A stretch of 64,000 nt of DNA from an uncultured Ruminococcus sp. (lineage in GTDB: Bacteria; Bacillota; Clostridia; Oscillospirales; Ruminococcaceae), in NCBI GenBank assembly GCA_902800795.1, contig CADCFQ010000002.1:62001-126000 (forward strand), written 5' to 3'. The notes under the pieces were generated by a model, which saw only the letters and a list, made by a program, of their open reading frames with translations, did not search any database and was not told the DNA's origin. The translations under genes and the position numbers were made by a program. Numbering within the stretch: position 1 is the stretch's first letter; the number at the start of each line of letters is the position of its first letter. Below, one piece after another: positions 1 to 64,000 of the stretch.

Positions 1-279
1 ATAGGATGTATACTGTACTGTCTCGTCGTTTACAAAGAAGATGTTCTTCTTTGCCTCGGGGTTGTCAAACACATCCAGGCCGTCTATCCTGATCGAGCCC
101 TCTCTTACGGGATAGATGCCCGTCATCATTCTCATAAGAGTGGACTTTCCTGCTCCGTTGGAGCCGAGAAAGCCGTAAGCCGAACCGTCGGGGATCTCTA
201 TCGTTATCCCGTCAAGCGCCTTGAACTCTGCACCTGTTTTCGCTTTGAAAGTCATAGACACATTCTCTATCTGTATCAT
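1..279 (-). CDS. ABC transporter ATP-binding protein (partial, YtrB-like)
   Basis: These are the first 93 residues of an ABC transporter ATPase; the rest lies beyond the left edge. The Walker A motif (GSNGAGKST) is at about residues 40-48, and the Q-loop region reads FFVNDE, with Asn where Gln is usual. The ATG lies inside the stop codon of the upstream GntR gene (ATGA overlap), so the two are translationally coupled. Pairing with a short YtrA-type GntR repressor suggests a YtrAB-like or cell-envelope-stress exporter. The substrate cannot be told, because permease and Walker B are outside the window. Confidence 0.9.
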   Translation of the reverse strand, partial: MIQIENVSMTFKAKTGAEFKALDGITIEIPDGSAYGFLGSNGAGKSTLMRMMTGIYPVREGSIRIDGLDVFDNPEAKKNIFFVNDETVQYTSY

Positions 280-647
280 TTTGTCACCTTCCCCCTCTCA
301 GCGTCCTGTTCGTCAATAATAGCTTTCAGCCTGTCCGCATCGAGTCCTGAAGCCAGAAGTCTTTTTGTCAGCTCCCTGAACTCCAGCGTCTGTCTTTCAT
401 CCACATCGTCCTTATGCTTAGCCACAAAGCATCCCCTTCCTGCTACGGAATAGATTATCCCGTCACGCTCAAGTATCGCATACGCCTTTGCCACAGTGTT
501 AGGATTGAGACCAAGATCCTTTGCCAGTGCTCTCGCCGCCGGTATCCGGTCTCCCTCCTTATACGTGCCAAGGGAGATCTCACGGCAGATGCTCTGGCAG
601 ATCTGCTCATAAATCGGCGTGCGGCCCATTACATCTATCGTTATCAT
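276..647 (-). CDS. GntR family transcriptional regulator, YtrA subfamily
   Basis: Short GntR regulator of about 123 residues: an N-terminal winged helix (the PIYEQICQSI start and LNPNTVAKAYAILERDG recognition region are typical) and a very short C-terminal tail, as in YtrA proteins that repress an adjacent ABC transporter operon. I chose ATG at 647, which starts MITIDVMGRTPIYEQI; a GTG at 671 in the same frame would add eight residues with no family similarity. GAAAGGAAG lies about 12 nt upstream of the chosen ATG. It is first in an operon with the ABC ATPase. The upstream promoter carries a perfect inverted repeat directly after the -10 box, so autorepression is likely. Confidence 0.88.
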   Translation of the reverse strand: MITIDVMGRTPIYEQICQSICREISLGTYKEGDRIPAARALAKDLGLNPNTVAKAYAILERDGIIYSVAGRGCFVAKHKDDVDERQTLEFRELTKRLLASGLDADRLKAIIDEQDAERGKVTK

Positions 648-678
648 TATCCCACAGTCACTTCCTTTCACCCGTTTT

Positions 679-850
679 GCTGTCTCTTTCCTTTTTTGTT
701 GTTTTCTTTTTTGTGTGATTTCCGCCTGCGGCGGAGATCACACAGGCTTGCTGCTGTCTCTTTCCTTTTTCGTTCGCTTCTTTCGTGCAGTTTCCGCCCC
801 GGGCGGAAAAACACAGGCTTGCTGCTGTCCCTTTTCTTTTGTTTTAACCT
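679..850. repeat. tandem ~71-74 bp repeat with internal hairpins in the gntR leader
   Basis: Two full copies and one partial copy of a repeat start at 679, 753 and 824, each opening with GCTGTC(T/C)C. Full copies end with ACACAGGCTT and carry a hairpin of the form TTTCCGCC/GGCGGA(A) just before that. On the minus strand this lies in the transcribed leader (~310 nt) of the GntR-ABC operon, and each copy carries an AAAGGA stretch. The minus-strand reading frame of 90 codons across it is arginine/lysine-rich and shows no family features. Function unknown; the 672-1044 gap holds only this and the promoter. Confidence 0.7.
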
Positions 851-938
851 TAGCGGAAAGTAAGGTCGGCCGTTATCTGTTTTGTGGTCCTCGCCTTGCT
901 TAACGTTGGGCTTGCAGTACACTTTTTCTTTGTGTATC

Positions 939-996
939 AAGTGTACTATCTGTACTAGTACACTTGCAGTATAGCACTGCCCGTTGATTTTGTCAA
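939..996 (-). promoter_or_regulatory. sigma-A promoter plus GntR (YtrA-type) operator
   Basis: On the minus strand TTGACA (996-991) and TATACT (973-968) are separated by exactly 17 bp. Directly downstream is a perfect 10-bp inverted repeat, AAGTGTACTA (939-948) and TAGTACACTT (956-965), with a 7-bp spacer; it would cover the transcription start and block RNA polymerase. The GTGTAC/GTACAC half-sites resemble YtrA-type operators. A separate 11-bp perfect hairpin (977-987/993-1003) overlaps the -35 box and could also end transcripts of the upstream MutS-family gene. Confidence 0.85.
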
Positions 997-1044
997 CGGG
1001 CAGGGATGATTTTCGTCATATCTTACAAATAATAATAGTTCTGT

Positions 1045-2739
1045 TTAGTCATCTTTACCAATGCGCTTTAGTATCTCCTCCGAGTCTATCCCGAACTGCG
1101 TGAGGATATGGCTCGCATACCCTGTCATCGCCGGGACGCCCTTTTCCACCTTATAAAGGCGCTTTCCGGTCGCTTCGTCCACAGTGACCACAAGGCTCTC
1201 GATGCGTGAGGCTATGCCCTCCTCGGCGTTTATCTCGTCTATCAGCTCCGCCAGGTCAACTATGTGGGTCGCAAGTATGCCTCTGACACCGATGATACAG
1301 AATATTTTCAGAAGCTCCTTCGACACCTCGATGCACTCGTTGGGCGTGGTGCTCTGGATAGACTCGTTCATAAGCAGCAGGCTCGATGGAGTTATAGTGT
1401 CGCTTATAGTCTTGAATTCCTTTATCTCTGTGGTGAACTTGCTGGCGTCTATGCCCACCTGCTCTTCCTTCGGGAAATGGGTGTACACAAAGTCCGCAAG
1501 AGATATCTCACAGCTTTCGCAGGGAACATAAAGCCCCGCCTGAGCCAGCACCTGACAGATGCCTATCGCCCTGACAAAGGTGGTCTTTCCACCGTTGTTG
1601 GCGCCCGTGAGGATGAACATCCGAGCACCTTCATCAAAGCTTATGTCGTTTGCCACAACTGTCTTTTTCTCCTTGACTTTCAGGTTCCAGAGCCTGCACT
1701 CCGAAAAATAGACCATATCAAAAAGCCCTGTCATAACGGCTTTCCTCTCGCCGGCAGGCAGTATCCTCGGCCTTGACATAGTAAGCCCCGAGCTTTTTGC
1801 CACCTCGATGAGCTGTACTGCTCCGAGATAGAATTCCAGCTGATAGTTAATCCCCAGCATATCACGGAAGCCTATCTTCTGATACTGTTTGAGCACATCG
1901 TCCATCTTATCAACATAGCGGTCGGTGAGATATGAAAGCTCCCTGAACAGGCTCTCGTCAACGGTGTTGACTATCCTGTCCTTGGTGACCTCGCTTGTCA
2001 GGAAGCGGTTGTGGAGGGTCTTCACATTGTTCTCGCCGAAGTATGCGCCGTGATAAATGATGCGGTCAAACAGCGACGGCTTCAAAGTGTACGGTTCATT
2101 GGAATACTCGATAACGCCGGCAGAGACAGGTATCATCCTGTTGTCAAGGTTTACCGCCACGGTAACGCTTTTTATCCCCTTTTCAAGGGCTGCCTTGAGC
2201 TCCTCCAGCTCTTCCCGAAGCTTCAGGAAATGCTTGTCAGTATACTGCTCCTCGAAAAAGCCGAACATCCTCCTGACACCCTCGGAGCGTATCTTCTCCT
2301 TGTTTGCTTCATAGAAGCGGTGCATTATCTCCAGACATTCCACATAGCCGTCAAAGGCGTTTATCGCATCGTCCAGCTTGTCAAAGGAGTCCGGGTCATT
2401 AAGGTCATAGATATTCTTGCGGTCACTCTCCACCATAACGTCTATTATCTTCTTTACCGTGGGCGCAAGCTTCGGGAGAGCGATAAAGTCGTCAAGGATG
2501 TCCAGCCTGTAGTTGATGACCTCGATGTCGTCGCAGAGCTCGCAGAAGAGATTGACGGTGTAGTGGGTATTATATGGGCTTATAAGCGACGCCAGCTTTT
2601 CAAGCTCTAAGTTCTTCACATAGCCCTGAGGCAGGTCATAAAGCTTTGAGCGGCGTTTTTTGAGCGCTTCCTTTTTCTCTTTGGAAGGGTAAAGCAAGTC
2701 TACCCCGAACTCGGTATTTATATCGTCTGAGTGTTTCAT
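1045..2739 (-). CDS. MutS-family (MutS domain V) ATPase
   Basis: This 564-residue protein has a C-terminal MutS-type ATPase domain: Walker A GANNGGKTT, a Walker B-like LLLMNE in which Asn replaces the usual Asp before Glu, and the ATH switch motif (GILATHIVDL). The N-terminal half is helical and matches the lever/clamp region of MutS-like proteins, but no mismatch-recognition (MutSI) domain or C-terminal Smr nuclease domain is seen, so it is neither MutS1 nor full MutS2. Start ATG at 2739 has an ideal AAAGGGAG site; an upstream in-frame ATG at 2781 lacks one. It appears to be a single-gene unit. A role in DNA repair or recombination is inferred from the family only. Confidence 0.85.
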   Translation of the reverse strand: MKHSDDINTEFGVDLLYPSKEKKEALKKRRSKLYDLPQGYVKNLELEKLASLISPYNTHYTVNLFCELCDDIEVINYRLDILDDFIALPKLAPTVKKIIDVMVESDRKNIYDLNDPDSFDKLDDAINAFDGYVECLEIMHRFYEANKEKIRSEGVRRMFGFFEEQYTDKHFLKLREELEELKAALEKGIKSVTVAVNLDNRMIPVSAGVIEYSNEPYTLKPSLFDRIIYHGAYFGENNVKTLHNRFLTSEVTKDRIVNTVDESLFRELSYLTDRYVDKMDDVLKQYQKIGFRDMLGINYQLEFYLGAVQLIEVAKSSGLTMSRPRILPAGERKAVMTGLFDMVYFSECRLWNLKVKEKKTVVANDISFDEGARMFILTGANNGGKTTFVRAIGICQVLAQAGLYVPCESCEISLADFVYTHFPKEEQVGIDASKFTTEIKEFKTISDTITPSSLLLMNESIQSTTPNECIEVSKELLKIFCIIGVRGILATHIVDLAELIDEINAEEGIASRIESLVVTVDEATGKRLYKVEKGVPAMTGYASHILTQFGIDSEEILKRIGKDD

Positions 2740-2807
2740 CGGCTCATCTCCCTTTGCTGAGGATGTGACCGCCCGACACATATCTGCGGCGGCGATCTTT
2801 CAGGCTT

Positions 2808-2952
2808 ATTATATCACATAAGCGCAGCGTTGTGATATAATTGCCCGATACGCAGGGAGTGTCACAGAGTGACACGTATCTGCGAGGGCTTTCAGATAAA
2901 TGTATAATATCAGCTATGCTGATATTATATCACATCATTTTCCGATTGTAAA
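2808..2952 (-). promoter_or_regulatory. promoter and nested inverted repeats of the MutS-family gene
   Basis: TTTACA (2952-2947) and TATAAT (2929-2924) on the minus strand are 17 bp apart. The -10 box is embedded in a perfect 11-bp inverted repeat (2904-2914/2918-2928, 3-nt spacer). The leader contains a second perfect 11-bp repeat, ATTATATCACA (2808-2818) and its complement (2831-2841), and the same 11-mer recurs at 2924-2934 over the -10. A smaller hairpin GTGTCAC/GTGACAC lies near 2860-2875. Repeated identical half-sites suggest regulator binding or RNA structure. Confidence 0.7.
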
Positions 2953-2979
2953 GAACAAGACAGGACGAGACAAAGGCTA

Positions 2980-2997
2980 TAAAACGATTTCGATTTA
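2980..2997. promoter_or_regulatory. candidate LacI-type operator upstream of GH31 gene
   Basis: An 18-bp near-perfect palindrome, TAAAaCGAttTCGaTTTA, lies about 90 bp upstream of the GH31 promoter, between the divergent MutS-family and GH31 promoters. Central CG pairs are typical of LacI-family operators, which often control glycoside hydrolase genes. A related AAACG-ATTG-CGTTT site occurs at 25096. Regulator not in the window. Confidence 0.4.
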
Positions 2998-3089
2998 TGG
3001 GAAATTATGAATATAATCTAAAGATTTCGGAATATGGGCAAAAACCGGGTTTTTCAGATAAAAAATTCTTAAAAATTCTTTTTTTACTA

Positions 3090-3118
3090 TTGCAATTTTT
3101 AGACAGATAATATAAAAT
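3090..3118 (+). promoter_or_regulatory. probable promoter of the GH31 gene
   Basis: TTGCAA (3090-3095) and TAAAAT (3113-3118) are 17 bp apart in an AT-rich tract; a TATAAA at 3111 is an alternative -10. The start codon follows about 65 nt after the predicted transcript start. Confidence 0.55.
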
Positions 3119-3186
3119 AGGTATAACAGCGTATTCGTTTACAATAGGCGCTTGTGAATATTTTAATATGCAGGAGGTATCCCACT

Positions 3187-5529
3187 ATGAAATTTGCTGA
3201 CGGTTTCTGGCTCAACCAGAAAGGCTATGAAGTAAACTATGCAAATCAGGCGTTTGAGGTCGATGAGATCGAAAACGGCTTTATGATCGTTGCTACTCCG
3301 TTCGTCGTTTATAACAGAGCGATGATGCTGGGAAGCGCAAACCTGGAGATCAGGTACACATCCACTCAGGAAAACTGTATAAAAGTAAACATCACTCACC
3401 ACAAGGGATATGTTGACAACGGCCCCCACTTTGTTCTCAATGAGGGCAGCTATAAGCCCGAGGTGACCATAACCGAGAAAGAGGCTGTGCTGGTTTCCGG
3501 AGATACAAAGCTGGTCGTGAGCCGTGAGAACTGGAGCTTTACATACTATTACAAGGACAAGAAGCTTACCAGCGGCGGCTGGAGATCCACAGGCATAGTA
3601 TTCGAGAGCGAATACAGAAAGCAGGCAAGGATGCAGCTTGCTGCCGACGACACATTCTGGAACTATCCCAGCGATCCCCACACTACCTATATCAGAGAGC
3701 AGCTTGACACAAGTGTAGGCGAGTACTTCTACGGCTTCGGCGAGAAGTTCACCACCTTTGCAAAGAACGGCCAGACCGTTGAGGTGTGGAACTCTGACGG
3801 CGGCACCTGCTCGGATCAGTCCTATAAGTGCATACCGTTCTATGTTTCGTCCCGTGGCTACGGTATCTTCGTAAACAGCTCGGACAAGGTGTCCTATGAG
3901 GTATGCTCGGACACAGTCTCCAAGGTATCCTTCACCGTTCCCGGCGAGTGCCTTGAGTACTTCGTTTTCGGCGGCGAGAAGATCGCTGACGCTCTCGAGG
4001 GCTACACCACACTGACAGGCAAGCCTTCGCTGCCGCCTGCATTCAGCTTCGGTCTGTGGCTGACGACCTCCTTTACCACCACCTACGACGAGGAGACTAT
4101 CACATCGTTCATCGACGGTATGGCAGAGAGAGACATCCCTCTCCAGGTGTTCCACTTTGACTGCTTCTGGATGAAGGGCTTCGAGTGGTGCAACTTTGAG
4201 TGGGACAAGAGCCAGTTCCCCGAGCCAGAGGCTATGCTCAAGAGACTCCACGAGGATAAGAACCTTCATACCTGCGTATGGATCAACCCCTATGTGGGCC
4301 AGAGATCCAGACTCTTCGATGAGGGCATGGCAAACGGCTACTTTATCAAGAACGAGGACGGCAGCGTGTTCCAGGCAGACACATGGCAGCCCGGAATGGC
4401 TATCGTTGACTTTACAAACCCCGATGCCTGCAAGTGGTTCGCATCATATCTGAGAAAGCTCTGCGAAATGGGTGTTGACACCTTCAAGACCGATTTCGGC
4501 GAGAGGATACCCACAAAGGGGATCAAGTATTTTGACGGCTCCGATCCTATCAAGATGCACAACTATTATACATATCTCTATAACGAGTGTACCTTCAACG
4601 TTCTGAAGGAATACTTCGGCGAGAACAAGGCTTGCCTGTTCGCAAGATCTGCAACAGCAGGCGGACAGAAGTTCCCTGTTCACTGGGGCGGCGACTGCTC
4701 GGGCAACTATAACTCCATGGCAGAGGTCGTAAGAGGATGCCTGTCGCTGTGTATCTCAGGCTTTGGCTATACCTCCCACGATATGGCAGGTTTTGAGGCT
4801 ACCGCTACACCCGACATCTACAAGAGATGGGCTGCTTTCGGAATGTTCTCCTCTCACAGCCGTCTCCACGGAAACCAGTCCTACAGGGTGCCGTGGCTGT
4901 TCGATGAGGAAGCCTGCGACGTTCTTCGCTTCTTCACAAAGCTCAAGGGCAAGCTGATGCCTTATATCTGGGCACAGGCTATCAAGACCCACGAAGTGGG
5001 CGTTCCCGTGATGAGAGCTATGGTGATCGACTTTGCTGACGACCCGACCTGCCTGACACTTGACAGACAGTATATGTTCGGTGACAACATCCTTGTTGCA
5101 CCTATCCTCAATGACGAGAGCATGGCTGAATACTATGTTCCCGAGGGCAGATGGACAGACATCATCACCGGCAAGGTGCTCGAGGGCGGCAAGTGGTACA
5201 AGCACAAGTGCTCCTACTTCGAGATCCCTGCTCTCGCAAAGCCCAACAGCATTATCGCTTACGGCAAGTTCGAGGGCGATGTTGAGTATGATTATCTTGA
5301 CGGCACGACCTTCAGGATCTATGAGCTTGAGGACGGAAAGAGCGCAGTAGCCAAGATCTACGATACCGAGGCTAACAAGGTATTCGAGCTGACCGCAGTA
5401 AGAAACGGCAGCAAGATCGAGTGCGAGTACACCGACACCAAGGCTACCTTCACTATCGAGGTCGCTAACACCGACAAGAATGTCGAGATAAGCCCGAACT
5501 TTGGCGGCAAGGTAATTATTGAGCTGTAA
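3187..5529 (+). CDS. yicI: alpha-xylosidase, glycoside hydrolase family 31 (YicI-like)
   Basis: This 780-residue protein is close in length to E. coli YicI (772). It has the GH31 nucleophile motif KTDFGERIP (Asp ~436) and the acid/base motif HWGGDC (Asp ~503), spaced as in YicI alpha-xylosidases, plus FHFDCFWMKGFEWCNFEWD near 340-355, which is typical of the xylosidase branch. It should release alpha-xylose from xyloglucan-derived oligosaccharides. There is no signal peptide, so it acts in the cytoplasm on imported oligosaccharides. ATG at 3187 has a perfect AGGAGGT site; an upstream in-frame ATG at 3154 has none. Monocistronic with its own terminator; codon use is of the highly expressed type. 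Confidence 0.93.
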   Translation: MKFADGFWLNQKGYEVNYANQAFEVDEIENGFMIVATPFVVYNRAMMLGSANLEIRYTSTQENCIKVNITHHKGYVDNGPHFVLNEGSYKPEVTITEKEAVLVSGDTKLVVSRENWSFTYYYKDKKLTSGGWRSTGIVFESEYRKQARMQLAADDTFWNYPSDPHTTYIREQLDTSVGEYFYGFGEKFTTFAKNGQTVEVWNSDGGTCSDQSYKCIPFYVSSRGYGIFVNSSDKVSYEVCSDTVSKVSFTVPGECLEYFVFGGEKIADALEGYTTLTGKPSLPPAFSFGLWLTTSFTTTYDEETITSFIDGMAERDIPLQVFHFDCFWMKGFEWCNFEWDKSQFPEPEAMLKRLHEDKNLHTCVWINPYVGQRSRLFDEGMANGYFIKNEDGSVFQADTWQPGMAIVDFTNPDACKWFASYLRKLCEMGVDTFKTDFGERIPTKGIKYFDGSDPIKMHNYYTYLYNECTFNVLKEYFGENKACLFARSATAGGQKFPVHWGGDCSGNYNSMAEVVRGCLSLCISGFGYTSHDMAGFEATATPDIYKRWAAFGMFSSHSRLHGNQSYRVPWLFDEEACDVLRFFTKLKGKLMPYIWAQAIKTHEVGVPVMRAMVIDFADDPTCLTLDRQYMFGDNILVAPILNDESMAEYYVPEGRWTDIITGKVLEGGKWYKHKCSYFEIPALAKPNSIIAYGKFEGDVEYDYLDGTTFRIYELEDGKSAVAKIYDTEANKVFELTAVRNGSKIECEYTDTKATFTIEVANTDKNVEISPNFGGKVIIEL

Positions 5530-5540
5530 TAATAATTCAA

Positions 5541-5574
5541 AGAGAGCACTCCCGGATGGGTGCTCTCTTTTTCT
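5541..5574 (+). terminator. Rho-independent terminator of GH31 gene
   Basis: Stem AGAGAGCAC / GTGCTCTCT around CCCGGATGG, followed by a T run, directly after the stop codon. Confidence 0.9.
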
Positions 5575-5615
5575 GTCATTAAACGTGAATTCTTTTCCCC
5601 CTGCGGCGTAAAGTG

Positions 5616-5657
5616 CAAAACGGTACCTCTCCCCCTTCGGGATGAGGTACCGTTTTT
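5616..5657. terminator. bidirectional hairpin terminator
   Basis: AAAACGGTACCTC and GAGGTACCGTTTT form a 13-bp stem with A and T tracts on both sides. It can end the convergent minus-strand transglutaminase operon and act as back-up for GH31. The core resembles the terminator after tenA (19873). Confidence 0.85.
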
Positions 5658-5692
5658 GGCCTAGAACTGTACGTATCTTTCGCAAATATAGA

Positions 5693-7900
5693 TCACCTGA
5701 ACACAGCTTCGTTCTTGTTTTCCGCTCGCTGCTTTCTGAGCTTCTTGAACTCCGTCTTGTATACAGAGTATGCCTTTTCCCACTCTTCATCAGTGGGCTC
5801 GTGGCCGCCGAAGCAGGTGTACTCAAACAGCTCGATAACAACACTCAGCTCGGCTCCTCGCTTGTCCTTCATAAACTCCAGCAGCTCGTGGGGCGTATAG
5901 CCCGAAAGCTTTTCGCCGGAGGAGGCCTCCAGGAGCTTGAGCGTTCGCCTGTAAAGCCTGAGTATGCGCTCGGTGTTGTTTTTAAATCTCAGCGAGATCC
6001 TGAAGCACAGCTCGAGGATAAGATCCATCAGCAGCACGAACACGATAACTACTACAACGCCGATGACAACAGCTATCCTGCCTAAGTATTTGAGTATCCA
6101 GGAGAGGTCAAAGCTGCCGCTGCCGTCATTGGACTCCAGCTGGTAGGACGAAGGTGTAGGATCAAAGGTCATCCAGCCGTAGCCGGAGATATAGACCTCC
6201 ACCCAGGCGTGAGCGTGGCTGTCACGGATGATGTATTCATTGTTCTTGTCACGGTCAAATGCCGCAAAGCCCTCCACATATCTTGCAGGCAGCCCCGAAA
6301 GCCTTGCCAGCAGAGTCATGGATGTGGCATAGCTGGTACAGCTGCCACGCTTCGAGGTAAACAGGAAATAGTCTATGGACTCGTCTTTCGGCACATATTC
6401 CTTGTCATATCTAAAGCCGTTTTCCTCAAAATAGCGCTCGATAGCCTTAGCTTTGTCATAATCGGTCTCACAGTCCCTGGTTATATCCTCGGAAAGCTTT
6501 GTCAGCTTCTTGCTGGGAGCATAGCCGCTAAGGTCGGTATAGTATCCTAGAAGCTTTGTGACATTTGAAGCCACCTCGGGTTCAAGGTCGCCGTTTTCCA
6601 CAGCCGCATCGAGTATGTGTAAAAAGTCTGTCTGGCTAAGTCCCTGCTCCTGTGCAAGGCGGCCCGCATCGTCCTCGTCGGAGAAATAGTCAAAGCTGAA
6701 ATTGAGCTCCGGCGCTTCCTGATTATCATAGATAGCCTTGGGATAGATCTCTCCGTGAGGTATCTTATAGTGATCCTTTATCGTCACCACATCCACGGTT
6801 AAAGGCGCCGGCATATATCTCGGCGAGAACTCCTCCATAGTGTAAAGGTGCATCATGAACGACTCCGAATAGAGGTCATCGGGATAGTATTTCGCATCCA
6901 GCCCGAGATCGGTATATCTTCCGGTCTTAGCAAGATCCTGCATAGTATAATACATAAAGTACGGGGAATTGAGCTCATTCTCGGAATAGTGCATATTCTC
7001 GAGGTTGAAGTTGTCGTTGAAGTCTCTGTCCTCTTCCCAGCGCTCGTTCTCGATAATGCGGTCAAAGCCCTGGCGCCTGAGATAATGGATAGTATCATTG
7101 CTGTCGGTCACCATCCTGAACAGCTCGACGCCCTCATCGTTGGAGCCGAAACGCAGAGACGACAGATCGCTGAGCTCGTCATAATCCGAACGATTCCGGA
7201 AGGTCAGGTCAAAATATGTCTTGTCGGCTTCCAGCTTGGACTTGGCGTCCGTTCCCGGCAGAAACATTGTCACGGCGCCCACCACAGCAACAAACAGCGC
7301 AACAGCCGCCGCATACTGGCGGTTGACCATTACCCGGCTCTTGTTTTCGGCGCTCATAAGCCTTGAATGTACCATCAGCGCCAGGAACACGGTTATGAGA
7401 ACGGTCAGTTCCAGATCCGGGATAGTGTCGGCACGCTTGGCGTAGATGAACAAAGGATAGAGCATCGCAAGCATGGTCCCCGAAGCACGGTAACGGATCA
7501 TAGTGAAATAATAAACTATGGATGTGAGGAAATAGGCCATAAAGATCATGGTCCCGTAGAAATACTGATCCACTCTTCCCACAGTCTGGGCGTCCACATA
7601 GAACCAGTCCATATAGCTTTTTCGTGAAGCATCAAAGCCTGCGCTTATAAACATCGAGAACACATAGCCCACAAGGACCGAAAGCAGGATGTATACCACG
7701 ACCCTCATGATCTTCTTGTTCTTGAGCCATTCAAACAGCGCAAAGAGACCGCATTCTGCGGCCAGACACGCAATGGTGTAGGTGGTTATATCATCGGGCA
7801 TATAGGTGTCGATGATAAGGCGCATTATGACCGTTACATAAAGGACAGGCAGAGCATATCTTGACAGCGCCTGAAGAATGGTGGTCCTTGCCTTGTTCAA
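5693..7900 (-). CDS. membrane-anchored transglutaminase-like protein (TgpA-type)
   Basis: 735 residues. The N-terminal ~220 residues hold about six membrane segments. An extracytoplasmic domain follows with the transglutaminase core: Cys in GSCTSYATSM, His in SHAHAWVEVY and Asp in WMTFDPTP (Cys-His-Asp triad). There is then another membrane segment (about 625-645) and a C-terminal DUF4129-like cytoplasmic tail. Translation starts at TTG (7900) preceded by GGAGGAGAG. It is the last gene of a MoxR-DUF58-transglutaminase operon, an arrangement widely conserved in bacteria. Such modules are thought to assemble or crosslink envelope proteins; the substrate is unknown. Confidence 0.88.
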   Translation of the reverse strand: MNKARTTILQALSRYALPVLYVTVIMRLIIDTYMPDDITTYTIACLAAECGLFALFEWLKNKKIMRVVVYILLSVLVGYVFSMFISAGFDASRKSYMDWFYVDAQTVGRVDQYFYGTMIFMAYFLTSIVYYFTMIRYRASGTMLAMLYPLFIYAKRADTIPDLELTVLITVFLALMVHSRLMSAENKSRVMVNRQYAAAVALFVAVVGAVTMFLPGTDAKSKLEADKTYFDLTFRNRSDYDELSDLSSLRFGSNDEGVELFRMVTDSNDTIHYLRRQGFDRIIENERWEEDRDFNDNFNLENMHYSENELNSPYFMYYTMQDLAKTGRYTDLGLDAKYYPDDLYSESFMMHLYTMEEFSPRYMPAPLTVDVVTIKDHYKIPHGEIYPKAIYDNQEAPELNFSFDYFSDEDDAGRLAQEQGLSQTDFLHILDAAVENGDLEPEVASNVTKLLGYYTDLSGYAPSKKLTKLSEDITRDCETDYDKAKAIERYFEENGFRYDKEYVPKDESIDYFLFTSKRGSCTSYATSMTLLARLSGLPARYVEGFAAFDRDKNNEYIIRDSHAHAWVEVYISGYGWMTFDPTPSSYQLESNDGSGSFDLSWILKYLGRIAVVIGVVVVIVFVLLMDLILELCFRISLRFKNNTERILRLYRRTLKLLEASSGEKLSGYTPHELLEFMKDKRGAELSVVIELFEYTCFGGHEPTDEEWEKAYSVYKTEFKKLRKQRAENKNEAVFR

Positions 7901-7932
7901 TATGCTCTCCTCCTTTCTTTATGGCTAAAAAC

Positions 7933-9099
7933 TCAGCTCAGCCTTTCAAATTCATAGTTATCATCTACCAGCCACACATTGGCGGAAACTTTTTTTACTC
8001 CGCTCAGCTTTGTGAAAACAAAGGAGCCTGCGGCGTTTTCAAGAAGCTCTGCAAGCTCCCCCGGCATATTCTCCATACAGGATGAGAAGCACACAGGCGG
8101 TGTGCTCTTGCCAAAACTTTCGTGGGCAAAACGCTTATCCTTTGGATATGCCCTAAGCTGTGCCAGGTCCTCCTGGAGCAGCACCACATCGCCGTACTGC
8201 TTTATATCGGCTTTTTTCCACATACCGCCGCAGTAATAAACAAACTCGCTCTCAAAGCCCTCTCTCACCAGCATATCAAGCATAGCCAGAGCCGCTTCCA
8301 CGGTGGTGTCGATGTTTTTCATATAAACTCCGCCGAACATATCTCCCGGGGGGATGTCCAGCACAAAGACCTGGCTCGAGGATGCGACCTTTTCATCAAG
8401 GCGCACCAGCAGCCCCTCTTTTTTGGTCGAGAGCTTCCAGTTTATGCGCTTGAGGGAATCGCCCGGAATGTAATCCCTGTGCTCGAACCCGGGAAAGCCT
8501 GTGGGTGTCAGAGATGTCTCGTTGGTCTCTGCCTCGTCCTTTTCGTCATAGGACGAATTCTCGGCAGTAGCACGCAGCACCTCTTTCTGGCCGCCTGTCT
8601 CGGGGATATTAGGCAGGACCTTTATAAATATCGGCTCGGCTCCCAGAGTCCTTGTCACCTCGGCGTGAGCGATGCCCAGATAGTCGTGTATCACACATTT
8701 TTCGATGAAGACCGACCCTGTGGTACAGCCCACAGCCTTGACTTCAGCCTTTATAACGGTGGGGCGCTTCGACATAACGATAGCGCTTATCTGTCTGCTC
8801 CCGACCACAGATAAGTTGTCGGTGGTGCCAAGGGTTATCTCCGCCATTGCCGTTGGCAGCGGAAAGATACCGGAGCTGAGCCTTATCTCCAGCTCGAACT
8901 GCTCGTTCTTGTTAGCCACATCCGATCCCACCGAGATCGAACAGCGCAGGCGCTTTTTTGTGAGCGAATAAATAAGGCATGACAGCAGAAATCCGAGGGT
9001 CAGAAGCTCCAGCAGCAAAACGCCGCCCGAAGCATTTATAAAATATGCAACGAACACAGCTATCAGCCCGCAGCCGAGATAGCCTATCGCATTTTTCAT
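7933..9099 (-). CDS. DUF58 domain protein
   Basis: 388 residues: two N-terminal membrane segments (about 5-45), a beta-rich middle region, and the DUF58 signature around GDSLKRINWKLSTKKEGLLVR (positions ~215-235). DUF58 proteins resemble von Willebrand A domains and are partners of MoxR AAA+ ATPases. The start at ATG 9099 has GGAAGGGGG upstream. It sits between moxR (36-bp gap) and the transglutaminase gene (32-bp gap). The likely role is a membrane adaptor for MoxR-driven assembly; this is inference from context. Confidence 0.88.
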   Translation of the reverse strand: MKNAIGYLGCGLIAVFVAYFINASGGVLLLELLTLGFLLSCLIYSLTKKRLRCSISVGSDVANKNEQFELEIRLSSGIFPLPTAMAEITLGTTDNLSVVGSRQISAIVMSKRPTVIKAEVKAVGCTTGSVFIEKCVIHDYLGIAHAEVTRTLGAEPIFIKVLPNIPETGGQKEVLRATAENSSYDEKDEAETNETSLTPTGFPGFEHRDYIPGDSLKRINWKLSTKKEGLLVRLDEKVASSSQVFVLDIPPGDMFGGVYMKNIDTTVEAALAMLDMLVREGFESEFVYYCGGMWKKADIKQYGDVVLLQEDLAQLRAYPKDKRFAHESFGKSTPPVCFSSCMENMPGELAELLENAAGSFVFTKLSGVKKVSANVWLVDDNYEFERLS

Positions 9100-9135
9100 T
9101 TTCCGACCCCCTTCCAGAAGTTTTTAAGATAGTCG

Positions 9136-10077
9136 TCAGCGCTGAAGTATCTCGTCGGGAGACTTGACATTCAGTGCGATATGCTCGAGAACGGCTCTCT
9201 CGTCAGGGAAAGCAGATTTGCCCTTTGGCGAGAGCATAAGCCTGTGAGCAAGAACATCTGTCATGACAGCCTTTACGTCGTCGGGCGTCACATAGCTTCT
9301 GCCCATTGTGAAAGCATAGGCCTTGGATGCTCTCAGAAGCGCTATGCTTCCCCTGGGAGAAACGCCAAGCTTAACAAGGTCGGACATTCTCGTTGCGGTC
9401 ACAAGGCTAAGGATATATCTTCTTACATTCGGCTCAGCGGTCACAGCCTCTGCATAGCCCATAAGAGCCGTTATATCGTCAAGGGTCATTACAGCCTGAA
9501 CGTTCTTTCCGAAGTCCGAATCCTCGGCTCTGGACATAATGTCAAGCTCCGCTTCATAATCGGGATACCCCATGGATATCTTCATAAGGAATCTGTCCAT
9601 CTGCGCTTCCGGCAGATGATAGGTGCCGTAGGTCTCTACGGGGTTCTGGGTGGCCAGCACCATAAATGGCCTTGGCAGCACATGGGTGGTGCCGTCAACG
9701 GATATCTGTCTCTCTTCCATTACCTCCAGAAGGCTGGACTGGGACTTAGGCGAAGCTCGGTTTATCTCATCCGCCAGCAGAAAATTACACATAGCGGCAC
9801 CCTCACGGTAGATGAGCTCGTGTGTGTTCGTGTCGACCATCGAAAAGCCCACGATATCCGAGGGCATAACATCAGGGGTCAGCTGGATACGGTTGAACTT
9901 GCCGTCCACTGACTTTGCAAGCGCCGAGACCAGCTGTGTTTTTCCCACACCGGGAACGTCCTCGATAAGCACATGACCGCCGCAGAGCATAGCCGTGATT
10001 ATCCTGAGAACAGGCTCGGTCTTTCCGACAATGACCTTCTCTATATTCTCCACCAGAAGCTTTACCTTTTCATTCAT
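9136..10077 (-). CDS. MoxR family AAA+ ATPase
   Basis: 313 residues with Walker A EDVPGVGKT (~40-48), Walker B LLADEINRA (~100-108), sensor-1 LATQNP and sensor-2 region SPRGSIALLRASKA. The length and PGVGKT form are diagnostic of the MoxR subgroup, cytoplasmic chaperone-like ATPases. ATG at 10077 has an AGGAGG site. It is the first gene of the operon with DUF58 and transglutaminase genes and has its own strong promoter. Confidence 0.94.
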   Translation of the reverse strand: MNEKVKLLVENIEKVIVGKTEPVLRIITAMLCGGHVLIEDVPGVGKTQLVSALAKSVDGKFNRIQLTPDVMPSDIVGFSMVDTNTHELIYREGAAMCNFLLADEINRASPKSQSSLLEVMEERQISVDGTTHVLPRPFMVLATQNPVETYGTYHLPEAQMDRFLMKISMGYPDYEAELDIMSRAEDSDFGKNVQAVMTLDDITALMGYAEAVTAEPNVRRYILSLVTATRMSDLVKLGVSPRGSIALLRASKAYAFTMGRSYVTPDDVKAVMTDVLAHRLMLSPKGKSAFPDERAVLEHIALNVKSPDEILQR

Positions 10078-10123
10078 ACTTATCCTCCTGAATTTTTGTT
10101 GTGAATACCTTATTACTATTATA

Positions 10124-10152
10124 AATATAACACAGCGTTTCGTATTTGTAAA
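10124..10152 (-). promoter_or_regulatory. promoter of moxR operon
   Basis: TTTACA (10152-10147), 17-bp spacer ending TGTGT, and TATATT (10129-10124). Confidence 0.85.
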
Positions 10153-10184
10153 ATACCGGTTTGTAATAGCACTATAACCAGCGC

Positions 10185-11312
10185 TTATACCGGGCTCAGA
10201 GATACCACTGTTTCTATCCCCGTTGTGTGAGGGAACATATCCACGGGCTGTATCTTCTTTGTCTTATAGCCGTATTTTTCCAGTATCCTGAGATCTCTTG
10301 CCAGAGTATCTATACCGCAGGAAACATAGACCACACGCTTTGGCATAAGTGCTGCGACCGCTTCAAGAAACGCTTTTGATGCGCCTGCTCTCGGCGGATC
10401 CATCATCACAACATCCACCTTTTCGCCGTCCTGTGCCAGCGCCTTCATAAAGTCGCCTGCGTCCCTTGCAAAAAAGCTTATGTTCTCACAGCCGTTTATC
10501 TTAGCATTCACCTTTGCGTCCTTAACGGCGCTGCTGTTTATCTCACAGCCTGCCACCAGCGCTCCCCGCTTTTCGCAGAGGATGCCGATAGTTCCCGTTC
10601 CGCAGTAGGCATCTATCAGGCGTGTGCCGGGGGTTATCTCTGCGGCATCAAGCGCCAGAGTATAAAGCTTTTCTGTCTGTGCGCTGTTGACCTGATAAAA
10701 AGCCGCAGGGGAGATACGGAATGTGCATCCGCAAAGCTCGTCCTCGGCATAGCCCACACCAAAAAGCACAGAGCTCTGCTTTCCAAGCGTGAGCGGCATA
10801 CCCTTCGGGTTCACATTAAGGACAACGCCTTTGACGTCGCTGCATTTTTTTGCAAGCTCCTTTGCAAAGCCCCTGGCGCCCGGGACAGCCGCCTTGTTTA
10901 CGACCAGAACGACCATAGTCCCCTTTGAGCCCACACGAACGAGCGTATGCCTTAAAACACCCTTTCCGCTGACAGGATTATAGGGGTTTATCCTGAAAGA
11001 GCCCAGCAGCGGTCTCATCGCCGCTATCACAGCGCTTGCACGCCTGTCCTCAAGGCGGCACCCGTCAATGACGGTGATACCCTTGTCCGAGGAGCGGAAC
11101 ACACCCGAGACTATGGCCCCTGACCTTGCGGTCTTATAGACGGTCTGGACCTTGTTGCGGTAATGGCAGTCATTCTCCGCTGCGGCTATCGGCTCCACCC
11201 TGCAAAAGCGTGACAGGAGCCTGTTTGCCTTCTGCTGTTTATATTCAAGCTGCTGCTCATAGCTCATTGAAAGCTGGCAGCCGCCGCATTTTTTAAAAGC
11301 CTTGCATTCCAT
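10185..11312 (-). CDS. rlmD: 23S rRNA (uracil-5-)-methyltransferase, RlmD/RumA type
   Basis: 375 residues. The N terminus has the Fe-S cysteine motif (C3, then CGGC at 9-12, with a later Cys in the loop) that distinguishes RlmD/RlmCD from TrmA. The SAM site AYCGTGTIGI, the DPPRAG motif and the catalytic Cys in VYVSCG are all present. It methylates C5 of uridine in 23S rRNA. In Gram-positive bacteria one enzyme (RlmCD) may modify two sites, so the exact target is open. I chose ATG at 11312; a longer frame would begin upstream of the predicted transcript start (~11368). The ribosome-binding site is weak. Confidence 0.88.
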   Translation of the reverse strand: MECKAFKKCGGCQLSMSYEQQLEYKQQKANRLLSRFCRVEPIAAAENDCHYRNKVQTVYKTARSGAIVSGVFRSSDKGITVIDGCRLEDRRASAVIAAMRPLLGSFRINPYNPVSGKGVLRHTLVRVGSKGTMVVLVVNKAAVPGARGFAKELAKKCSDVKGVVLNVNPKGMPLTLGKQSSVLFGVGYAEDELCGCTFRISPAAFYQVNSAQTEKLYTLALDAAEITPGTRLIDAYCGTGTIGILCEKRGALVAGCEINSSAVKDAKVNAKINGCENISFFARDAGDFMKALAQDGEKVDVVMMDPPRAGASKAFLEAVAALMPKRVVYVSCGIDTLARDLRILEKYGYKTKKIQPVDMFPHTTGIETVVSLSPV

Positions 11313-11374
11313 TTTGTTTACCCGTTTTCTCTCATCTTCCAGCGGCCCGTCCGAAGACAGGCTTGTATTAGTAT

Positions 11375-11403
11375 AGTATAACACAAAACCCGTGATTTGT
11401 AAA
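11375..11403 (-). promoter_or_regulatory. promoter of rlmD
   Basis: TTTACA (11403-11398), 17-bp spacer ending TGTGT, TATACT (11380-11375). Confidence 0.85.
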
Positions 11404-11468
11404 GACCGCATAAGACATACCAAAGCAAAAACCGGGGCGATTTTTTGGAAATAAATACTAAAAATTTA

Positions 11469-11497
11469 TTGATTTTCCATTTCAGATATGTTATAAT
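11469..11497 (+). promoter_or_regulatory. promoter of the c-di-GMP gene pair
   Basis: TTGATT (11469-11474) and TATAAT (11492-11497) with a 17-bp spacer ending ATGT. Confidence 0.85.
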
Positions 11498-11534
11498 AGG
11501 ACAAAGCTATTATATTCCGGAAAGGAGGACCATT

Positions 11535-13772
11535 ATGGACTTTCAAAAACTTGCTGACAGCTTTTTTGCCCCGACCTGTATAATATCCGTAGAGCGTAAA
11601 GAGGACGGCTGGGGCGAAGTGCGCCTTGTCGCAGGAAACGAAAAGTATATCGAGCCCATCGAGAACCCCCTGCTCGCAAATGCCCCCGACCTGCCCGGCG
11701 TTCCCGATGTTCTGAAGATAAAGAACCGCTTTGTCCCGAATTCCCATTATGAGGACTATCTTCCCAAGGATACGGGCTTTGAGGATGTGTGCTACCGTGC
11801 AGCAGTTAAAAAGATACCGATACATACCTATGTTCATCTCAACGACATTGAGCTCTGGTTCGATATCTACTGTCTGCCTGTTGACTATGAAGACGGCGAT
11901 GTCTGCTACTGCGCCTATACCGCACAGCCGAGCGACCCTGGGACTATCGGTGTCAGCTCTAGCCAGTCGGGTGCCTCATCCGAGGATGTTATCAAGACCT
12001 GTATCAAGCTCCACAGCACACAGGATTTCAAAAGCACTATGGCCGATATCATACATGATATACGCCATATCTGCAAAGCGGACGGATGCACTATCATCCT
12101 TGCCGACACAGAGAAGAAGACCTATGATATCCTGGCGTCCAGCTTTGATAAGAGCAGCAGGATAAAGCAAATAACCCAGTTCAATGATTTCGGTGACATC
12201 ACTGCCTCCTGGCTCGGGATGTTCGGCGGACAGGATTGTCTTATCATCAAGGACGAAAGAGACCTTGAACTCATCCGTGAGATAAACCTCCCCTGGTATA
12301 AAACACTTATCGAGGCAGGCGTTTCAAGCCTTGTGCTCTTCCCTCTTAAATACGACCATGATGTTCTGGGCTTCATCTGGGCTACCAACTTTGATACCAC
12401 AAACACAATGCGCATAAAGGAAACGCTGGAGCTTACCACCTTCTTTATCTCCTCCAAGCTTTCCGCTTACCGTATGCTCGAACACCTTAAAAAGATAAGC
12501 TATACCGACCAGCTCACAGAAATACCCAACAGGATCGCCTGCACAGAACGAGTAAGCAGGCTTATAAAAAGCGGCGAGCGCTTTACTGTTGTGTCAGTGG
12601 ATATAAACAACTTCAAGGGCATAAACGCTTCGCTGGGATTCGATACCGGCAACAAGGTGCTCATAGCTATCGCAGAGCGCCTGAAAAAGTCAGCCGCCGG
12701 ACACGACGGCTTTATCGCAAGAATGAACGGCGACGAATTTGCCATAGTTATCCACGGCTGTCAGACTGACGCCGAAACGCTTGGCATCATAAGAGAGTAT
12801 GATACCGCTATCACACAGCCGCTGACAGTTGACAGCTGTGATATCTTCATCACAGCTTCCTTCGGCTACTGTGTGTTCCCAGATGATGCAAAGACTTCGG
12901 ACGACCTGTTCTCCTATGCCAACGCTTCAATGTCCGAGATAAAGCGCATCAAGAGCAGTGACCATATACTGCGTTTCACCCGTGACCTGCTCCGTGAGGA
13001 GCGCACCTTGGAGATAGAGCGCAAGCTGATAACCGCACTGGAAAACGATACTATCACCTATGCTCTCCAGCCCCAGTTTGATCTTTCTCATGGTCTGCGA
13101 GGATTTGAAGCCCTTGCCCGTATGAAAGACAGCGACGGGAACGCTGTTTCTCCCGGCGAGTTCATACCCGTTGCGGAAAAGGTGGGGCTCGTGGATAAGG
13201 TTGACGGTGCCGTGTTCAGAAAATCGGCGATATTCGTCGGCGGGCTTATAAAGGAAACGAATGCCGACATAACCCTCAGCGTCAATGTATCGGTGCGCCA
13301 CCTTATGAAGAACGGTTTTATCGACGAAGTCAGAAACGTTCTTGAAACAAGCGGGCTGCCTGCCGACAGGCTTGAGATAGAGATCACTGAATCTATAATG
13401 ATAGAGTCAGCCGAGAAGGCGCTGGAATGTATCGAGAATATCAAGAAAATGGGTATCAAGGTCGCTATCGACGATTTCGGAACGGGGTATTCATCTTTGA
13501 GCTACCTGAGCAATTTCCCTGCCGACCTTATAAAGATCGACAAATCTTTTATAGATAAAATGAACCAGAGCGACTCGTCAAAGCAGTATGTTGCGGCAAT
13601 TATATCTATCGGACATATCATGGGCTTTGATGTTATCTCTGAGGGAGTCGAGGAGAACGAACAGCTGACGACTCTCGGAGATATAGGCTGCGACTTCATA
13701 CAGGGCTTTATCTGGGGCAAGCCCATGTCCTGCGAGGATGCGAAGAAGCTTGTGCTGGGGAAGGAGGAATAG
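11535..13772 (+). CDS. GAF-GGDEF-EAL cyclic-di-GMP phosphodiesterase (degenerate GGDEF)
   Basis: 745 residues with no membrane segment. Order: an N-terminal PAS-like sensor (~1-130); a GAF-like domain (~150-315); GGDEF (~325-485), where the signature reads NGDEF and the upstream RxxD inhibitory site is absent; and a full EAL domain (~500-740). The EAL domain keeps FEALAR, ITESIM, the IDDFGTGYSS loop, the KIDKSFI lysine and ISEGVEE, so it should be an active c-di-GMP phosphodiesterase. The NGDEF site may be a GTP-binding regulator or a weak cyclase. ATG at 11535 has AAAGGAGG. Next gene starts 2 bp after the stop and has the same N-terminal architecture, so the two form an antagonistic pair. 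Confidence 0.92.
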   Translation: MDFQKLADSFFAPTCIISVERKEDGWGEVRLVAGNEKYIEPIENPLLANAPDLPGVPDVLKIKNRFVPNSHYEDYLPKDTGFEDVCYRAAVKKIPIHTYVHLNDIELWFDIYCLPVDYEDGDVCYCAYTAQPSDPGTIGVSSSQSGASSEDVIKTCIKLHSTQDFKSTMADIIHDIRHICKADGCTIILADTEKKTYDILASSFDKSSRIKQITQFNDFGDITASWLGMFGGQDCLIIKDERDLELIREINLPWYKTLIEAGVSSLVLFPLKYDHDVLGFIWATNFDTTNTMRIKETLELTTFFISSKLSAYRMLEHLKKISYTDQLTEIPNRIACTERVSRLIKSGERFTVVSVDINNFKGINASLGFDTGNKVLIAIAERLKKSAAGHDGFIARMNGDEFAIVIHGCQTDAETLGIIREYDTAITQPLTVDSCDIFITASFGYCVFPDDAKTSDDLFSYANASMSEIKRIKSSDHILRFTRDLLREERTLEIERKLITALENDTITYALQPQFDLSHGLRGFEALARMKDSDGNAVSPGEFIPVAEKVGLVDKVDGAVFRKSAIFVGGLIKETNADITLSVNVSVRHLMKNGFIDEVRNVLETSGLPADRLEIEITESIMIESAEKALECIENIKKMGIKVAIDDFGTGYSSLSYLSNFPADLIKIDKSFIDKMNQSDSSKQYVAAIISIGHIMGFDVISEGVEENEQLTTLGDIGCDFIQGFIWGKPMSCEDAKKLVLGKEE

Positions 13773-13774
13773 AT

Positions 13775-15241
13775 ATGGATTATAAATCATGGATAGAAAA
13801 CGTAGAGGGCATGGCAAGCATTTATTCTTTTGATGTTCTGCCGGACGGCACATACAGCGAGATACGCCTTATGGAGTATAACAGCGACAACTTTTTTATG
13901 ATGAACCTTCCGCCCCAGGCGCCCAAGTTTTATCCCGGCATCCCCTACCGCACATATTTTACCGATCTCAACTTTGAGAACTTCGTTTACCAGAGCGCTG
14001 TCTCGAACGAGCCGCTCTATTCCTATGTAAACGCCAGAGGCGGCTGGATAAAGGGTATCTATCTTCCGATAACAGAGCCGGGAACAGTCTCCGTGGCTGA
14101 AGTGAAGAAGCAGAAAGAAAGCACCGGGACCAAGACCTATTACTGCCTTTATGTAGTGCATTTTTCGCCGGAGGTAAAGACCGAATCAATGGCTCCACGC
14201 TCGCCGGAGATATCCAATGCGGTGGTGGACATAAGCATAAGGCTTCACGAGACCAAGGACTATCACCAGACTATGGCCGCCTGCATAAGCAAGATAAAAG
14301 AAGTCTGCGGCGCAGAAAAATGCGCTATCTATACAGTTGATACAAACAGCCAGAAGTGTGAATTTATAAACAATGAGGGTTTGAACAACCAGGCGCTTGA
14401 AGACTTCGCAGAAGAGATGGGCTGCACGCCCTATGAAGTCGCTATGCACTGGGAGAAAGACCTTGCTTTAAGCGACTGCCTGCTGCTTGATGACCTGAGC
14501 GTTATCGAAGAGCGTGACCCTGCGTGGCATAAGTCCTTGTGCGGACACGGCATACACAACATCATACTGTTCTCGATAAGGTTCAACCAGACTCTCGTGG
14601 GCTTTATCTGGGCAGCAAACTATGACACCTCAAGGATGATGAAGATAAAGGAGACCTTAGAGCTCACCACCTTTATGATAGCAGCGGTGATAGAGAACAA
14701 TCAGCTGGTCTCCCGCCTTGAAGAAAAGAGCCGCATCGACGGGCTTACAAGGCTCGGCAGCAGGAACGTTATGAACGAGCGCATCGACAGGCTTGTCTCC
14801 GGAGAGGACAGCTTCCCCGAAAGGATGGGCGTCGTTTATGCTGACCTGAACGGCCTTAAAAGAGTCAACGACACCAAGGGCCACGACGAAGGCGACAAGC
14901 TGCTCAAAAAGGCGGCGGCTCTGCTCAGGGTCTCCTTCGGCGACCACGAGATATTCCGTGCAGGCGGCGACGAGTTCGTTATGTTCTGCTCCGATATCAC
15001 AGCCGAGGAGCTTAACAGCCTGACAGCACAGCTGCGGGCGATGGCAGACAATACCGAGGATGTGAGCTTTGCCATCGGCAGCTGCTTCTGTGACAAAGCA
15101 GAGGATCTCAACGGCGCTGTGCAGACAGCAGACGAGAATATGTATAAAGACAAGGACGAATACTATCGCCTGCACCCCGAAAAAGCTCACCGCCGCTTGA
15201 AACAGGACAGCGAAAACTGTGAAGTAACAAATCCGAAATGA
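13775..15241 (+). CDS. diguanylate cyclase with PAS/GAF-like sensor
   Basis: 488 residues, cytoplasmic. The N-terminal ~310 residues parallel the preceding gene; for example KIKETLELTTFMIA here and RIKETLELTTFFIS there. The C-terminal GGDEF domain has an intact AGGDEF motif and metal Asp in VVYADLNGLKRVND. No RxxD inhibitory site lies at the expected position, so product inhibition may be absent. It should make c-di-GMP, opposing the upstream EAL protein. It overlaps the same transcript, with its own AAGGAGG site inside the end of the first gene. Confidence 0.92.
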   Translation: MDYKSWIENVEGMASIYSFDVLPDGTYSEIRLMEYNSDNFFMMNLPPQAPKFYPGIPYRTYFTDLNFENFVYQSAVSNEPLYSYVNARGGWIKGIYLPITEPGTVSVAEVKKQKESTGTKTYYCLYVVHFSPEVKTESMAPRSPEISNAVVDISIRLHETKDYHQTMAACISKIKEVCGAEKCAIYTVDTNSQKCEFINNEGLNNQALEDFAEEMGCTPYEVAMHWEKDLALSDCLLLDDLSVIEERDPAWHKSLCGHGIHNIILFSIRFNQTLVGFIWAANYDTSRMMKIKETLELTTFMIAAVIENNQLVSRLEEKSRIDGLTRLGSRNVMNERIDRLVSGEDSFPERMGVVYADLNGLKRVNDTKGHDEGDKLLKKAAALLRVSFGDHEIFRAGGDEFVMFCSDITAEELNSLTAQLRAMADNTEDVSFAIGSCFCDKAEDLNGAVQTADENMYKDKDEYYRLHPEKAHRRLKQDSENCEVTNPK

Positions 15242-15249
15242 TTTAGACA

Positions 15250-15278
15250 TTGACTTATTGAAAATTAAGTTGTATAAT
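15250..15278 (+). promoter_or_regulatory. promoter of thiamine operon
   Basis: TTGACT (15250-15255), 17-bp spacer, TATAAT (15273-15278), just upstream of the TPP aptamer. Confidence 0.88.
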
Positions 15279-15292
15279 AAAAATTGCAAAAT

Positions 15293-15429
15293 ACAGGGGA
15301 GCTCATGTTTGTGGGCTGAGAGGAAGTAATCCAACTTCGACCCTTTCACCTGATGCGGATAATGCCGCCGTAGGAAGTCACTTTGGTTTTTTCAGGAGGC
15401 ACTACGCAGGTGTCTCCTGTTTTTTATTA
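15293..15429 (+). promoter_or_regulatory. TPP riboswitch (THI element) with terminator
   Basis: The aptamer (~15293-15380) has the conserved elements CAGGGGAGCTC, GGGCTGAGAGG, CGACCCTTTCACCTGAT, GCGGATAATGCCGC and GTAGGAAGT. The expression platform is an intrinsic terminator (15393-15419 stem CAGGAGGCAC/GTGTCTCCTG, then a T run to ~15429). Bound TPP should favour termination before thiM. Confidence 0.96.
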
Positions 15430-15448
15430 TAGTTACGGAGGAATCAAA

Positions 15449-16270
15449 ATGCTTGGAAAAATGCTCGAAAACGTAAGAAAGACCTGTCCGCTGATACATA
15501 ATATTACAAATTATGTGACCGTCAACGATTGTGCCAACATCCTTCTTGCCTGCGGAGGCTCTCCGATAATGGCAGACGACCAGGCCGAGGCGGCAGAGAT
15601 CACAAGTATCTGCGGAGGTCTCAACATCAACATCGGAACTCTCAACAGCAACACTATCCCGTCTATGTTTATAGCAGGAAAGAAAGCCAATGAGCTGGGT
15701 CACCCGGTCATCCTTGACCCGGTCGGCGCAGGCGCTTCAAAGCTCAGAACAGAAACAGCCTGGAAGCTTCTTGAGGAGGTAGATTTCACCTGTATCCGTG
15801 GAAACATATCCGAGATAAAGACCCTGTCCTCGGGCAGCGGGACCACCAAGGGTGTTGACGCAGATGCCGCTGACAAGGTGACGGAGGAAAACCTTGACGG
15901 GGTCGTTGCCTTTGCAAAGGCATTCGCAGAAAAGACAGGTGCGGTAGTCGCAATAACAGGAGCTATCGACATCGTTGCCGACAGTGAGAAGGCTTACTGT
16001 ATAAGAAACGGTCATCCCATGATGTCAAGCATCACCGGCACAGGCTGTCAGCTCTCCGCTATGACTGCGGCATTTGTGACAGCCAACCCCTCTCAGCCCC
16101 TTGAAGCTGCGGCTGCGGCTGTCTGCGCTATGGGCTATGCCGGAGAGCTCGCTCAGGACAGAATGACCGAGCAGGACGGCAATTCAAGCTACAGAAACTA
16201 TATAATAGATGCTATCTGCAATATGACACCCGAACAGCTGGAGAAAGGCGCAAAGTATGAAGTGCGATAA
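15449..16270 (+). CDS. thiM: hydroxyethylthiazole kinase
   Basis: 273 residues. ThiM signatures are clear: NITNYVTVNDCANILLA and GGSPIMADD near the N terminus, GANS-like region replaced by LDPVGAGAS, and the anion-hole motif GTGCQLSA near 200. It phosphorylates 4-methyl-5-(2-hydroxyethyl)thiazole for thiamine salvage. ATG at 15449 has GGAGG upstream; an earlier in-frame start would lie inside the riboswitch terminator. First gene of the operon, overlapping thiE by 14 bp. Confidence 0.95.
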   Translation: MLGKMLENVRKTCPLIHNITNYVTVNDCANILLACGGSPIMADDQAEAAEITSICGGLNINIGTLNSNTIPSMFIAGKKANELGHPVILDPVGAGASKLRTETAWKLLEEVDFTCIRGNISEIKTLSSGSGTTKGVDADAADKVTEENLDGVVAFAKAFAEKTGAVVAITGAIDIVADSEKAYCIRNGHPMMSSITGTGCQLSAMTAAFVTANPSQPLEAAAAAVCAMGYAGELAQDRMTEQDGNSSYRNYIIDAICNMTPEQLEKGAKYEVR

Positions 16271-16898
16271 GAAAACTATGCTGCTCTACGCCGTTACGGA
16301 CAGAGCATGGCTTAAAGATCAGACCCTTTATGAGCAGGTCGAAGCCGCATTGAAGGGCGGAGTCACCTGCGTTCAGCTGCGTGAAAAGGAGCTTGGCGAT
16401 GAGGATTTCCTTTCCGAGGCACTGGAGATAGGCGCTCTCTGCAAGCGATACAATGTGCCGTTTTTTATCAATGACAATGTCGAGGTCGCTATAAAGTGCA
16501 AGGCGGACGGTATCCACGTTGGTCAGGACGATATGAGCGCTGAGGATGTGCGAAAGCTCGTTGGCAATGATATGATGCTCGGCGTATCCGTACACACGGT
16601 AGAGGAAGCCCTTGACGCTGTAAAAGCAGGTGCTGACTGTCTCGGCGTTGGCGCTATGTACTCGACAGCCACTAAGGAGGACGCAGATGTTGTATCTATG
16701 GAAGCGCTCAGGGACATCTGCGCTGCTGTGGATGTGCCTGTTGTCGCTATCGGAGGGCTTGGCAAGCACAACATCATGAAGCTTGCCGGGACAGGCGTTG
16801 ACGGAGTCGCTCTGGTAAGCGCTATCTTCTCGGCTGACGATATCGAAAGCGAGTGCAAAGAGCTTCGCAGGCTGTCCGAAGAAATGATAAGATTATGA
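16257..16898 (+). CDS. thiE: thiamine-phosphate synthase
   Basis: 213 residues with the TIM-barrel motifs of ThiE: CVQLREK, FFINDNVEVA, DGIHVGQDDM, GAMYSTATKEDA and AIGGLG. It joins HMP-PP and thiazole phosphate to make thiamine monophosphate. It starts inside thiM (14-bp overlap) and overlaps the next gene by 4 bp, so translation is coupled. An internal ATG at 16278 is possible but would cut the first strand. Confidence 0.95.
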   Translation: MKCDKKTMLLYAVTDRAWLKDQTLYEQVEAALKGGVTCVQLREKELGDEDFLSEALEIGALCKRYNVPFFINDNVEVAIKCKADGIHVGQDDMSAEDVRKLVGNDMMLGVSVHTVEEALDAVKAGADCLGVGAMYSTATKEDADVVSMEALRDICAAVDVPVVAIGGLGKHNIMKLAGTGVDGVALVSAIFSADDIESECKELRRLSEEMIRL

Positions 16899-17557
16899 AG
16901 ATAAACTGTGCCGTCTTTGATTTTGACGGAACGCTTTTCGACTCAATGTTCGTCTGGGACACAGCCGGCGAGGACTATCTTCGCTCCATGGGCAAGACCC
17001 CGGGGCCTTCGATACGTGAAGACTTGCAGACAATGAGCCTGCTTCAGGCGGCGGAGCATTTCAAAACCGCATACGGCGTTGAGCTCACTGCCGATGAGAT
17101 CATCGATGGGATAAACAAGACTGTGGGAGATCATTATCTTAACGATATCCTGCCAAAGCCCGGCGCCGAAAGGTTTCTTGGAGAAATGAAAGAGCGTGGA
17201 ATACCAATGTGCATCGCCACAGCAACAGACCGCTGTCTTATCGAAGCGGCTCTGAAACGCTGTAAGCTGGACGGATATTTCGATGCTGTTTTTACCTGCG
17301 GAGAGGTGGGGCACAGCAAGAACGAGCCTGTCATTTTCCGAAAGGCCATGGAGCATTTCGGGGCTGACCGTGAAAGCACACTGGTCTTTGAAGATGCTCT
17401 TCACGCCGCCCGCACAGCAAAAGCGGATGGCTTCAGGGTCATAGCAGTTTATGACCCCAGCGAAACGCAGCAGACAGAACTCCGAAGCATCTGCGGCTTC
17501 TGTCTTGAAAACTATGAAAACACAGAAAACTTCTGGAAGTACGCTTCGGCCTTATGA
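16895..17557 (+). CDS. HAD superfamily hydrolase in the thi operon
   Basis: 220 residues; subfamily I HAD phosphatase of the beta-phosphoglucomutase type. Motif I is DFDGTLFDS (nucleophile Asp 9), motif II ATATDR, motif III lysine near GEVGHSKNEP and motif IV FEDALHA. The ATG overlaps the thiE stop (ATGA). Position between thiE and thiD suggests a phosphatase acting on thiamine phosphates or HMP phosphates, but this is context inference; HAD substrate cannot be read from sequence. Confidence 0.85.
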   Translation: MKINCAVFDFDGTLFDSMFVWDTAGEDYLRSMGKTPGPSIREDLQTMSLLQAAEHFKTAYGVELTADEIIDGINKTVGDHYLNDILPKPGAERFLGEMKERGIPMCIATATDRCLIEAALKRCKLDGYFDAVFTCGEVGHSKNEPVIFRKAMEHFGADRESTLVFEDALHAARTAKADGFRVIAVYDPSETQQTELRSICGFCLENYENTENFWKYASAL

Positions 17558-17642
17558 GCCGGAAGCTTCAAGCGGCCTATCGGGGACACCACCTTATGCC
17601 GCTATATAAAACGATGCTGATATCAGAAAGGAGTAGTTTTTT

Positions 17643-18452
17643 ATGATAATGAAAACAGCATTGACCATTGCAGGAAGCGACTGTAGCGGAGGTGCCGGGA
17701 TTCAGGCTGATCTTAAAACGATGACCCTCAACGGCGTTTATGCCATGAGTGCAGTCACAGCTTTAACAGCACAGAATACTACCGGCGTCAGAGCTATACT
17801 GGAGTCGCCTCCCGATTTTCTAAGGCAGCAGATAGATGCGGTATTCGAGGACATTTATCCCGACGCAGTAAAGGTCGGTATGGTATCCTCTGTCAGCCTG
17901 ATCCGTGTGATCGCAGACAGTCTTAAAAGCTACAAGGCTTCAAATATCGTTGTCGACCCTGTAATGGTGGCTACCAGCGGCGCTAAGCTTATCGATGACA
18001 CCGCTATCGAAGAGCTCAAAAAATGCCTGCTGCCTCTTGCCTGTGTTATAACACCCAATATCCCGGAAGCCGAGGTACTGTCGGGAATGAAGATCTCGGG
18101 CGAGGATGATATGGAGGCAGCTGCAAAGGTGATCTATGAGCGCTTCGGCTGTGCAGTGCTCTGCAAGGGCGGACACAGCATCAGCGATGCGAACGATCTG
18201 TTATACAACGCCGACGGCTGTGTATGGTTCAGAGGAAAAAGGATAGACAACCCCAACACCCACGGAACGGGCTGTACGCTTTCAAGCGCTATCGCCGCAA
18301 ACCTTGCAAAGGGCGAAAAGCTTGAAAAGGCTGTGGAGAATGCGAAGAACTATATCTCGGGTGCGCTGGCAGCCCAGCTTGACCTTGGAAAAGGCAGCGG
18401 ACCTATGGATCACGCTTTCAGGATAAACGGAGAAAACAGGGAGGAAAACTAA
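17643..18452 (+). CDS. thiD: hydroxymethylpyrimidine/phosphomethylpyrimidine kinase
   Basis: 269 residues with ThiD features: TIAGSDCSGGAGIQADLKT at the N terminus, VVDPVMVATSG, TPNIPEAEVLSG and NTHGTGCTLSSA near 205-215. It phosphorylates HMP and HMP-P to HMP-PP. AAAGGAG lies 9 nt before ATG 17643. An 85-bp gap separates it from the HAD gene; no promoter is obvious there, so it is probably in the same transcript. Confidence 0.95.
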   Translation: MIMKTALTIAGSDCSGGAGIQADLKTMTLNGVYAMSAVTALTAQNTTGVRAILESPPDFLRQQIDAVFEDIYPDAVKVGMVSSVSLIRVIADSLKSYKASNIVVDPVMVATSGAKLIDDTAIEELKKCLLPLACVITPNIPEAEVLSGMKISGEDDMEAAAKVIYERFGCAVLCKGGHSISDANDLLYNADGCVWFRGKRIDNPNTHGTGCTLSSAIAANLAKGEKLEKAVENAKNYISGALAAQLDLGKGSGPMDHAFRINGENREEN

Positions 18453-18453
18453 A

Positions 18454-19161
18454 ATGAGCGTTATCGGAAATCAGAAATTTGACGGCTATGCCGAGCAGTA
18501 TGACAAGTGGTTTATGGAGAATTCAAACCTTTTTGAAAGCGAGCTGAGGCTCTTCAAAAAGGCTCTGGGAGATATCTCCGGAAAGAAGCTTCTGTCAGTA
18601 GGCTGCGGCAGCGGTCTGTTTGAAAGCTATATAGACAGCTCCATGGTAGAGGGCATCGAGCCCTCCCGTGATATGGGCGAGATTGCAAAAAAGCGTGGAG
18701 TCAACGTTATCTGCTTCGGACTTATAGAGGACGTTGACCTCCCCGAGAACAGCTATGACATAATTTACTTCAACGGCAGCTCCAGCTATATGGAGGACCT
18801 TACCCCCGTATATAAGAAGAGCCTTGCTGCCCTTAAAGACGGCGGAAAGCTGATACTCCTCGATGTTCCAAAGGAGAGCGCATTCGGCTTTATGTATCTG
18901 CTCGGAAAGAGCCTCGGGACATACGAGCATGAATACCTGGAGGGCACGATGCCTGCTCTTCCCTATCCCCTTGCCCTTGCCGCATCCGGAGTATGGCATT
19001 CTACCGAGGAAAAGATAGATGTGCTCAAAAAGCTCGGGATAACAAAATTCAACTTCTATCAGACCCTTGTAAAGAACCCGATGTATACAAACGAAGAGCC
19101 CGAGGAAGTTTCCGACGGCTATAAGAGCGGCGGATACGTTGCTATAATCGCTGAAAAGTAA
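18454..19161 (+). CDS. class I SAM-dependent methyltransferase in thi operon
   Basis: 235 residues. SAM-binding motif I is LLSVGCGSGLFESYI; the acidic strand follows at GIEPSRDMG; motif IV reads YDIIYFNGSSSYM. It starts 1 bp after thiD and has a GGGAGG site, so it is clearly an operon member between thiD and tenA. It is not a known step of thiamine synthesis. It could act on a salvaged thiamine breakdown product or be a passenger. Substrate unknown. Confidence 0.8.
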   Translation: MSVIGNQKFDGYAEQYDKWFMENSNLFESELRLFKKALGDISGKKLLSVGCGSGLFESYIDSSMVEGIEPSRDMGEIAKKRGVNVICFGLIEDVDLPENSYDIIYFNGSSSYMEDLTPVYKKSLAALKDGGKLILLDVPKESAFGFMYLLGKSLGTYEHEYLEGTMPALPYPLALAASGVWHSTEEKIDVLKKLGITKFNFYQTLVKNPMYTNEEPEEVSDGYKSGGYVAIIAEK

Positions 19162-19175
19162 AGGAGTAGCTGAAC

Positions 19176-19823
19176 ATGAAACTTTCCGAGAGATTATTTG
19201 AATCAACAAAGCCCTTCTGGGACAAGGCGGCGCAGAACCCCTTTGTCATAGCTATGGCTGACGGAACCCTTGGCAAAGAGAATTTCAAAGCCTATATGCT
19301 CCAGGATTATTATTATCTGAATGACTATATAAGCATACTGGAACACATGGAGAGCCAGGCAGAAAAGGCTGAGACCAGGGCGTTCCTGAAAGACGCTATC
19401 CAGGCTATCCGATATGAGATGGAAAATCTGCATATCGCTAACATGAAGCAGCTGGGCATAACTGACGAGGATATCAGGACCGTCGGTAAAAACGCTGCTT
19501 GCAGCGAGTATCTGGAATTTCTGAGATCAAATGCGCTGGAAGGAACAGTCCGTGGCCTTACGGCTCTTCTCCAGTGCTCATGGAGCTATGCCTACATAGC
19601 AAAGTCCGTAGCGGATCAGTATGGTGATAAGATCGCAAGCTCACCTTATGCCGACTGGTTCGGCTCCTATACATCGGAGGAATATGTGGGTGCCAATCAG
19701 GCATGGATAGACCTTCTTGACAGTGAGACACAAGACATCAGCGATGATGACATCGAGCTGTCCTGCCGCATATTTGAAAAATGTGCAGCTTTTGAAGACC
19801 GCTTCTGGAAAGCGCTTCTATGA
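19176..19823 (+). CDS. tenA: aminopyrimidine aminohydrolase / thiaminase II
   Basis: 215 residues, all-helical TenA family. The N-terminal PFVIAMADGTL and YMLQDYYYLNDY stretch carries the substrate-binding Asp/Tyr residues, and the catalytic Cys lies in LLQCSWSYA near 135. TenA recovers HMP from degraded thiamine (formylaminopyrimidine). It closes the riboswitch-controlled operon, so the unit can both salvage pyrimidine and thiazole and couple them. No ThiC or ThiG is present here, consistent with a salvage operon. Confidence 0.93.
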   Translation: MKLSERLFESTKPFWDKAAQNPFVIAMADGTLGKENFKAYMLQDYYYLNDYISILEHMESQAEKAETRAFLKDAIQAIRYEMENLHIANMKQLGITDEDIRTVGKNAACSEYLEFLRSNALEGTVRGLTALLQCSWSYAYIAKSVADQYGDKIASSPYADWFGSYTSEEYVGANQAWIDLLDSETQDISDDDIELSCRIFEKCAAFEDRFWKALL

Positions 19824-19872
19824 TATGCTGCTAAAAAACACAACGGGGCTGTTGCACAAACAGCTTCAAGCG

Positions 19873-19916
19873 AAAAAGGTATCTCTCCCCGAAAGTGGGA
19901 GAGGTACCTTTTTCAA
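19873..19916 (+). terminator. terminator of thi operon
   Basis: A 17-bp stem, AAAAAGGTATCTCTCCC (19873-19889) with its partner (19897-19913), CGAAAGT loop and flanking T run. Confidence 0.9.
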
Positions 19917-19962
19917 TATTTAGCGGCTCGTGCATAAGCCGTGCTATAATATCATTCTCCTG

Positions 19963-19991
19963 TTGAAATGCTCTTTGATATGTGGTATTAT
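19963..19991 (+). promoter_or_regulatory. promoter of the large sigma-factor gene
   Basis: TTGAAA (19963-19968), 17-bp spacer, TATTAT (19986-19991). Confidence 0.75.
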
Positions 19992-20087
19992 AAAAGCTGA
20001 AAAATATTTTCAAATACGCCCTAACCAAACAAAGATATCTGCACTATATATACAGAAGCTTCTGAAAAACAAAAGGAGAACACAGAT

Positions 20088-21629
20088 ATGGACAACACCG
20101 AACGCCGTGAAAAAATAGCACAGATGTCTCAGTCTATATTCCAGTACTGCCTGTCACGCACAAGCTCTTATCAGGAATCCGAGGACCTATCCCAGGAGAT
20201 AATATTAGCGCTGTTTGAGAGCATTGAAAATCTTCGTGACGAAAAGGCATTTTACGGTTTTATCTGGCGCACAGCGGACAATATCCTCAAAGGCTGGTAC
20301 AGAGGCAGGGACAAAAGACACACATCCGAGCTTGATGAAGCTATCCCCGACAACTGCTGGGAAAAGCTCGAAGAGCAGGCTTACGAAAACGAACAGCTTC
20401 GCCTTATGACCCGGGAGCTTTCACTTCTTAATTCAAGCTACCGCAGGGTAATGGTGGCGTACTACGTTGACGGTCTTTCGGTGAGGGATATATCCGGTAA
20501 GTTCTCACTTTCGCAGAGCATGGTAAAGTACCTGCTCTTTCAGTCACGCAAACGTATACAGGAGGGCGTAAATATGGAAAGAACATTCGGAGAACTCAGC
20601 TATAAGCCGGTGAGCCTCGAGCTTGTCTTCTGGGGCGGCAAGAATAATTATTGGGGAAAATTTGACAGCAGACTAAGACAGAACATAATGATGGCCTGCT
20701 ATTACAGCAAGCAGAACGAGGAGCAGATAGCTCTTCAGCTTGGAGTGCCCACGGCTTATCTCGAGGACGATATCAGGGAGCTCGTTAAATACGGCCTGCT
20801 CACCGAGAAAAACGGCTTTTATCAGACCAATGTGCCGATAGTCACTAACGAGATCTTCGCCGAGATAAGAAAAGCCAACAATTGCGCTGTGAAAAGCATA
20901 GCCGAAAGCATAAGATCGGCGGTTGATGAAATGATGGACAAGGTGAGGTCTATCGGCTTCTACGGCAGCGATATGCCTGACAACCGTCTCAGGTGGATGC
21001 TCACATCGCTGATACTGCACCTGGCATATATCGATATGTCTATGGGAGAGCAGCCCCTTGATTTCCCGACCGATGTTTTCGGCGATGAGTGTTTCCGCTT
21101 CTTTGCCGAGAAGTCACCTAGCGACCCCTACAGTGTGGGCACCTCTGTTATGTGGAGCGATTACGGGATGATACTTTTCTGGGATGTGCTCATAAACGGC
21201 GAGCGCCTGCACCCGTATATGACCAACGCAAGAGTCGATATGCTCTGCTCGCTGGTCACCCGCCAGCCCGAAACCGATACCGAAAAGCTGGTCTGCGCCG
21301 AGCTTGTAAAGCACGGACTTGCCGTTCACACCGATGAGGGCATCAAGCCGAATTTCCCATGTTTTACCCGTGAACAGGGGGATGAGCTGAACGATATTAT
21401 CCAAAGCACAGGACACAGCATCTGTCAGGACATCCTTTCCCGTGCCGACAGCGTGAGAGATATCCTTATTGACCACACCCCCTCGCACCTTTCGGACTAT
21501 GTAAGCAAAATGGCTCTGCTTCTTTTCTACCGAGAGACCGAGGAGGTCACACAGAGTCTGTGCGAGAGCGGCTGGCTGCTTCCTATGAAAGACGGAATGT
21601 CGGCAACGACTGTTATGTATCTGAAATAA
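20088..21629 (+). CDS. sigma-70 family protein with ~340-residue C-terminal extension
   Basis: 513 residues. The first ~165 residues are an ECF-like sigma factor: region 2 around SEDLSQEIILALFESIENLRDEKAF and region 4 around SVRDISGKFSLSQSMVKYLLF. The remaining ~340 residues are unrelated to sigma factors; residues ~195-255 (EEQIALQLGVPTAYLEDDIRE...LVKYGLL) look like a winged helix. The rest is helical with no membrane segment. ATG at 20088 has AAAAGGAG. There is no anti-sigma neighbour, so the extension may be the sensor or inhibitor. It has its own promoter and terminator. Target genes unknown. Confidence 0.8.
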   Translation: MDNTERREKIAQMSQSIFQYCLSRTSSYQESEDLSQEIILALFESIENLRDEKAFYGFIWRTADNILKGWYRGRDKRHTSELDEAIPDNCWEKLEEQAYENEQLRLMTRELSLLNSSYRRVMVAYYVDGLSVRDISGKFSLSQSMVKYLLFQSRKRIQEGVNMERTFGELSYKPVSLELVFWGGKNNYWGKFDSRLRQNIMMACYYSKQNEEQIALQLGVPTAYLEDDIRELVKYGLLTEKNGFYQTNVPIVTNEIFAEIRKANNCAVKSIAESIRSAVDEMMDKVRSIGFYGSDMPDNRLRWMLTSLILHLAYIDMSMGEQPLDFPTDVFGDECFRFFAEKSPSDPYSVGTSVMWSDYGMILFWDVLINGERLHPYMTNARVDMLCSLVTRQPETDTEKLVCAELVKHGLAVHTDEGIKPNFPCFTREQGDELNDIIQSTGHSICQDILSRADSVRDILIDHTPSHLSDYVSKMALLLFYRETEEVTQSLCESGWLLPMKDGMSATTVMYLK

Positions 21630-21636
21630 GGGCTTG

Positions 21637-21670
21637 GGCATACCTGTCTGACGGGTATGCCTCTTTTTTT
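21637..21670 (+). terminator. terminator of the large sigma-factor gene
   Basis: Stem GGCATACC (21637-21644)/GGTATGCC (21654-21661) followed by seven T. Confidence 0.9.
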
Positions 21671-21778
21671 GCCAAGGAGACCTTTTTTATTGTCGGAATA
21701 CTTGAAAAACGTAATATAATAGTGTAGAATATAGGTCGGAAGCAAAAAAATGATCCCCAAAAATTTTTTTGCAAAAAG

Positions 21779-21805
21779 TGAAACTTTTTTTCTTCCTGTT
21801 GCGAC
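21779..21805 (+). promoter_or_regulatory. candidate ECF-type promoter
   Basis: TGAAAC (21779-21784), a 17-bp T-rich spacer and CGAC (21802-21805), resembling ECF promoters (AAC...CGT-type). It lies about 35 bp upstream of the ECF sigma gene, which would allow autoregulation. A TATAAT at 21715-21720 further upstream could be an additional sigma-A start. Confidence 0.5.
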
Positions 21806-21841
21806 TTATATTATGAAGGCTGATGAAAAAGAGGTGAGACC

Positions 21842-22384
21842 GTGAGCGACAGCAGTGTAAAAGAACGCTTTGTAGAGATCTACGACAAGACCTATGACAG
21901 CGTCTACCGATATCTTATAACAAAGGTCAGTCCCCGGGAGGCTGCCGAAGATATCGTTCAGAACTGTTATCTCGAGTTCTACAAGAAAATGCTTGAGGGC
22001 GAACAGATATTAAGGCCCAAGCACCTTCTCCTGACAATGGCAAAAAGACGTGCGGCGGACTATCACAGGAGCTTCACACAGACAGATAATCTGGATGACA
22101 ACATAGCCATAGCCGATGAGAAGGCTCTCAAAGAACTTGAAAATGACGACAGCTTTGAATATGAGCAGATCATGCAGCTGATAGCTGAATCGGACGATAC
22201 AGCTTACCGCATCTTTTATCTGCATTTCCACTGCGGTCACACACTCGAGAAAACAGCCCGGGAGCTTTCGATGAGCGAATCTACGGTAAAATCAAAGGTA
22301 TACCGCACGCTCAAAAAGCTTAGAAAACAATTAACGGAAGGTGAGGAAAATGCGTTTTTCGGACGGAGTAAACAGATACCATAA
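21842..22384 (+). CDS. ECF-type RNA polymerase sigma factor
   Basis: 180 residues. Region 2 (~10-75) includes EAAEDIVQNCYLEFYKKM; region 4 (~120-170) includes YLHFHCGHTLEKTARELSMSESTVKSKVYR, a clear helix-turn-helix. Translation starts at GTG (21842) after AGAGGTGAG. It overlaps the following membrane anti-sigma-like gene by 35 bp, the usual arrangement for an ECF sigma and its regulator. Confidence 0.92.
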   Translation: MSDSSVKERFVEIYDKTYDSVYRYLITKVSPREAAEDIVQNCYLEFYKKMLEGEQILRPKHLLLTMAKRRAADYHRSFTQTDNLDDNIAIADEKALKELENDDSFEYEQIMQLIAESDDTAYRIFYLHFHCGHTLEKTARELSMSESTVKSKVYRTLKKLRKQLTEGEENAFFGRSKQIP

Positions 22385-23831
22385 CGAAAAGAAAGAAAGC
22401 ATATTGAACTCTGTTCTTGACAGTGCGCAGTCAGGTCCTTCCAACTCAAAAGACAGAGAGGGGATCATTATGACAACAAATGAAAACAACATCGGATCAG
22501 CAAAGGTAAAGACAAAAAAGAGCGGCATCATCGCAGCAGCGTGTGCAGTGCTCGTTCTCGGCGGAGGACTGACGTTTTATGCTATGCAAGGCGGCGGCAA
22601 AGCAGAAATAAAAACATCGCCAATGGCACAGCCCGGTGTTTCATCAGAGCAGGATCTCGGTGAAACCGGCAAGACTGATGACAGCTCTAAAACACTGGAG
22701 CCGGACGCACCGGTAAGCGGCAGCACCGAGTATCTCACAACATACCCCGCAGTAGTTATGGAGCCCAGCGACAAGGGAACTATAGTTGAAGGCTTTGAGG
22801 GCTACAATATTGAGGTAAAGTATCTTTTGGAGGATCTCTGGAAGGGCATCGACAGCTATGCACAGCATTCCTACGGTATAGTGGTTGACGTTTCCGCCAA
22901 AGACGGATACGAGCTGCCGTGGGCAGATGAAGCACAAAAGAAGTTCTCGCACTTTGGAGAAGTGTGGATCGACAACGGTCATACCCAATTCATGTATCTC
23001 CTGGATGCCGACACTGTTTTAAGCTACGGCTATAAGACTCAGAACGAGGACGGAGAGGAAGTTCTTAGATTTGTGATCGCCGCAGATGTCGATGAAGGCT
23101 CTAAGCTCGACAAGGACACAGAGCTTACCTTCAATGTCAATACCGTTTACTGGGGCGTCGGAGATGTCATCTCGACCGAGGGCTCATTCAAGGCTACAGA
23201 GACATTTGACGAAGCAAGAACTCTTGACACGGCTCTTGAGATACCTTATGAGATCATCACAGATGAACCTATCGAGGAACTCAGCGCCACTGACAGCGAG
23301 ACAGAGGAGACCGCTGTAACAACAGCGGCTGAAACAGAAGCAGACGTTGATGAGAACGGTGATGTTGAAGAGCCTGATATACCCTCCGCTGACATGGGCA
23401 TAGGACTTGTCACGAACGACAGCGGCAGGATAACCGAGGGATTCGAGGGGCTGGATATCGAGATCTCCGAGCTGTGGTATGTTCCCGGAGAGAATGTTTA
23501 CGGCGTAGCCTTTAACGTGAGAAAGAAAGACGGTTCACCCCTTGACTGGTCATTTGATGACGCACCCTATTTTATCTACGGCGATCTTGAACCCTTTATG
23601 CAGGCAGCAAATGCCGAAAGCGTTGATATGACAGGCGGCTGGGCAGCAGACAACGATCCCAACACAATGCGTTTCCTGCTCATGTCCACACCGAAGTCCT
23701 CGGGAGCAGAGGCTATCGAGGGTAAAGATATCCCGATAAGCATCGTAGGCATAGCTATCGACGGCAAGGAGGTCGCAACGGGTAATTTCGAGGCAAGCAT
23801 CCGCTATGACCTCAGCAAAGAGATAAGATAA
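22350..23831 (+). CDS. probable transmembrane anti-sigma factor with duplicated extracellular domain
   Basis: 493 residues: ~57-residue cytoplasmic N terminus beginning RFSDGVNRYHNEKKE, one membrane segment (~58-80), then a large exported part. The exported part holds two related domains, the first starting GTIVEGFEGYNIEV (~145) and the second RITEGFEGLDIEI (~355), joined by an acidic Ser/Thr/Glu-rich linker. No ZAS metal motif is visible in the N terminus. Overlap with the ECF gene supports an anti-sigma role, inferred from context. The start at 22350 has AAGGTGAGG. Confidence 0.75.
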   Translation: MRFSDGVNRYHNEKKESILNSVLDSAQSGPSNSKDREGIIMTTNENNIGSAKVKTKKSGIIAAACAVLVLGGGLTFYAMQGGGKAEIKTSPMAQPGVSSEQDLGETGKTDDSSKTLEPDAPVSGSTEYLTTYPAVVMEPSDKGTIVEGFEGYNIEVKYLLEDLWKGIDSYAQHSYGIVVDVSAKDGYELPWADEAQKKFSHFGEVWIDNGHTQFMYLLDADTVLSYGYKTQNEDGEEVLRFVIAADVDEGSKLDKDTELTFNVNTVYWGVGDVISTEGSFKATETFDEARTLDTALEIPYEIITDEPIEELSATDSETEETAVTTAAETEADVDENGDVEEPDIPSADMGIGLVTNDSGRITEGFEGLDIEISELWYVPGENVYGVAFNVRKKDGSPLDWSFDDAPYFIYGDLEPFMQAANAESVDMTGGWAADNDPNTMRFLLMSTPKSSGAEAIEGKDIPISIVGIAIDGKEVATGNFEASIRYDLSKEIR

Positions 23832-23861
23832 AAACAAGCAGAACAAAAGACAGAATAGATC

Positions 23862-23889
23862 ACCGGCAGGGACTTCCCTGCCGGTTTTT
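23862..23889 (+). terminator. terminator of ECF operon
   Basis: ACCGGCAGGG (23862-23871)/CCCTGCCGGT (23876-23885) stem followed by T run. Confidence 0.92.
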
Positions 23890-23901
23890 GCTTGAATATG
23901 C

Positions 23902-23930
23902 TTGAAATATCCTGCGTGATGTGTTATGAT
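23902..23930 (+). promoter_or_regulatory. promoter of histidine phosphatase gene
   Basis: TTGAAA (23902-23907), 17-bp spacer ending TGTG-T, TATGAT (23925-23930). Confidence 0.8.
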
Positions 23931-23969
23931 TGTATCATCGGAAACACTAAAAGAAAGCGAAGTGACAGG

Positions 23970-24653
23970 ATGAAACTTCTGGTTGTAAGACACGGAGAAC
24001 CCAATTATGAAAAGGACTGCCTTACAGAAAACGGCAGGACCCAGGCCCAAAAGCTCGGCGAGAGACTGAACGATGTCGATATCGCTGCGGCCTATGCTTC
24101 GTCAATGGGCAGAGCCTCCGAAACCGCAAGGATAGCCCTTGACGGCAGGGGGATAAAGATAACAGAATGTGACTGGCTGCGTGAATTTAATGTGGGAGTC
24201 CACGACCCCGACATCGAGGGCGCTGTGCCGGCCTGGGATATATGTCCTAAAAATTGGACAGGTATCAAAAACTACTACGACCTTGATACCTTTGCTTTTG
24301 CTGAGGGCACAAGCGGCACAGGCATCTATGAGCGCTATGAAACGCTCAAAAGCGGCCTTGATAAGATGCTTGCAGAGCACGGCCTTCAAAGGACCGGGGG
24401 CTACTACCACGTTACCGGCAGCCACGACAAGACCATAGCGCTGTTCTGCCACTTCGGAGCGACCTGCGTCGTTATCTCCCACCTGCTGGGCATCTCGCCA
24501 ATCGTCACTCTCCAGGGCTTCAGCGCAGAGCCCACAGCCATAGCCACCCTGTGTACCGATGACCGCTTCGGGGCTGATGTGAATTTCAGGATACACGGCT
24601 TCGGAGACATCCACCATATCGGCGGCGGCATAGGCTCGGTGAACTATAAATAG
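23970..24653 (+). CDS. histidine phosphatase family protein
   Basis: 227 residues, phosphoglycerate mutase-like. The catalytic RHGEP motif is at residues 8-12, the conserved Arg/Glu region follows (YASSMGRASETARI) and the second catalytic His lies in ALFCHFGATCVV. It is cytoplasmic; such proteins dephosphorylate small phosphoesters and the substrate is not readable. I chose ATG at 23970, since the upstream in-frame ATG at 23892 precedes the predicted promoter. A 31-bp gap leads to the next gene. Confidence 0.88.
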   Translation: MKLLVVRHGEPNYEKDCLTENGRTQAQKLGERLNDVDIAAAYASSMGRASETARIALDGRGIKITECDWLREFNVGVHDPDIEGAVPAWDICPKNWTGIKNYYDLDTFAFAEGTSGTGIYERYETLKSGLDKMLAEHGLQRTGGYYHVTGSHDKTIALFCHFGATCVVISHLLGISPIVTLQGFSAEPTAIATLCTDDRFGADVNFRIHGFGDIHHIGGGIGSVNYK

Positions 24654-24684
24654 CTATTGCTGGCGACAAAAAGGAGCGGACGCA

Positions 24685-25065
24685 ATGTTTGACAGTGAAT
24701 TTGCAAGGGTGTATTTTATAGAGAAAGACAATGTGGTCTTTCATCTGTGGAAAAAGGAAGCTCACTTTGATGACTACCGCAAGCCGGTAATGGCGGCGCT
24801 GGAGCTTATAAAGGAGCACCAGAGCATCATCTTTGTGGTGGATGCGAGAAACGGCTTCGAGGACACTCCGGAGGATGTGGAGTGGGGATTTGAATATTTC
24901 CTCCCGGAGCTTAAAAAAGCCGGAGTGAGATACTGGGGCTTTATCACAGAAAAAGACTGCGCTATCGAGGGCGAGATAGACCTCTGGACGAGAGAGATAA
25001 AAAAGAACTTCAAGCTCATAAGAGCGCAGAGCTATTCGGAAATACTAAGACAGATCCGGGGGTAA
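24685..25065 (+). CDS. uncharacterised 126-residue protein, STAS/SpoIIAA-like fold possible
   Basis: Small cytoplasmic protein with alternating strands and helices: FARVYFIEKDNVVFHLW, HQSIIFVVDARNGFEDTPEDVEW, GVRYWGFIT. The pattern of an internal hydrophobic strand ending in VVDARN followed by helices resembles SpoIIAA-like/STAS domains, but this is a weak resemblance. AAAAAGGAG precedes ATG 24685. It follows the histidine phosphatase gene by 31 bp and probably shares its transcript. No function assigned. Confidence 0.75.
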   Translation: MFDSEFARVYFIEKDNVVFHLWKKEAHFDDYRKPVMAALELIKEHQSIIFVVDARNGFEDTPEDVEWGFEYFLPELKKAGVRYWGFITEKDCAIEGEIDLWTREIKKNFKLIRAQSYSEILRQIRG

Positions 25066-25095
25066 AAAACAGAGTAAAAAAATTGTGTTCATCGA

Positions 25096-25109
25096 AAACG
25101 ATTGCGTTT
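25096..25109. promoter_or_regulatory. candidate LacI-type operator
   Basis: AAACG-ATTG-CGTTT, an inverted repeat with central CG pairs, about 65 bp upstream of the next promoter. Similar to the site at 2980. Confidence 0.35.
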
Positions 25110-25173
25110 CAAAAATACGCCGAAACCGCCTATTTATGGGGTTTTCCTTAATTATTTGTTCAAAGCCTGGCCG

Positions 25174-25202
25174 TTGATTCGTTCACACATTGGTGCTAGA
25201 AT
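25174..25202 (+). promoter_or_regulatory. promoter of the 50-residue protein gene
   Basis: TTGATT (25174-25179), 17-bp spacer, TAGAAT (25197-25202). Confidence 0.75.
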
Positions 25203-25260
25203 GAAAGCATGAAAAACCGGTAACCAGTCTCCGTGTGTGAATTTGAAAGAGGATGATCTT

Positions 25261-25413
25261 ATGGCATTGTTCGGAGAGACCTATGAAGTGGCATACACAA
25301 AGAAAGGCATAAACTTCATTGTCGAGATCAGGGCTTCGAGCCTTCAGAAAGCAAAAGAGAAATTCGGCAAGAAATACGGCCTTTGTGAAAATGTCAGATT
25401 CAAGCTGAAATAA
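25261..25413 (+). CDS. small basic protein of 50 residues
   Basis: The frame begins MALFGETYEVAYTKKG and ends NVRFKLK. It has GAGG about 10 nt upstream of ATG, its own promoter and a strong terminator 17 bp after the stop, which together make it a real gene. It is basic at the C-terminal half (KAKEKFGKKYG) and has a beta-beta-helix-like pattern, with one Cys. I do not recognise the family. No signal peptide or membrane segment. Confidence 0.72.
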   Translation: MALFGETYEVAYTKKGINFIVEIRASSLQKAKEKFGKKYGLCENVRFKLK

Positions 25414-25429
25414 GCAAAAGCTATCACGG

Positions 25430-25462
25430 AGCACCTTCGCATTGTGCGGAGGTGCTTTTTTT
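25430..25462 (+). terminator. terminator after small protein
   Basis: AGCACCTTCGCA (25430-25441)/TGCGGAGGTGCT (25445-25456) with one G-U pair, then seven T. Confidence 0.92.
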
Positions 25463-25480
25463 GCGCCAAAGCACAAACCA

Positions 25481-25517
25481 AGCGGACAGCCCCCAACACG
25501 GAGCTGTCCGCTTTTTC
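25481..25517. terminator. second hairpin between convergent genes
   Basis: AGCGGACAGC (25481-25490)/GCTGTCCGCT (25503-25512) followed by T run on the plus strand; it may also serve the convergent minus-strand unit. Confidence 0.7.
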
Positions 25518-25710
25518 ACTTTGCATTCTTTTCTATATCCTCGTCGCTTATCGTTTTGCCAACATCCCAGCCCATTTCATATGCAAGCCTGTCGTATACC
25601 CTGACCTGTCTGCCGTCATCAAGCGTCAGCGTGACAAGGGGCTCCTCTCCCGGCATAAAGCCTTCACAGCCGTTGTCAGGCTCGAGGAGGTCTGTTATCG
25701 TGTGAAGCAT
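25516..25710 (-). CDS. small uncharacterised acidic protein (64 residues)
   Basis: Starts MLHTITDLLEPDNG at ATG 25710 with GAAGGTGG upstream, 4 bp after the stop of the flavin reductase-rubredoxin gene, so they are co-transcribed. It contains a beta-hairpin-like LVTLTLDDGRQVRVYD and an acidic C-terminal SDEDIEKNAK. The same frame extends upstream through the rubredoxin repeats, but that extension is out of frame with a real gene and is not coding. Function unknown. Confidence 0.7.
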   Translation of the reverse strand: MLHTITDLLEPDNGCEGFMPGEEPLVTLTLDDGRQVRVYDRLAYEMGWDVGKTISDEDIEKNAK

Positions 25711-25714
25711 ACGA

Positions 25715-26482
25715 TCATTCCACCTTCTCAAACTGCTCGGCCGGCACACCGCAGAGCGGACAGACAAAATCCTCCGGAAGCTCCTCGCCCTCATACTCAT
25801 ATCCGCACACAGTGCATCTCCAGATAGTCTTGCCGTCTGCTGTCTTTCCAACAGGCACAGCGTCCTCCTCCTTGTCGGGGACCACTTTCTCAAAGTCGGA
25901 AGCCGGATGCTTGCACAGCGGACAGATAAAGTCCTCCGGAAGCTCCTCGCCCTCATAGATATATCCGCATATCTTGCAGCGCCATACGGTCTTTTCGACC
26001 TTCTGGGGCTTCGGCTTTATATTTTTGTGATAATAGTCATAGGTCGCCGAGGGGATATCGCTTAGTATCTTCATATCGGTGACATCAGCTATGAACATAG
26101 TGTGGGTACCCAGGTCTATCTCCTGACACACCTTTCCCGAGATATAGGCATTGGTCCCCTTTGTTATATAAAGCTCGCCGTTCTCGGCTCTCGCACAGTC
26201 GGTGTAGCCCTTGAACTTGTCAGTGTCTCTTCCCGATTGGAAGCCGAAATGCTCAAACAGCGAGAAATCTGCATCCTGACTGATGATAGATGCGGTGAAG
26301 CTCTTGGTATAGGCTATCATATCGTGAGTAAGGTTAGCCTTGTTGACTGTTATGCTCACTCTGTTGGGGTCGCTTGTCACCTGCTGGAGAGTGTTCGTTA
26401 TACAGCCGTTGTCCTTTTCTCCCAGTCTTACCGTGAGCACAAAAAGCCCGTAGCTTATCTTGAAAACAGTGTTCTTATCCAT
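25715..26482 (-). CDS. flavin reductase-rubredoxin fusion with two rubredoxin domains (Hrb-like)
   Basis: 255 residues. Residues ~1-160 are a flavoredoxin-type FMN-binding domain (NRVSITVNKANLTHDMI, GKFKGY region). Two rubredoxin domains follow, each with CxxCG and CPLC pairs: WRCKICGYIYEGEELPEDFI and WRCTVCGYEYEGEELPEDFV, followed by ICPLC and VCPLC. High-molecular-weight rubredoxin of acetogens has one such domain and feeds electrons to flavodiiron proteins that reduce NO or O2. A similar oxygen/NO defence role is inferred; no flavodiiron gene is in the window. I chose ATG 26482, which has GGAGG 7 nt upstream, over ATG 26488. Confidence 0.92.
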   Translation of the reverse strand: MDKNTVFKISYGLFVLTVRLGEKDNGCITNTLQQVTSDPNRVSITVNKANLTHDMIAYTKSFTASIISQDADFSLFEHFGFQSGRDTDKFKGYTDCARAENGELYITKGTNAYISGKVCQEIDLGTHTMFIADVTDMKILSDIPSATYDYYHKNIKPKPQKVEKTVWRCKICGYIYEGEELPEDFICPLCKHPASDFEKVVPDKEEDAVPVGKTADGKTIWRCTVCGYEYEGEELPEDFVCPLCGVPAEQFEKVE

Positions 26483-26535
26483 GTTCATGCCTCCGTTCCT
26501 GAATTAAGTCATAGGTATCCTGTGATACTACCTCT

Positions 26536-26564
26536 ATCATAACCGCAAACGCAGGTGATGTCAA
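26536..26564 (-). promoter_or_regulatory. promoter of flavin reductase-rubredoxin gene
   Basis: TTGACA (26564-26559), 17-bp spacer, TATGAT (26541-26536) on the minus strand. Confidence 0.85.
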
Positions 26565-26630
26565 GCGCTTTTTGCTCTCCATGGGATAGAATTATCGGCC
26601 CTTGTTTTGTATATTTTGCTGCCATGACTC

Positions 26631-27491
26631 CTAGCCCTCCAGAGCCTTTATCATATCCTCCTCGTCTCTAAGCTGCGAGCGCTCGATGCGTTTAAGACAG
26701 AAAAGCCCTCCCGGCGCTCCACGGCGGATATGGTTTATCCCCTCCTCACAGGTCAGCACAGCCTCAAAGCCGCACTCGGCTATCGTGTCCTTTGCCAGAT
26801 CATCCGCATAGCCCAGAGGAAAGGTGAAGACATTCGGCTTGAAAGCGCAGTACTCGTCACAAAGGCGCTGGAGAGAGAACACATCGTTTAAGATAAGCCG
26901 CCGGTATTCTCTCTCCCCCTCGCCTTTCATCCTAAGACAGCCTTTGCGCTCCTCGTCTTTAAACAGCGAATAGGTCCCGTTTGCAAACTCGAACCTTCCG
27001 CCCAGGCGCATAGCCTTTATGCTGTCCCAGTCAAGGTGGGTCCTTTCCGGGTCCGGCGCCGCATCGTCGGCAGCGTGCTCTGTAAGCTCGCCGCTGACGG
27101 TTATAAGAAACCTTGCTCCCTTTTTCTCGGCTATGGGCACAAGCTCCGTCAGGCACCCGAGATACCCTGTATCGACGGTGAGGACTATCGGGCGCTCCGG
27201 CAGGTCTGCGCCGTAGTTTACGAACCTTATCAGGTCATTGACGAGCACTGGCTCATAGCCCAGAGAACGAAACAGGTCGATATCCTCCTCCAGCTGAGAA
27301 TAGGTGCAGGCGCTTTCGTTCGCCTTATCTTTTTCGCTGCAAAGCGCAGCATAGCGGATGACCGGGACGCTTCGGCTGTCCGGGTCCTGCTCCAAGATTT
27401 TTCCGTTCTTCATTGCCGAAAGGCTGCCGCCGCAGCCGCAAAACAGAAGTGTTATCAGCGCCAAAACCGCAAAAAGAAGTCTGTTTTTCAT
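26631..27491 (-). CDS. polysaccharide deacetylase-like lipoprotein lacking metal ligands
   Basis: 286 residues. A lipoprotein signal peptide (KNRLLFAVLALITLLFCGCGG, lipobox Cys ~18) is followed by a carbohydrate esterase 4-like NodB domain. The motif-1 position reads LTVDTGYLG instead of TFDDGY, so the metal-binding second Asp is Thr. The motif-2 position reads FEFANGTYSLF instead of HxxxxH, so both His ligands are gone. A pseudoenzyme that binds wall polymers without deacetylating them is the simplest reading. ATG 27491 has AGAGGGAG. Confidence 0.78.
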   Translation of the reverse strand: MKNRLLFAVLALITLLFCGCGGSLSAMKNGKILEQDPDSRSVPVIRYAALCSEKDKANESACTYSQLEEDIDLFRSLGYEPVLVNDLIRFVNYGADLPERPIVLTVDTGYLGCLTELVPIAEKKGARFLITVSGELTEHAADDAAPDPERTHLDWDSIKAMRLGGRFEFANGTYSLFKDEERKGCLRMKGEGEREYRRLILNDVFSLQRLCDEYCAFKPNVFTFPLGYADDLAKDTIAECGFEAVLTCEEGINHIRRGAPGGLFCLKRIERSQLRDEEDMIKALEG

Positions 27492-27586
27492 ATATCTCCC
27501 TCTTTTATGTGTTATTTGCATAATTATTGTCCTTATAATTCTATGCCGGAACAATAAAAAAATACAAAAAAATCTCCTGCCGACCC

Positions 27587-27615
27587 TTGAAATAATTGTG
27601 CAAATATGATATACT
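27587..27615 (+). promoter_or_regulatory. promoter of chemoreceptor gene
   Basis: TTGAAA (27587-27592), 17-bp spacer ending ATGA, TATACT (27610-27615). Confidence 0.82.
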
Positions 27616-27690
27616 GTATTAAATAGATTTTAATTCCTCGCCGCATTCAGCGGCAGACATAAAAGAACCGGAGGTGATGACATATCCCCT

Positions 27691-29838
27691 GTGGATATGG
27701 TCGATATGAAAAGACTTCGTACTAAAATGCTGCTTGCAATGGTCATGATAGCTATAGCCGTTTTCGTGTTCCTCGGCGCCGCCATGATCTTCTTTATCTC
27801 AAACTCGATAGAAAAGTCCATAGTTATCTCTATGAAGCCTATGGCTGAAAGTGCGGCCGATGACTTTGACGAGACGCTGACTATGTATATCAACTCTGTC
27901 ACGAACACCACCGGTTCCGAAGGATTTATCCAGGCGGACGATGACGAGGCAAGGATCGATATGCTAAAGTCCATCTTTACAAAGAACAATAACCAGTATA
28001 TCTCCATCGCCATCCTCAACGGCAGCGGTTCTGTCCTCTCTTCAAGCGGAGACTTTGCAGCCGACGGCGTTACCAAGGAGATGTGCACCGAAGCCAAGAG
28101 CATGACTTCTGCCCTCATCACCGATATCTATGAGACAAACAACGGCAAGCTGTTCTCTATCATCTGCTCAGGCAAGGACAGCAGCGGCGCCGACAAGATC
28201 TCGGTGCTCACTGTCAAGACCGCTATGCTCTCGAAGGACCTCAACTCCTTCAAGCTTGGCAGCAGAGGTTTCCTCTACGTTGTCAACAGCAAGGGCAAGG
28301 TACTGGTGGATGCTGCTTCAAAGAACGCAAAGACCGATATCTTTGAAAGCAAGGACAAGGATGTTGCTGAAACGACCAAGAATATCCTTGCCATAGACGA
28401 GGGCGATGACAAGTATAAATACAACGACACTACCTATTACACTTATCACGTTAAATCCGATTACTTCGGCTCGAAGATAATAATGACCACAGATATCGCT
28501 GACTTTGCGGAGTCCCAGAATGTGGCTGTAAGAAACGGGCTTATCATCGGAACGCTGATACTTATCATCACTGTTATCTTTGCGATATTCTTCGCAGGAA
28601 GGCTCTCGAAGCCTATCATCTCCACCACCAGCCGTCTGCGCAGCCTTGCACAGGGCAACCTGACAGACCCCGTTGACGTATGGTATTCAAAGGATGAGCT
28701 GGGCGTTCTGTCCACCTCCCTTGAAGAGACAGTATTCTCACTGAGACAGTATATAAGCCTTATCACCTATTCGCTGACACAGATCTCCGAGGGCAACCTG
28801 CAATACAGGCTCGAGGGTAACTTCAAGGGCGACTTCTTCAAGATCAAGAGCACATTCAACGAGATCTTCGATTCGCTCAATGACACCTTCGCATCTATCA
28901 ACCTCTCGGCAGAGCAGGTTAACTCCGGCGCTATCCAGGTGTCCGACTACTCACAGTCAGTTTCCCAGGGTGCTACCCAGCAGGCTTCCGCTATCGAGGA
29001 GCTTTCTGCCACCCTCACTGACGTTTCGGCTCAGATAGCGCAGAACTCGGAAGACTCGAAGAACGCTTTCGACTTCGTTTCCGAAAACACCGAGGCTGTC
29101 AACAACTGCAACGAGGACATGGCTAATATGCTCAAGGCTATGAACGCTATCAAGACCTCCTCCGACGAGATCGCTAAGATAATCAAGGTCATCGACGAGA
29201 TCTCCTTCCAGACCAACATCCTCGCTCTTAATGCTGCCGTTGAGGCCGCAAGAGAAGGCTCCAAGGGCTTCGGCGTCGTTGCCGACGAGGTAAGACGTCT
29301 TGCTTCACGTTCGGCTGAGGCCGCAAAACAGACCGCAGACCTTATCGAGAATTCGTCCCTGGCTGTTGCCAAGGGCTCGCAGATCGCTGAGCAGACCGCT
29401 AAGAGCCTTAGCGATATAGTTGAAAAGTCCAACCAGATCAGAGCACTGGTAAAGAATATCACAGAGGCCTCCGAGACTCAGTCCGGAGCTATCGCACAGG
29501 TAAACACAGGTGTAGACCAGATCTCGGCTGTCGTTTCGGCAAACACATCCACTGCTGTAAGCACAGCTTCGGCTTCTGAGGAGCTTTCGAGCCAGTCGCT
29601 GATACTCAAGAATATGATCGCAAGGTTCAAGCTCGACGAGGGCGGTGAGCGCCGTGACAACACAAAAAGGTTCAGCTATGTTGATGACGAGCCCTTTGAC
29701 GAGCCCGAGCCCGACGAAGCTGAAGCAGCGCCTGAGCCCGAGAAAAAAACATCATTCGGCCGCTTCGACTATAACGATGAGGACTTTGACGATGATACGA
29801 ACAACGAGTTCTCTGCCTCTTCGGATGATGAGTATTGA
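27691..29838 (+). CDS. methyl-accepting chemotaxis protein
   Basis: 715 residues. Order: TM1 (~12-35), an extracytoplasmic Cache-like sensor (~40-280), TM2 (~285-308), HAMP (~310-362), a coiled region and the signalling domain with the conserved hairpin tip IDEISFQTNILALNAAVEAA. The C-terminal tail is very acidic (about 50 residues, DDEPFDEPEPDEAEAAPEP). Translation starts at GTG (27691) with GGAGGTGATG upstream, or at ATG 27697. No chemotaxis genes are adjacent, but CheY and a CheX-like protein occur at 57.7-59 kb. Ligand unknown. Confidence 0.93.
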   Translation: MDMVDMKRLRTKMLLAMVMIAIAVFVFLGAAMIFFISNSIEKSIVISMKPMAESAADDFDETLTMYINSVTNTTGSEGFIQADDDEARIDMLKSIFTKNNNQYISIAILNGSGSVLSSSGDFAADGVTKEMCTEAKSMTSALITDIYETNNGKLFSIICSGKDSSGADKISVLTVKTAMLSKDLNSFKLGSRGFLYVVNSKGKVLVDAASKNAKTDIFESKDKDVAETTKNILAIDEGDDKYKYNDTTYYTYHVKSDYFGSKIIMTTDIADFAESQNVAVRNGLIIGTLILIITVIFAIFFAGRLSKPIISTTSRLRSLAQGNLTDPVDVWYSKDELGVLSTSLEETVFSLRQYISLITYSLTQISEGNLQYRLEGNFKGDFFKIKSTFNEIFDSLNDTFASINLSAEQVNSGAIQVSDYSQSVSQGATQQASAIEELSATLTDVSAQIAQNSEDSKNAFDFVSENTEAVNNCNEDMANMLKAMNAIKTSSDEIAKIIKVIDEISFQTNILALNAAVEAAREGSKGFGVVADEVRRLASRSAEAAKQTADLIENSSLAVAKGSQIAEQTAKSLSDIVEKSNQIRALVKNITEASETQSGAIAQVNTGVDQISAVVSANTSTAVSTASASEELSSQSLILKNMIARFKLDEGGERRDNTKRFSYVDDEPFDEPEPDEAEAAPEPEKKTSFGRFDYNDEDFDDDTNNEFSASSDDEY

Positions 29839-29858
29839 TGTTTGAAACGGTAACAAAA

Positions 29859-29880
29859 GCCCCCGCTAAGGCGGGGGTAT
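29859..29880 (+). terminator. GC-rich hairpin after chemoreceptor gene
   Basis: CCCCCGC/GCGGGGG stem with TAAG loop and no real T run, so termination may be partial and allow read-through into pfk. Confidence 0.5.
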
Positions 29881-29915
29881 CATTTATAAACCAAAATGAA
29901 AGGACTTGAAGCTCT

Positions 29916-30989
29916 ATGAAAAGACGTATCGGAATTCTTACCAGCGGCGGCGACTGCCCGGGACTTAATGCCACTATCAGAGGCGTTGCAAAAGCCTGCT
30001 ATGAAAAATTCGGCGACGATGTTGAGATCGTCGGCATCGAGGACGGCTATTTCGGACTTATAAACAATATGTGCAAGGAAATGAAGCAGTCTGATTTCTC
30101 GGGTATCCTGACAACAGGCGGAACTATATTCGGAACGAAGAGGACGCCCTTCAAGATGATGCAGGTCATAGAGGAGGACAATGTCGACAAGGTAAAGGCT
30201 ATGAAGGCCACCTATAAAAAGCAGAAGCTTGACTGCCTGCTGACACTTGGCGGAAACGGGACCCACAAGACCGCTAATCTGCTCTCGACAGAGGGGCTCA
30301 ATGTTATCGGTCTGCCAAAGACGATAGACAACGATATATGGGGAACAAGCGTTACCTTCGGCTTCCACACAGCTGTTGACACCGCCACCGACGTTATCGA
30401 CAGGCTCCACTCCACAGCCAATTCTCACGGACGCATCCTTGTTGCCGAGATAATGGGCAACAAGGCAGGCTGGCTGACCCTCTATGCCGGAATAGCCGGC
30501 GGCGCTGATATGATAGTTATCCCCGAGATACCCTATGATATCGACAAGCTGGCAGAGGCCTGCGAAAAGAGAAAGCAGAAGGGCTTCTCGATAATGGCAG
30601 TTGCAGAGGGCGCCTTTGACAAGGCCGAGGCTAAGATGAAGAAGAAGGAGCGTGCAAAGCTAAGAGCCGAGCAGGGCATCTCGACGGCTACATCAAGGAT
30701 AGCTTCACAGATAGAACAGCTGACCGGCAGAGAGACAAGAGTCTGCGTTCCCGGCCATATGCTCAGAGGCGGCAGCCCCAGCGCTTATGACAGGGTGCTT
30801 GCTACCAAGTTCGGTGTAAGAGCAGCCGAGCTTATCAGCAAGGACAAATACGGCTATGCAGTAGCTATGATAAACGAAAAGGTCTCCGAGAACCCTCTTG
30901 AGGACGTTGCCGGCAAGACCAAGTTCGTCCCCGAGGATGACCAGATGGTCAAGACCGCAAAAGAGATAGGCATAGTATTCGGAGATTGA
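29916..30989 (+). CDS. phosphofructokinase, atypical (GGNGT type)
   Basis: 357 residues, PFK family with GILTSGGDCPGLNATIRG and GHMLRGGSPSAYDR. The nucleotide-site motif is LGGNGTHK, not GGDGS, and the following motif is PKTIDND, not PGTIDND. In the family Gly/Lys at these two positions help set ATP versus PPi use; Lys is the PPi-type residue and Gly the ATP-type, so the phosphoryl donor is ambiguous. It lies behind the chemoreceptor gene. A classical PfkA is encoded at 44087, so this is a second isozyme, and may be PPi-linked. Confidence 0.88.
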   Translation: MKRRIGILTSGGDCPGLNATIRGVAKACYEKFGDDVEIVGIEDGYFGLINNMCKEMKQSDFSGILTTGGTIFGTKRTPFKMMQVIEEDNVDKVKAMKATYKKQKLDCLLTLGGNGTHKTANLLSTEGLNVIGLPKTIDNDIWGTSVTFGFHTAVDTATDVIDRLHSTANSHGRILVAEIMGNKAGWLTLYAGIAGGADMIVIPEIPYDIDKLAEACEKRKQKGFSIMAVAEGAFDKAEAKMKKKERAKLRAEQGISTATSRIASQIEQLTGRETRVCVPGHMLRGGSPSAYDRVLATKFGVRAAELISKDKYGYAVAMINEKVSENPLEDVAGKTKFVPEDDQMVKTAKEIGIVFGD

Positions 30990-31009
30990 TCGTTCAAGAT
31001 AAGACATAA

Positions 31010-31036
31010 AAAATCCCCCACTCGTGTGGGGGATTT
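31010..31036. terminator. bidirectional terminator
   Basis: AAAATCCCCCAC and its complement GTGGGGGATTTT around TCGT, between convergent pfk and the secreted-protein gene. Confidence 0.9.
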
Positions 31037-31049
31037 TCATATTCAGTAA

Positions 31050-31967
31050 TTATTTCTTCTTAACTATTACAACAACTATAACAGCAAGTACAACTACGCC
31101 GCCGCAGATCCCAAGGATAAGAGGAAGATTGGAATCTTCGTCCTTGTCATCGTCCTCAGCCTTAGAGCTGTCGCTCTTTGCTGCACTGGAAGCATCAGCC
31201 TTGGACTCCTTTGTGCTGTCCTGGGTATCAACCACCTCAGGTGTGGATGTCTCGTCAGTAACATCGTCCTCAGCTGCGTAATCAGTGAAGCCCTCGCCGG
31301 AAACCGACTCATAAACTTCGTCAGCATAACCCTCGATCTTGTCGGTAGGCAGACCGCTTACTGTGAATGTGATGGTGATAGGATCAGCAGTTTTCCAGAT
31401 CTTGTTGTCCATTTCGGGAGTTATCATTCCCTCGGGGAGCTCGCCGTATGCGTTCTTGATCTTAATCATCTTCTGGCCGTCTTCACCGTTAGAGCAATCC
31501 TCAAGTATCTGCTCGTGAACGCCGTCCTCGTTTATCTCGTTGCGGAAGGTATACTCCGTTCCGTCGATAACACACTTGGTGATCTCGAATCTCGGACCTA
31601 TATCGTTCTCGACATCTGCGTATGTATCAAAGTCGAGATCGACCTCAACGCCGAAAAAGCCAAGATCATAATCGAAATCAGGCTTGTATCCGCTCATCTC
31701 AACTGTGTACTCGCCGTTACCGGTGATGTTTACATCCTTGTGTGTAACACCGACAACAGTCTCACAGTCCTCACAGAGAGCATCAAGAGAAAGCTCGTCT
31801 CTGTGATCCCACTGGTCCATTATCTGCCAAACGATACCGCCGTGGCAGTATACTCCGTTCTCATCTGGCTCAGGCACAGGAAGCTCAGCGTCTGCACAAA
31901 CAGGGATGGCTGAAAATGCAGCGATAGCAGCTGCGCTCAAAGCACAAAAACCTTTCTTCAAAAACAT
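31050..31967 (-). CDS. secreted, C-terminally membrane-anchored protein
   Basis: 305 residues. Signal peptide (KKGFCALSAAAIAAFSAIPVCA, cleavage near 25), a beta-rich ectodomain (~30-215), a Ser/Asp/Lys-rich linker (~220-275) and a C-terminal hydrophobic anchor (LPLILGICGGVVVLAVIVVVIVKKK) with positive end. No LPXTG. It contains four Cys, in HGGIVWQ and LCEDCETVVG regions. Family not recognised; surface display suggests binding or adhesion. ATG 31967 has AAGGAGGG. Confidence 0.85.
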   Translation of the reverse strand: MFLKKGFCALSAAAIAAFSAIPVCADAELPVPEPDENGVYCHGGIVWQIMDQWDHRDELSLDALCEDCETVVGVTHKDVNITGNGEYTVEMSGYKPDFDYDLGFFGVEVDLDFDTYADVENDIGPRFEITKCVIDGTEYTFRNEINEDGVHEQILEDCSNGEDGQKMIKIKNAYGELPEGMITPEMDNKIWKTADPITITFTVSGLPTDKIEGYADEVYESVSGEGFTDYAAEDDVTDETSTPEVVDTQDSTKESKADASSAAKSDSSKAEDDDKDEDSNLPLILGICGGVVVLAVIVVVIVKKK

Positions 31968-31999
31968 AGGGTGATCCCTCCTTAAATAATCATAAATAT

Positions 32000-32028
32000 A
32001 TTATAACACAGTGTTTCGGATTTGTAAA
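32000..32028 (-). promoter_or_regulatory. promoter of secreted-protein gene
   Basis: TTTACA (32028-32023), 17-bp spacer ending TGTGT, TATAAT (32005-32000). Confidence 0.88.
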
Positions 32029-32049
32029 GAGAAAATAACCCGCTCCGGC

Positions 32050-32100
32050 TTGAAAAATACGAAACAATATGATATAATTAAACTGTAGGATACAGTTTAA
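32050..32100 (+). promoter_or_regulatory. promoter with perfect palindrome at the transcription start
   Basis: TTGAAA (32050-32055), 17-bp spacer, TATAAT (32073-32078). A perfect 10-bp inverted repeat TTAAACTGTA (32078-32087)/TACAGTTTAA (32091-32100) covers the start site, a classical repressor position. Confidence 0.82.
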
Positions 32101-32123
32101 TCCGTCAGAAGGCAGGTGAGCTT

Positions 32124-32603
32124 ATGTCAAAGATCAGATCGGCAGATTTTTACTACGGCGCAGTGCTCTCAAAGCTGCTCGCAAGAGGGGCTGACCCCAT
32201 AATGATAGAGGGCGGCCAGGACAGGCGTATTTACGAGATCAGGAAAAAGGATGTAAGCTTTACGCTGTTCGTTAAATTCCGCACCCGCAAGGAGCGCTCC
32301 ACCGAAGAGGGTCTCAACAGCTGGAAATTCTCCATCAAGGAAGATATGCCGCTTTTGCGGGAGCACATGAAGAAAAACAAAAACCTTGTTCTCGCTCTTT
32401 TATGTGCGAGCGAGAACCTTGGCGAGAGCGAGCTTGCGCTTCTCGATTGCAACGAGGTAAACAGGCTCCTGTTTCTTGACAAGGAGTCTATCTCCATAAG
32501 CAGGCGCAGCGGAGAAAAGTATTACCGCATAGCCAACGGCCCCGACCGTGAGGACTCATTCGAGATAAAGGCAAACAGGATCAACGAGTTTTTTAACGCC
32601 TGA
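32124..32603 (+). CDS. uncharacterised 159-residue protein
   Basis: Cytoplasmic, basic N-terminal half (SFTLFVKFRTRKERSTEEG) with ~40% charged residues; middle helix LREHMKKNKNLVLALLCASENLGESELALLD; C-terminal SISRRSGEKYYRIANGPDREDSFEIKANR. No recognised motif. The gene has its own promoter, palindromic operator and terminator, and GGCAGGTG before ATG 32124. The operator-controlled single gene suggests a regulated response protein. A nuclease-like alpha/beta fold is possible but not supported. Confidence 0.75.
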   Translation: MSKIRSADFYYGAVLSKLLARGADPIMIEGGQDRRIYEIRKKDVSFTLFVKFRTRKERSTEEGLNSWKFSIKEDMPLLREHMKKNKNLVLALLCASENLGESELALLDCNEVNRLLFLDKESISISRRSGEKYYRIANGPDREDSFEIKANRINEFFNA

Positions 32604-32636
32604 AGAAACGCAGACGCAATAAAACATTTCGTGTTT

Positions 32637-32675
32637 AAGGCACTTTCGTCGAGAATGGCGAGAGTGCCTTTTTTT
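32637..32675 (+). terminator. terminator
   Basis: AAGGCACTTTCG (32637-32648)/CGAGAGTGCCTT (32659-32670), one G-U, then T run. Confidence 0.92.
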
Positions 32676-32698
32676 GTCGCTTTGCCTGGCGCCTGCTC

Positions 32699-32820
32699 AA
32701 TGAATAGTGAATAATGAAGAATAAAGAAATAAGAATAAAGGTATCGTCCTGCGGACGATGATGTTTTAAAATCATCGCCAAAGGCGATACCTTAACTATT
32801 CACTATTCGTTATTCACTTT
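32699..32820. repeat. MITE-like palindromic repeat element
   Basis: About 120 bp. The left end (AATGAATAGTGAATAATGAAG..., ending AAGGTATCG at 32738-32746) is an imperfect inverted copy of the right end (CGATACCTTAACTATTCACT..., from 32785 to 32820). Two hairpins lie between, CGTCC-TGC-GGACG and GATGAT/ATCATC. No ORF. This GAATAGTGAATAA-type palindrome is a known kind of dispersed small repeat in Firmicutes; copies elsewhere in the genome cannot be checked here. Confidence 0.75.
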
Positions 32821-32831
32821 TTCCGCCGACA

Positions 32832-33356
32832 TCACTTTTTGAAAACTCTGCCCTCTTTGCGCTGTGCAGGCGCCGCAGGCTCTGCATCGCTGTATCCGAT
32901 AGCACAGTGGCCTATGCCCACATAGCCCTCCGGCACACCGAACTCGTCAAGGATGGCTCTGCCCTCCTCGCATTCGCTCTCTTCCTTTGCCCTGTGTATC
33001 CATATACTCGATACCCCCAGAGCGTGAGCCGCCAGCATAAGGTTGCCCATAACGAGACTGCCGTCATAGATATAGGTCGGGTTATCCTTCGGCGCTAACA
33101 CCCAAAGATAACAAGCAGCGCCGTAGAACGGATCAAAGCCCTCGTCCCAGCCGCCTATGCGCCTGTTGAGGTCTCTTATCTTTGCCTTGGTCTCCTCGTC
33201 CTTGACCACCACAACAACAGCGCACTGGGTGCCCCTGCCGTTTGCGGCATAAAGACCGGCTTCAATGATCTCATCGATGATAGCATCCGGCACCGGCAGA
33301 GAATTGAAACTCCTGCAGCTTCTTCTTTCCTTCATCGCCTTGATTATCTCATTCAC
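32832..33356 (-). CDS. nitroreductase family protein
   Basis: 174 residues, FMN-dependent nitroreductase fold: MKERRSCRSFNSLPVPD at the N terminus with the FMN-binding Arg/Ser, AGLYAANGRGTQ, and WIHRAKEESE-GIGHCAIGYSD at the C terminus. It reduces nitro or quinone-like compounds with NAD(P)H; substrate not defined. Start is GTG 33356 with GGAGGTC upstream. It follows the FakA C-terminal-like gene by 18 bp in one operon. Confidence 0.92.
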   Translation of the reverse strand: MNEIIKAMKERRSCRSFNSLPVPDAIIDEIIEAGLYAANGRGTQCAVVVVVKDEETKAKIRDLNRRIGGWDEGFDPFYGAACYLWVLAPKDNPTYIYDGSLVMGNLMLAAHALGVSSIWIHRAKEESECEEGRAILDEFGVPEGYVGIGHCAIGYSDAEPAAPAQRKEGRVFKK

Positions 33357-33374
33357 GGAAATGACCTCCTTTTA

Positions 33375-33632
33375 TCAGCCTTTAAGTCCTCTCGACTGTC
33401 TTACCATATCCTCCACCACGATATCATAGATCTCGCCCAGGGTCGCACAGTATTCAAGCAGCTTCCAGGGCTCGTTGGTGTGAAAATGTATCTTCACTGT
33501 CTCATCATCACCGATAACGAGCAGGCTGTCACCCACAAAGTGCTCGGTTATGTAATCGTCAAGCTCGTCCTCATCGAGCCCATCAGCGTCGATAAGCAGC
33601 TGTGTGTCGTATCTGAATTCGATATCGTCCAT
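33375..33632 (-). CDS. stand-alone FakA C-terminal-like domain
   Basis: 85 residues. YDTQLLIDADGLDEDELDDY, then GDSLLVIGDDETVKIHFHTNEP and CATLGEIYDIVVEDMVRQ match the C-terminal domain of FakA (DAK2-containing fatty acid kinase), including HFHTNEP for HVHTNDP. The kinase (DAK2) domain is missing. ATG 33632 has GGAGGAGAT and a consensus promoter, so it is a deliberate short gene rather than the tail of a broken one. It is first in the operon with the nitroreductase. Confidence 0.82.
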   Translation of the reverse strand: MDDIEFRYDTQLLIDADGLDEDELDDYITEHFVGDSLLVIGDDETVKIHFHTNEPWKLLEYCATLGEIYDIVVEDMVRQSRGLKG

Positions 33633-33684
33633 TTTAGATCTCCTCCGTTCGGTTTTGCGTCTGACCAATATCAGCTCTGCTGAT

Positions 33685-33713
33685 AGTATACCATATTTTA
33701 CAGCGTTTGTAAA
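33685..33713 (-). promoter_or_regulatory. promoter of the FakA-C-like/nitroreductase operon
   Basis: TTTACA (33713-33708), 17-bp spacer, TATACT (33690-33685), overlapping a palindrome ATCAGC-TCT-GCTGAT (33670-33684). Confidence 0.85.
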
Positions 33714-33808
33714 GGAATTATTTCATTTTGCTGCCGTTTTCAGGCTTTTGTGTGAGGTTATGTGACAGTCTGGGGTTTGCAATATGTTTACTGTGTGTTC
33801 ATTTCGTG

Positions 33809-33837
33809 TTCACTGTTCAGTGGTAAAGTATTATGAT
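33809..33837 (+). promoter_or_regulatory. probable promoter of trkA-trkH
   Basis: TTCACT (33809-33814), 17-bp spacer, TATGAT (33832-33837). The ~100-nt leader shows no known riboswitch. The 33633-33940 gap otherwise holds nothing recognised. Confidence 0.6.
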
Positions 33838-33940
33838 ATAACAGTATGCTTAAACTGGAATATTGTGTCAGAACGCAAAAATGCAGCGGGTCTTCACTTA
33901 GCTGCAAAACGTTCAAAATACAATTAGGAGGATATAGAAA

Positions 33941-35341
33941 ATGCCTGTGCTTAAAAGGAATCCAAAACCTAAAGCAGGTCTTAGAATCATAGTAGTAGGC
34001 TGCGGAAAAGTCGGAAAAACACTGGTAGAACAGCTTTATTCCGAGGGTCACGACGTTACTGTCATCGACCAGAACGCCCAGCGTGTTTCTGATGTGGCTG
34101 CCGCCTATGATGTTATGGGCGTCACCGGAAACGGAGCAAGCTTCAGTACCCTTATGGATGCCGGGATAGAAAAAGCCGATGTTATCATCGCTGTAACGCA
34201 GAGCGACGAGCTCAATCTCCTTTGCTGCACCGTGGCAAAGCGTGTTGCAAAGTGTTCGGCTATCGCCAGGGTAAGAAATCCTGACTACGGCAACGAGATA
34301 TCTTATCTTCGTGAAAAGCTTGAGCTTGCGATGATAATGAACCCCGAGCTGGAAGCCGCAAGAGAAGCCGCAAGGATACTCTTCCTGCCCACAGCCCTCG
34401 AGGTAAACGCCTTTGCAAACGGACAGGCCGAGCTTATAACCTTCAAGCTCCCGACCGACAATAAACTGGATAACAAGGACCTTATGTCGCTGAGCACCGT
34501 CACACAGGCAAGCGTGCTCATCTGCGCTATCGAGCGTGGCGGCGAGGTCATCATCCCTTCCGGAAGCTTCACCATCCGGGGCGGTGACACCATCACCTTT
34601 GCAGCTTCAAGAAGAGCCGCTGTGAAGTTCTTCTCGGATATAGGCATAAAAACACATTCAGCTAAGAGCACCATGATAATCGGCGGCGGAAAGGCGGCTT
34701 ATTATCTGGCGCAGAAGCTTATAGAGGGCGGTACCTCTGTCAAGATAATCGAGCTTGACAGACAGCGCTGCGAGGAGCTCAGCGTCCTGCTGCCGAAGGC
34801 TGTTATCATCAACGGCGACGGCACCGATGTTGACCTTCTGAAGGAAGAGGGCATAGAATATGTCGAGTCCTTTGTTCCGCTGACAGGTATCGACGAGGAG
34901 AACGTGCTGCTCACGCTCCACGCAAGACAGATATCTGACGCAAAGGTAATTACAAAGATAAACCGCATAAACTTCAAGGACGTTATCAGCGGCCTTGACC
35001 TCGGAAGCGTTATCTATCCGAGATACATAACCTCGGAAGCTATCATCGGCTATGTAAGAGCAAAGACCGAATCGGGCGACAGCAATATCGAGACCCTTTA
35101 TCACCTTTTCGATCACAGAGCCGAGGCTATCGAGTTCAAGGTCTATGAGGACTCCAAGGTTACAGATACTCCCCTTATGGAGCTTGACCTTAAACCTCAC
35201 CTGCTGGTGGCTTTCATAAACCGTCAGGGCAAGATCATCATCCCCTCCGGTCAGGACTGCATCAAGCGTGGCGACACCGTGATGATAGTTACCACACACA
35301 CCGGGTTCAACGATATTTCCGATATACTTAACGAGCACTGA
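33941..35341 (+). CDS. trkA: Trk system potassium uptake protein TrkA
   Basis: 466 residues: two RCK repeats, each with an NAD-binding Rossmann core (IIVVGCGKVGKTL at ~16 and MIIGGGKAAYYLAQ at ~240, the latter with a degenerate glycine motif) and a TrkA-C domain. It is the cytoplasmic gating subunit of TrkH. AGGAGG precedes ATG 33941, and trkH follows by 19 bp. Confidence 0.95.
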   Translation: MPVLKRNPKPKAGLRIIVVGCGKVGKTLVEQLYSEGHDVTVIDQNAQRVSDVAAAYDVMGVTGNGASFSTLMDAGIEKADVIIAVTQSDELNLLCCTVAKRVAKCSAIARVRNPDYGNEISYLREKLELAMIMNPELEAAREAARILFLPTALEVNAFANGQAELITFKLPTDNKLDNKDLMSLSTVTQASVLICAIERGGEVIIPSGSFTIRGGDTITFAASRRAAVKFFSDIGIKTHSAKSTMIIGGGKAAYYLAQKLIEGGTSVKIIELDRQRCEELSVLLPKAVIINGDGTDVDLLKEEGIEYVESFVPLTGIDEENVLLTLHARQISDAKVITKINRINFKDVISGLDLGSVIYPRYITSEAIIGYVRAKTESGDSNIETLYHLFDHRAEAIEFKVYEDSKVTDTPLMELDLKPHLLVAFINRQGKIIIPSGQDCIKRGDTVMIVTTHTGFNDISDILNEH

Positions 35342-35360
35342 TCAAGGAGCATTTTAATAT

Positions 35361-36839
35361 ATGAACAGATCCATTATCAAGTTTGTTTTGGGGCACGTTC
35401 TTATGACAGAAGCTCTGCTCATGCTGCTGCCCTGCGCTGTTGCACTTTTCTACGGCGAAAAGGTAGGCATCTACTACCTGGCTGTGGCAGCCGTGGCTCT
35501 GGGTATCGGAGCTCTGGCAACAAGAAAGAAACCCAAGAACACTGTATTCTATTTAAAAGAGGGTGCGCTGTCCACAGCACTAAGCTGGATAGTCCTCAGC
35601 TTCTTCGGCTGTCTGCCTTTCTGGCTCAGCGGCGAGATACCCAAGTTCACAGATGCACTGTTCGAGACTGTCTCGGGCTTTACAACAACGGGAGCCAGCA
35701 TCCTTTCGGATGTTGAACATCTCTCCCATGCGGCGCTTTTCTGGCGCAGCTTCACACACTGGATAGGCGGAATGGGCGTTCTTGTCTTCCTGCTGGCGAT
35801 AATCCCCTTAAGCAGCGGCGGCTCGAATATGAACCTTATGAAAGCGGAGAGCCCGGGGCCTTCCGTAGGAAAGCTGGTCCCAAAGATAAAGGCCACCGCA
35901 AGGATACTCTATCTTATCTATCTGGGTATCACAGTTCTCGAATTCATATTGCTGCTCTTTGGCAGGATGAGCATTTTTGAGTCGCTGTGTACAGCCTTCG
36001 GGACCGCAGGAACAGGCGGCTTCGGCTTCAAGAACGACAGCTTCGCAAGCTTCTCGCCCTATATACAGTGGGTCGTTACTATATTTATGATACTGTTCGG
36101 AGTAAACTTCAACTGTTACTATTTCCTGTTGTTCAGACAGTTCAAAAAGGCGTTCACCATGGAAGAGGTGCGCACCTATTTCATCATAATCTTTATATCT
36201 GTGGCGGTCATCTTTGCTAATATACTTGATATGACCGCAGGCATCGCAGACGCACTCAGGCAGTCGTCCTTCCAGGTGGCTTCGATAATCACCACCACGG
36301 GCTTCTCAACGGTGGACTTCAATATGTGGCCGTCACTGAGCAAGGCTCTGCTGGTGCTGATAATGTTCGTCGGCGCCTGTGCAGGAAGCACCGGCGGCGG
36401 TATGAAGGTTTCAAGATTCATCATCCTGTTCAAGTCGGTGAGAAAGGAGCTCAACTCCTACATCCACCCGAAGAGCATACAGAAGATAAAGATGGACAAA
36501 AAGCCTGTCGAGCACGAAGTGGTAAGAGCCACCAACGCTTATGTTGTGGCTTATCTGATCGTATACGTCATCTCACTCGTTATTATTGCGCTTGAAGGCC
36601 GTGACCTGATAACGACCTTCACCTCTGTTGCCGCAACGATAAACAACATAGGCCCGGGCCTTGAACTTGTCGGCCCTGCAAGCAACTTCGGCTTCTTCTC
36701 GATACCGTCTAAGCTTGTGCTTATGTTCGATATGCTGGCAGGAAGACTTGAGATCTTCCCGATGCTGCTCATATTCTACCCCGGCGCATGGAAAGACCTG
36801 TGCTGCCGCCGCAAGGAGAAGCAGGTAAAAGCTGAATAA
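35361..36839 (+). CDS. trkH: Trk/Ktr potassium transporter membrane subunit TrkH
   Basis: 492 residues with about ten membrane segments in four pore-loop repeats. Selectivity-filter regions are seen at TVSGFTTTGASILSD, AFGTAGTGGFGF, ITTTGFSTVDFN and TINNIGPGLELV. It forms the K+ pore gated by TrkA. RBS AAGGAGC before ATG 35361; same operon as trkA. Confidence 0.95.
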   Translation: MNRSIIKFVLGHVLMTEALLMLLPCAVALFYGEKVGIYYLAVAAVALGIGALATRKKPKNTVFYLKEGALSTALSWIVLSFFGCLPFWLSGEIPKFTDALFETVSGFTTTGASILSDVEHLSHAALFWRSFTHWIGGMGVLVFLLAIIPLSSGGSNMNLMKAESPGPSVGKLVPKIKATARILYLIYLGITVLEFILLLFGRMSIFESLCTAFGTAGTGGFGFKNDSFASFSPYIQWVVTIFMILFGVNFNCYYFLLFRQFKKAFTMEEVRTYFIIIFISVAVIFANILDMTAGIADALRQSSFQVASIITTTGFSTVDFNMWPSLSKALLVLIMFVGACAGSTGGGMKVSRFIILFKSVRKELNSYIHPKSIQKIKMDKKPVEHEVVRATNAYVVAYLIVYVISLVIIALEGRDLITTFTSVAATINNIGPGLELVGPASNFGFFSIPSKLVLMFDMLAGRLEIFPMLLIFYPGAWKDLCCRRKEKQVKAE

Positions 36840-36846
36840 ACAAAAA

Positions 36847-36887
36847 AACAGCACGCTGCAGATAAAGCAGTGTGCTGTTATTGTTTT
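36847..36887. terminator. terminator between trkH and ohrR
   Basis: AACAGCACGCTG (36847-36858)/CAGTGTGCTGTT (36868-36879) stem; A-rich on one side, T-rich on the other, so bidirectional. Confidence 0.8.
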
Positions 36888-36897
36888 GCTTTGATAT

Positions 36898-37338
36898 TCA
36901 GGAGCAGCAGCCGTTTATAAGCTTCTGGAGTATGCCGCACAGCAGCTTTGCTTCCTCGACCGAAAGGTCAACTGTACAGGCGATCTTTGCAGGCACCTCG
37001 AGAGCCTTGTCCCGAAGCGCCATTCCCTCATCCGTGACAGTGACGATGAGCACTCGCTCATCCCCGGTGTCACGCTGACGCTTTATAAAGCCCTTCTGCT
37101 CCAGCTTTTTGAGCACAGGGGTCAGCGTTCCCGAATCGAGATACAGAAGCGAGCCCATATCCTTGACGCTTATGCTCTCGTGCTCCCACAGCACCATCAT
37201 AGTGATGTACTGGGTGTAGGTCAGGCCTATCTCGTCGAGCACAGGCTTATAGCGCCTGACTATCTCCTTTGAAGCCGCATACAGCGGAAAACACATCTGA
37301 TTTGAAAGCTTCAGCGCTTCGTATTTCTTCTCCATCAT
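36898..37338 (-). CDS. ohrR: MarR/OhrR family peroxide-responsive regulator
   Basis: 146 residues with a winged helix (LTYTQYITMMVLWEHESISVKDMGSLLYLDSGTLTPVLKKLE) and the OhrR N-terminal sensor pattern NQMCFPLYAASKEI, with the single reactive Cys at 16 (15 if the second Met is used, as in B. subtilis OhrR). Additional Cys lie near the C terminus (INGCCS), as in 2-Cys OhrR proteins. It ends the operon of peroxidase and thioredoxin genes, which supports organic-peroxide sensing and autorepression at the operator near 39127. Confidence 0.88.
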   Translation of the reverse strand: MMEKKYEALKLSNQMCFPLYAASKEIVRRYKPVLDEIGLTYTQYITMMVLWEHESISVKDMGSLLYLDSGTLTPVLKKLEQKGFIKRQRDTGDERVLIVTVTDEGMALRDKALEVPAKIACTVDLSVEEAKLLCGILQKLINGCCS

Positions 37339-37347
37339 CTCACAGCC

Positions 37348-37656
37348 TTACTTTTTTGAAAGTATGAACGCCTTCATAGCGTCCTTGGGGCGGAAGCCAA
37401 CTGCCATATCCACCAGCTGGCCGTTCTTGTAGATGCCTACCGCAGGTATGCTCTGGATGCCGTTTTCACCAGCAAGGTCGCCGTTCTCGTCCACATCACA
37501 GGCAAAGAACTCGACCTCGTCAAGCTCCTCTGCAAGCTCCTCAAGAACAGGTGCCAGCATCCTGCAGGGGCCGCACCATGTTGCATTAAAGTCCACCACT
37601 GCATATTCGCTTGCCTTTACTGCGGAAAAATCGTTATTCTCAATTATCTTTATCAT
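37348..37656 (-). CDS. trxA: thioredoxin
   Basis: 102 residues with the canonical active site WCGPC (~27-31), FNATWCGPCRM and cis-Pro in IQSIPAVGIY. It reduces disulfides of the peroxidase and other targets using the adjacent reductase. RBS GAGGAGG before ATG 37656. Lies between the reductase and OhrR genes. Confidence 0.95.
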   Translation of the reverse strand: MIKIIENNDFSAVKASEYAVVDFNATWCGPCRMLAPVLEELAEELDEVEFFACDVDENGDLAGENGIQSIPAVGIYKNGQLVDMAVGFRPKDAMKAFILSKK

Positions 37657-37686
37657 TTTTATATCCTCCTCTGATATTTTATACTG

Positions 37687-38538
37687 TTATTTCAGACCGT
37701 TCAGGTATGCCACCGCAGACAGCGCCGCAACATTCCCCTGACCGGCGGCCTTTACATACTGATAAGGCTTTCCGGCTATATCTCCGCAGGCGAAAAGCCC
37801 CGGCAGATTTGTTTTCATCATAAGGTCTACCTTAATATGCGCTCCCTCGGTCTCGACACCCGGGATAAGCTTGTCAGGCGCCACAGCGTCCCTGAGAACG
37901 AAAACGCAGGACACCTCCCTCTCGCCGGAGTCTGTCACAAGGGCGCTCACGCTTTTGTCCCCTGTGATCCTCACGGGCTTCCCGCTGAGGATCTCTATAT
38001 TGTCCCTCTCCGAGGGCAGCTGCTTATTCATCGGCACATAGATGACCTTTTCGACTATCTCCGAAAGAAACTCCGCTTCCTCCGGCGCATCATCGCTGTA
38101 GCCAAGCACAGCCACTGTCTTGCCCTTATAAAGCCTTGCATCACAGGTAGCACAGTAGCTGACCCCACGGCCGAGGAACTCGTCCTCGCCCTCGAGAGCC
38201 TTTGCATTCACAACTCCCGTTGCGGCTATGACGCTTTTAGCATCTATCATATCCTCGCCGGCTTGCAGCGTAAAATGATCTCCCATAGAGTACACAGCAC
38301 TGACCTGCTTGTCCGTTATCTCTATTCCAAGGTCATCAAGCTGCTGTCTTAGCTTTTCAGCGAAGTCCGCTCCGCTTATCTGTGACAGCCCCGGATAGTT
38401 GTCTATCCTGTGAGCCTTAGAAAGCTTGGCGCTAAGTTCGGGGCTGCCCAGCAGCACGATATCCTTGTTCCTTATCTTCGCCGTTATCGCCGCCGAGATG
38501 CCTGCCGGCCCCGTGCCTATTATCGCAATATCATACAT
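37687..38538 (-). CDS. thioredoxin reductase-like flavoprotein, probably NADPH-independent
   Basis: 283 residues. FAD-binding IIGTGPAGISAA, redox CATC (129-132) and the second FAD motif GLFACGDIAGKPYQYV are intact. The NADPH-binding region is degenerate: VAVLGYSDDAPEEAEFL replaces GGGDSA-type motif, and the HRRxxxR basic motif is missing (IYVPMNKQL). This combination is known for ferredoxin-dependent flavin thioredoxin reductases (FFTR) of clostridia, so ferredoxin may be the electron donor. It lies directly upstream of thioredoxin. Confidence 0.85.
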   Translation of the reverse strand: MYDIAIIGTGPAGISAAITAKIRNKDIVLLGSPELSAKLSKAHRIDNYPGLSQISGADFAEKLRQQLDDLGIEITDKQVSAVYSMGDHFTLQAGEDMIDAKSVIAATGVVNAKALEGEDEFLGRGVSYCATCDARLYKGKTVAVLGYSDDAPEEAEFLSEIVEKVIYVPMNKQLPSERDNIEILSGKPVRITGDKSVSALVTDSGEREVSCVFVLRDAVAPDKLIPGVETEGAHIKVDLMMKTNLPGLFACGDIAGKPYQYVKAAGQGNVAALSAVAYLNGLK

Positions 38539-38546
38539 CCTATCAC

Positions 38547-39092
38547 CTATCCGATCAGCTCGGCCACAAGCTTTTCAAGCTCCTTCATATCATTTGTCGG
38601 CTCGAACCTTGCGACCACGTTTCCCTCTCTGTCAACAACGAACTTTGTAAAGTTCCACTTTATATCGGGATTGTTCTTATAATCCTTGTCCTTGGCTTTG
38701 CACATTGCAGACATCATCACTGCCTTCGGACCCTTGCCAAAACCCTCAAAGCCCTTCTGGGATTTCAGGAACTTAAACAGCTCTATCTCGTTCTCGCCGT
38801 TGACATCAGACTTTTTCATCTGCTCAAACTGCGTGTTATACTTGAGAGTGCAGAACTCGTGTATCTCCTCGTCCGTTCCCGGAGCCTGTCCCGCAAACTG
38901 GTTGCAGGGCACGTCGATTATCTCCAGGCCCTTGTCGTGATACTTCTCATACATCTCCTCCAAGGGCTTATACTGGGGCGTGAAGCCGCAGCCCGTTGCT
39001 GTGTTGACAACTATCATTACCTTGCCCTTATAATTCGCCAGCGATACGTCCTCGCCCTTTGCGTTCTTTACACTGATGTCGTAAATATTCAT
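38547..39092 (-). CDS. glutathione peroxidase-family (thioredoxin-dependent) peroxidase
   Basis: 181 residues. Peroxidatic Cys in NTATGCGFTPQY (~36), CNQFAGQAPGTDEEI with Gln, and WNFTKFVVDREG with Trp/Asn of the catalytic tetrad. It uses Cys, not selenocysteine. Such enzymes usually take electrons from thioredoxin, and the operon supplies thioredoxin and its reductase. RBS GAGGAGAT before ATG 39092. First gene of the redox operon. Confidence 0.93.
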   Translation of the reverse strand: MNIYDISVKNAKGEDVSLANYKGKVMIVVNTATGCGFTPQYKPLEEMYEKYHDKGLEIIDVPCNQFAGQAPGTDEEIHEFCTLKYNTQFEQMKKSDVNGENEIELFKFLKSQKGFEGFGKGPKAVMMSAMCKAKDKDYKNNPDIKWNFTKFVVDREGNVVARFEPTNDMKELEKLVAELIG

Positions 39093-39126
39093 GTTTATCT
39101 CCTCCTCGGGACCTGTCTTTTGTCAA

Positions 39127-39188
39127 ATTCGATTGTGTGCAATTTAATCTTGCAAGTTCAATATAACATATCATTCCCGAAAAGTCAA
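39127..39188 (-). promoter_or_regulatory. promoter and candidate OhrR operator
   Basis: TTGACT (39188-39183), 17-bp spacer ending TGT, TATATT (39165-39160). Downstream, at about 39127-39148, is an AT-rich imperfect palindrome ATT-cg-ATTG-tgtg-CAAT-tt-AAT, similar in form to OhrR sites (ATTGT/ACAAT half-sites). Location just after the start site suits repression. Confidence 0.65.
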
Positions 39189-39231
39189 GCATTATTCTAA
39201 GGTTTTACATTTTGTTAATATTTGTCCTTCC

Positions 39232-39267
39232 AAAAAAGGGTCTGTGTACCGACCGGCACACAGACCC
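39232..39267 (-). terminator. terminator of EF-G-like gene
   Basis: GGGTCTGTGT/ACACAGACCC stem followed by TTTTTT on the minus strand, just after the stop codon. Confidence 0.92.
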
Positions 39268-39279
39268 ATTAAGCTCATA

Positions 39280-41361
39280 TTATTCAACCACAGTGTTCTT
39301 TGCGATAACATCTGCAACCAGGTGGGACGGCAGAGGCTCGTATCTTGCCTTTTCAAAGGTGAACGTGCCCTGACCCTGTGTTACCTGACGCAGAAGCAGT
39401 GTGAAATCGGACATCTCTGCCATAGGAACTTCCGCAACGATCTCGGTCATTCCCTTCTTCTCTGCCGGGTTCATTCCCAGAACTCTGCCCCTTCTCTTGT
39501 TCAGCTCGCCCATCATATCTCCGGTGTTGTCATCGGGAACGAGAACATTGAGCGCACCGATAGGTTCAAGAAGGATAGGATCAGCCTGCTTCATACCCTC
39601 TTTATAGGCTATGGAAGCTGCCATCTTGAATGCCATTTCAGAGGAGTCAACAGGGTGATAGGATCCGTCAACAAGGATAGCCTTGAGGCCTACAACAGGG
39701 AATCCTGCGAGGATACCGTGTCTGATGCTCTCCTGGAGACCCTTTTCAACTGCCGGGAAGAAGTTCTTGGGAACTGCTCCGCCGAATACCTTCTCCTCAA
39801 ATACCAGCTCGTCGCTGATGCAGGGCTCGAATTCTATCCATACATCGCCGTACTGGCCGTGGCCGCCGGACTGTTTCTTGTGTCTGCCCTGGACCTTGAC
39901 TTTCTTTCTTATGGTCTCTCTGTAGGATATCTTGGGTGTATCTGTCACCACCTTAACGCCGAAGGTGCTGTCGAGCCTGCCCACGATGGAGTCAAGCTGG
40001 AGTCCGCCGAGAGTGCTCAGTATCATCTCATTGGTAGCGGGATCGAGCTCATAGGTGATAGTTCTGTCCTCTTCCATTATCCTAGCCATAGCAGCTGCTA
40101 TCTTGCTCTCGTCGCCCTGCTTCGCAGCCTTGACGGATACCTTGTAGCCTGCTGTCGGGAATTTCATAGGTGCAAACTTAACGACTCTGGAAGCGTCGCA
40201 GATAGTATCGTTGGTATTGACGTTCATCTTCACCGCAACAACTATATCGCCGCAGCGAGCCTCGTCAACATCGGTCTGCTTCTTGCCCTGAAGGGTGACA
40301 AGCTTGCCCACCTTCTCGGTGGTGCCTGTTGTTGCATTGACAACTTCCTTGTTAGGAGTGAGCTTTCCGGAGAAGACCTTCATAAAGGACATCTTTCCTA
40401 CATAAGGGTCTGCAACGGTCTTGAATACAAAAGCGGTCATGGGGTCGCTCTCTGTGCAGGTCACTTCAACTGCGTCGCCCGAAGCGTTCTCGCCCACCAT
40501 AGCATCCTTCTCGGAAGGTGCCGGCAGCAGCAGATCTATCTCCTTGAGCAGCATATCTATACCCTCGAGAGTTGTTGCGGAAACGCAGACAACAGGAGTG
40601 ATAAGACCCTGGTTAAGTCCGTTGTGGATACCGTCGACCAGCTCATCCTGAGTGAATGCTTCGCCCGAGAAGAACTTATCCATAAGCTCCTCGTCAGTTT
40701 CAGCCACAGCCTCGGAAACAGCTTCTCTAAGGCCGTCGATACGGTACTCCATCTTGTCGGAGACCTCAGCAGTAGGCATATCTGTCTCGGTGGCTGTTCC
40801 GTTCTCATACTTATAAGCCTTCATCTCGATAAGGTTCACATAAGAAACTATCTTTCTGTCGGCTATTACCGGAACAACAACGGGGCACACTGTCGGGCCG
40901 AACTCGGCCTTGAGCTGTGTGAGCACGTTATTGAAATTAGCGTTCTCGTCGTCAAGCTTTGTAACGACAAACATAGCAGGCTTACCCATTTCCTTGGCAT
41001 AGTCATAAGCCTTATGTGTGCCGACCTTAACGCCGGACTTAGCGGATACTGTGATAAGCACGCAGCCGCTTGCGAATATACCTTCTATCTCCTCGCCCTC
41101 ATAGTCGAACAGGCCGGGGGTGTCAAGGAGATTTACCTTGAACTCGCCTGTTTCCAGAGATGAAAGTGATGTATATACCGAGCACTTTCTTGAGATCTCA
41201 TCGGGATAGTAGTCCGAAACGGTATTTCCGTCGAGGACCTTTCCGAGCCTGTCAGAAGCGCCGCTCTTAAAAAGCAGAGCCTCTGTCAGCGAGGTCTTTC
41301 CCGAGCCTGCGTGTCCCGCAATGGCAATATTTTTGATCTTCGTGCTGTCATATTTTTTCAA
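39280..41361 (-). CDS. elongation factor G-like GTPase (FusA2-type)
   Basis: 693 residues, five EF-G domains. G1 is GHAGSGKTS, G3 is DTPG and G4 is TKLD, where usual EF-G has NKxD. GGHGQYGDVWIEF in domain IV and the C-terminal elongation motif RRGRVLGMNP are present. The divergent G1 and G4 place it with EF-G-like proteins of Firmicutes, not the main FusA. Translation starts at TTG 41361, where CAGGAGCG is well placed; the upstream in-frame extension has no family similarity. Monocistronic. Role in stress ribosomal rescue or modulation is not established. Confidence 0.88.
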   Translation of the reverse strand: MKKYDSTKIKNIAIAGHAGSGKTSLTEALLFKSGASDRLGKVLDGNTVSDYYPDEISRKCSVYTSLSSLETGEFKVNLLDTPGLFDYEGEEIEGIFASGCVLITVSAKSGVKVGTHKAYDYAKEMGKPAMFVVTKLDDENANFNNVLTQLKAEFGPTVCPVVVPVIADRKIVSYVNLIEMKAYKYENGTATETDMPTAEVSDKMEYRIDGLREAVSEAVAETDEELMDKFFSGEAFTQDELVDGIHNGLNQGLITPVVCVSATTLEGIDMLLKEIDLLLPAPSEKDAMVGENASGDAVEVTCTESDPMTAFVFKTVADPYVGKMSFMKVFSGKLTPNKEVVNATTGTTEKVGKLVTLQGKKQTDVDEARCGDIVVAVKMNVNTNDTICDASRVVKFAPMKFPTAGYKVSVKAAKQGDESKIAAAMARIMEEDRTITYELDPATNEMILSTLGGLQLDSIVGRLDSTFGVKVVTDTPKISYRETIRKKVKVQGRHKKQSGGHGQYGDVWIEFEPCISDELVFEEKVFGGAVPKNFFPAVEKGLQESIRHGILAGFPVVGLKAILVDGSYHPVDSSEMAFKMAASIAYKEGMKQADPILLEPIGALNVLVPDDNTGDMMGELNKRRGRVLGMNPAEKKGMTEIVAEVPMAEMSDFTLLLRQVTQGQGTFTFEKARYEPLPSHLVADVIAKNTVVE

Positions 41362-41478
41362 TTTGATCGCTCCTGTTCTGTAAATGGATTTAAAGCTTAG
41401 CTCCGCTCTGGCGGCGATATTCGCCGAGCGGTGCCGATTATTGTCAATGTGCACAAAACACACCGACGGTACTATATA

Positions 41479-41507
41479 ATTATATACCATTTTCTCAAAA
41501 AATTCAA
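41479..41507 (-). promoter_or_regulatory. promoter of EF-G-like gene
   Basis: TTGAAT (41507-41502), 17-bp spacer, TATAAT (41484-41479). Confidence 0.82.
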
Positions 41508-41598
41508 TACCCTAATCAAAAAACTTTTTCGTAAATATGAACAATGTTTTACCCGAATTCTCAACAACTTGCACAACCGGGAGCGCATGGCAAAGCAA

Positions 41599-41632
41599 AA
41601 GCACTTTTGTCAGAGTTCTGACAAAAGTGCTC
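41599..41632 (-). terminator. terminator of proC-yesL operon
   Basis: Long perfect stem AGCACTTTTGTCAGA/TCTGACAAAAGTGCT with T-rich 3' side on the minus strand. Confidence 0.9.
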
Positions 41633-41655
41633 ACATAACATTTTCACCTGATAAT

Positions 41656-42477
41656 TTAGGAGATAGTCTTTTTCTTGCTTTTGTTTTTCTTTTTCTGCTC
41701 CTTGACCGGAGTCTCCTCGGCGGCCTTGTCCTCGAAGAGCTGTTCTTCCTTTATGCCCTCCTTGTAGGCATACTCGGGGTTTACCTCTCCACGCTTGTCA
41801 TAGTAAGGCTGGATAACGTGCTTTCTCACAACGGGATAGCAGTTGAAGCAGATAACAAAGCAGAGGAACGAGAACGGCCAGAAAATTATGATAAACAGTG
41901 ACGGCCACAAGAACGCATAGCAGGGAACGATGACCAGGAACGATACCAGAAGCGTCCACAGCGACGCTTTAAGATCCAGCGCCACAAGGTAGAACGAGTT
42001 TTTGATTATCTGTACCATAGTCAGGTTGGTGGAGCTTATCATTATATAGATGTAGAAGTGCATCATATAGAAGATGAGCATACAGCACAGCGAGATCATA
42101 AACGGAACGTAGATCATCGTATTCTGCTGAGCCCAGATATAATAGGTGGGTACGCCAACGATGAAGCCCAGGGTGAAAAGAATGTCGATAAAGCTCATCA
42201 CAAAGCCCTGCTTGAGGTTCTTCTTGAAGGAGTCCCAGAAATCGTGGAGCAGAAAAACGTTTCTCTCCTGAGAGTAATTTCTGCACACCTTGGTCATTGC
42301 CGCTGTTGCAGGGCCGATAGTTACTACCGGCAGGCAGAACAGAAGATAAAGAACATTCACCTCAAGAAGCTTCCACATATGGCGCCCGTAGACCTCCCAG
42401 AACTTGAAAAAGCCCTTCTTTTCGTGAGGTGTTTTCAAAACTCCCCTGTGCTGATAATTGTTATCAAACATTCCCAT
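41656..42477 (-). CDS. DUF624 (YesL-like) membrane protein
   Basis: 273 residues with about five membrane segments (LLEVNVLYLLFCLPVVTIGPATAAM is the YesL hallmark near 37-60) and a highly charged Lys/Glu C-terminal tail (KEQKKKNKSKKK). YesL-like proteins often sit with carbohydrate ABC systems, but here the neighbours are proC and a SpoIIM-like gene. RBS TAGGAGAAT before ATG 42477, 39 bp after the SpoIIM-like stop, so likely co-transcribed. Function unknown. Confidence 0.85.
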   Translation of the reverse strand: MGMFDNNYQHRGVLKTPHEKKGFFKFWEVYGRHMWKLLEVNVLYLLFCLPVVTIGPATAAMTKVCRNYSQERNVFLLHDFWDSFKKNLKQGFVMSFIDILFTLGFIVGVPTYYIWAQQNTMIYVPFMISLCCMLIFYMMHFYIYIMISSTNLTMVQIIKNSFYLVALDLKASLWTLLVSFLVIVPCYAFLWPSLFIIIFWPFSFLCFVICFNCYPVVRKHVIQPYYDKRGEVNPEYAYKEGIKEEQLFEDKAAEETPVKEQKKKNKSKKKTIS

Positions 42478-42516
42478 TTATATTCTCCTAACCTGGAAGC
42501 AGACCGCTTCCGTGTT

Positions 42517-43086
42517 TTAATTTCCTAAAGAGACCGCCAGCCACGCCGCTCCGCAGCCGCAGGCCGCAACAGCCAGAAGCTGGACGAATTTTAGCACATA
42601 GAGCCTGACAGTGTCTCTCATCCCGAGAACTATCCTGTCGGCAAAGGTGTGGCGCAGATAAGCGTTTGAGAGCGTCACCGCCTCACAGCAGGCAAGAGAA
42701 AGCGCCGCCGCAGTAACGCTGTGACAGATCACAAGAGCTGCCGCCTGTCTTATAAGCTCCGGGCCGTCAAGAGACAGGTATACCTTTGCAAAAGCCGCTC
42801 CCTGACCCAGGCCCCTGAGCGCCATAACGATAAACGTTGCCGGCTGACCGACGGGGAAAAAGCCCAGCATGAATATCACAGCCATAAACACAGCTGAACC
42901 TGCGAAAAAGCGCAGAGCCGTCAGAATGTCCTGTCTGCCGCCAAGCCCCGAAAAGCCGCCCAGCGCCTCTGTGGGCACACCGCTGCTCACCGCCTCGCAG
43001 ATAACGCCTATCAGCTCCCCCACAAGGCAGGCGCACAAAAACAGCGCAAAAAAGCCTGTCCGCCCAAGTCCGTTTTCATTTGTCAT
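42517..43086 (-). CDS. SpoIIM-like membrane protein
   Basis: 189 residues with about five membrane segments. The segment FMLGFFPVGQPATFIVMALRGLGQGAAF (~70-100) matches the central region of stage II sporulation protein M-type proteins. In spore-formers SpoIIM acts with SpoIIP and SpoIID in engulfment, and SpoIIP is encoded at 62346. Similarity is moderate and the assignment tentative. ATG 43086 has AGAGGGAG; a longer in-frame reading lies inside proC and is rejected. Confidence 0.7.
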   Translation of the reverse strand: MTNENGLGRTGFFALFLCACLVGELIGVICEAVSSGVPTEALGGFSGLGGRQDILTALRFFAGSAVFMAVIFMLGFFPVGQPATFIVMALRGLGQGAAFAKVYLSLDGPELIRQAAALVICHSVTAAALSLACCEAVTLSNAYLRHTFADRIVLGMRDTVRLYVLKFVQLLAVAACGCGAAWLAVSLGN

Positions 43087-43135
43087 ATTATCACTCCCTC
43101 TATGCAGTATATGCACAGAGCGAGTATCATATTCT

Positions 43136-43936
43136 TTATTTGGAAAGCTCGTAGGCTCTCTTTGTGCAGGCCTTGCAGCACTCCTGGACAGCTTCGTCAA
43201 GGCCGCCTGCTCTAAGCTTTTCAAGTCCTGCTATAGTTGTTCCGCCCTTTGAGGACACCATTTCTATAAGCTCGTCAATGGTCTTTCCGCTGTCGGTTAT
43301 CATCTTTGCAGAGCCGATAAGCGACTTTGCAAACAGACCCACAGCCGCTTGCTCGTCGATCCCGACGGACACGGCATACTTGACAAAGCTCTGGGCATAA
43401 AGATAGATAAACGCAGGCGACGAGCCGTTGACAGCGATTATCTCCTTCATCTTGTCCTTGGGGACGACTTCATATATACCGCTTGCGCCGAAGATAGAGC
43501 AGACAAACTCAAACTCTTCGTCGCTCACGCTGTCAGACCTCGAAAGTGCGGTAGCACCCTCGCCCAGAAGCAGCGGTGTATTCGGCATAACGAGCACGAC
43601 CTTTGCGCCGTCTACGGTCTTTGAAGCTATATACTCATCGCTGATGCCCGCACAGATAGAGATGATGACAGTGTCCTTTGTCACCTCTCCCTTTATCTCA
43701 CAAAGCACCTCTTCGAGCTGCTGAGGCTTTATTGCAAGAAAAACATACTTGCAGGCTTTCACAAGCTCCGCTGCCGAAGGCATAGCCTTCGCACCAAGCT
43801 GTTCTGCTCTCTCCATAGCACCCTGAAACACATCAAAAACATAAAGCGCAACATCGCCGCTCATAGCCGAGCGCTTTATTCCGCCCATAATGGCATAGCC
43901 CATATTGCCTGCGCCGATAAATCCAACATCAGTCAT
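43136..43936 (-). CDS. proC: pyrroline-5-carboxylate reductase
   Basis: 266 residues. N-terminal Rossmann motif VGFIGAGNMGYAIMGG, VMPNTP and the C-terminal substrate region GSSPAFIYLYAQ with SSKGGTTIAGLEKL. It makes the last step of proline synthesis with NAD(P)H. ATG 43936 (MTDVGFIGAG) has GGAAAGG 11 nt upstream; the longer frame begins upstream of the predicted transcript start. First gene of a likely operon with SpoIIM-like and yesL-like genes. Confidence 0.95.
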   Translation of the reverse strand: MTDVGFIGAGNMGYAIMGGIKRSAMSGDVALYVFDVFQGAMERAEQLGAKAMPSAAELVKACKYVFLAIKPQQLEEVLCEIKGEVTKDTVIISICAGISDEYIASKTVDGAKVVLVMPNTPLLLGEGATALSRSDSVSDEEFEFVCSIFGASGIYEVVPKDKMKEIIAVNGSSPAFIYLYAQSFVKYAVSVGIDEQAAVGLFAKSLIGSAKMITDSGKTIDELIEMVSSKGGTTIAGLEKLRAGGLDEAVQECCKACTKRAYELSK

Positions 43937-43977
43937 AGATCTCATAACCTTTCCGATAAGAATATTCATACTCATCC

Positions 43978-44006
43978 ATTATACTATAAAATCTCTCCAA
44001 TTGCAA
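43978..44006 (-). promoter_or_regulatory. promoter of proC
   Basis: TTGCAA (44006-44001), 17-bp spacer, TATAAT (43983-43978). Confidence 0.85.
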
Positions 44007-44035
44007 GCAAAACGCCCTAAATTTCATCATAATTA

Positions 44036-44072
44036 CACAAAAGACCGCCGTGCCACAGGACACAGCGGTCAG
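44036..44072 (-). terminator. terminator of pfkA
   Basis: GACCGC/GCGGTC-based hairpin (GACCGCTGTG...CACGGCGGTC) followed by TTTT on the minus strand. Confidence 0.8.
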
Positions 44073-44086
44073 ACTTTTCAGTTTTA

Positions 44087-45049
44087 TCAGAATGCAGTCT
44101 TCTGAAGGATGTCGTAAAGCTCGTCCTCGAAAGGCTTTTTCATGGAAAGAGCCTCCTGGATATCAACATCATAGATCTTGTTATCCTTCATTCCCACAAC
44201 TCTGTTGCCTATGCCCTGCTCGAGCAGCTCAACAGCATGGAAGCCCATCTTTGTAGCAATAACTCTGTCTCTTACTGTAGGCGAGCCGCCTCTCTGAACG
44301 TGGCCGAGAACTGTAGCTCTGGTCTCGATGCCTGTGATATCAGCGATCTGCTTTGTTATGTAGTCGGTCTTGCCAACGCCCTCGGCAACAACAACAACGA
44401 AGTGCTGCTTGCCTTCCTTTATAGCCTTCTGCATATTCTTAGCGATCTGGTCAAGGTCATAAGGCTTCTCAGGTGTGATGCAAGCCTCTGCGCCGACAGC
44501 AGCAGCAACATTGATAGCAATGTAGCCTGCGTTTCTTCCCATTACCTCAACTACCGAGCATCTGTCGTGAGACTGTGCGGTATCCTTGAGCTTGTCGATC
44601 ATCTCCATAGCAGTATTCATAGCGGTGTCATAACCGATAGTATACTCTGTGCAGGAGATATCGTTGTCGATAGTTCCGGGAAGACCTATGCAGGGAACGC
44701 CCTGTGCCGAAAGGTCAGCAGCGCCTCTGAAAGAGCCGTCTCCGCCGATAACAACTATACCGTCAAGACCCAGCTCGTCACACTTCTGCTTTCCAAGCTT
44801 AACGCCCTCGATATCACGGAACTCCGGACATCTTGCTGTATAAAGGCAGGTACCGCCTCTCTGGATGATACCGGAAACTGTTCTTGCGTTCATATCGATA
44901 TAATCGCCCTTGAGCAGTCCGTTATATCCTCTGAGGATACCGTAGACCTTCATTCCCTTTTCGAGACCCGCTCTGCATACTGCTCTGACAGCAGCATTCA
45001 TTCCCGGAGCGTCGCCTCCGCTTGTTAAAACGCCAATCGTCTTAGCCAT
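44087..45049 (-). CDS. pfkA: ATP-dependent 6-phosphofructokinase
   Basis: 320 residues, typical PfkA: GVLTSGGDAPGMNAAVRAV, GGDGSFRGA (ATP), PGTIDNDI and GHVQRGGSPT. Gly at both key positions indicates ATP as phosphoryl donor. It catalyses the committed step of glycolysis. AGGAGG precedes ATG 45049. It has its own promoter and terminator and contrasts with the atypical PFK at 29916. Confidence 0.96.
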   Translation of the reverse strand: MAKTIGVLTSGGDAPGMNAAVRAVCRAGLEKGMKVYGILRGYNGLLKGDYIDMNARTVSGIIQRGGTCLYTARCPEFRDIEGVKLGKQKCDELGLDGIVVIGGDGSFRGAADLSAQGVPCIGLPGTIDNDISCTEYTIGYDTAMNTAMEMIDKLKDTAQSHDRCSVVEVMGRNAGYIAINVAAAVGAEACITPEKPYDLDQIAKNMQKAIKEGKQHFVVVVAEGVGKTDYITKQIADITGIETRATVLGHVQRGGSPTVRDRVIATKMGFHAVELLEQGIGNRVVGMKDNKIYDVDIQEALSMKKPFEDELYDILQKTAF

Positions 45050-45101
45050 CTTTTATTTCCTCCAATCGGGCAGCTACCCGTGATCGTTTTTATACCCATT
45101 T

Positions 45102-45130
45102 ATCATAACACAAAGCCCCCGAGATGTCAA
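45102..45130 (-). promoter_or_regulatory. promoter of pfkA
   Basis: TTGACA (45130-45125), 17-bp spacer ending TGTGT, TATGAT (45107-45102). Confidence 0.85.
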
Positions 45131-45178
45131 GGGCTTTGCATTTTTTTTACACTTTATTTAAACGTTTTCGTATCCTTC

Positions 45179-47065
45179 TTATGTGGGTTCGAGAACGCCC
45201 TGATCTCCGCCGTCTGCGGGCTGTTCAGGATTATCGGGCACCTCCGGCTCGGGAGCCTGGGTATCAGGAGCCTGGGTCTGAGTTGCCTGTGTCTGAGACT
45301 TTGTCTCCTCCGTAGCCTTGGTAGCCTCTGTGGTGGCCTCCGTGGTGGTCTCGGTCTTCTTGGTGACGAACGCCTTTGAAACGTTGACCGTGAGCACCTC
45401 GCCCTTCTCAACATTTATCGTGTTGCCCACAGCCACACTGGTGCTGTCGATATAGCCTGCACCGACCTTGTAGGAGTTGACATCAACGACCTTATACTTG
45501 ATATTGAGAGTATCCAGAAGCTCCAGATAATCCTTCTTGGTCATACCGTTGAAGTCAGGTATCTGAACATAAGGAGAGCCGCCGCACACAAGAAGCTCCA
45601 GCTCGGGCTTCTCGTTCGGGTCAAAATATGTGTCAGGCTCGATGGACTGCTCTTTTATTATACCGCCCGGCTCATTCTCATTGTAATAGTATTTCACCCT
45701 CATAGTGAACTGGTCTCCCAGCTGCTTCTGAACGGTGGCATACTCAAGTCCCACGACATTCGGCATTATAGCACCGGTCTCGTTTATAGAGGCTGTGGTG
45801 GCAGCAGTTGCACGGTTCTTGTCGCTGGCATAGTCGTCCTCTTCCTCGGAATAATCCTCGTCGTCAACGACTACGTGCTTGCTGGATGTGCTGCTGTCAT
45901 TATCGGAAGGTCCGGAGAACAGCTGATAAAGCAAGAACATTGCGCCGATAAGCACAAGACCCAGCACTATCCATCCGATGATGGCTGCTGCCTTATTTTC
46001 CTTCTTCGCCGGCTGAACAGGCTCCTGCTTCGCCCTTGCCTGTCTGGGTATATGCTGGATAGGTATAGTCTGTGTGGAGCCCTTCGGGTGCTCGATATGG
46101 GTCGGCTGCTTTGCGTCAAACAGCTCGGACACCAGCTCGGTAACGGTCTGTATCCTGTCCTCGCCCCTGACTCTCATAGCCCTTGAAAGCACATTTGATA
46201 TCTGAGCAGGTATCCTGGGGTTCACCTGTGCTGCATCCGGCAGCCTGTCATTTCTCATCCTCGAATACGCATCAAGCGGGATAGCGCCTGTGAGTATCCT
46301 GTATATCACAGCAGCTATGGCATAAACGTCTGTCCATGTGCCCTGCCACTCGTGAGAATCATACTGCTCGGGAGCAGTATATCCCGAATAGAACTCAGGC
46401 GCAAGACCGGTATCCGCCGTTCTCACCGAGCTTACGCTGAAGCCCGTGAGCTTGAGCTCGCAGTCAGTGGTAACTATGATGTTCTCGGGCGATATGCCCC
46501 TGTGGATGATACCTGCATTATGTATCATAGAAAGCGTGGTGAACAGAGGCTTGAACAGCTTTTTCACCTGTTCCCAGGAAAGATAGCCCTTGTTTGACTG
46601 CAAGAACTTTTTAAGGGATACGCCCTCAACATATTCAAGGATAACATAAGTAGTATTGTTTTCGGAAAAGATATCCTTTGCCTTTACAACATGATCGAGG
46701 TTTGTCATCCTCGAAAGTGTCCTGTTCACATCGGCAAACTCCGACATAAAGGTCTTATACTTTGCAAGGCAGTCAGGGTTGACCACCAGATCGTCCGTTT
46801 CCTTTTTTCTTTCGCAAAGGGTATCGGGCATATACTCCCTGGCAGTACATTTGCACTTGCCAACTGTATCATAGCAGATATAAGAAGCGCCTTCACCGTT
46901 ATATGAAAGCATCTTGCCGACAATATATCTGTTGTCCAGCAGAGTTCTCGGTGCTAAATAGGACTGAAGATGGGGGATATCGTCGGTGTAGCTGCAATGG
47001 TGGCAGACTCCGTCCTCGCCCAGCTCGTTCATACAGCCCATGCAAAGATTAACACTCGGCTCCAT
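45179..47065 (-). CDS. membrane PASTA-domain protein kinase homologue, catalytically degenerate
   Basis: 628 residues. Order: N-terminal Zn-ribbon (CMGC at 8-11, CHHC at 21-24), kinase fold (~46-305), linker, TM (~360-385), two PASTA domains (~440-575) and a Thr/Glu/Pro-rich tail. The kinase fold keeps the Gly loop and APE (APEQ), but the lysine of VAIK is Arg 76 (CTAREYMP), HRD is HRG (188-190) and DFG is GFS (208-210). All three catalytic positions are replaced, so it should be a pseudokinase that senses muropeptides through PASTA. RBS AGGAGG before ATG 47065. Confidence 0.88.
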   Translation of the reverse strand: MEPSVNLCMGCMNELGEDGVCHHCSYTDDIPHLQSYLAPRTLLDNRYIVGKMLSYNGEGASYICYDTVGKCKCTAREYMPDTLCERKKETDDLVVNPDCLAKYKTFMSEFADVNRTLSRMTNLDHVVKAKDIFSENNTTYVILEYVEGVSLKKFLQSNKGYLSWEQVKKLFKPLFTTLSMIHNAGIIHRGISPENIIVTTDCELKLTGFSVSSVRTADTGLAPEFYSGYTAPEQYDSHEWQGTWTDVYAIAAVIYRILTGAIPLDAYSRMRNDRLPDAAQVNPRIPAQISNVLSRAMRVRGEDRIQTVTELVSELFDAKQPTHIEHPKGSTQTIPIQHIPRQARAKQEPVQPAKKENKAAAIIGWIVLGLVLIGAMFLLYQLFSGPSDNDSSTSSKHVVVDDEDYSEEEDDYASDKNRATAATTASINETGAIMPNVVGLEYATVQKQLGDQFTMRVKYYYNENEPGGIIKEQSIEPDTYFDPNEKPELELLVCGGSPYVQIPDFNGMTKKDYLELLDTLNIKYKVVDVNSYKVGAGYIDSTSVAVGNTINVEKGEVLTVNVSKAFVTKKTETTTEATTEATKATEETKSQTQATQTQAPDTQAPEPEVPDNPEQPADGGDQGVLEPT

Positions 47066-47162
47066 ACCGAACCTCCTAACTAAAGATTATTACCGTGACT
47101 GCGTTCGGTGAGCATTCACAGCACAACAAGCGAGCGTATTTTTACATACGCTCCCTCGGATT

Positions 47163-47191
47163 ATAATATCAGCAGGGCGCCCAAATGTCAA
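47163..47191 (-). promoter_or_regulatory. promoter of pseudokinase gene
   Basis: TTGACA (47191-47186), 17-bp spacer, TATTAT (47168-47163). Confidence 0.8.
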
Positions 47192-47256
47192 TAAGCGCCC
47201 GCCGATTGTATACTTTAAGCAATAATTTGTATTCTTTCTGTAACTGCGCAAACCGG

Positions 47257-48051
47257 TCACAGATCATAGGGATATACAAGCCTCGACTCATAGCTCTGAT
47301 ACTCGTCATCCGTATCCGAAACGACACTAAGGATAACAGCCTGTCTGTCACCGTTGTCACTCTTATACCAGTATTTATAGGTATAGGTTATGCTGTCCTT
47401 GGCATAGGTGACACTGTAGATATCCTCTCCTAAAATATCGATGATATCATCGATATCCGTTCCTGCCTTATACTTGTCAAGGTTTATCAGGCTGTCCTTT
47501 TTCTCGCCGGTGATATTATCCTCGACGGTCTTGAAATCCACATACCTGACAGTCTTAATATTGCCCTTCTTTGAATCATTGACAAAGATAGCCCACTCAG
47601 GATAGGTTATGCCGGAGATAGTTATATCGTCCTCGGCCTCCACCACGAAGTCAAAGTCAACAGCCTTGTTGAGCACATTGTAAGCGGACTTCTTCTTGAA
47701 CTCCTCTTCCAGCTTGCTCTCGGCGACCTCGGGTTTGGCGCCTATATACTCAGAGATCTTTTTCGCCTGCTTCTCACCCTTGGAGCCGCTTAATGCAGCG
47801 ATAAGCACTATCACAAGGACGATCACAAGCACAACGCCTGCGGCAGCAGCGATAAGCTTTGCCTTCTTCTCGGAGAACGCCCCTACGGGCATCTTTCTCT
47901 TTGCGGACTGAGGGTTGATATCTATAGCCTTGCGTTTATCAGCCAGGAGCTTTCTTGAAGCTGTCTCCGACTTTGCACCGAGCCTTGTTCCGCAGTTAGG
48001 GCAGACGGTCTCATTATCCGCCGCTTTTTTATGACACTTAGGACATTCCAT
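47257..48051 (-). CDS. zinc-ribbon membrane protein
   Basis: 264 residues. N-terminal zinc ribbon (CPKC at 3-6 and CPNC at 17-20), a basic linker, one membrane segment (~64-87, LIAAAAGVVLVIVLVIVLIAAL), and an extracytoplasmic domain (~95-264) with YPEWAIFVNDSKKG and repeated strands. Zn ribbon at the N terminus is shared with the neighbouring pseudokinase, suggesting that both are partners on the membrane. RBS GGGAGGTG before ATG 48051. Function unknown. Confidence 0.82.
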   Translation of the reverse strand: MECPKCHKKAADNETVCPNCGTRLGAKSETASRKLLADKRKAIDINPQSAKRKMPVGAFSEKKAKLIAAAAGVVLVIVLVIVLIAALSGSKGEKQAKKISEYIGAKPEVAESKLEEEFKKKSAYNVLNKAVDFDFVVEAEDDITISGITYPEWAIFVNDSKKGNIKTVRYVDFKTVEDNITGEKKDSLINLDKYKAGTDIDDIIDILGEDIYSVTYAKDSITYTYKYWYKSDNGDRQAVILSVVSDTDDEYQSYESRLVYPYDL

Positions 48052-48088
48052 AAAGGCACCTCCCGTTCGAGCACAATAATACTATTGT

Positions 48089-48117
48089 ATTATAGCACAT
48101 TTATCTGCGCTTGTCAA
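48089..48117 (-). promoter_or_regulatory. promoter of zinc-ribbon gene
   Basis: TTGACA (48117-48112), 17-bp spacer ending TGTGC, TATAAT (48094-48089); near-consensus. Confidence 0.9.
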
Positions 48118-48126
48118 ATCAGGACA

Positions 48127-48157
48127 CAAAAAAAGAGCCGCTCCTAAGAGCGGCTCT
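48127..48157 (-). terminator. terminator of pilin gene
   Basis: AGAGCCGCTC/GAGCGGCTCT stem with T-run on the minus strand. Confidence 0.92.
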
Positions 48158-48194
48158 CATTTTAAGTTTTGATCTGTTAGGCTTTACACTCAGA

Positions 48195-48680
48195 TTAGAA
48201 AGACTTGCCGTTGAAGCCTGTACCCATTGTATGAGCCTTATCAGGATCCTTCTCAGGGTTAGGATACTGACCAACGATAGCTGCACCTGTACCGGTTGCC
48301 CACTGAGCAAGTGTTACTTCGCCCTCAGCATTGATGGCATACTTAGCAACGCCTACGCCGTCGCCGTTGTCCTTAAGTGCGTTGTAAACAGCGTTCTCAA
48401 CCTTATCCTGGAATCCAGTACCACTCTTAGCTGTAGGAGCTGCACCGTTTGTTCCACCGAATGTGAATGCTGTAGGATCCTCACCCTCAGCTACCATGTC
48501 AGCAGCCTGGTTGTTGGATGTTGTGAAGATCAGCTTAGCGTTAGAGTTAGCGCTCTTAAGTCTGGACTTCTTAACGTAGTTCATCATTGTAGGTACCAGG
48601 ATAGCTGCGAGGATACCGATGATAGCGATAACTACTACGAGCTCTACGAGTGTAAAGCCCTTCTGGTTTGACTTTTTCAT
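48195..48680 (-). CDS. type IV pilin-like protein
   Basis: 161 residues. The class III signal QKGFTLVELVVVIAIIGILAA is cleaved after Gly, leaving an N-methyl-Phe and conserved Glu 5. The C-terminal domain is short, Gly/Ala-rich, without a clear disulfide loop. Ruminococci carry similar pilins; R. albus uses one for cellulose adhesion, but no assembly genes are here. ATG 48680 has TATGGAGGG. A single gene with a 105-nt structured leader and strong terminator suggests high expression. Confidence 0.93.
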   Translation of the reverse strand: MKKSNQKGFTLVELVVVIAIIGILAAILVPTMMNYVKKSRLKSANSNAKLIFTTSNNQAADMVAEGEDPTAFTFGGTNGAAPTAKSGTGFQDKVENAVYNALKDNGDGVGVAKYAINAEGEVTLAQWATGTGAAIVGQYPNPEKDPDKAHTMGTGFNGKSF

Positions 48681-48716
48681 AGAAAATCCCTCCATAAAAA
48701 TATAAAAAATTGTTCT

Positions 48717-48788
48717 GAAACGTCCCGCAAGCCGAAATAAGCAGTACGTTTCGCTTTCGTCCTAAGGGTAGTCACTCCCTTTGGCTTG
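48717..48788 (-). other. structured 5' leader of pilin mRNA (possible pseudoknot)
   Basis: On the minus-strand RNA, CAAGCC (48788-48783) pairs with GGCTTG (48733-48728), and GAAACGT (48752-48746) pairs with ACGTTTC (48723-48717). The two helices cross, forming an H-type pseudoknot. A small AAGGG/CCCTT hairpin (48781-48777/48768-48764) lies inside. I do not recognise a known riboswitch class. Confidence 0.45.
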
Positions 48789-48793
48789 TTATT

Positions 48794-48822
48794 ATAATAT
48801 CACTATTAGCATAAAAAGTCAA
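48794..48822 (-). promoter_or_regulatory. promoter of pilin gene
   Basis: TTGACT (48822-48817), 17-bp spacer ending GTGA, TATTAT (48799-48794). Confidence 0.85.
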
Positions 48823-48896
48823 TAGGTTTTAACACATTTTTATCACTTTTGTAGAAATGCACAAATTAGAGATTCGTACTTTGTCGGTTTTTAATC

Positions 48897-50843
48897 CTAT
48901 TCCTCCATGACCTCTATACTTGATCCTTGAGCCATCCTTTGTTTTATAAAGCGGTTCGTAGACCATGCCTCCTTATAGGGGCCGTCACCCTTTATTATGA
49001 CTCCGTAATACACCTCGATCCACCCGGCGGGGATATGCGACACCTCAAGAGAAGCATGATTGATCGAGAACATAGTGCCGTTTCCGCTGTGTAACAGGAA
49101 CTGGTTTGCAGTATAGTGATAGACCTTATCATCAGTTTTTGAAGCCTTCTCTATATCGGCATATACACCCCTGGCCTGTGCATAATAGGGAGCCACCCTT
49201 ACAGTTGCATCCGCCGCTTTATAGACCATATTTGCCGCAAAATAAGCAAGGCACAACACGATGACGATCTTTCTCTTCTTTGCTCCGGTTCCGTAATACT
49301 TTTCTTTGAAGCTGTCGGACCTGACCTTTTCGATAAGGCTCAGTATCTTCTTGTTCTTGGGCTTCTCTATCTTGCCATTGACAGAGCACCACCTGAGGAA
49401 CCACACAACGAACATAACGGCGCACACCTTTAATCCCACAGTGGTATAAGAAAGCGCTCCGTCAAAGCCTATCTTTCCTGCTGCCAGCAGATAGACCCAG
49501 GGAATGACCATTATGCCCGCCATTATCAGCCACGCCTTCTCAAAGGCATAATCAAACAGCCCCCTCAGGGTTATCTTCCCGAATCCGCCGGTTTTCCGTG
49601 AATACAGATAAAGCCAGAGCAGCGTATAGCCGAAAACAAGAGTATAGATAACGAACTGCCAGTAATTGAACTGAACAAGGATCAGATAAATGATGACCGC
49701 CAGCACCGCTGTGATCCTGACCTTATTCTTTGCGATATACTCCTTCACTTCGTCGCTTTGTTCAGTACAGAGCTCCTTATAGAGCCTTACAGCACATATC
49801 GCAAACGATGTGAATATCATAGCCGCCGGATAAAACTGGACTCTCATATCATCCAGACCGCTCAGGCCGTATGCGACAGCGCCGGCAAAGCCGCCAACTG
49901 CATAGGATAACATCCTTACGTCGGATCTCTTGAACAGCGGCCTGAAATAAAGCCACAGCGCCGCCATAATTATGAACATCCAGCCATAATTATTTATGAC
50001 GAACATCAGATCCGCCTTACAGGTCGATAATATCCTTGTTTTATCGCCGAGCTTCACGCCGTTAAAATTCTCGGCTCTGTTGAAATTTCCCGGAGCCGCC
50101 AGAACGAACGCCTCTCCGGCAAGAAAGATCAGGACACAGAAAAGATATCTGAAAAAGTTCTTTTTCTTGTTTTCATCCGCCAGGAACCACACAAGCAGCA
50201 CAACGCCCATCATTCCGCCCGAGACCTCATTGGTCGCAGAAGCCGCAAACACCAGCGGAAGCATCAGAGCGTATTTAAGCCTGCTCTCGCCATAGAAGCA
50301 CCGTCTCATCACCAGCCATGTTCCTGTTATCAGCACAGAAGGCCACAAATAGTTGAAAGCTCCGGCCATCCAGAAAACATTGCTTCCCATATCAGGCATC
50401 AGGAACGTAAGAAGATATATCAGCGGCAAAAGCCACGGCATCGTTTCTCTTTTCTTAGGTGCTGCAAACCTGTAAATAAAGTAACCGAGCAGCGCAAACA
50501 CGATAGAATTTACGATATTGAAGAGCCATTTATCCGCCAGCCACAGAAAAAGGATCAGGAAGAAATGGTTTATCGCTCTGCCGCCCATAACGAGATACTG
50601 ATTCTTTGTTGAAGTCAGAACATCAGCAAAGCTCGACACCAGTCTTTCATTGACATCCGGTATAAGATAAGCCAGTTTTACTTTCAGTTCGTAGTCATAA
50701 TCAGGAGAATGAAGAACAAACATATAATGCCAGTCATCATTTGAATAGGGTACCATACTGTTTATGATGAACATAAACAGCACGACCGATACGAACGCTA
50801 TTATATTTATACGCCTGACTTTTTTCAAAGCACTACCATCCAT
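48897..50843 (-). CDS. polytopic membrane protein, DUF6056-like
   Basis: 648 residues with ~12 membrane segments. NSMVPYSNDDWHYMF near the N terminus carries the acidic DDW motif seen in membrane glycosyltransferase-like (GT-C-type) proteins. WMAGAFNYLWPS and ATNEVSGGMM are typical of the DUF6056 family. The extracytoplasmic C-terminal domain holds Tyr-rich strands. A role as a lipid-linked sugar transferase is possible but not shown. It overlaps the solute-binding protein stop by 1 bp (TGATG), last gene of the operon. Confidence 0.75.
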   Translation of the reverse strand: MDGSALKKVRRINIIAFVSVVLFMFIINSMVPYSNDDWHYMFVLHSPDYDYELKVKLAYLIPDVNERLVSSFADVLTSTKNQYLVMGGRAINHFFLILFLWLADKWLFNIVNSIVFALLGYFIYRFAAPKKRETMPWLLPLIYLLTFLMPDMGSNVFWMAGAFNYLWPSVLITGTWLVMRRCFYGESRLKYALMLPLVFAASATNEVSGGMMGVVLLVWFLADENKKKNFFRYLFCVLIFLAGEAFVLAAPGNFNRAENFNGVKLGDKTRILSTCKADLMFVINNYGWMFIIMAALWLYFRPLFKRSDVRMLSYAVGGFAGAVAYGLSGLDDMRVQFYPAAMIFTSFAICAVRLYKELCTEQSDEVKEYIAKNKVRITAVLAVIIYLILVQFNYWQFVIYTLVFGYTLLWLYLYSRKTGGFGKITLRGLFDYAFEKAWLIMAGIMVIPWVYLLAAGKIGFDGALSYTTVGLKVCAVMFVVWFLRWCSVNGKIEKPKNKKILSLIEKVRSDSFKEKYYGTGAKKRKIVIVLCLAYFAANMVYKAADATVRVAPYYAQARGVYADIEKASKTDDKVYHYTANQFLLHSGNGTMFSINHASLEVSHIPAGWIEVYYGVIIKGDGPYKEAWSTNRFIKQRMAQGSSIEVMEE

Positions 50844-52102
50844 CAGCTTCCGATCAGCTCCTTTATTTGGTCATAAGTCTGCTCCAGCGCTTCATCCATC
50901 GTAAGCCTGCCTTCGCTGATCTTCTTTGCGGTATCGGAAAACAGTTCCACCGCATCGGTGTCCTCAATGTACGGGCTCATCATCTCAAAGCGGCTCTCGC
51001 TTTTCATTTTCTCATTGGCATCAAACTGTATACCTTTGAGCATATCGTGGGCTTCCAGTATCTCCAGCGCCGCCTTTGAAACAGGGATCCCCTTGCCAAG
51101 CTTCTGAAGAGTGTTCATCTGCTTGCTGTTTTCAAGGAAATCCATAAGCCTTGCCGCTTCATAAGGATGCTTTGTGTCCTTCTTGATAGCATAAAGACTG
51201 GTGGGCTTTTTATACCAGCCGAAAAGCAAAGCGCCCTCTGTCTGAGGGTAATCGCCGACAACGATGTCAAGCCCCTTATCCAGCGACGGGTCACAGTAAT
51301 ACTCGGCATCTGAGATCCATACTGATAAGCCGGCACACTTCTTGTTTTCAAGATCGTTTCTGTTGAACTTGTCACCGCCGGGTGTGACACCGGCTTCAAT
51401 AAGACTAAGATAAAACTCCAGCATCGTCCGGTAGCCGTCCTTTGTCAGCCTTAGCTGCGTTGCACTGTAAAGCTTGTTGCCGGTGGTCTGCTCATAGTAA
51501 GCTGCCGCAGACAGCCACGCAGACTTCGGCGACAGCTCCAGCGGATATACTCCGTCCGGTCCCATCACCTCTGCCGCCTTGATAACGTCGTCCCAGGTCT
51601 CGGGCAGATCAAGCCCGTAAGACTCATACATCTTCTTATTATAATAGAAGGTGATAGCATTGAAAGATGTCGGCAGAGCATTCAGCTTGCCGTTTATCGT
51701 CGCACACTCCAGATCCTTTTCGGAGAATACGGAGAGGTCGATGTAATCATCCAGCTCATTCAGGTCATAAAACCCCTCTCCGTCCGGAGAGTATTCATAC
51801 AGCCAGTCATAGTTGAGCTGCATAACATCGGCTTCGGTATCTGAATAAAACTGCATATCCATGTGCTTCTTGAAGCCTTCATATTCCCCGAAATGCACCT
51901 CAACAGGTATCTTGGTCTTTTTCTCAAAGGCATCCACAGCCGCCAGGGTATATTCGGTGCGCTGATCCTTGCCCCACCAGGAAAAGGATACGGCGTTTGT
52001 GTCCTCGTGGGGGATATAGGTGTCCTTCTCGACACAGCCTGACAGCGCTGCGCACATCAGGACAGCCAAGGCAAAAGCCTTAGCCCTCGGTTTCTTCCTC
52101 AC
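50843..52102 (-). CDS. extracellular solute-binding lipoprotein (family 1)
   Basis: 419 residues. Lipoprotein signal KKPRAKAFALAVLMCAALSGC, then SFSWWGKDQRTEYTLAAVDAFEKKT (sugar-ABC binding-protein type), NAITFYYNKKMYESYGLDLPETWDD and a C-terminal GKGIPVSKAALEIL. No permease or ATPase gene is adjacent. GTG 52102 is the likely start, since AAAGGAG lies 12 nt upstream; the ATG at 52114 touches the Shine-Dalgarno. It overlaps the GGDEF gene by 23 bp. Confidence 0.85.
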   Translation of the reverse strand: MRKKPRAKAFALAVLMCAALSGCVEKDTYIPHEDTNAVSFSWWGKDQRTEYTLAAVDAFEKKTKIPVEVHFGEYEGFKKHMDMQFYSDTEADVMQLNYDWLYEYSPDGEGFYDLNELDDYIDLSVFSEKDLECATINGKLNALPTSFNAITFYYNKKMYESYGLDLPETWDDVIKAAEVMGPDGVYPLELSPKSAWLSAAAYYEQTTGNKLYSATQLRLTKDGYRTMLEFYLSLIEAGVTPGGDKFNRNDLENKKCAGLSVWISDAEYYCDPSLDKGLDIVVGDYPQTEGALLFGWYKKPTSLYAIKKDTKHPYEAARLMDFLENSKQMNTLQKLGKGIPVSKAALEILEAHDMLKGIQFDANEKMKSESRFEMMSPYIEDTDAVELFSDTAKKISEGRLTMDEALEQTYDQIKELIGS

Positions 52103-53573
52103 GAGCCTTAACATCTCCTTTTTTCTTGTAGATAACATAGTCCTTGCTGCGGTCATCCCTGCACTCACGGGCTGCGGTCTCGGCAAACTCCAGAAGCTCG
52201 TCATAGTCCGCCGTGCAGTCCGGATAGAGAGCTGCACCTACGGCAGTTCTTATCTCGCCTCTTCCGGCATCCAGCTCACATCTCTTGAGTCTTTGTGCCA
52301 GACCCGCAACGCTGGTCTTTATAGCGTCGTATGCTTTCATAAGGTTGATATCGGTAAAGTCTGCGAACACCGCAAACTCGTCACGCTTCATAATACCCAC
52401 AGTGTGCTGGGGGCCGAACAGGTCGTCAATAGCCTGTGCCACCTTGACCATCGCCTCTTCCCTGACCTCCTCGCCGTAAGTCTCGTCGATAGCGTTAAGG
52501 TTTACTATATTGACTATCATAAGGACAAAGGTCGAACCCGTAAGGCTCATTTCTATCTTGTCCAGTATGACGTTCTCGGTAAAGAAAGCGTTATGAAGTC
52601 CCGTGACGGTATCCACATTGTCAGACTCGGAATAGCTTATCCTCTCCGGGTCATATCTTGCGGCAGACATCTGGACGATGATCTCAAATATCAGAAAGAC
52701 AGTGAACGCTACAACAAGCATTATCAGCGCAAACTTATAGGACTGCTTTGCTCTTCCCTGAAGCTCTATCACCGTTATCAGCCGCCAGCCGTTGTCAAAA
52801 TCCGAGCAGGACGCTATAACATGGTTGTCCATAAAGGTGGAGTCCTTGTCGGTCAAAAAGAGGGAGATTATCTCTTTTTCAACAGTCTCCGAAGGGCTCT
52901 TTGAGCCGGTGTCGAAGATTATTCTGCCCTGTTCATCGCAGAGGACCGAACGCAGATCGTCGGAGCTGAACTCCGTGAGCACCCTTGATTCAAGCTCGAT
53001 AGAATAGCAGCTTGAAACAAACAGCGCCTTGCGGTTTATACGTCTTACATAGTAAAGCTTGTTGAAGTCGAAGACATCCTTGTCTTCATCGTAAAAGCCG
53101 GTGAACCAGCTGGAAGTCCCGTCGCCAAGCACAAGAGAAAGACCGCCGTAGATATTGTCATTAAACAGATCCCTGCAGCCGTCGCTTATCCTTCCAAGCG
53201 TCGTTCCGTTCTCATAGACTATTCCGTAGTCCGCATAGTTATCCACCACGCACACAGACAGAAGGTACTCATCTATCCTCTCCTCCAGTTCGGGGTCCTT
53301 GATAGTGCCCTCATAGGGGATGATAGTTCCGTTTGAGAAAAGCACCTTACCCGTTGCATTCATACCGTCAAGAAAAGCGGAAACGCTCTTCTTCATCTGG
53401 AGATTAAGGTCGGTGCAGTATCCGACATCACGGTCGGTGGTTATATCACGCTGGAGCATGACAGCAATCAGGAAAGAGACCACGGTCACCAGCATTATAC
53501 ACAGAAGCCCGGTCATTATGACACGAGAGCTGAACTTTTTTATATGGTAGAAGACCTCGCTTTTTTTAGCCAT
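52080..53573 (-). CDS. membrane GGDEF protein with degenerate motif
   Basis: 497 residues. TM1 (~17-40), an extracytoplasmic Cache-like sensor (~45-270), TM2 (~283-305), and a GGDEF domain (~325-490). The signature reads KRDEF, so catalysis is unlikely; it may bind c-di-GMP or GTP as a receptor. The EVREEAMVKVAQAIDD and ADFTDINLMKAYDAIK helices are in place. RBS CGGAGG before ATG 53573. First in the operon with the solute-binding lipoprotein, suggesting that the ligand bound outside is relayed through Cache and GGDEF. Confidence 0.87.
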   Translation of the reverse strand: MAKKSEVFYHIKKFSSRVIMTGLLCIMLVTVVSFLIAVMLQRDITTDRDVGYCTDLNLQMKKSVSAFLDGMNATGKVLFSNGTIIPYEGTIKDPELEERIDEYLLSVCVVDNYADYGIVYENGTTLGRISDGCRDLFNDNIYGGLSLVLGDGTSSWFTGFYDEDKDVFDFNKLYYVRRINRKALFVSSCYSIELESRVLTEFSSDDLRSVLCDEQGRIIFDTGSKSPSETVEKEIISLFLTDKDSTFMDNHVIASCSDFDNGWRLITVIELQGRAKQSYKFALIMLVVAFTVFLIFEIIVQMSAARYDPERISYSESDNVDTVTGLHNAFFTENVILDKIEMSLTGSTFVLMIVNIVNLNAIDETYGEEVREEAMVKVAQAIDDLFGPQHTVGIMKRDEFAVFADFTDINLMKAYDAIKTSVAGLAQRLKRCELDAGRGEIRTAVGAALYPDCTADYDELLEFAETAARECRDDRSKDYVIYKKKGDVKAREEETEG

Positions 53574-53636
53574 CTTTTTCGCCTCCGAACAGAGATCACA
53601 GCAGAGAAAGCCCTTCTCCGCCACGGTATCAAGAAA

Positions 53637-53665
53637 ATTATAACACAACCTTCATCATTTTACAA
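53637..53665 (-). promoter_or_regulatory. promoter of GGDEF operon
   Basis: TTGTAA (53665-53660), 17-bp spacer ending TGTGT, TATAAT (53642-53637). Confidence 0.8.
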
Positions 53666-53711
53666 GAGGTGACGGCCAAAAAGTCCCTGTTTTTCACAAC
53701 TTTTCGGCAAA

Positions 53712-53741
53712 CAAAAAGAGATGACCCTCACAAGTCATCTC
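53712..53741 (-). terminator. terminator of the dnaX-recR-hprK-like operon
   Basis: GAGATGAC/GTCATCTC stem with TTTTT on the minus strand side. Confidence 0.88.
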
Positions 53742-53750
53742 CTGTCATCA

Positions 53751-54482
53751 TTATTTGCTCATAGCCGTGAACGCTATCTGCGCAGCTTCTATATCCATAT
53801 TGCAGCCCAGCCGGTAAAGAGCCACCTGAGACAGCATCCTGTCCGTCAGCGCAAGTGTTCTTGCAAGAGCCGCACCGTCCGCCGGGCGGTAGGTCTGCTG
53901 AACTATCTTCGGATATATCTCCCCTGCCGTGACAGGCTTTATAACATTCTCTTTCTCACGCTCCAGAACAGCTATCGCTTTGAGCGGCGCCGAAATGTTC
54001 TCGCCAAGCCTGTGCTTGCCGTTATAAGGCGTGCCGAAAACTGTAACTCCCTTGTCATTCACCCTTATAAGCGGCTTGTCGTCATTGACCATAACAGCTC
54101 TTTCACCCAGAAGCTTTCTCCAGAGGGCCGCATGGGTGGATTTGCCAGTTCCCGAGCAGGCCGTGAAAAGATAAGCAGCACCGTCCACCGCCACACAGGA
54201 GCCGTGGAACAAAAAGGTATCAAACTCCGTCATCTTCTCGGCGATCTTGCGGTATACAGCCAGCTCCTCAAGATATCCGTCACAGCTCTGCACAAGGGGT
54301 CTTCCCTCTTTTTCGGCAGTCAGCCGTGACCTTTCACGCTCATACTCGATATCGCTCTGTGATATCTTCACAGCTATCTGCGCCTCTCCCTCACAGCGGT
54401 AGTCCGCACAGTAGCGGTGGACATCCGGATAAAGGGAGTCTATCTCTATGATTATATCAGCGATCCTATAGGTGCCCTTCAT
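53751..54482 (-). CDS. HPr-kinase-like / PEPCK-fold ATPase
   Basis: 243 residues. Walker A ACSGTGKSTHAALW at ~108-121 within FHGSCVAVDGAAYLFTACSG is the hallmark of HprK-like kinases of the PEPCK superfamily. VMVNDDKPL supplies the acidic metal site and GTPYNGKHRLGEN is also seen. Such small kinases often pair with PqqD-like proteins in peptide (RiPP, lasso) pathways. Here it pairs with one (2-bp gap) but no precursor or cyclase is nearby. RBS GAGGACTG is inside the end of the pqqD gene. Substrate unknown. Confidence 0.82.
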   Translation of the reverse strand: MKGTYRIADIIIEIDSLYPDVHRYCADYRCEGEAQIAVKISQSDIEYERERSRLTAEKEGRPLVQSCDGYLEELAVYRKIAEKMTEFDTFLFHGSCVAVDGAAYLFTACSGTGKSTHAALWRKLLGERAVMVNDDKPLIRVNDKGVTVFGTPYNGKHRLGENISAPLKAIAVLEREKENVIKPVTAGEIYPKIVQQTYRPADGAALARTLALTDRMLSQVALYRLGCNMDIEAAQIAFTAMSK

Positions 54483-54484
54483 AG

Positions 54485-54745
54485 TCAGTCCTCGATAGCG
54501 CCTATGCGGCGAAGCTCTGTTACTGTCTTATGGACATCGGCCTCGATCTTGCCCTCGGGGGCATCGAACTTTGCCCTCATAGCCCTGACCACTTCGGCCT
54601 CGGTGGTGTCTTTCTTCATAAGAGACAGGATCTCTCCCAGCATCTTGTTTCCTCTGACCAGCCCCGAGAACTTAGCCTTTCCCGTTGCCACCACCATAGT
54701 CTCGTCCTTTGTTTCGTGAACAATAAAATCCTTCTTCAGCTTCAT
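54485..54745 (-). CDS. PqqD family protein
   Basis: 86 residues. MKLKKDFIVHETKDETMVVATGKAKFSGLVRGNKMLGEILSLM followed by EAEVVRAMRAKFDAP, DVHKTVTELRRIGAIED matches PqqD (RiPP recognition element, three-strand wing plus helices). It would bind a peptide or protein substrate. The next gene is the HPr-kinase-like protein; together they resemble peptide-modification pairs. RBS AAAGG before ATG 54745, following recR by 29 bp. Confidence 0.85.
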   Translation of the reverse strand: MKLKKDFIVHETKDETMVVATGKAKFSGLVRGNKMLGEILSLMKKDTTEAEVVRAMRAKFDAPEGKIEADVHKTVTELRRIGAIED

Positions 54746-54774
54746 AAGAAAACCTTTCTATGCGGTCACAGCTA

Positions 54775-55377
54775 TCAGATCTCGTTTCTGTTCTCAAGCG
54801 CCTTGTAAAGCGTTATCTCGTCCGCAAATTCAAGTATGCCGCCTATGGGCAGACCAAAGGCCAGCCTTGTGACCTTGACTCCCAGAGGCTTGAGGAGCTT
54901 TGACACATACATAGCCGTAGCCTCGCCCTCAACAGTGGGGTTGGTGGCCATGATGACCTCTTTCACATCATCTCTGGGTATGCGTTCAAGGAGCTCCTTG
55001 ATTTTCAGATCGTCCGGGCTTTTTCCGTCCATAGGAGATATCAGCCCGTGGAGCACATGGTATACGCCCTTATACTCCTTTGTCCTCTCAAAAGCAGTGA
55101 TGTCCTTGGGATCCTCCACCACGCACACCGTGGTCTTGTCACGCCTTGCGTCCGCACACACGGGACAAACATCCTTGTCAGTGAAATTCTGGCACACCGA
55201 ACACAGATGTACAGTGCGCTTTGCATTGAGGATAGCATCAGCAAAAGCCTTCGCCTCCCCGTCTGACATCGACATTACATGATAAGCAAGCTTCTGGGCG
55301 GATTTCATTCCTATGCCCGGAAGCTTGGCGAACTGCTCGGAGAGCACTATCAGCGGCAGAGCCTTTGATTCTGCCAT
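54775..55377 (-). CDS. recR: recombination protein RecR
   Basis: 200 residues. Helix-hairpin-helix [17 protein letters not shown], the Cys4 zinc finger CSVC...CPVC (~57-72) and the Toprim region [26 protein letters not shown]. With RecO and RecF it loads RecA at gaps. ATG 55377 starts 2 bp after the ybaB stop. Standard dnaX-ybaB-recR order. Confidence 0.95.
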
Positions 55378-55378
55378 A

Positions 55379-55729
55379 TCAGAACAGACCGGGGAAGGAT
55401 ACTCCGCCGGTGAGCTTCTGCATCTCGGCATCGCTTATCTCATCGAGATTAGCAACAGCCTGATTGAATGCGCTCATGATAAGATCCTGGAGCATCTCAA
55501 CATCCTGGGGATCAACTACCTCGGGCTTGATCTCAAGCTTGAGGACGTTTCTCTTACCGTTGATAACGACCTTTACTACCTCGCCGCCTGCGGTTCCCTC
55601 AAACTCTCTCTGCTCAAGGTCTGCCTGCAGAGCTGTGATATCGTCCTGCATCTTCTGAGCCTGCTTGAGCATCTGGTTCATATTGTTGGAAGGGCCCTTG
55701 CCCATTCCCTGTGGAAGTCTTGCCTTCAT
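55379..55729 (-). CDS. ybaB: YbaB/EbfC family nucleoid-associated protein
   Basis: 116 residues. [16 protein letters not shown] coiled helix, [28 protein letters not shown] and the C-terminal [14 protein letters not shown] match YbaB. Dimeric DNA-binding protein. RBS AAGGAG before ATG 55729. Between dnaX and recR. Confidence 0.95.
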
Positions 55730-55748
55730 TTTAAAAACTCCTTATATA

Positions 55749-57368
55749 TTATTTGTTTTTTATTTCAACCTCAATATTCATGGCCTTGGCCTTGTCAACC
55801 AGCGCACTGAGCGGGCTTTCCACCTTCACGTCGCCGTTTGAAGCCGACCTGACCTTTATATTGAAGGTCTGTCCGAAATTCGCTTTGAGTATCTCATTGA
55901 GAAGAGCGGCATCCCTGCCCTTTTTGAACTTCTCCTTGAAAAACTCGTTGTTCACAGTCAGCAGCAGGATATTCTGGTGAGAAAAGGCACTGGAGCCTTT
56001 AAGGAAGCACCCCGTTGCCGGATATTTCTCATTCACCTGCGCCACTATATCATCCCAGCCCGCAACAGGACTGAAATCCTTCATCGAAAGCTTGCCGCCG
56101 CCCTGCGAAGGAGCGCTCTTTGTCTCCTGTCTCTGCTCCGGCTGGGGTGCCGGGGCTGCCTGCATAGCCTGCGGCATGGGGTTCGGAGCTGTTATGCCCA
56201 CAGCCTGTGCCCTCTCGATCCTGTCGAGCCTTGCCTCGATCGCCGAGACCTCGGCTCCGGAAACAGCAGAAACGCCCTTCTGCTCTCTCTTCGGCGAACA
56301 GAGCCTTACGAGCATCATCTCAAGCTCTATCCTCTTCGATGCCGCCCTTGCAAACCTCTCCGAGGTCTGCTGGAGCACCGATATATTCTCAAGTATATCG
56401 TCAAGCTTCATCTTCTCCGCCAGAGCCTTTATCCTGTCAAACTCCTCGGGCAGACAGGTTATCAGCTCACGGCTGTTGTCGATAGTCTTGGCTATCATAA
56501 CATTTCTCATCTGAGTCAGCAGCTCTCCTGCCAGGACCTTCAGGTCCTTCGACATGGAATAAAGGCTGTCCACAGTCCTGAGCGCCTGGGCAGTATCGCC
56601 TGCGGCTATGCTCTCTAAGATGTCGAACAGATAATCCCTGCCGGCAATACCTGCCGCCTGGGAGACCACGTTCACATCAACGTTGTCGCCGAAAGCCGCA
56701 CACTGATCCAGCAGCGACAGTGCATCTCTCATTCCGCCGTCGGATAGCCTTGCCACAAGCTCGGCCGCTTCTTCCGTCAGAGTGAAATTCTCCTGCCCTG
56801 CGATATACATGAGCCTGGACACTATGTCCTCGCTTCTTATCCTGTGAAAATCAAAATGCTGACACCTTGAAACTATGGTGGCAGGCACCTTCTGTATCTC
56901 GGTGGTGGCCAGCACGAACTTGACATGGGGAGGCGGTTCTTCCATGGTCTTGAGCAGCGCATTGAAAGCGCCTGCCGAGAGCATATGCACCTCGTCTATG
57001 ATATACACTTTATACTTGCATATCTCGGGCGTATAAACAACGCCCTCTCTGAGCTCTCTTATATCCTCGACCTTTGAATTGGACGCTGCGTCTATCTCGA
57101 TGATATCAGCCAGAGTGCCGCTGTCAGCCATTTTGCAGATATCACACTCAAGACAAGGCTCGCCGTCCTTTGGGTCAAGGCAGTTTATAGCCTTTGCGAA
57201 TATCCTCGCACAGGTGGTCTTACCTGTTCCTCTCGAGCCCGTGAACAGATAAGCGTGAGCGGTCTTCCCGCCCTTTATCTGATTTTTGAGCGTGGTGGTT
57301 ATATGCGGCTGTGAGACAACATCCGAAAATGACATCGGTCTCCATTTTCTGTATAACGCCTGATACAC
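55749..57368 (-). CDS. dnaX: DNA polymerase III subunit gamma/tau
   Basis: 539 residues. QALYRKWRPMSFSDVV, Walker A GSRGTGKTTCARI, Zn motif CLECDIC plus C of INCLDP, Walker B YIIDEVHMLS and SRC sensor. AAA+ domain then collar and a shorter C-terminal tau region (after ~370). Clamp-loader ATPase. Translation starts at GTG 57368 with GGGGTGAG. Upstream is the SRP RNA. Confidence 0.95.
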   Translation of the reverse strand: MYQALYRKWRPMSFSDVVSQPHITTTLKNQIKGGKTAHAYLFTGSRGTGKTTCARIFAKAINCLDPKDGEPCLECDICKMADSGTLADIIEIDAASNSKVEDIRELREGVVYTPEICKYKVYIIDEVHMLSAGAFNALLKTMEEPPPHVKFVLATTEIQKVPATIVSRCQHFDFHRIRSEDIVSRLMYIAGQENFTLTEEAAELVARLSDGGMRDALSLLDQCAAFGDNVDVNVVSQAAGIAGRDYLFDILESIAAGDTAQALRTVDSLYSMSKDLKVLAGELLTQMRNVMIAKTIDNSRELITCLPEEFDRIKALAEKMKLDDILENISVLQQTSERFARAASKRIELEMMLVRLCSPKREQKGVSAVSGAEVSAIEARLDRIERAQAVGITAPNPMPQAMQAAPAPQPEQRQETKSAPSQGGGKLSMKDFSPVAGWDDIVAQVNEKYPATGCFLKGSSAFSHQNILLLTVNNEFFKEKFKKGRDAALLNEILKANFGQTFNIKVRSASNGDVKVESPLSALVDKAKAMNIEVEIKNK

Positions 57369-57390
57369 ACACTCACCCCGCTTTTCTCAT

Positions 57391-57535
57391 AAAAACATCG
57401 ATCCGACATAGGGGTGTGCGGGCGTGACTGTGACACACGAAACAATCCGCTTAATGCTGCTCGGTTCCCCGCCTGACATGGTTCACAGCGTTTCATTGCA
57501 CAGGACCCACACACCTATATCTCGGATCGATGAGG
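57391..57535 (-). ncRNA. ffs: signal recognition particle RNA (ffs)
   Basis: Minus strand. The terminal stem CATCGATCCGA/TCGGATCGATG (57532-57522 with 57406-57396) ends in TTTTT. The apical SRP loop has CATGTCAGGCGGGGAACCGA and AGCAGCA, the Ffh-binding signature, and GTGTGGGTCC with an Alu-like region. It lies directly upstream of dnaX, the usual neighbour in Firmicutes. Exact ends are estimated from the stem and T run. Confidence 0.9.
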
Positions 57536-57571
57536 AACATCTCCGTAGTATACGGTCTGATTTACCTGACT

Positions 57572-57600
57572 ATTATAACACAGTTCTTCACAAATTGCAA
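57572..57600 (-). promoter_or_regulatory. promoter of ffs (and possibly dnaX)
   Basis: TTGCAA (57600-57595), 17-bp spacer ending TGTGT, TATAAT (57577-57572). Confidence 0.88.
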
Positions 57601-57639
57601 GCCCTTTTTAAAAATAATTTATAAGAGCCCCCTCTGATA

Positions 57640-57667
57640 CAAAAAGCCGCAGGATAGACCTGCGGCT
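57640..57667 (-). terminator. terminator of cheX-like gene
   Basis: AGCCGCAGG/CCTGCGGCT stem with TTTTT on the minus strand. Confidence 0.92.
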
Positions 57668-57691
57668 AATGGGTACGATCACAATGATCTG

Positions 57692-58576
57692 TCAGTGGTT
57701 GGAGATTATGAAATCCACCTGACCGAAGGGGAACACAACAGGAATGCAGAAAGCGGTGTCATCAAAGAAGATCTCCGAAGAATCCGAAAGCTCCTGTGGT
57801 GTCAGCGTAAGCTCAACGCCTCTCTCGTTGGACTCATTGACAACGAACAGACCGTCGTTTACATTAAGGAACTCTCCCACCGTTGCGTGAACAAAGTCAT
57901 CCACCTCGGAGAAGCTCTCCTTTGCAAACCTCTCGGCAAAGCCTATATAAGCGTCTCTGTAAGCGCCTACGCAGGCTGTAGCGCTGTAGGTACCGTTGAT
58001 ATGCTGGATAATAAGGTTCTCCGCCTTATAGTCCCTTACAACAGATGCCTCCAGCGGTGTGAAATCATCGCCGATAAATCTGATGATGTTCTTGAACAGG
58101 AGAGTCACATACTCGGTATTGATCTTTGCATCCACCGCCGAGTCAAAATGATAGAACTCCCTGATAAGCTTGTTGAGCGTTTCGTTCTGGTTGTCCGAAA
58201 TGTCATCATCAGAAAGCTGGTTCTCAGCCTTATAATCATTTATAGCCTTCTCAAATTCCGCATTGGTCAGCGCACCGTTATTAACGAGGGTCTGACCCAG
58301 AAGCAGATAATCCGTCGGCTGCTGGGAAAGAAGTCTCTCAACATCATCCTCTGTAACATATCCAAGCTCTACCGCAAGGTCACCGAACCTCTTGTCAACG
58401 CTCTGCTGAGTGATGTTGACGTGTTCTACCTGCTCGGCAGTCATAAGCCCCGCATTTATAGCGAGAACACCGAGCCTGAGCCTTGTATATTTCTTCGCCT
58501 CGAATGCCTGAGTAAGATCCTCAGCGGAGCAGAGTTTGTGATTGAACAGATATCCTCCGAAAAACTGGGCAAACAT
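57692..58576 (-). CDS. MshEN-like and CheX-like fusion protein
   Basis: 294 residues. Residues ~25-115 contain two repeats of the GspE/MshE N-terminal type (LGVLAINAGLMTAEQVEHV, then FGDLAVELGYVTEDDVERLL, then LGQTLVNNGALTNAEFEKAI), a domain that binds c-di-GMP in MshE. Residues ~150-290 resemble CheC/CheX-type (FIGDDFTPLEASVV...FAERFAKESF, then VGEFLNVNDGLFVVN). It overlaps the CheY stop by 1 bp (TAATG). It may dephosphorylate CheY-P under c-di-GMP control; an inference from domains. Confidence 0.78.
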   Translation of the reverse strand: MFAQFFGGYLFNHKLCSAEDLTQAFEAKKYTRLRLGVLAINAGLMTAEQVEHVNITQQSVDKRFGDLAVELGYVTEDDVERLLSQQPTDYLLLGQTLVNNGALTNAEFEKAINDYKAENQLSDDDISDNQNETLNKLIREFYHFDSAVDAKINTEYVTLLFKNIIRFIGDDFTPLEASVVRDYKAENLIIQHINGTYSATACVGAYRDAYIGFAERFAKESFSEVDDFVHATVGEFLNVNDGLFVVNESNERGVELTLTPQELSDSSEIFFDDTAFCIPVVFPFGQVDFIISNH

Positions 58577-58956
58577 TACAAAACTCCTTTCGCTACGTTC
58601 TGGATCACCTTTTCAGCATCCGCATCGGAGATCGGCTTCTGCAAAAAGTCTACCGCACCAGCCTTCAGCGCCTCCTTGAGGTGGCCCTGTGTTCCGACCG
58701 ACGACGCCATGATGATCTTGGCATCAGGAAACTCGTCAACTATCTGCTGAAGAGCCTCGATACCTGTTACCTTTGGCATGATAATGTCCATAAATACCAC
58801 ATCGGGCTGATTTTCCTTATATTTAGCAACTGCTTCTTCTCCGTCTGCCGCTTCATAAACAGCCTTCACACCGAAAGATGTGATAGTCATGCTAAGCTTC
58901 TTTCTGGCAAACATCGAATCATCGCACACAAGAACGGTCATTTCGTTGATGTTCAT
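58576..58956 (-). CDS. CheY-like response regulator
   Basis: 126 residues, receiver only: acidic DD near 11-12, phosphoacceptor Asp in VVFMDIIMPKVTG, Thr/Ser in IIMASSVG and Lys in FLQKPISD. GGAGGGACT before ATG 58956; a longer in-frame start is upstream but without a site. With the overlapping MshEN-CheX-like gene it forms a two-gene output module. Confidence 0.94.
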   Translation of the reverse strand: MNINEMTVLVCDDSMFARKKLSMTITSFGVKAVYEAADGEEAVAKYKENQPDVVFMDIIMPKVTGIEALQQIVDEFPDAKIIMASSVGTQGHLKEALKAGAVDFLQKPISDADAEKVIQNVAKGVL

Positions 58957-59033
58957 GATAGTCCCTCCATAACACTCTTTGCACATAGCACTTATGCACG
59001 CCAAAAAAGACAAGCACAAGTTGTCTGATTATT

Positions 59034-59062
59034 AGTATAGCATAAAACTCTCCAAAAATCAA
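59034..59062 (-). promoter_or_regulatory. promoter of cheY-like operon
   Basis: TTGATT (59062-59057), 17-bp spacer, TATACT (59039-59034). Confidence 0.82.
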
Positions 59063-59132
59063 TAGTTATTCATAGACTTTTAATAGGTATAATGCACAAA
59101 AATACAGTCCGATTTTTTCCTTTGCGGCTAAC

Positions 59133-59161
59133 TTGACAAAAAATAGGCCTTATGATATAAT
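59133..59161 (+). promoter_or_regulatory. promoter of tRNA-Leu
   Basis: TTGACA (59133-59138), 17-bp spacer, TATAAT (59156-59161); consensus. Confidence 0.92.
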
Positions 59162-59171
59162 ACAAAAGTGC

Positions 59172-59258
59172 GCCGGTGTGATGGAATTGGCAGACGTGTC
59201 GGACTCAAAATCCGATGGTAGCAATACCGTACCGGTTCGACCCCGGTCACCGGCACCA
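59172..59258 (+). tRNA. tRNA-Leu (CAA anticodon)
   Basis: 87 nt including encoded CCA. Acceptor GCCGGTG/CACCGGC, D arm TGGCAGACG, anticodon loop CTCAAAA flanked by CGGA/TCCG, long variable arm, and T arm GGTTCGACCCC. Reads UUG leucine codons. Confidence 0.97.
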
Positions 59259-59263
59259 TACTT

Positions 59264-59291
59264 CGCTCCGATAGCTTTCGGAGCGTTTTTG
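59264..59291 (+). terminator. terminator of tRNA-Leu
   Basis: CGCTCCGA/TCGGAGCG stem and TTTTT. Confidence 0.9.
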
Positions 59292-59310
59292 TTTAAATGG
59301 GAGTAGGAAT

Positions 59311-59766
59311 ATGGAAAGCAAGTTTGACTTTATCGTCCTCGATGACAGCCTGCTGCCCCGGGCGGCGGCGCTTTTCAGGGAAGCTTTTGCGGGCGAGCCC
59401 TGGAACGATGACTGGAGCGACGAAGCGCAGCTCCTGGAATACATAAAGGACATCTCTATGTCCCGGAACGCTCTAAACTACGGCCTAATGATCGACGGAG
59501 AGCTTGCGGCGGCAGCACTGGGCTCGGTAAGGCACTGGTGGGAAGGAACGAACTATAATATCGAGGAATTCTTCATAGCGCCGAAGCTTCAGGGTCAGGG
59601 TCTCGGCACCAGGTTTATGGAGCTGATAGAGGAAGACATCAAAAAGCGAGGCCTGGCCGGGATATTTCTCCAGACAGACAGCGACAAGCCGGCTTACAGG
59701 TTCTACAAGAAAAACAGCTTCGGCGACCTCGGGACCCATGTGAGCTTGTATAAGAGTATGAAATAA
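59311..59766 (+). CDS. GNAT family N-acetyltransferase
   Basis: 151 residues. The acetyl-CoA motif is APKLQGQGLGTRFMELIEED with the following beta-alpha end FYKKNSFGDLG. N-terminal FREAFAGEPWNDDWSDEAQ resembles the N terminus of some AAC(6')-like and other GNATs; substrate is uncertain. GGGAGTAGG precedes ATG 59311, just past the tRNA terminator. Followed by the YfhO gene at 34 bp. Confidence 0.88.
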   Translation: MESKFDFIVLDDSLLPRAAALFREAFAGEPWNDDWSDEAQLLEYIKDISMSRNALNYGLMIDGELAAAALGSVRHWWEGTNYNIEEFFIAPKLQGQGLGTRFMELIEEDIKKRGLAGIFLQTDSDKPAYRFYKKNSFGDLGTHVSLYKSMK

Positions 59767-59800
59767 GATCAACATTAAGACCGTAAAGGAGGGTGGCGAA

Positions 59801-62173
59801 ATGAGAAAGTATTTTAAAGAAGAGCGGCTTGTCCGTGTCTTTCTTATGACGCTTATTGGCTGCTGCATAGCGTTCATACCGATATGTATCATCAATAGCG
59901 GAAAGTTTTTTTACTACGGCGACTACAACAAAGAGCAGATAATGTTCTATTCTCATCTCCACGATCTGGTAAAAAGCGGACAGCTGTCCGCTTGGGACTG
60001 GACAGCAGACCTTGGCTCCGATACGGTTTCGAGCTACTCTTTCTATATGCTGGGGAGTCCGTTTTTCTGGATCTCGCTCATCTTCCCATCTTCGATGATA
60101 GTCACTGCAATGCCCTTTCTTATTGCGCTCAAAAGCGCAGTTGCGGCAGTTGGAGCTTATCTTCTTACAAGGCGCTTTGTAAACCACAGGGACAGCTGCC
60201 TGATAGCAGGCGTGCTTTTCGGGATGTCATCATTCCTTTCCCAGAGCATCATCTTCAATCACTTCCACGATGCGGTACTGATGCTGCCGTTTTTGCTGTG
60301 GTCACTAGAGCGGCTCGTAAACGAGAACAAGCGCTTTGCCTTTGCGGTGACAGTGGCGCTCGCCTGTATGACCAGCTACTATTTCTTTTTCGGTCAGGTC
60401 ATATTTACAGTGATTTACTACGTTGCGGGACTTATCACAGGGCGTTTAAAGTTCACACTCAGAAGCTTTGCAGTACTTGCTTTTGAAGCAGTGCTGGGCT
60501 TTATGATCTCAATGGTCATATTCCTGCCATCCGTTCTGGCTGTTATCGCAAACCCAAGGGTGAACGATCACTTATCCGGAAGCGAACTGTTTTTCTATAG
60601 TCCTAAGCGGATCTATCTATACATCATAAAGAATATGTTTATGGCACCCAATGTGCTTCTCATCGAAAACTTCGGTGTGGGTAGCAGCAATGAGTTTGAT
60701 ACATCAGCCTATATCCCCTTTTATTCTGCTGTGGGCATCATCGCTTATTTCAGGACAGTCAAAGGCAGAGACTTTCTCAAAGTGCTGTTGTCCGTGTGCA
60801 TGGTCATGATGTTCGTGCCGGCACTCAATCAAGCGTTCTCTATGTTCAATGCTATGTTCTACGGCAGATGGTTCTATATGCCGCTGCTTATCGGAACAGT
60901 TATGACCGCCCGTATGATCGAAGAGCATTATACAGGAAAAGAAAAGGTCCTTAAAAAAGGTTATCTGCCCACTGTGATAATAACAGGCATAGTTCTCGCA
61001 GCTTCAGCAACGGTCATGTATCTTGACAAATTCAATGTAATTAATGCCGGATTTGAGGATTATACACTGCCGCTTTTGCAGATAGTGATAACAGCAGTTT
61101 CAATGGGAGTGCTGTGGCTTATGATCTATCATCCCGAGACAGACGAGCCCGCCAAGGCAGCAAGGATACTGTTCAACAGAACGTTTGCTGTCTGCACCGC
61201 AGGTATGTGCGCTATCGTATGGTATGCTTATATGAAAAGAGGCACATCGGATGAGTATATCATGAGTTCGACATTGGAAATGAGAGACGACTATATCAGC
61301 GACGAAGAACAAAGCAGCGATGAGTTTTGCCGTGTGGGCTGCAGCGAGAACTATATCAATATGCCGGTCATCTGGGGAGAAAGCACGATCAGGTATTTTA
61401 GCTCCACTGTGGAGCCATCGGTAATCGACTTCTATAAAACAGCAGGGCTGAAAAGAAACACAAAATCGGATGCTCCCGTAACGAGCTACGGCCTAATGTC
61501 ACTGCTGTCTGTCAAGACCTATTACGACCAGGCCTATGTTGACAGCGAAGGAGATCCGCTGCCGATAGGCGACTCGCTCATAGGCACGAACGGCACCTTT
61601 ACTGCCGTTGAGCAGAGACACGACATTGACATTTACAAAAACACACAATTCATCCCTATGGGATTTACTTTTGACAAAGCCTGCACAGCGCAGGAACTGT
61701 CGGATATAAAACCGCAGATAAGAAACTTCACTCTGCTCGAGACTCTTGTACTTGACGAAAAAGACGCAAAAAAGTATTCCGACTATATCGGCAGATATGA
61801 CACATCCCTTGCAAAGACCGCAAAGGAGCGCTATACTGAGAACTGCGAAGCAAGAAGAAACGAAAGCTGTTATTCGTTTAAGCAGGAAGGCAGCGGCTTT
61901 GAGGGCAGGATAAAGCTTGAAGAAAAGCGCCTTGTGTTCTTCTCGATTCCGTATTCAGAATACTGGAGCGCAAAAGTGAATGACGAGCCTGCCGATATCA
62001 TCATCGCCGACGGAGGACTTATGGCCGTTGCCTGTGACAAAGGCGACTGCACGATAGAATTCACCTATCATAACACCTCCTTTTCAACGGGACTGATAAT
62101 AACGCTCTGCTCCCTCGGAGCCTTTGCCGCTTACGCCCTCATCCGGGCTATTGTGATAAAACGGCGCAGATAA
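59801..62173 (+). CDS. YfhO family membrane protein
   Basis: 790 residues with ~12 membrane segments. FFYYGDYNKEQIMFYSHLHDLVKSGQLSAWDWTADLGSDTVSSYSFYMLGSPFFW near the N terminus is the YfhO signature, followed by a large C-terminal extracytoplasmic domain (about 450-770) and a last anchor. YfhO proteins take part in glycosylation of lipoteichoic acid or other envelope polymers. RBS AAAGGAGGG before ATG 59801. Confidence 0.88.
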   Translation: MRKYFKEERLVRVFLMTLIGCCIAFIPICIINSGKFFYYGDYNKEQIMFYSHLHDLVKSGQLSAWDWTADLGSDTVSSYSFYMLGSPFFWISLIFPSSMIVTAMPFLIALKSAVAAVGAYLLTRRFVNHRDSCLIAGVLFGMSSFLSQSIIFNHFHDAVLMLPFLLWSLERLVNENKRFAFAVTVALACMTSYYFFFGQVIFTVIYYVAGLITGRLKFTLRSFAVLAFEAVLGFMISMVIFLPSVLAVIANPRVNDHLSGSELFFYSPKRIYLYIIKNMFMAPNVLLIENFGVGSSNEFDTSAYIPFYSAVGIIAYFRTVKGRDFLKVLLSVCMVMMFVPALNQAFSMFNAMFYGRWFYMPLLIGTVMTARMIEEHYTGKEKVLKKGYLPTVIITGIVLAASATVMYLDKFNVINAGFEDYTLPLLQIVITAVSMGVLWLMIYHPETDEPAKAARILFNRTFAVCTAGMCAIVWYAYMKRGTSDEYIMSSTLEMRDDYISDEEQSSDEFCRVGCSENYINMPVIWGESTIRYFSSTVEPSVIDFYKTAGLKRNTKSDAPVTSYGLMSLLSVKTYYDQAYVDSEGDPLPIGDSLIGTNGTFTAVEQRHDIDIYKNTQFIPMGFTFDKACTAQELSDIKPQIRNFTLLETLVLDEKDAKKYSDYIGRYDTSLAKTAKERYTENCEARRNESCYSFKQEGSGFEGRIKLEEKRLVFFSIPYSEYWSAKVNDEPADIIIADGGLMAVACDKGDCTIEFTYHNTSFSTGLIITLCSLGAFAAYALIRAIVIKRRR

Positions 62174-62298
62174 CAGCTGATCTTTCACCAAACTTTCAAA
62201 CAGTTCTTGACTAAATTTAAGGTTTGCGGGGTATACTTTAAACAACAACAAAGAAAGACCTCTTCATAAATAACCTTCCTATACCCCAAATATCGTAA

Positions 62299-62340
62299 AA
62301 GCAGACGCAGACGCTCATTGACGGCTGCGTTTGCTTTTTG
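62299..62340. terminator. bidirectional terminator between yfhO and spoIIP
   Basis: AGCAGACGCAG/CTGCGTTTGCT stem with T run on the plus strand and TTTT on the minus strand. Upstream at 62228-62287 a GGGGTATA/TATACCCC repeat is also present; no gene found in this gap. Confidence 0.75.
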
Positions 62341-62345
62341 TGTGT

Positions 62346-63497
62346 TCACTGCGCCATGCTGCCAAGGGTCTTCCCTATCAGCTTTGCTGTAAAGCAGGCC
62401 TGCTCAATGGTGTTGGCCTGGCTTCCGACTTCGATAAGCAGCGCCCCCGTCGACAGATCCTGATTGTAGTGCCTGTAATCGAACAGGACAGGCCTTGTGA
62501 GCCCCGGCCAGTCCGCTTCAAGACTGCGCTGGAGCTTGCAGGCGAACCTGAAATTCTTCATACACTCCGGCATCCCCATAGTCCCGTCATCACAGCCGCT
62601 GATTATCATTATCTGTGCGGCCTTCCTGCCGTCGATCTCACACATCGGCGCAAGCCTTGTTCCGTCCTCACGCTCTATCCCGTCACGATGGACATCCAGT
62701 ACCACCCTGATGGAGGGATACTTCTCCAGCAGCGCTATGACGCTCTCTCTCGAGCTGTCATAAGCGTCGTCATAGCTGGGATAGTCGTGTATCACTCTGT
62801 CGTGGACATAACCGACGCCTGCCTTGTCAAGCTCGGCGCATATCGCATCTCCCACCGCCACCATATTCATACTGCTGTCGGTGGTCTTGCAGGGGAAGGA
62901 GCTGTCATACCACTGCTTTTCTTCCTTTTCAAAGCTCTCGGTGGTGTGGGTATGATATATAAGTATCTGGGGCTCCTCGCTTGTCTTTTCGATAGTAAAG
63001 TCCGGCTCGTTCAGGCTTTCTTTGTAAAGCTCGTCATTTGGCTTGTCTGTACAGTTTTTCACCTGGGCTCCGCCGTCAAGGTCAACATAGCCGGAGCCGG
63101 AGTAGCCCGTGAAATCATATTCAACTATCTCCCCGTCCTGATCATTACCGTTCTGATAAGGCACCGCCCCTAAGCTCTCGGCTGTGGGCTCCGGGCTTTC
63201 AAATTCACAGCTTGCCGCAGGCTCCTCATCTTCCTGCTGCGGCTCATCCGCCGGGGCCTTTGGCTCACCCGAAAAAGTGAATATCTCTCCGCCGTCTTCC
63301 CAGTAATAGCTTATGTCCTCGTTGTGGGTCAGCCTGCTGTCTTCGGTGCTTTTGCGGCCGCTTCCGACAGACAGCTTTGCTGCCGCCTCGGCAAGAGGGC
63401 GAAGCCTGTCCGCAGAGCTCACCCCCGCCCATATACACGCCGCCGACACTGCCGCCGCAGTTATCATAGCTGTAAGCCTTGCTGCATTGTTCTTCAT
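62346..63497 (-). CDS. spoIIP: stage II sporulation protein P
   Basis: 383 residues. N-terminal signal anchor (~8-28), long acidic linker (to ~165), then the amidase/endopeptidase domain with ILIYHTHTTESF, the VVLDVHRDGI motif and LLIEVGSQANT at the end. SpoIIP cleaves peptidoglycan during engulfment. The usual partner gpr is not adjacent. RBS AAAGGACGG before ATG 63497. Together with the SpoIIM-like gene at 42517 it suggests engulfment genes are kept. Confidence 0.92.
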   Translation of the reverse strand: MKNNAARLTAMITAAAVSAACIWAGVSSADRLRPLAEAAAKLSVGSGRKSTEDSRLTHNEDISYYWEDGGEIFTFSGEPKAPADEPQQEDEEPAASCEFESPEPTAESLGAVPYQNGNDQDGEIVEYDFTGYSGSGYVDLDGGAQVKNCTDKPNDELYKESLNEPDFTIEKTSEEPQILIYHTHTTESFEKEEKQWYDSSFPCKTTDSSMNMVAVGDAICAELDKAGVGYVHDRVIHDYPSYDDAYDSSRESVIALLEKYPSIRVVLDVHRDGIEREDGTRLAPMCEIDGRKAAQIMIISGCDDGTMGMPECMKNFRFACKLQRSLEADWPGLTRPVLFDYRHYNQDLSTGALLIEVGSQANTIEQACFTAKLIGKTLGSMAQ

Positions 63498-63591
63498 TTT
63501 TGTCCGTCCTTTCCTTTGACCGTGTTTTTCCGCCCTGGGGCGGTATTATATTATATTCAAAGGAAATGCCATTTAGAACCTGACAGACAAA

Positions 63592-63627
63592 AAAAGCGGT
63601 ACGCTTATACCCAAGCATACCGCTTTA
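63592..63627 (-). terminator. terminator of small membrane protein gene
   Basis: AAAGCGGTATGC/GCGTACCGCTTT hairpin with T run on the minus strand. Confidence 0.85.
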
Positions 63628-63638
63628 TCATTTAGCTG

Positions 63639-63788
63639 TTACTGAACTCCGCAGTCCTCATAGTCCTTCCACTGGTCGTAATAGGCCTTTTCCTCGTAGT
63701 ATTTATAAACCAGGAAGGCTGTCGAAACGACCACAAGGAGCAACGCTCCCAGAAGCTTCCAGAATGAACGCTTTGAAGAATACTGCAT
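63639..63788 (-). CDS. small single-span membrane protein (49 residues)
   Basis: Begins MQYSSKRSFWKLLG, has one membrane segment (LLGALLLVVVSTAFLVY) and an acidic C-terminal region rich in Tyr/Glu (YYEEKAYYDQWKDYEDCG). AAAGG upstream of ATG 63788, consensus promoter and terminator make this a real gene. Positive-inside charge suggests N-in, C-out. Function unknown. Confidence 0.78.
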   Translation of the reverse strand: MQYSSKRSFWKLLGALLLVVVSTAFLVYKYYEEKAYYDQWKDYEDCGVQ

Positions 63789-63818
63789 ATTATCAGACCT
63801 TTCATTTTTGTTGCCTTT

Positions 63819-63847
63819 ATTATACTACTTTTGCTCTCGGGTGTCAA
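63819..63847 (-). promoter_or_regulatory. promoter of the small membrane protein gene
   Basis: TTGACA (63847-63842), 17-bp spacer, TATAAT (63824-63819). Confidence 0.92.
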
Positions 63848-63869
63848 GTCCAGGGGCGAGCCCCTGGAC
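63848..63869. repeat. perfect 22-bp GC palindrome
   Basis: Arms GTCCAGGGGC (63848-63857) and GCCCCTGGAC (63860-63869) around GA. It starts right at the -35 of the small gene. From here to the right edge (64000) there is a GC-rich stretch with a further CCCTCCCC/GGGGAGGG hairpin near 63920-63940; no gene recognised. Confidence 0.7.
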
Positions 63870-64000
63870 CGCCGCCCCCACCCATCAGAGTTTCGCACGA
63901 ACTGATAGTGCCTCGCTGCCCTCCCCGGAGGGGAGGGGGGGTAGGCTTCGACGATACTTTTCAATAGTCACACTGCGTGAACCTTGGGAAATAGCTGAAA

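Follow-up and report, generated by a model that had tools for sequence, protein, structure and literature searches.

Bacterial pseudokinases are largely unstudied. A 2025 review describes seven families (ActPs1-3, GLW, CP1, DYD and DLHK), of which DYD is placed in the Firmicutes and defined by its DYD motif, and names SelO and SidJ as precedents for a repurposed pocket (PMC12599244). Among individual proteins, CD2148 of Clostridioides difficile is without canonical catalytic residues, shows no autophosphorylation and affects the PrkC-dependent phosphorylation of CwlA (PMC9674922, PMC8262956), and in mycobacteria PknB phosphorylates the pseudokinase domain of MviN/MurJ, to which FhaA binds (PMC6180346). 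Our search of the literature for a PASTA pseudokinase of Ruminococcus found nothing relevant.

The window analysed here, that is, the whole stretch of 64,000 nucleotides from an uncultured Ruminococcus sp., contains on its minus strand an open reading frame whose 628-aa product, like the clade to which it belongs, is very likely a pseudokinase, judging from its residues. From N to C terminus the protein consists of a zinc ribbon (CxxC-x9-CxxC, aa 8-24), a kinase-fold domain, one transmembrane helix and two PASTA repeats, encoded as follows.

45179-47065, minus strand: PASTA pseudokinase gene, 628 aa, stop codon within the coordinates
46994-47044, minus strand: N-terminal zinc ribbon (C8, C11, C21, C24), its cysteines invariant in 90 of 90 homologues
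46112-46933, minus strand: kinase-fold domain, aa 45-318 (Pfam Pkinase, 89 bits; AlphaFold2; PpkA match)
45917-45991, minus strand: single transmembrane helix, aa 359-383 (AlphaFold2 model)
45371-45778, minus strand: two PASTA repeats, about aa 430-565 (Pfam PASTA; model)
47163-47191, minus strand: promoter-like site 5' of the gene, TTGACA-17-TATTAT, 11/12 (consensus match only)

The zinc ribbon had no Pfam match, its sequence being too divergent. Nonetheless, the ribbon, membrane helix and pair of PASTA repeats, all named in an earlier sequence-only reading, were together borne out by Pfam, AlphaFold2 and the invariant cysteines, and PASTA was found in all 39 pseudokinase members scanned. With 39 aligned relatives as input, AlphaFold2 modelled most of aa 40-318 at pLDDT above 90, and the linker and tail with low confidence. 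The solved structure closest to the model was PpkA (5hnv; Z 30.7 over 277 residues, rmsd 3.1), followed by PknB, PknA and Stk1 at Z about 25, so that the nearest solved structures are those of active kinases. A phosphofructokinase gene (44087-45049) lies directly downstream on the same strand, an arrangement kept at approximately 15 of 61 loci, all in close relatives.

A bacterial Ser/Thr pseudokinase is generally recognized by a kinase fold in which at least one of the VAIK Lys, HRD Asp and DFG Asp is missing. The window protein has the fold, matching PpkA and PknB at Z 25-31, and all three residues are replaced, with VAIK changed to CTAR76 in beta3, HRD to HRG190 and DFG to GFS (G208, S210) in alignment with active relatives. 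The relevant positions are listed with their state among 90 homologues of the same family or in the clade.

46838-46840, minus strand: beta3 position R76, VAIK Lys replaced (alignment; R59 K26 H4 N1 of 90)
46496-46504, minus strand: HRG, the HRD catalytic Asp being G190 (Gly 87, Ala 3, Asp 0 of 90)
46436-46444, minus strand: GFS, the DFG metal-binding Asp being G208 (G77 D7 A3 S2 N1 of 90)
46727-46729, minus strand: alphaC Glu position, V113 (Leu/Val/Met in the pseudokinase clade)
46889-46906, minus strand: former glycine-rich loop SYNGEG, aa 54-59 (GxGG replaced)

Alignment with active PASTA kinases and other relatives, together with Pfam and AlphaFold2, confirmed the earlier observation that the fold is kept and that Arg, HRG and GFS occupy the three sites. 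That count was correct for the window protein, but two further losses had been overlooked, namely the alphaC Glu and the glycine-rich loop. The alphaC position is held by 31 Glu and one Asp among 32 active zinc-ribbon kinases and by Glu in six of six PrkC proteins. Similarly, the loop has the GxGG pattern in 32 of 32 active zinc-ribbon kinases (GxGGFG in active relatives) and SxNxE in the pseudokinases, where N56 and E58 are clade-specific. Beta3 Arg, moreover, does not extend over the family, so the constant loss is that of the HRD Asp. Residues that might have taken over the catalytic roles were looked for at the sequence level, and the alignment contained no clade-specific conserved Asp in compensation; E58, at the site of the former glycine loop, is the only new fixed acid.

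Throughout the bacterial family, the HRD Asp is lost without exception among the sequences compared. Removing near-copies (71 rows left) did not alter the residue picture of the 90 relatives, and relatives of the window protein with its GFS mostly have GF[S/C/A]. Among the members with names are Ruminococcus flavefaciens MA2007, Massilioclostridium coli and Angelakisella massiliensis. A second, separate scan, run on named genomes, gave 80 loci that likewise lack the Asp (Gly in 65 and Ala in 16, counting the window row), and it was absent too from the loci of 30 family genomes chosen among the most divergent. Such fixation at the level of the family shows the loss of motifs to be more than chance. 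All 90 homologues retain the structural residues (the HRD His, the APE Glu, Asp246 of WTDVY and the Glu after beta3), and N56, E58, Y103, K104, W164, F171, R215, A231, P232, P286 and S290 are fixed specifically in the clade.

The pseudokinase described in the sequence-only reading is real; it is, however, no peculiarity of one genome but near-universal in its family. Some match was found in 292 of 298 family genomes, and a pseudokinase-level match (single-sequence E < 1e-30) in all but 17 of the 298. Four of these 17 genomes are more than 90% complete, and the profile there shows only PrkC-type matches; since these four keep PrkC with no detectable pseudokinase, the protein may be dispensable. 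At the order level, full-length matches occurred only in the families labelled f1, f21 and f22, those elsewhere being PrkC or zinc-ribbon kinases, and at the class level strong matches outside f1 and f22 were to the kinase domain, with HRD and DFG unchanged in almost every case.

The kinase domain is not that of a broken PrkC, although the earlier assignment to the membrane PASTA type stands. In two maximum-likelihood trees (support given as SH-aLRT only) the pseudokinases formed one group (SH-aLRT 99-100) among the zinc-ribbon kinases of Clostridia, and PrkC was a separate, distant outgroup in both. The pseudokinases thus derive from Clostridial zinc-ribbon kinases by a single origin, the sister group of which the trees do not settle. 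Both trees, together with the zinc ribbon and the KEYxP motif held in common with zinc-ribbon kinases, rule out a degenerate copy of PrkC. Clostridial zinc-ribbon kinases (for example at L124, L125, L126 and L228, often in tandem arrays) have the same CxxC..CxxC ribbon, a KEYxP motif of the kind found after beta3 in the window protein, and the same layout, and are nearest in the trees, within which the window protein is nested. They differ in keeping an intact active site, with HRDISPDN, DFGAAR, the G-loop and the alphaC Glu, and most have other ectodomains. PASTA repeats of the PrkC type were found in seven of 62 zinc-ribbon kinase rows, in a single clade with intact motifs, two of the seven having six and eight repeats by Pfam. 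The repeats may therefore be older than the loss of activity; to suppose instead that a lineage without PASTA gained it independently is unsafe, given this intact-motif subclade and the unsettled sister group.

Two loci (L134:3157-7188 and L124:4163-7876) encode large zinc-ribbon kinases, 1237-1343 aa long, whose motifs are intact and which have 6 to 8 PASTA repeats together with Big or Flg_new domains; the tandem arrays in which they lie have the same order. Independent degenerate Clostridial zinc-ribbon kinases, with HGN for HRD, were seen at L126:9966-11858, L243:1-1849 and L245:996-2354, those of L126 and L243 lying within tandem arrays of active kinases.

Strong purifying selection acts on the kinase domain, which few parts of the protein match in constraint. 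Compared with the closest relative (L005), dN was 0.055 for the zinc ribbon, 0.066 for the kinase domain, 0.162 for PASTA and 0.61 for the tail, dS being about 1.6-2 where estimable and thus near saturation. Non-synonymous change in this comparison is approximately 2.5 times slower in the kinase domain than in PASTA, and the kinase domain is therefore functional.

As in PrkC, PknB and Stk1, the window protein has a cytoplasmic kinase fold, one transmembrane helix and a PASTA ectodomain, its PASTA pair being closest to repeats 1-2 of PrkC; it differs from them in the absence of the catalytic residues and the presence of a zinc ribbon, and in grouping far from PrkC in the trees. With the NF033483 model it scored 150.4 bits against a curated cut-off of 450, compared with 598.8 for the PrkC of the same genome. 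This PrkC (L136, G000:C10:88655) has intact VAVK, HRD and DFG motifs and three PASTA repeats, which answers the question raised earlier of whether an active-type PrkC exists elsewhere in the genome, and its gene is preceded by that of a PP2C-type phosphatase (named from sequence only). When the two PASTA repeats of the pseudokinase were made into a profile, it scored 100 bits against PASTA 1-2 of PrkC and at most approximately 27 bits against other PASTA proteins of this genome, and the PASTA repeats of the two proteins may reasonably be expected to have a common ligand class. The two genes are not adjacent, and the context of the pseudokinase gene differs between genera.

CD2148, likewise a second membrane kinase-like protein beside PrkC with replaced catalytic-loop residues, is the closest functional precedent, although it is reported to have no PASTA domains and is likened to the window clade by description. 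The MviN/MurJ domain (ActPs3) resembles the window protein as a wall-linked pseudokinase and PknB substrate (PMC6180346), but it is fused to a flippase, has no PASTA, has other motifs and is served by an FHA reader, a domain that was not found in this genome. Members of ActPs1-3, GLW, CP1, DYD and DLHK similarly have a kinase fold in which the loss of catalytic motifs is conserved, and are often membrane-bound, yet none of the seven families, as described in the review excerpts, combines HRG, GF[S/C], a zinc ribbon and PASTA (PMC12599244). The defining DYD of the Firmicutes family would lie where the window protein has GFS. We found no matching family among those so described, and the kinase atlas behind that review may hold an unnamed cluster.

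The predicted disordered linker between the kinase domain and the membrane helix contains a short threonine motif.

46064-46075, minus strand: juxtamembrane TQTI motif, aa 331-334, in the disordered linker (motif counts)

TQT[IVL] was present in 26 of 65 non-redundant pseudokinase linkers (shuffled mean 0.1) and the broader T[AQSVITK][TVIYSL][IVFYL] in 40 of 65 (shuffled mean 2.5); as the motif had been seen in the same sequences before counting, these counts are descriptive and no independent test. Related families had TxTI forms in nine of 13 linkers (shuffled mean 2.8). The linkers of active zinc-ribbon kinases were not enriched (13 of 61, shuffled mean 10.0), and we therefore rejected TQTI as an ancestral kinase feature. 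One zinc-ribbon kinase with intact HRD and DFG (L126:8730-9929) has two STQTI in its linker (NPSTQTIDTF and HSTQTIPKG). The TQTI-type threonine looks like a site of threonine phosphorylation. FHA domains (PF00498) occur in 15 of 29 genomes of the genus; since none was found in this genome, an FHA-based, FhaA-like reader was rejected here, and any reader of the linker threonine would be of another kind.

The second zinc-ribbon membrane protein reported beside the pseudokinase is real, and its gene and surroundings are as follows.

47257-48051, minus strand: neighbour with zinc ribbon, transmembrane helix (aa 61-87) and, tentatively, BLIP-like ectodomain (model)
48089-48117, minus strand: promoter-like site 5' of the neighbour gene, TTGACA-17-TATAAT, 12/12 (consensus match only)
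48133-48158: terminator-like hairpin just upstream of that promoter-like site

In the model of the neighbour (pLDDT 84.9), VIA-align found beta-lactamase inhibitor proteins to be the closest match of the ectodomain (Z about 9, rmsd 5-6, identity 4-12%); the BLIP-like fold remains a tentative call because Foldseek gave no match to the model at E 0.001 or better. The neighbour and pseudokinase genes have one promoter-like site each. The protein is encoded in about 41 of 198 family genomes (E < 1e-37), so it is not a universal partner, and it adjoins the pseudokinase in about 22, approximately half of those having it (coordinates compared by eye). A conserved operon was rejected as a clue to function, as context differs between genera and only this neighbour recurs widely. 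Assignment to a defence system was rejected too, the PADLOC matches being generic kinase-domain matches. Further upstream lies a prepilin-like gene with an N_methyl motif (48195-48695), separated from the neighbour gene by the hairpin.

Taken as a whole, the locus is best explained as a catalytically dead, membrane-anchored PASTA co-receptor or scaffold that probably works with PrkC, a reading that we favour with some reserve. The PASTA repeats would bring the pseudokinase to the cell-wall material sensed by PrkC, the cytoplasmic domain and zinc ribbon would act through protein binding, and the protein would modulate PrkC or present clients to it. Both the catalytic inactivity and the partners are our inference. 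PrkC as the specific partner is plausible, and the juxtamembrane TQTI-type threonine would be the best candidate for a switch phosphorylated by PrkC; in the core lineage, the adjacent BLIP-like zinc-ribbon membrane protein would be a likely further partner. A stricter form, in which the whole family would sense its wall through two PASTA receptors of different ancestry per cell, PrkC active and the other constitutively dead as its obligate allosteric co-receptor switched by phosphorylation of that threonine, is possible but doubtful. The protein might instead be a non-catalytic receptor independent of PrkC, forming its own sensor complex with the neighbour and recruiting a cytoplasmic effector through the pseudokinase domain. 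The neighbour lies directly upstream in at least 20 genomes of several genera, the two proteins are alike in having a zinc ribbon at the N terminus and a single transmembrane segment, and there is no synteny with prkC; however, most genomes that keep the pseudokinase are without the neighbour, and the PASTA repeats of the pseudokinase resemble those of PrkC, and we regard this reading as rather unlikely. Counting it in, a non-catalytic function as scaffold or co-receptor is likely. The protein is better explained, as proposed earlier, by a putative role as scaffold or allosteric sensor of the wall than by that of an enzyme.

Readings that place the function elsewhere are less probable. The pocket could be repurposed for other chemistry or for binding a nucleotide or other ligand through residues such as E58, R76/K76, R86, R189 and R215, since charged residues of the pocket region vary little or not at all within the clade, and the review offers SelO and SidJ as precedents (PMC12599244). 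Against this, 83 of 90 homologues lack the DFG Asp and the catalytic-loop Asn is kept in little over half, so the canonical metal ligands are missing, and no new conserved Asp was found, which makes such a role improbable. The universal presence of PASTA among the members scanned could also mean that these repeats are the working part, as a ligand buffer or wall anchor, with the kinase fold a structural remnant; a kinase domain that evolves more slowly than PASTA and has its own new fixed residues makes this very improbable. Although missing motifs by themselves speak for decay, a pseudogene or local sequencing artefact is refuted by conservation across the family, with open frames, one origin and strong purifying selection, and we give it practically no credence. 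In a family that is dominant in gut and rumen, a dead PASTA receptor of near-universal occurrence would make PASTA signalling a two-receptor system, and genomes with a single active receptor beside a single dead one would offer a clean genetic system for the function of bacterial pseudokinases.

The same genome encodes two further proteins with related features. One, on contig C9 (L280:1234-1698), is a small membrane protein of 154 aa that has just one PASTA domain. The other, on contig C12 (L003:1156-2502), is a divergent kinase-like protein of 448 aa with an internal CxxC..CxxC segment, and beside its gene lies that of a 356-aa leucine-rich-repeat-like protein.
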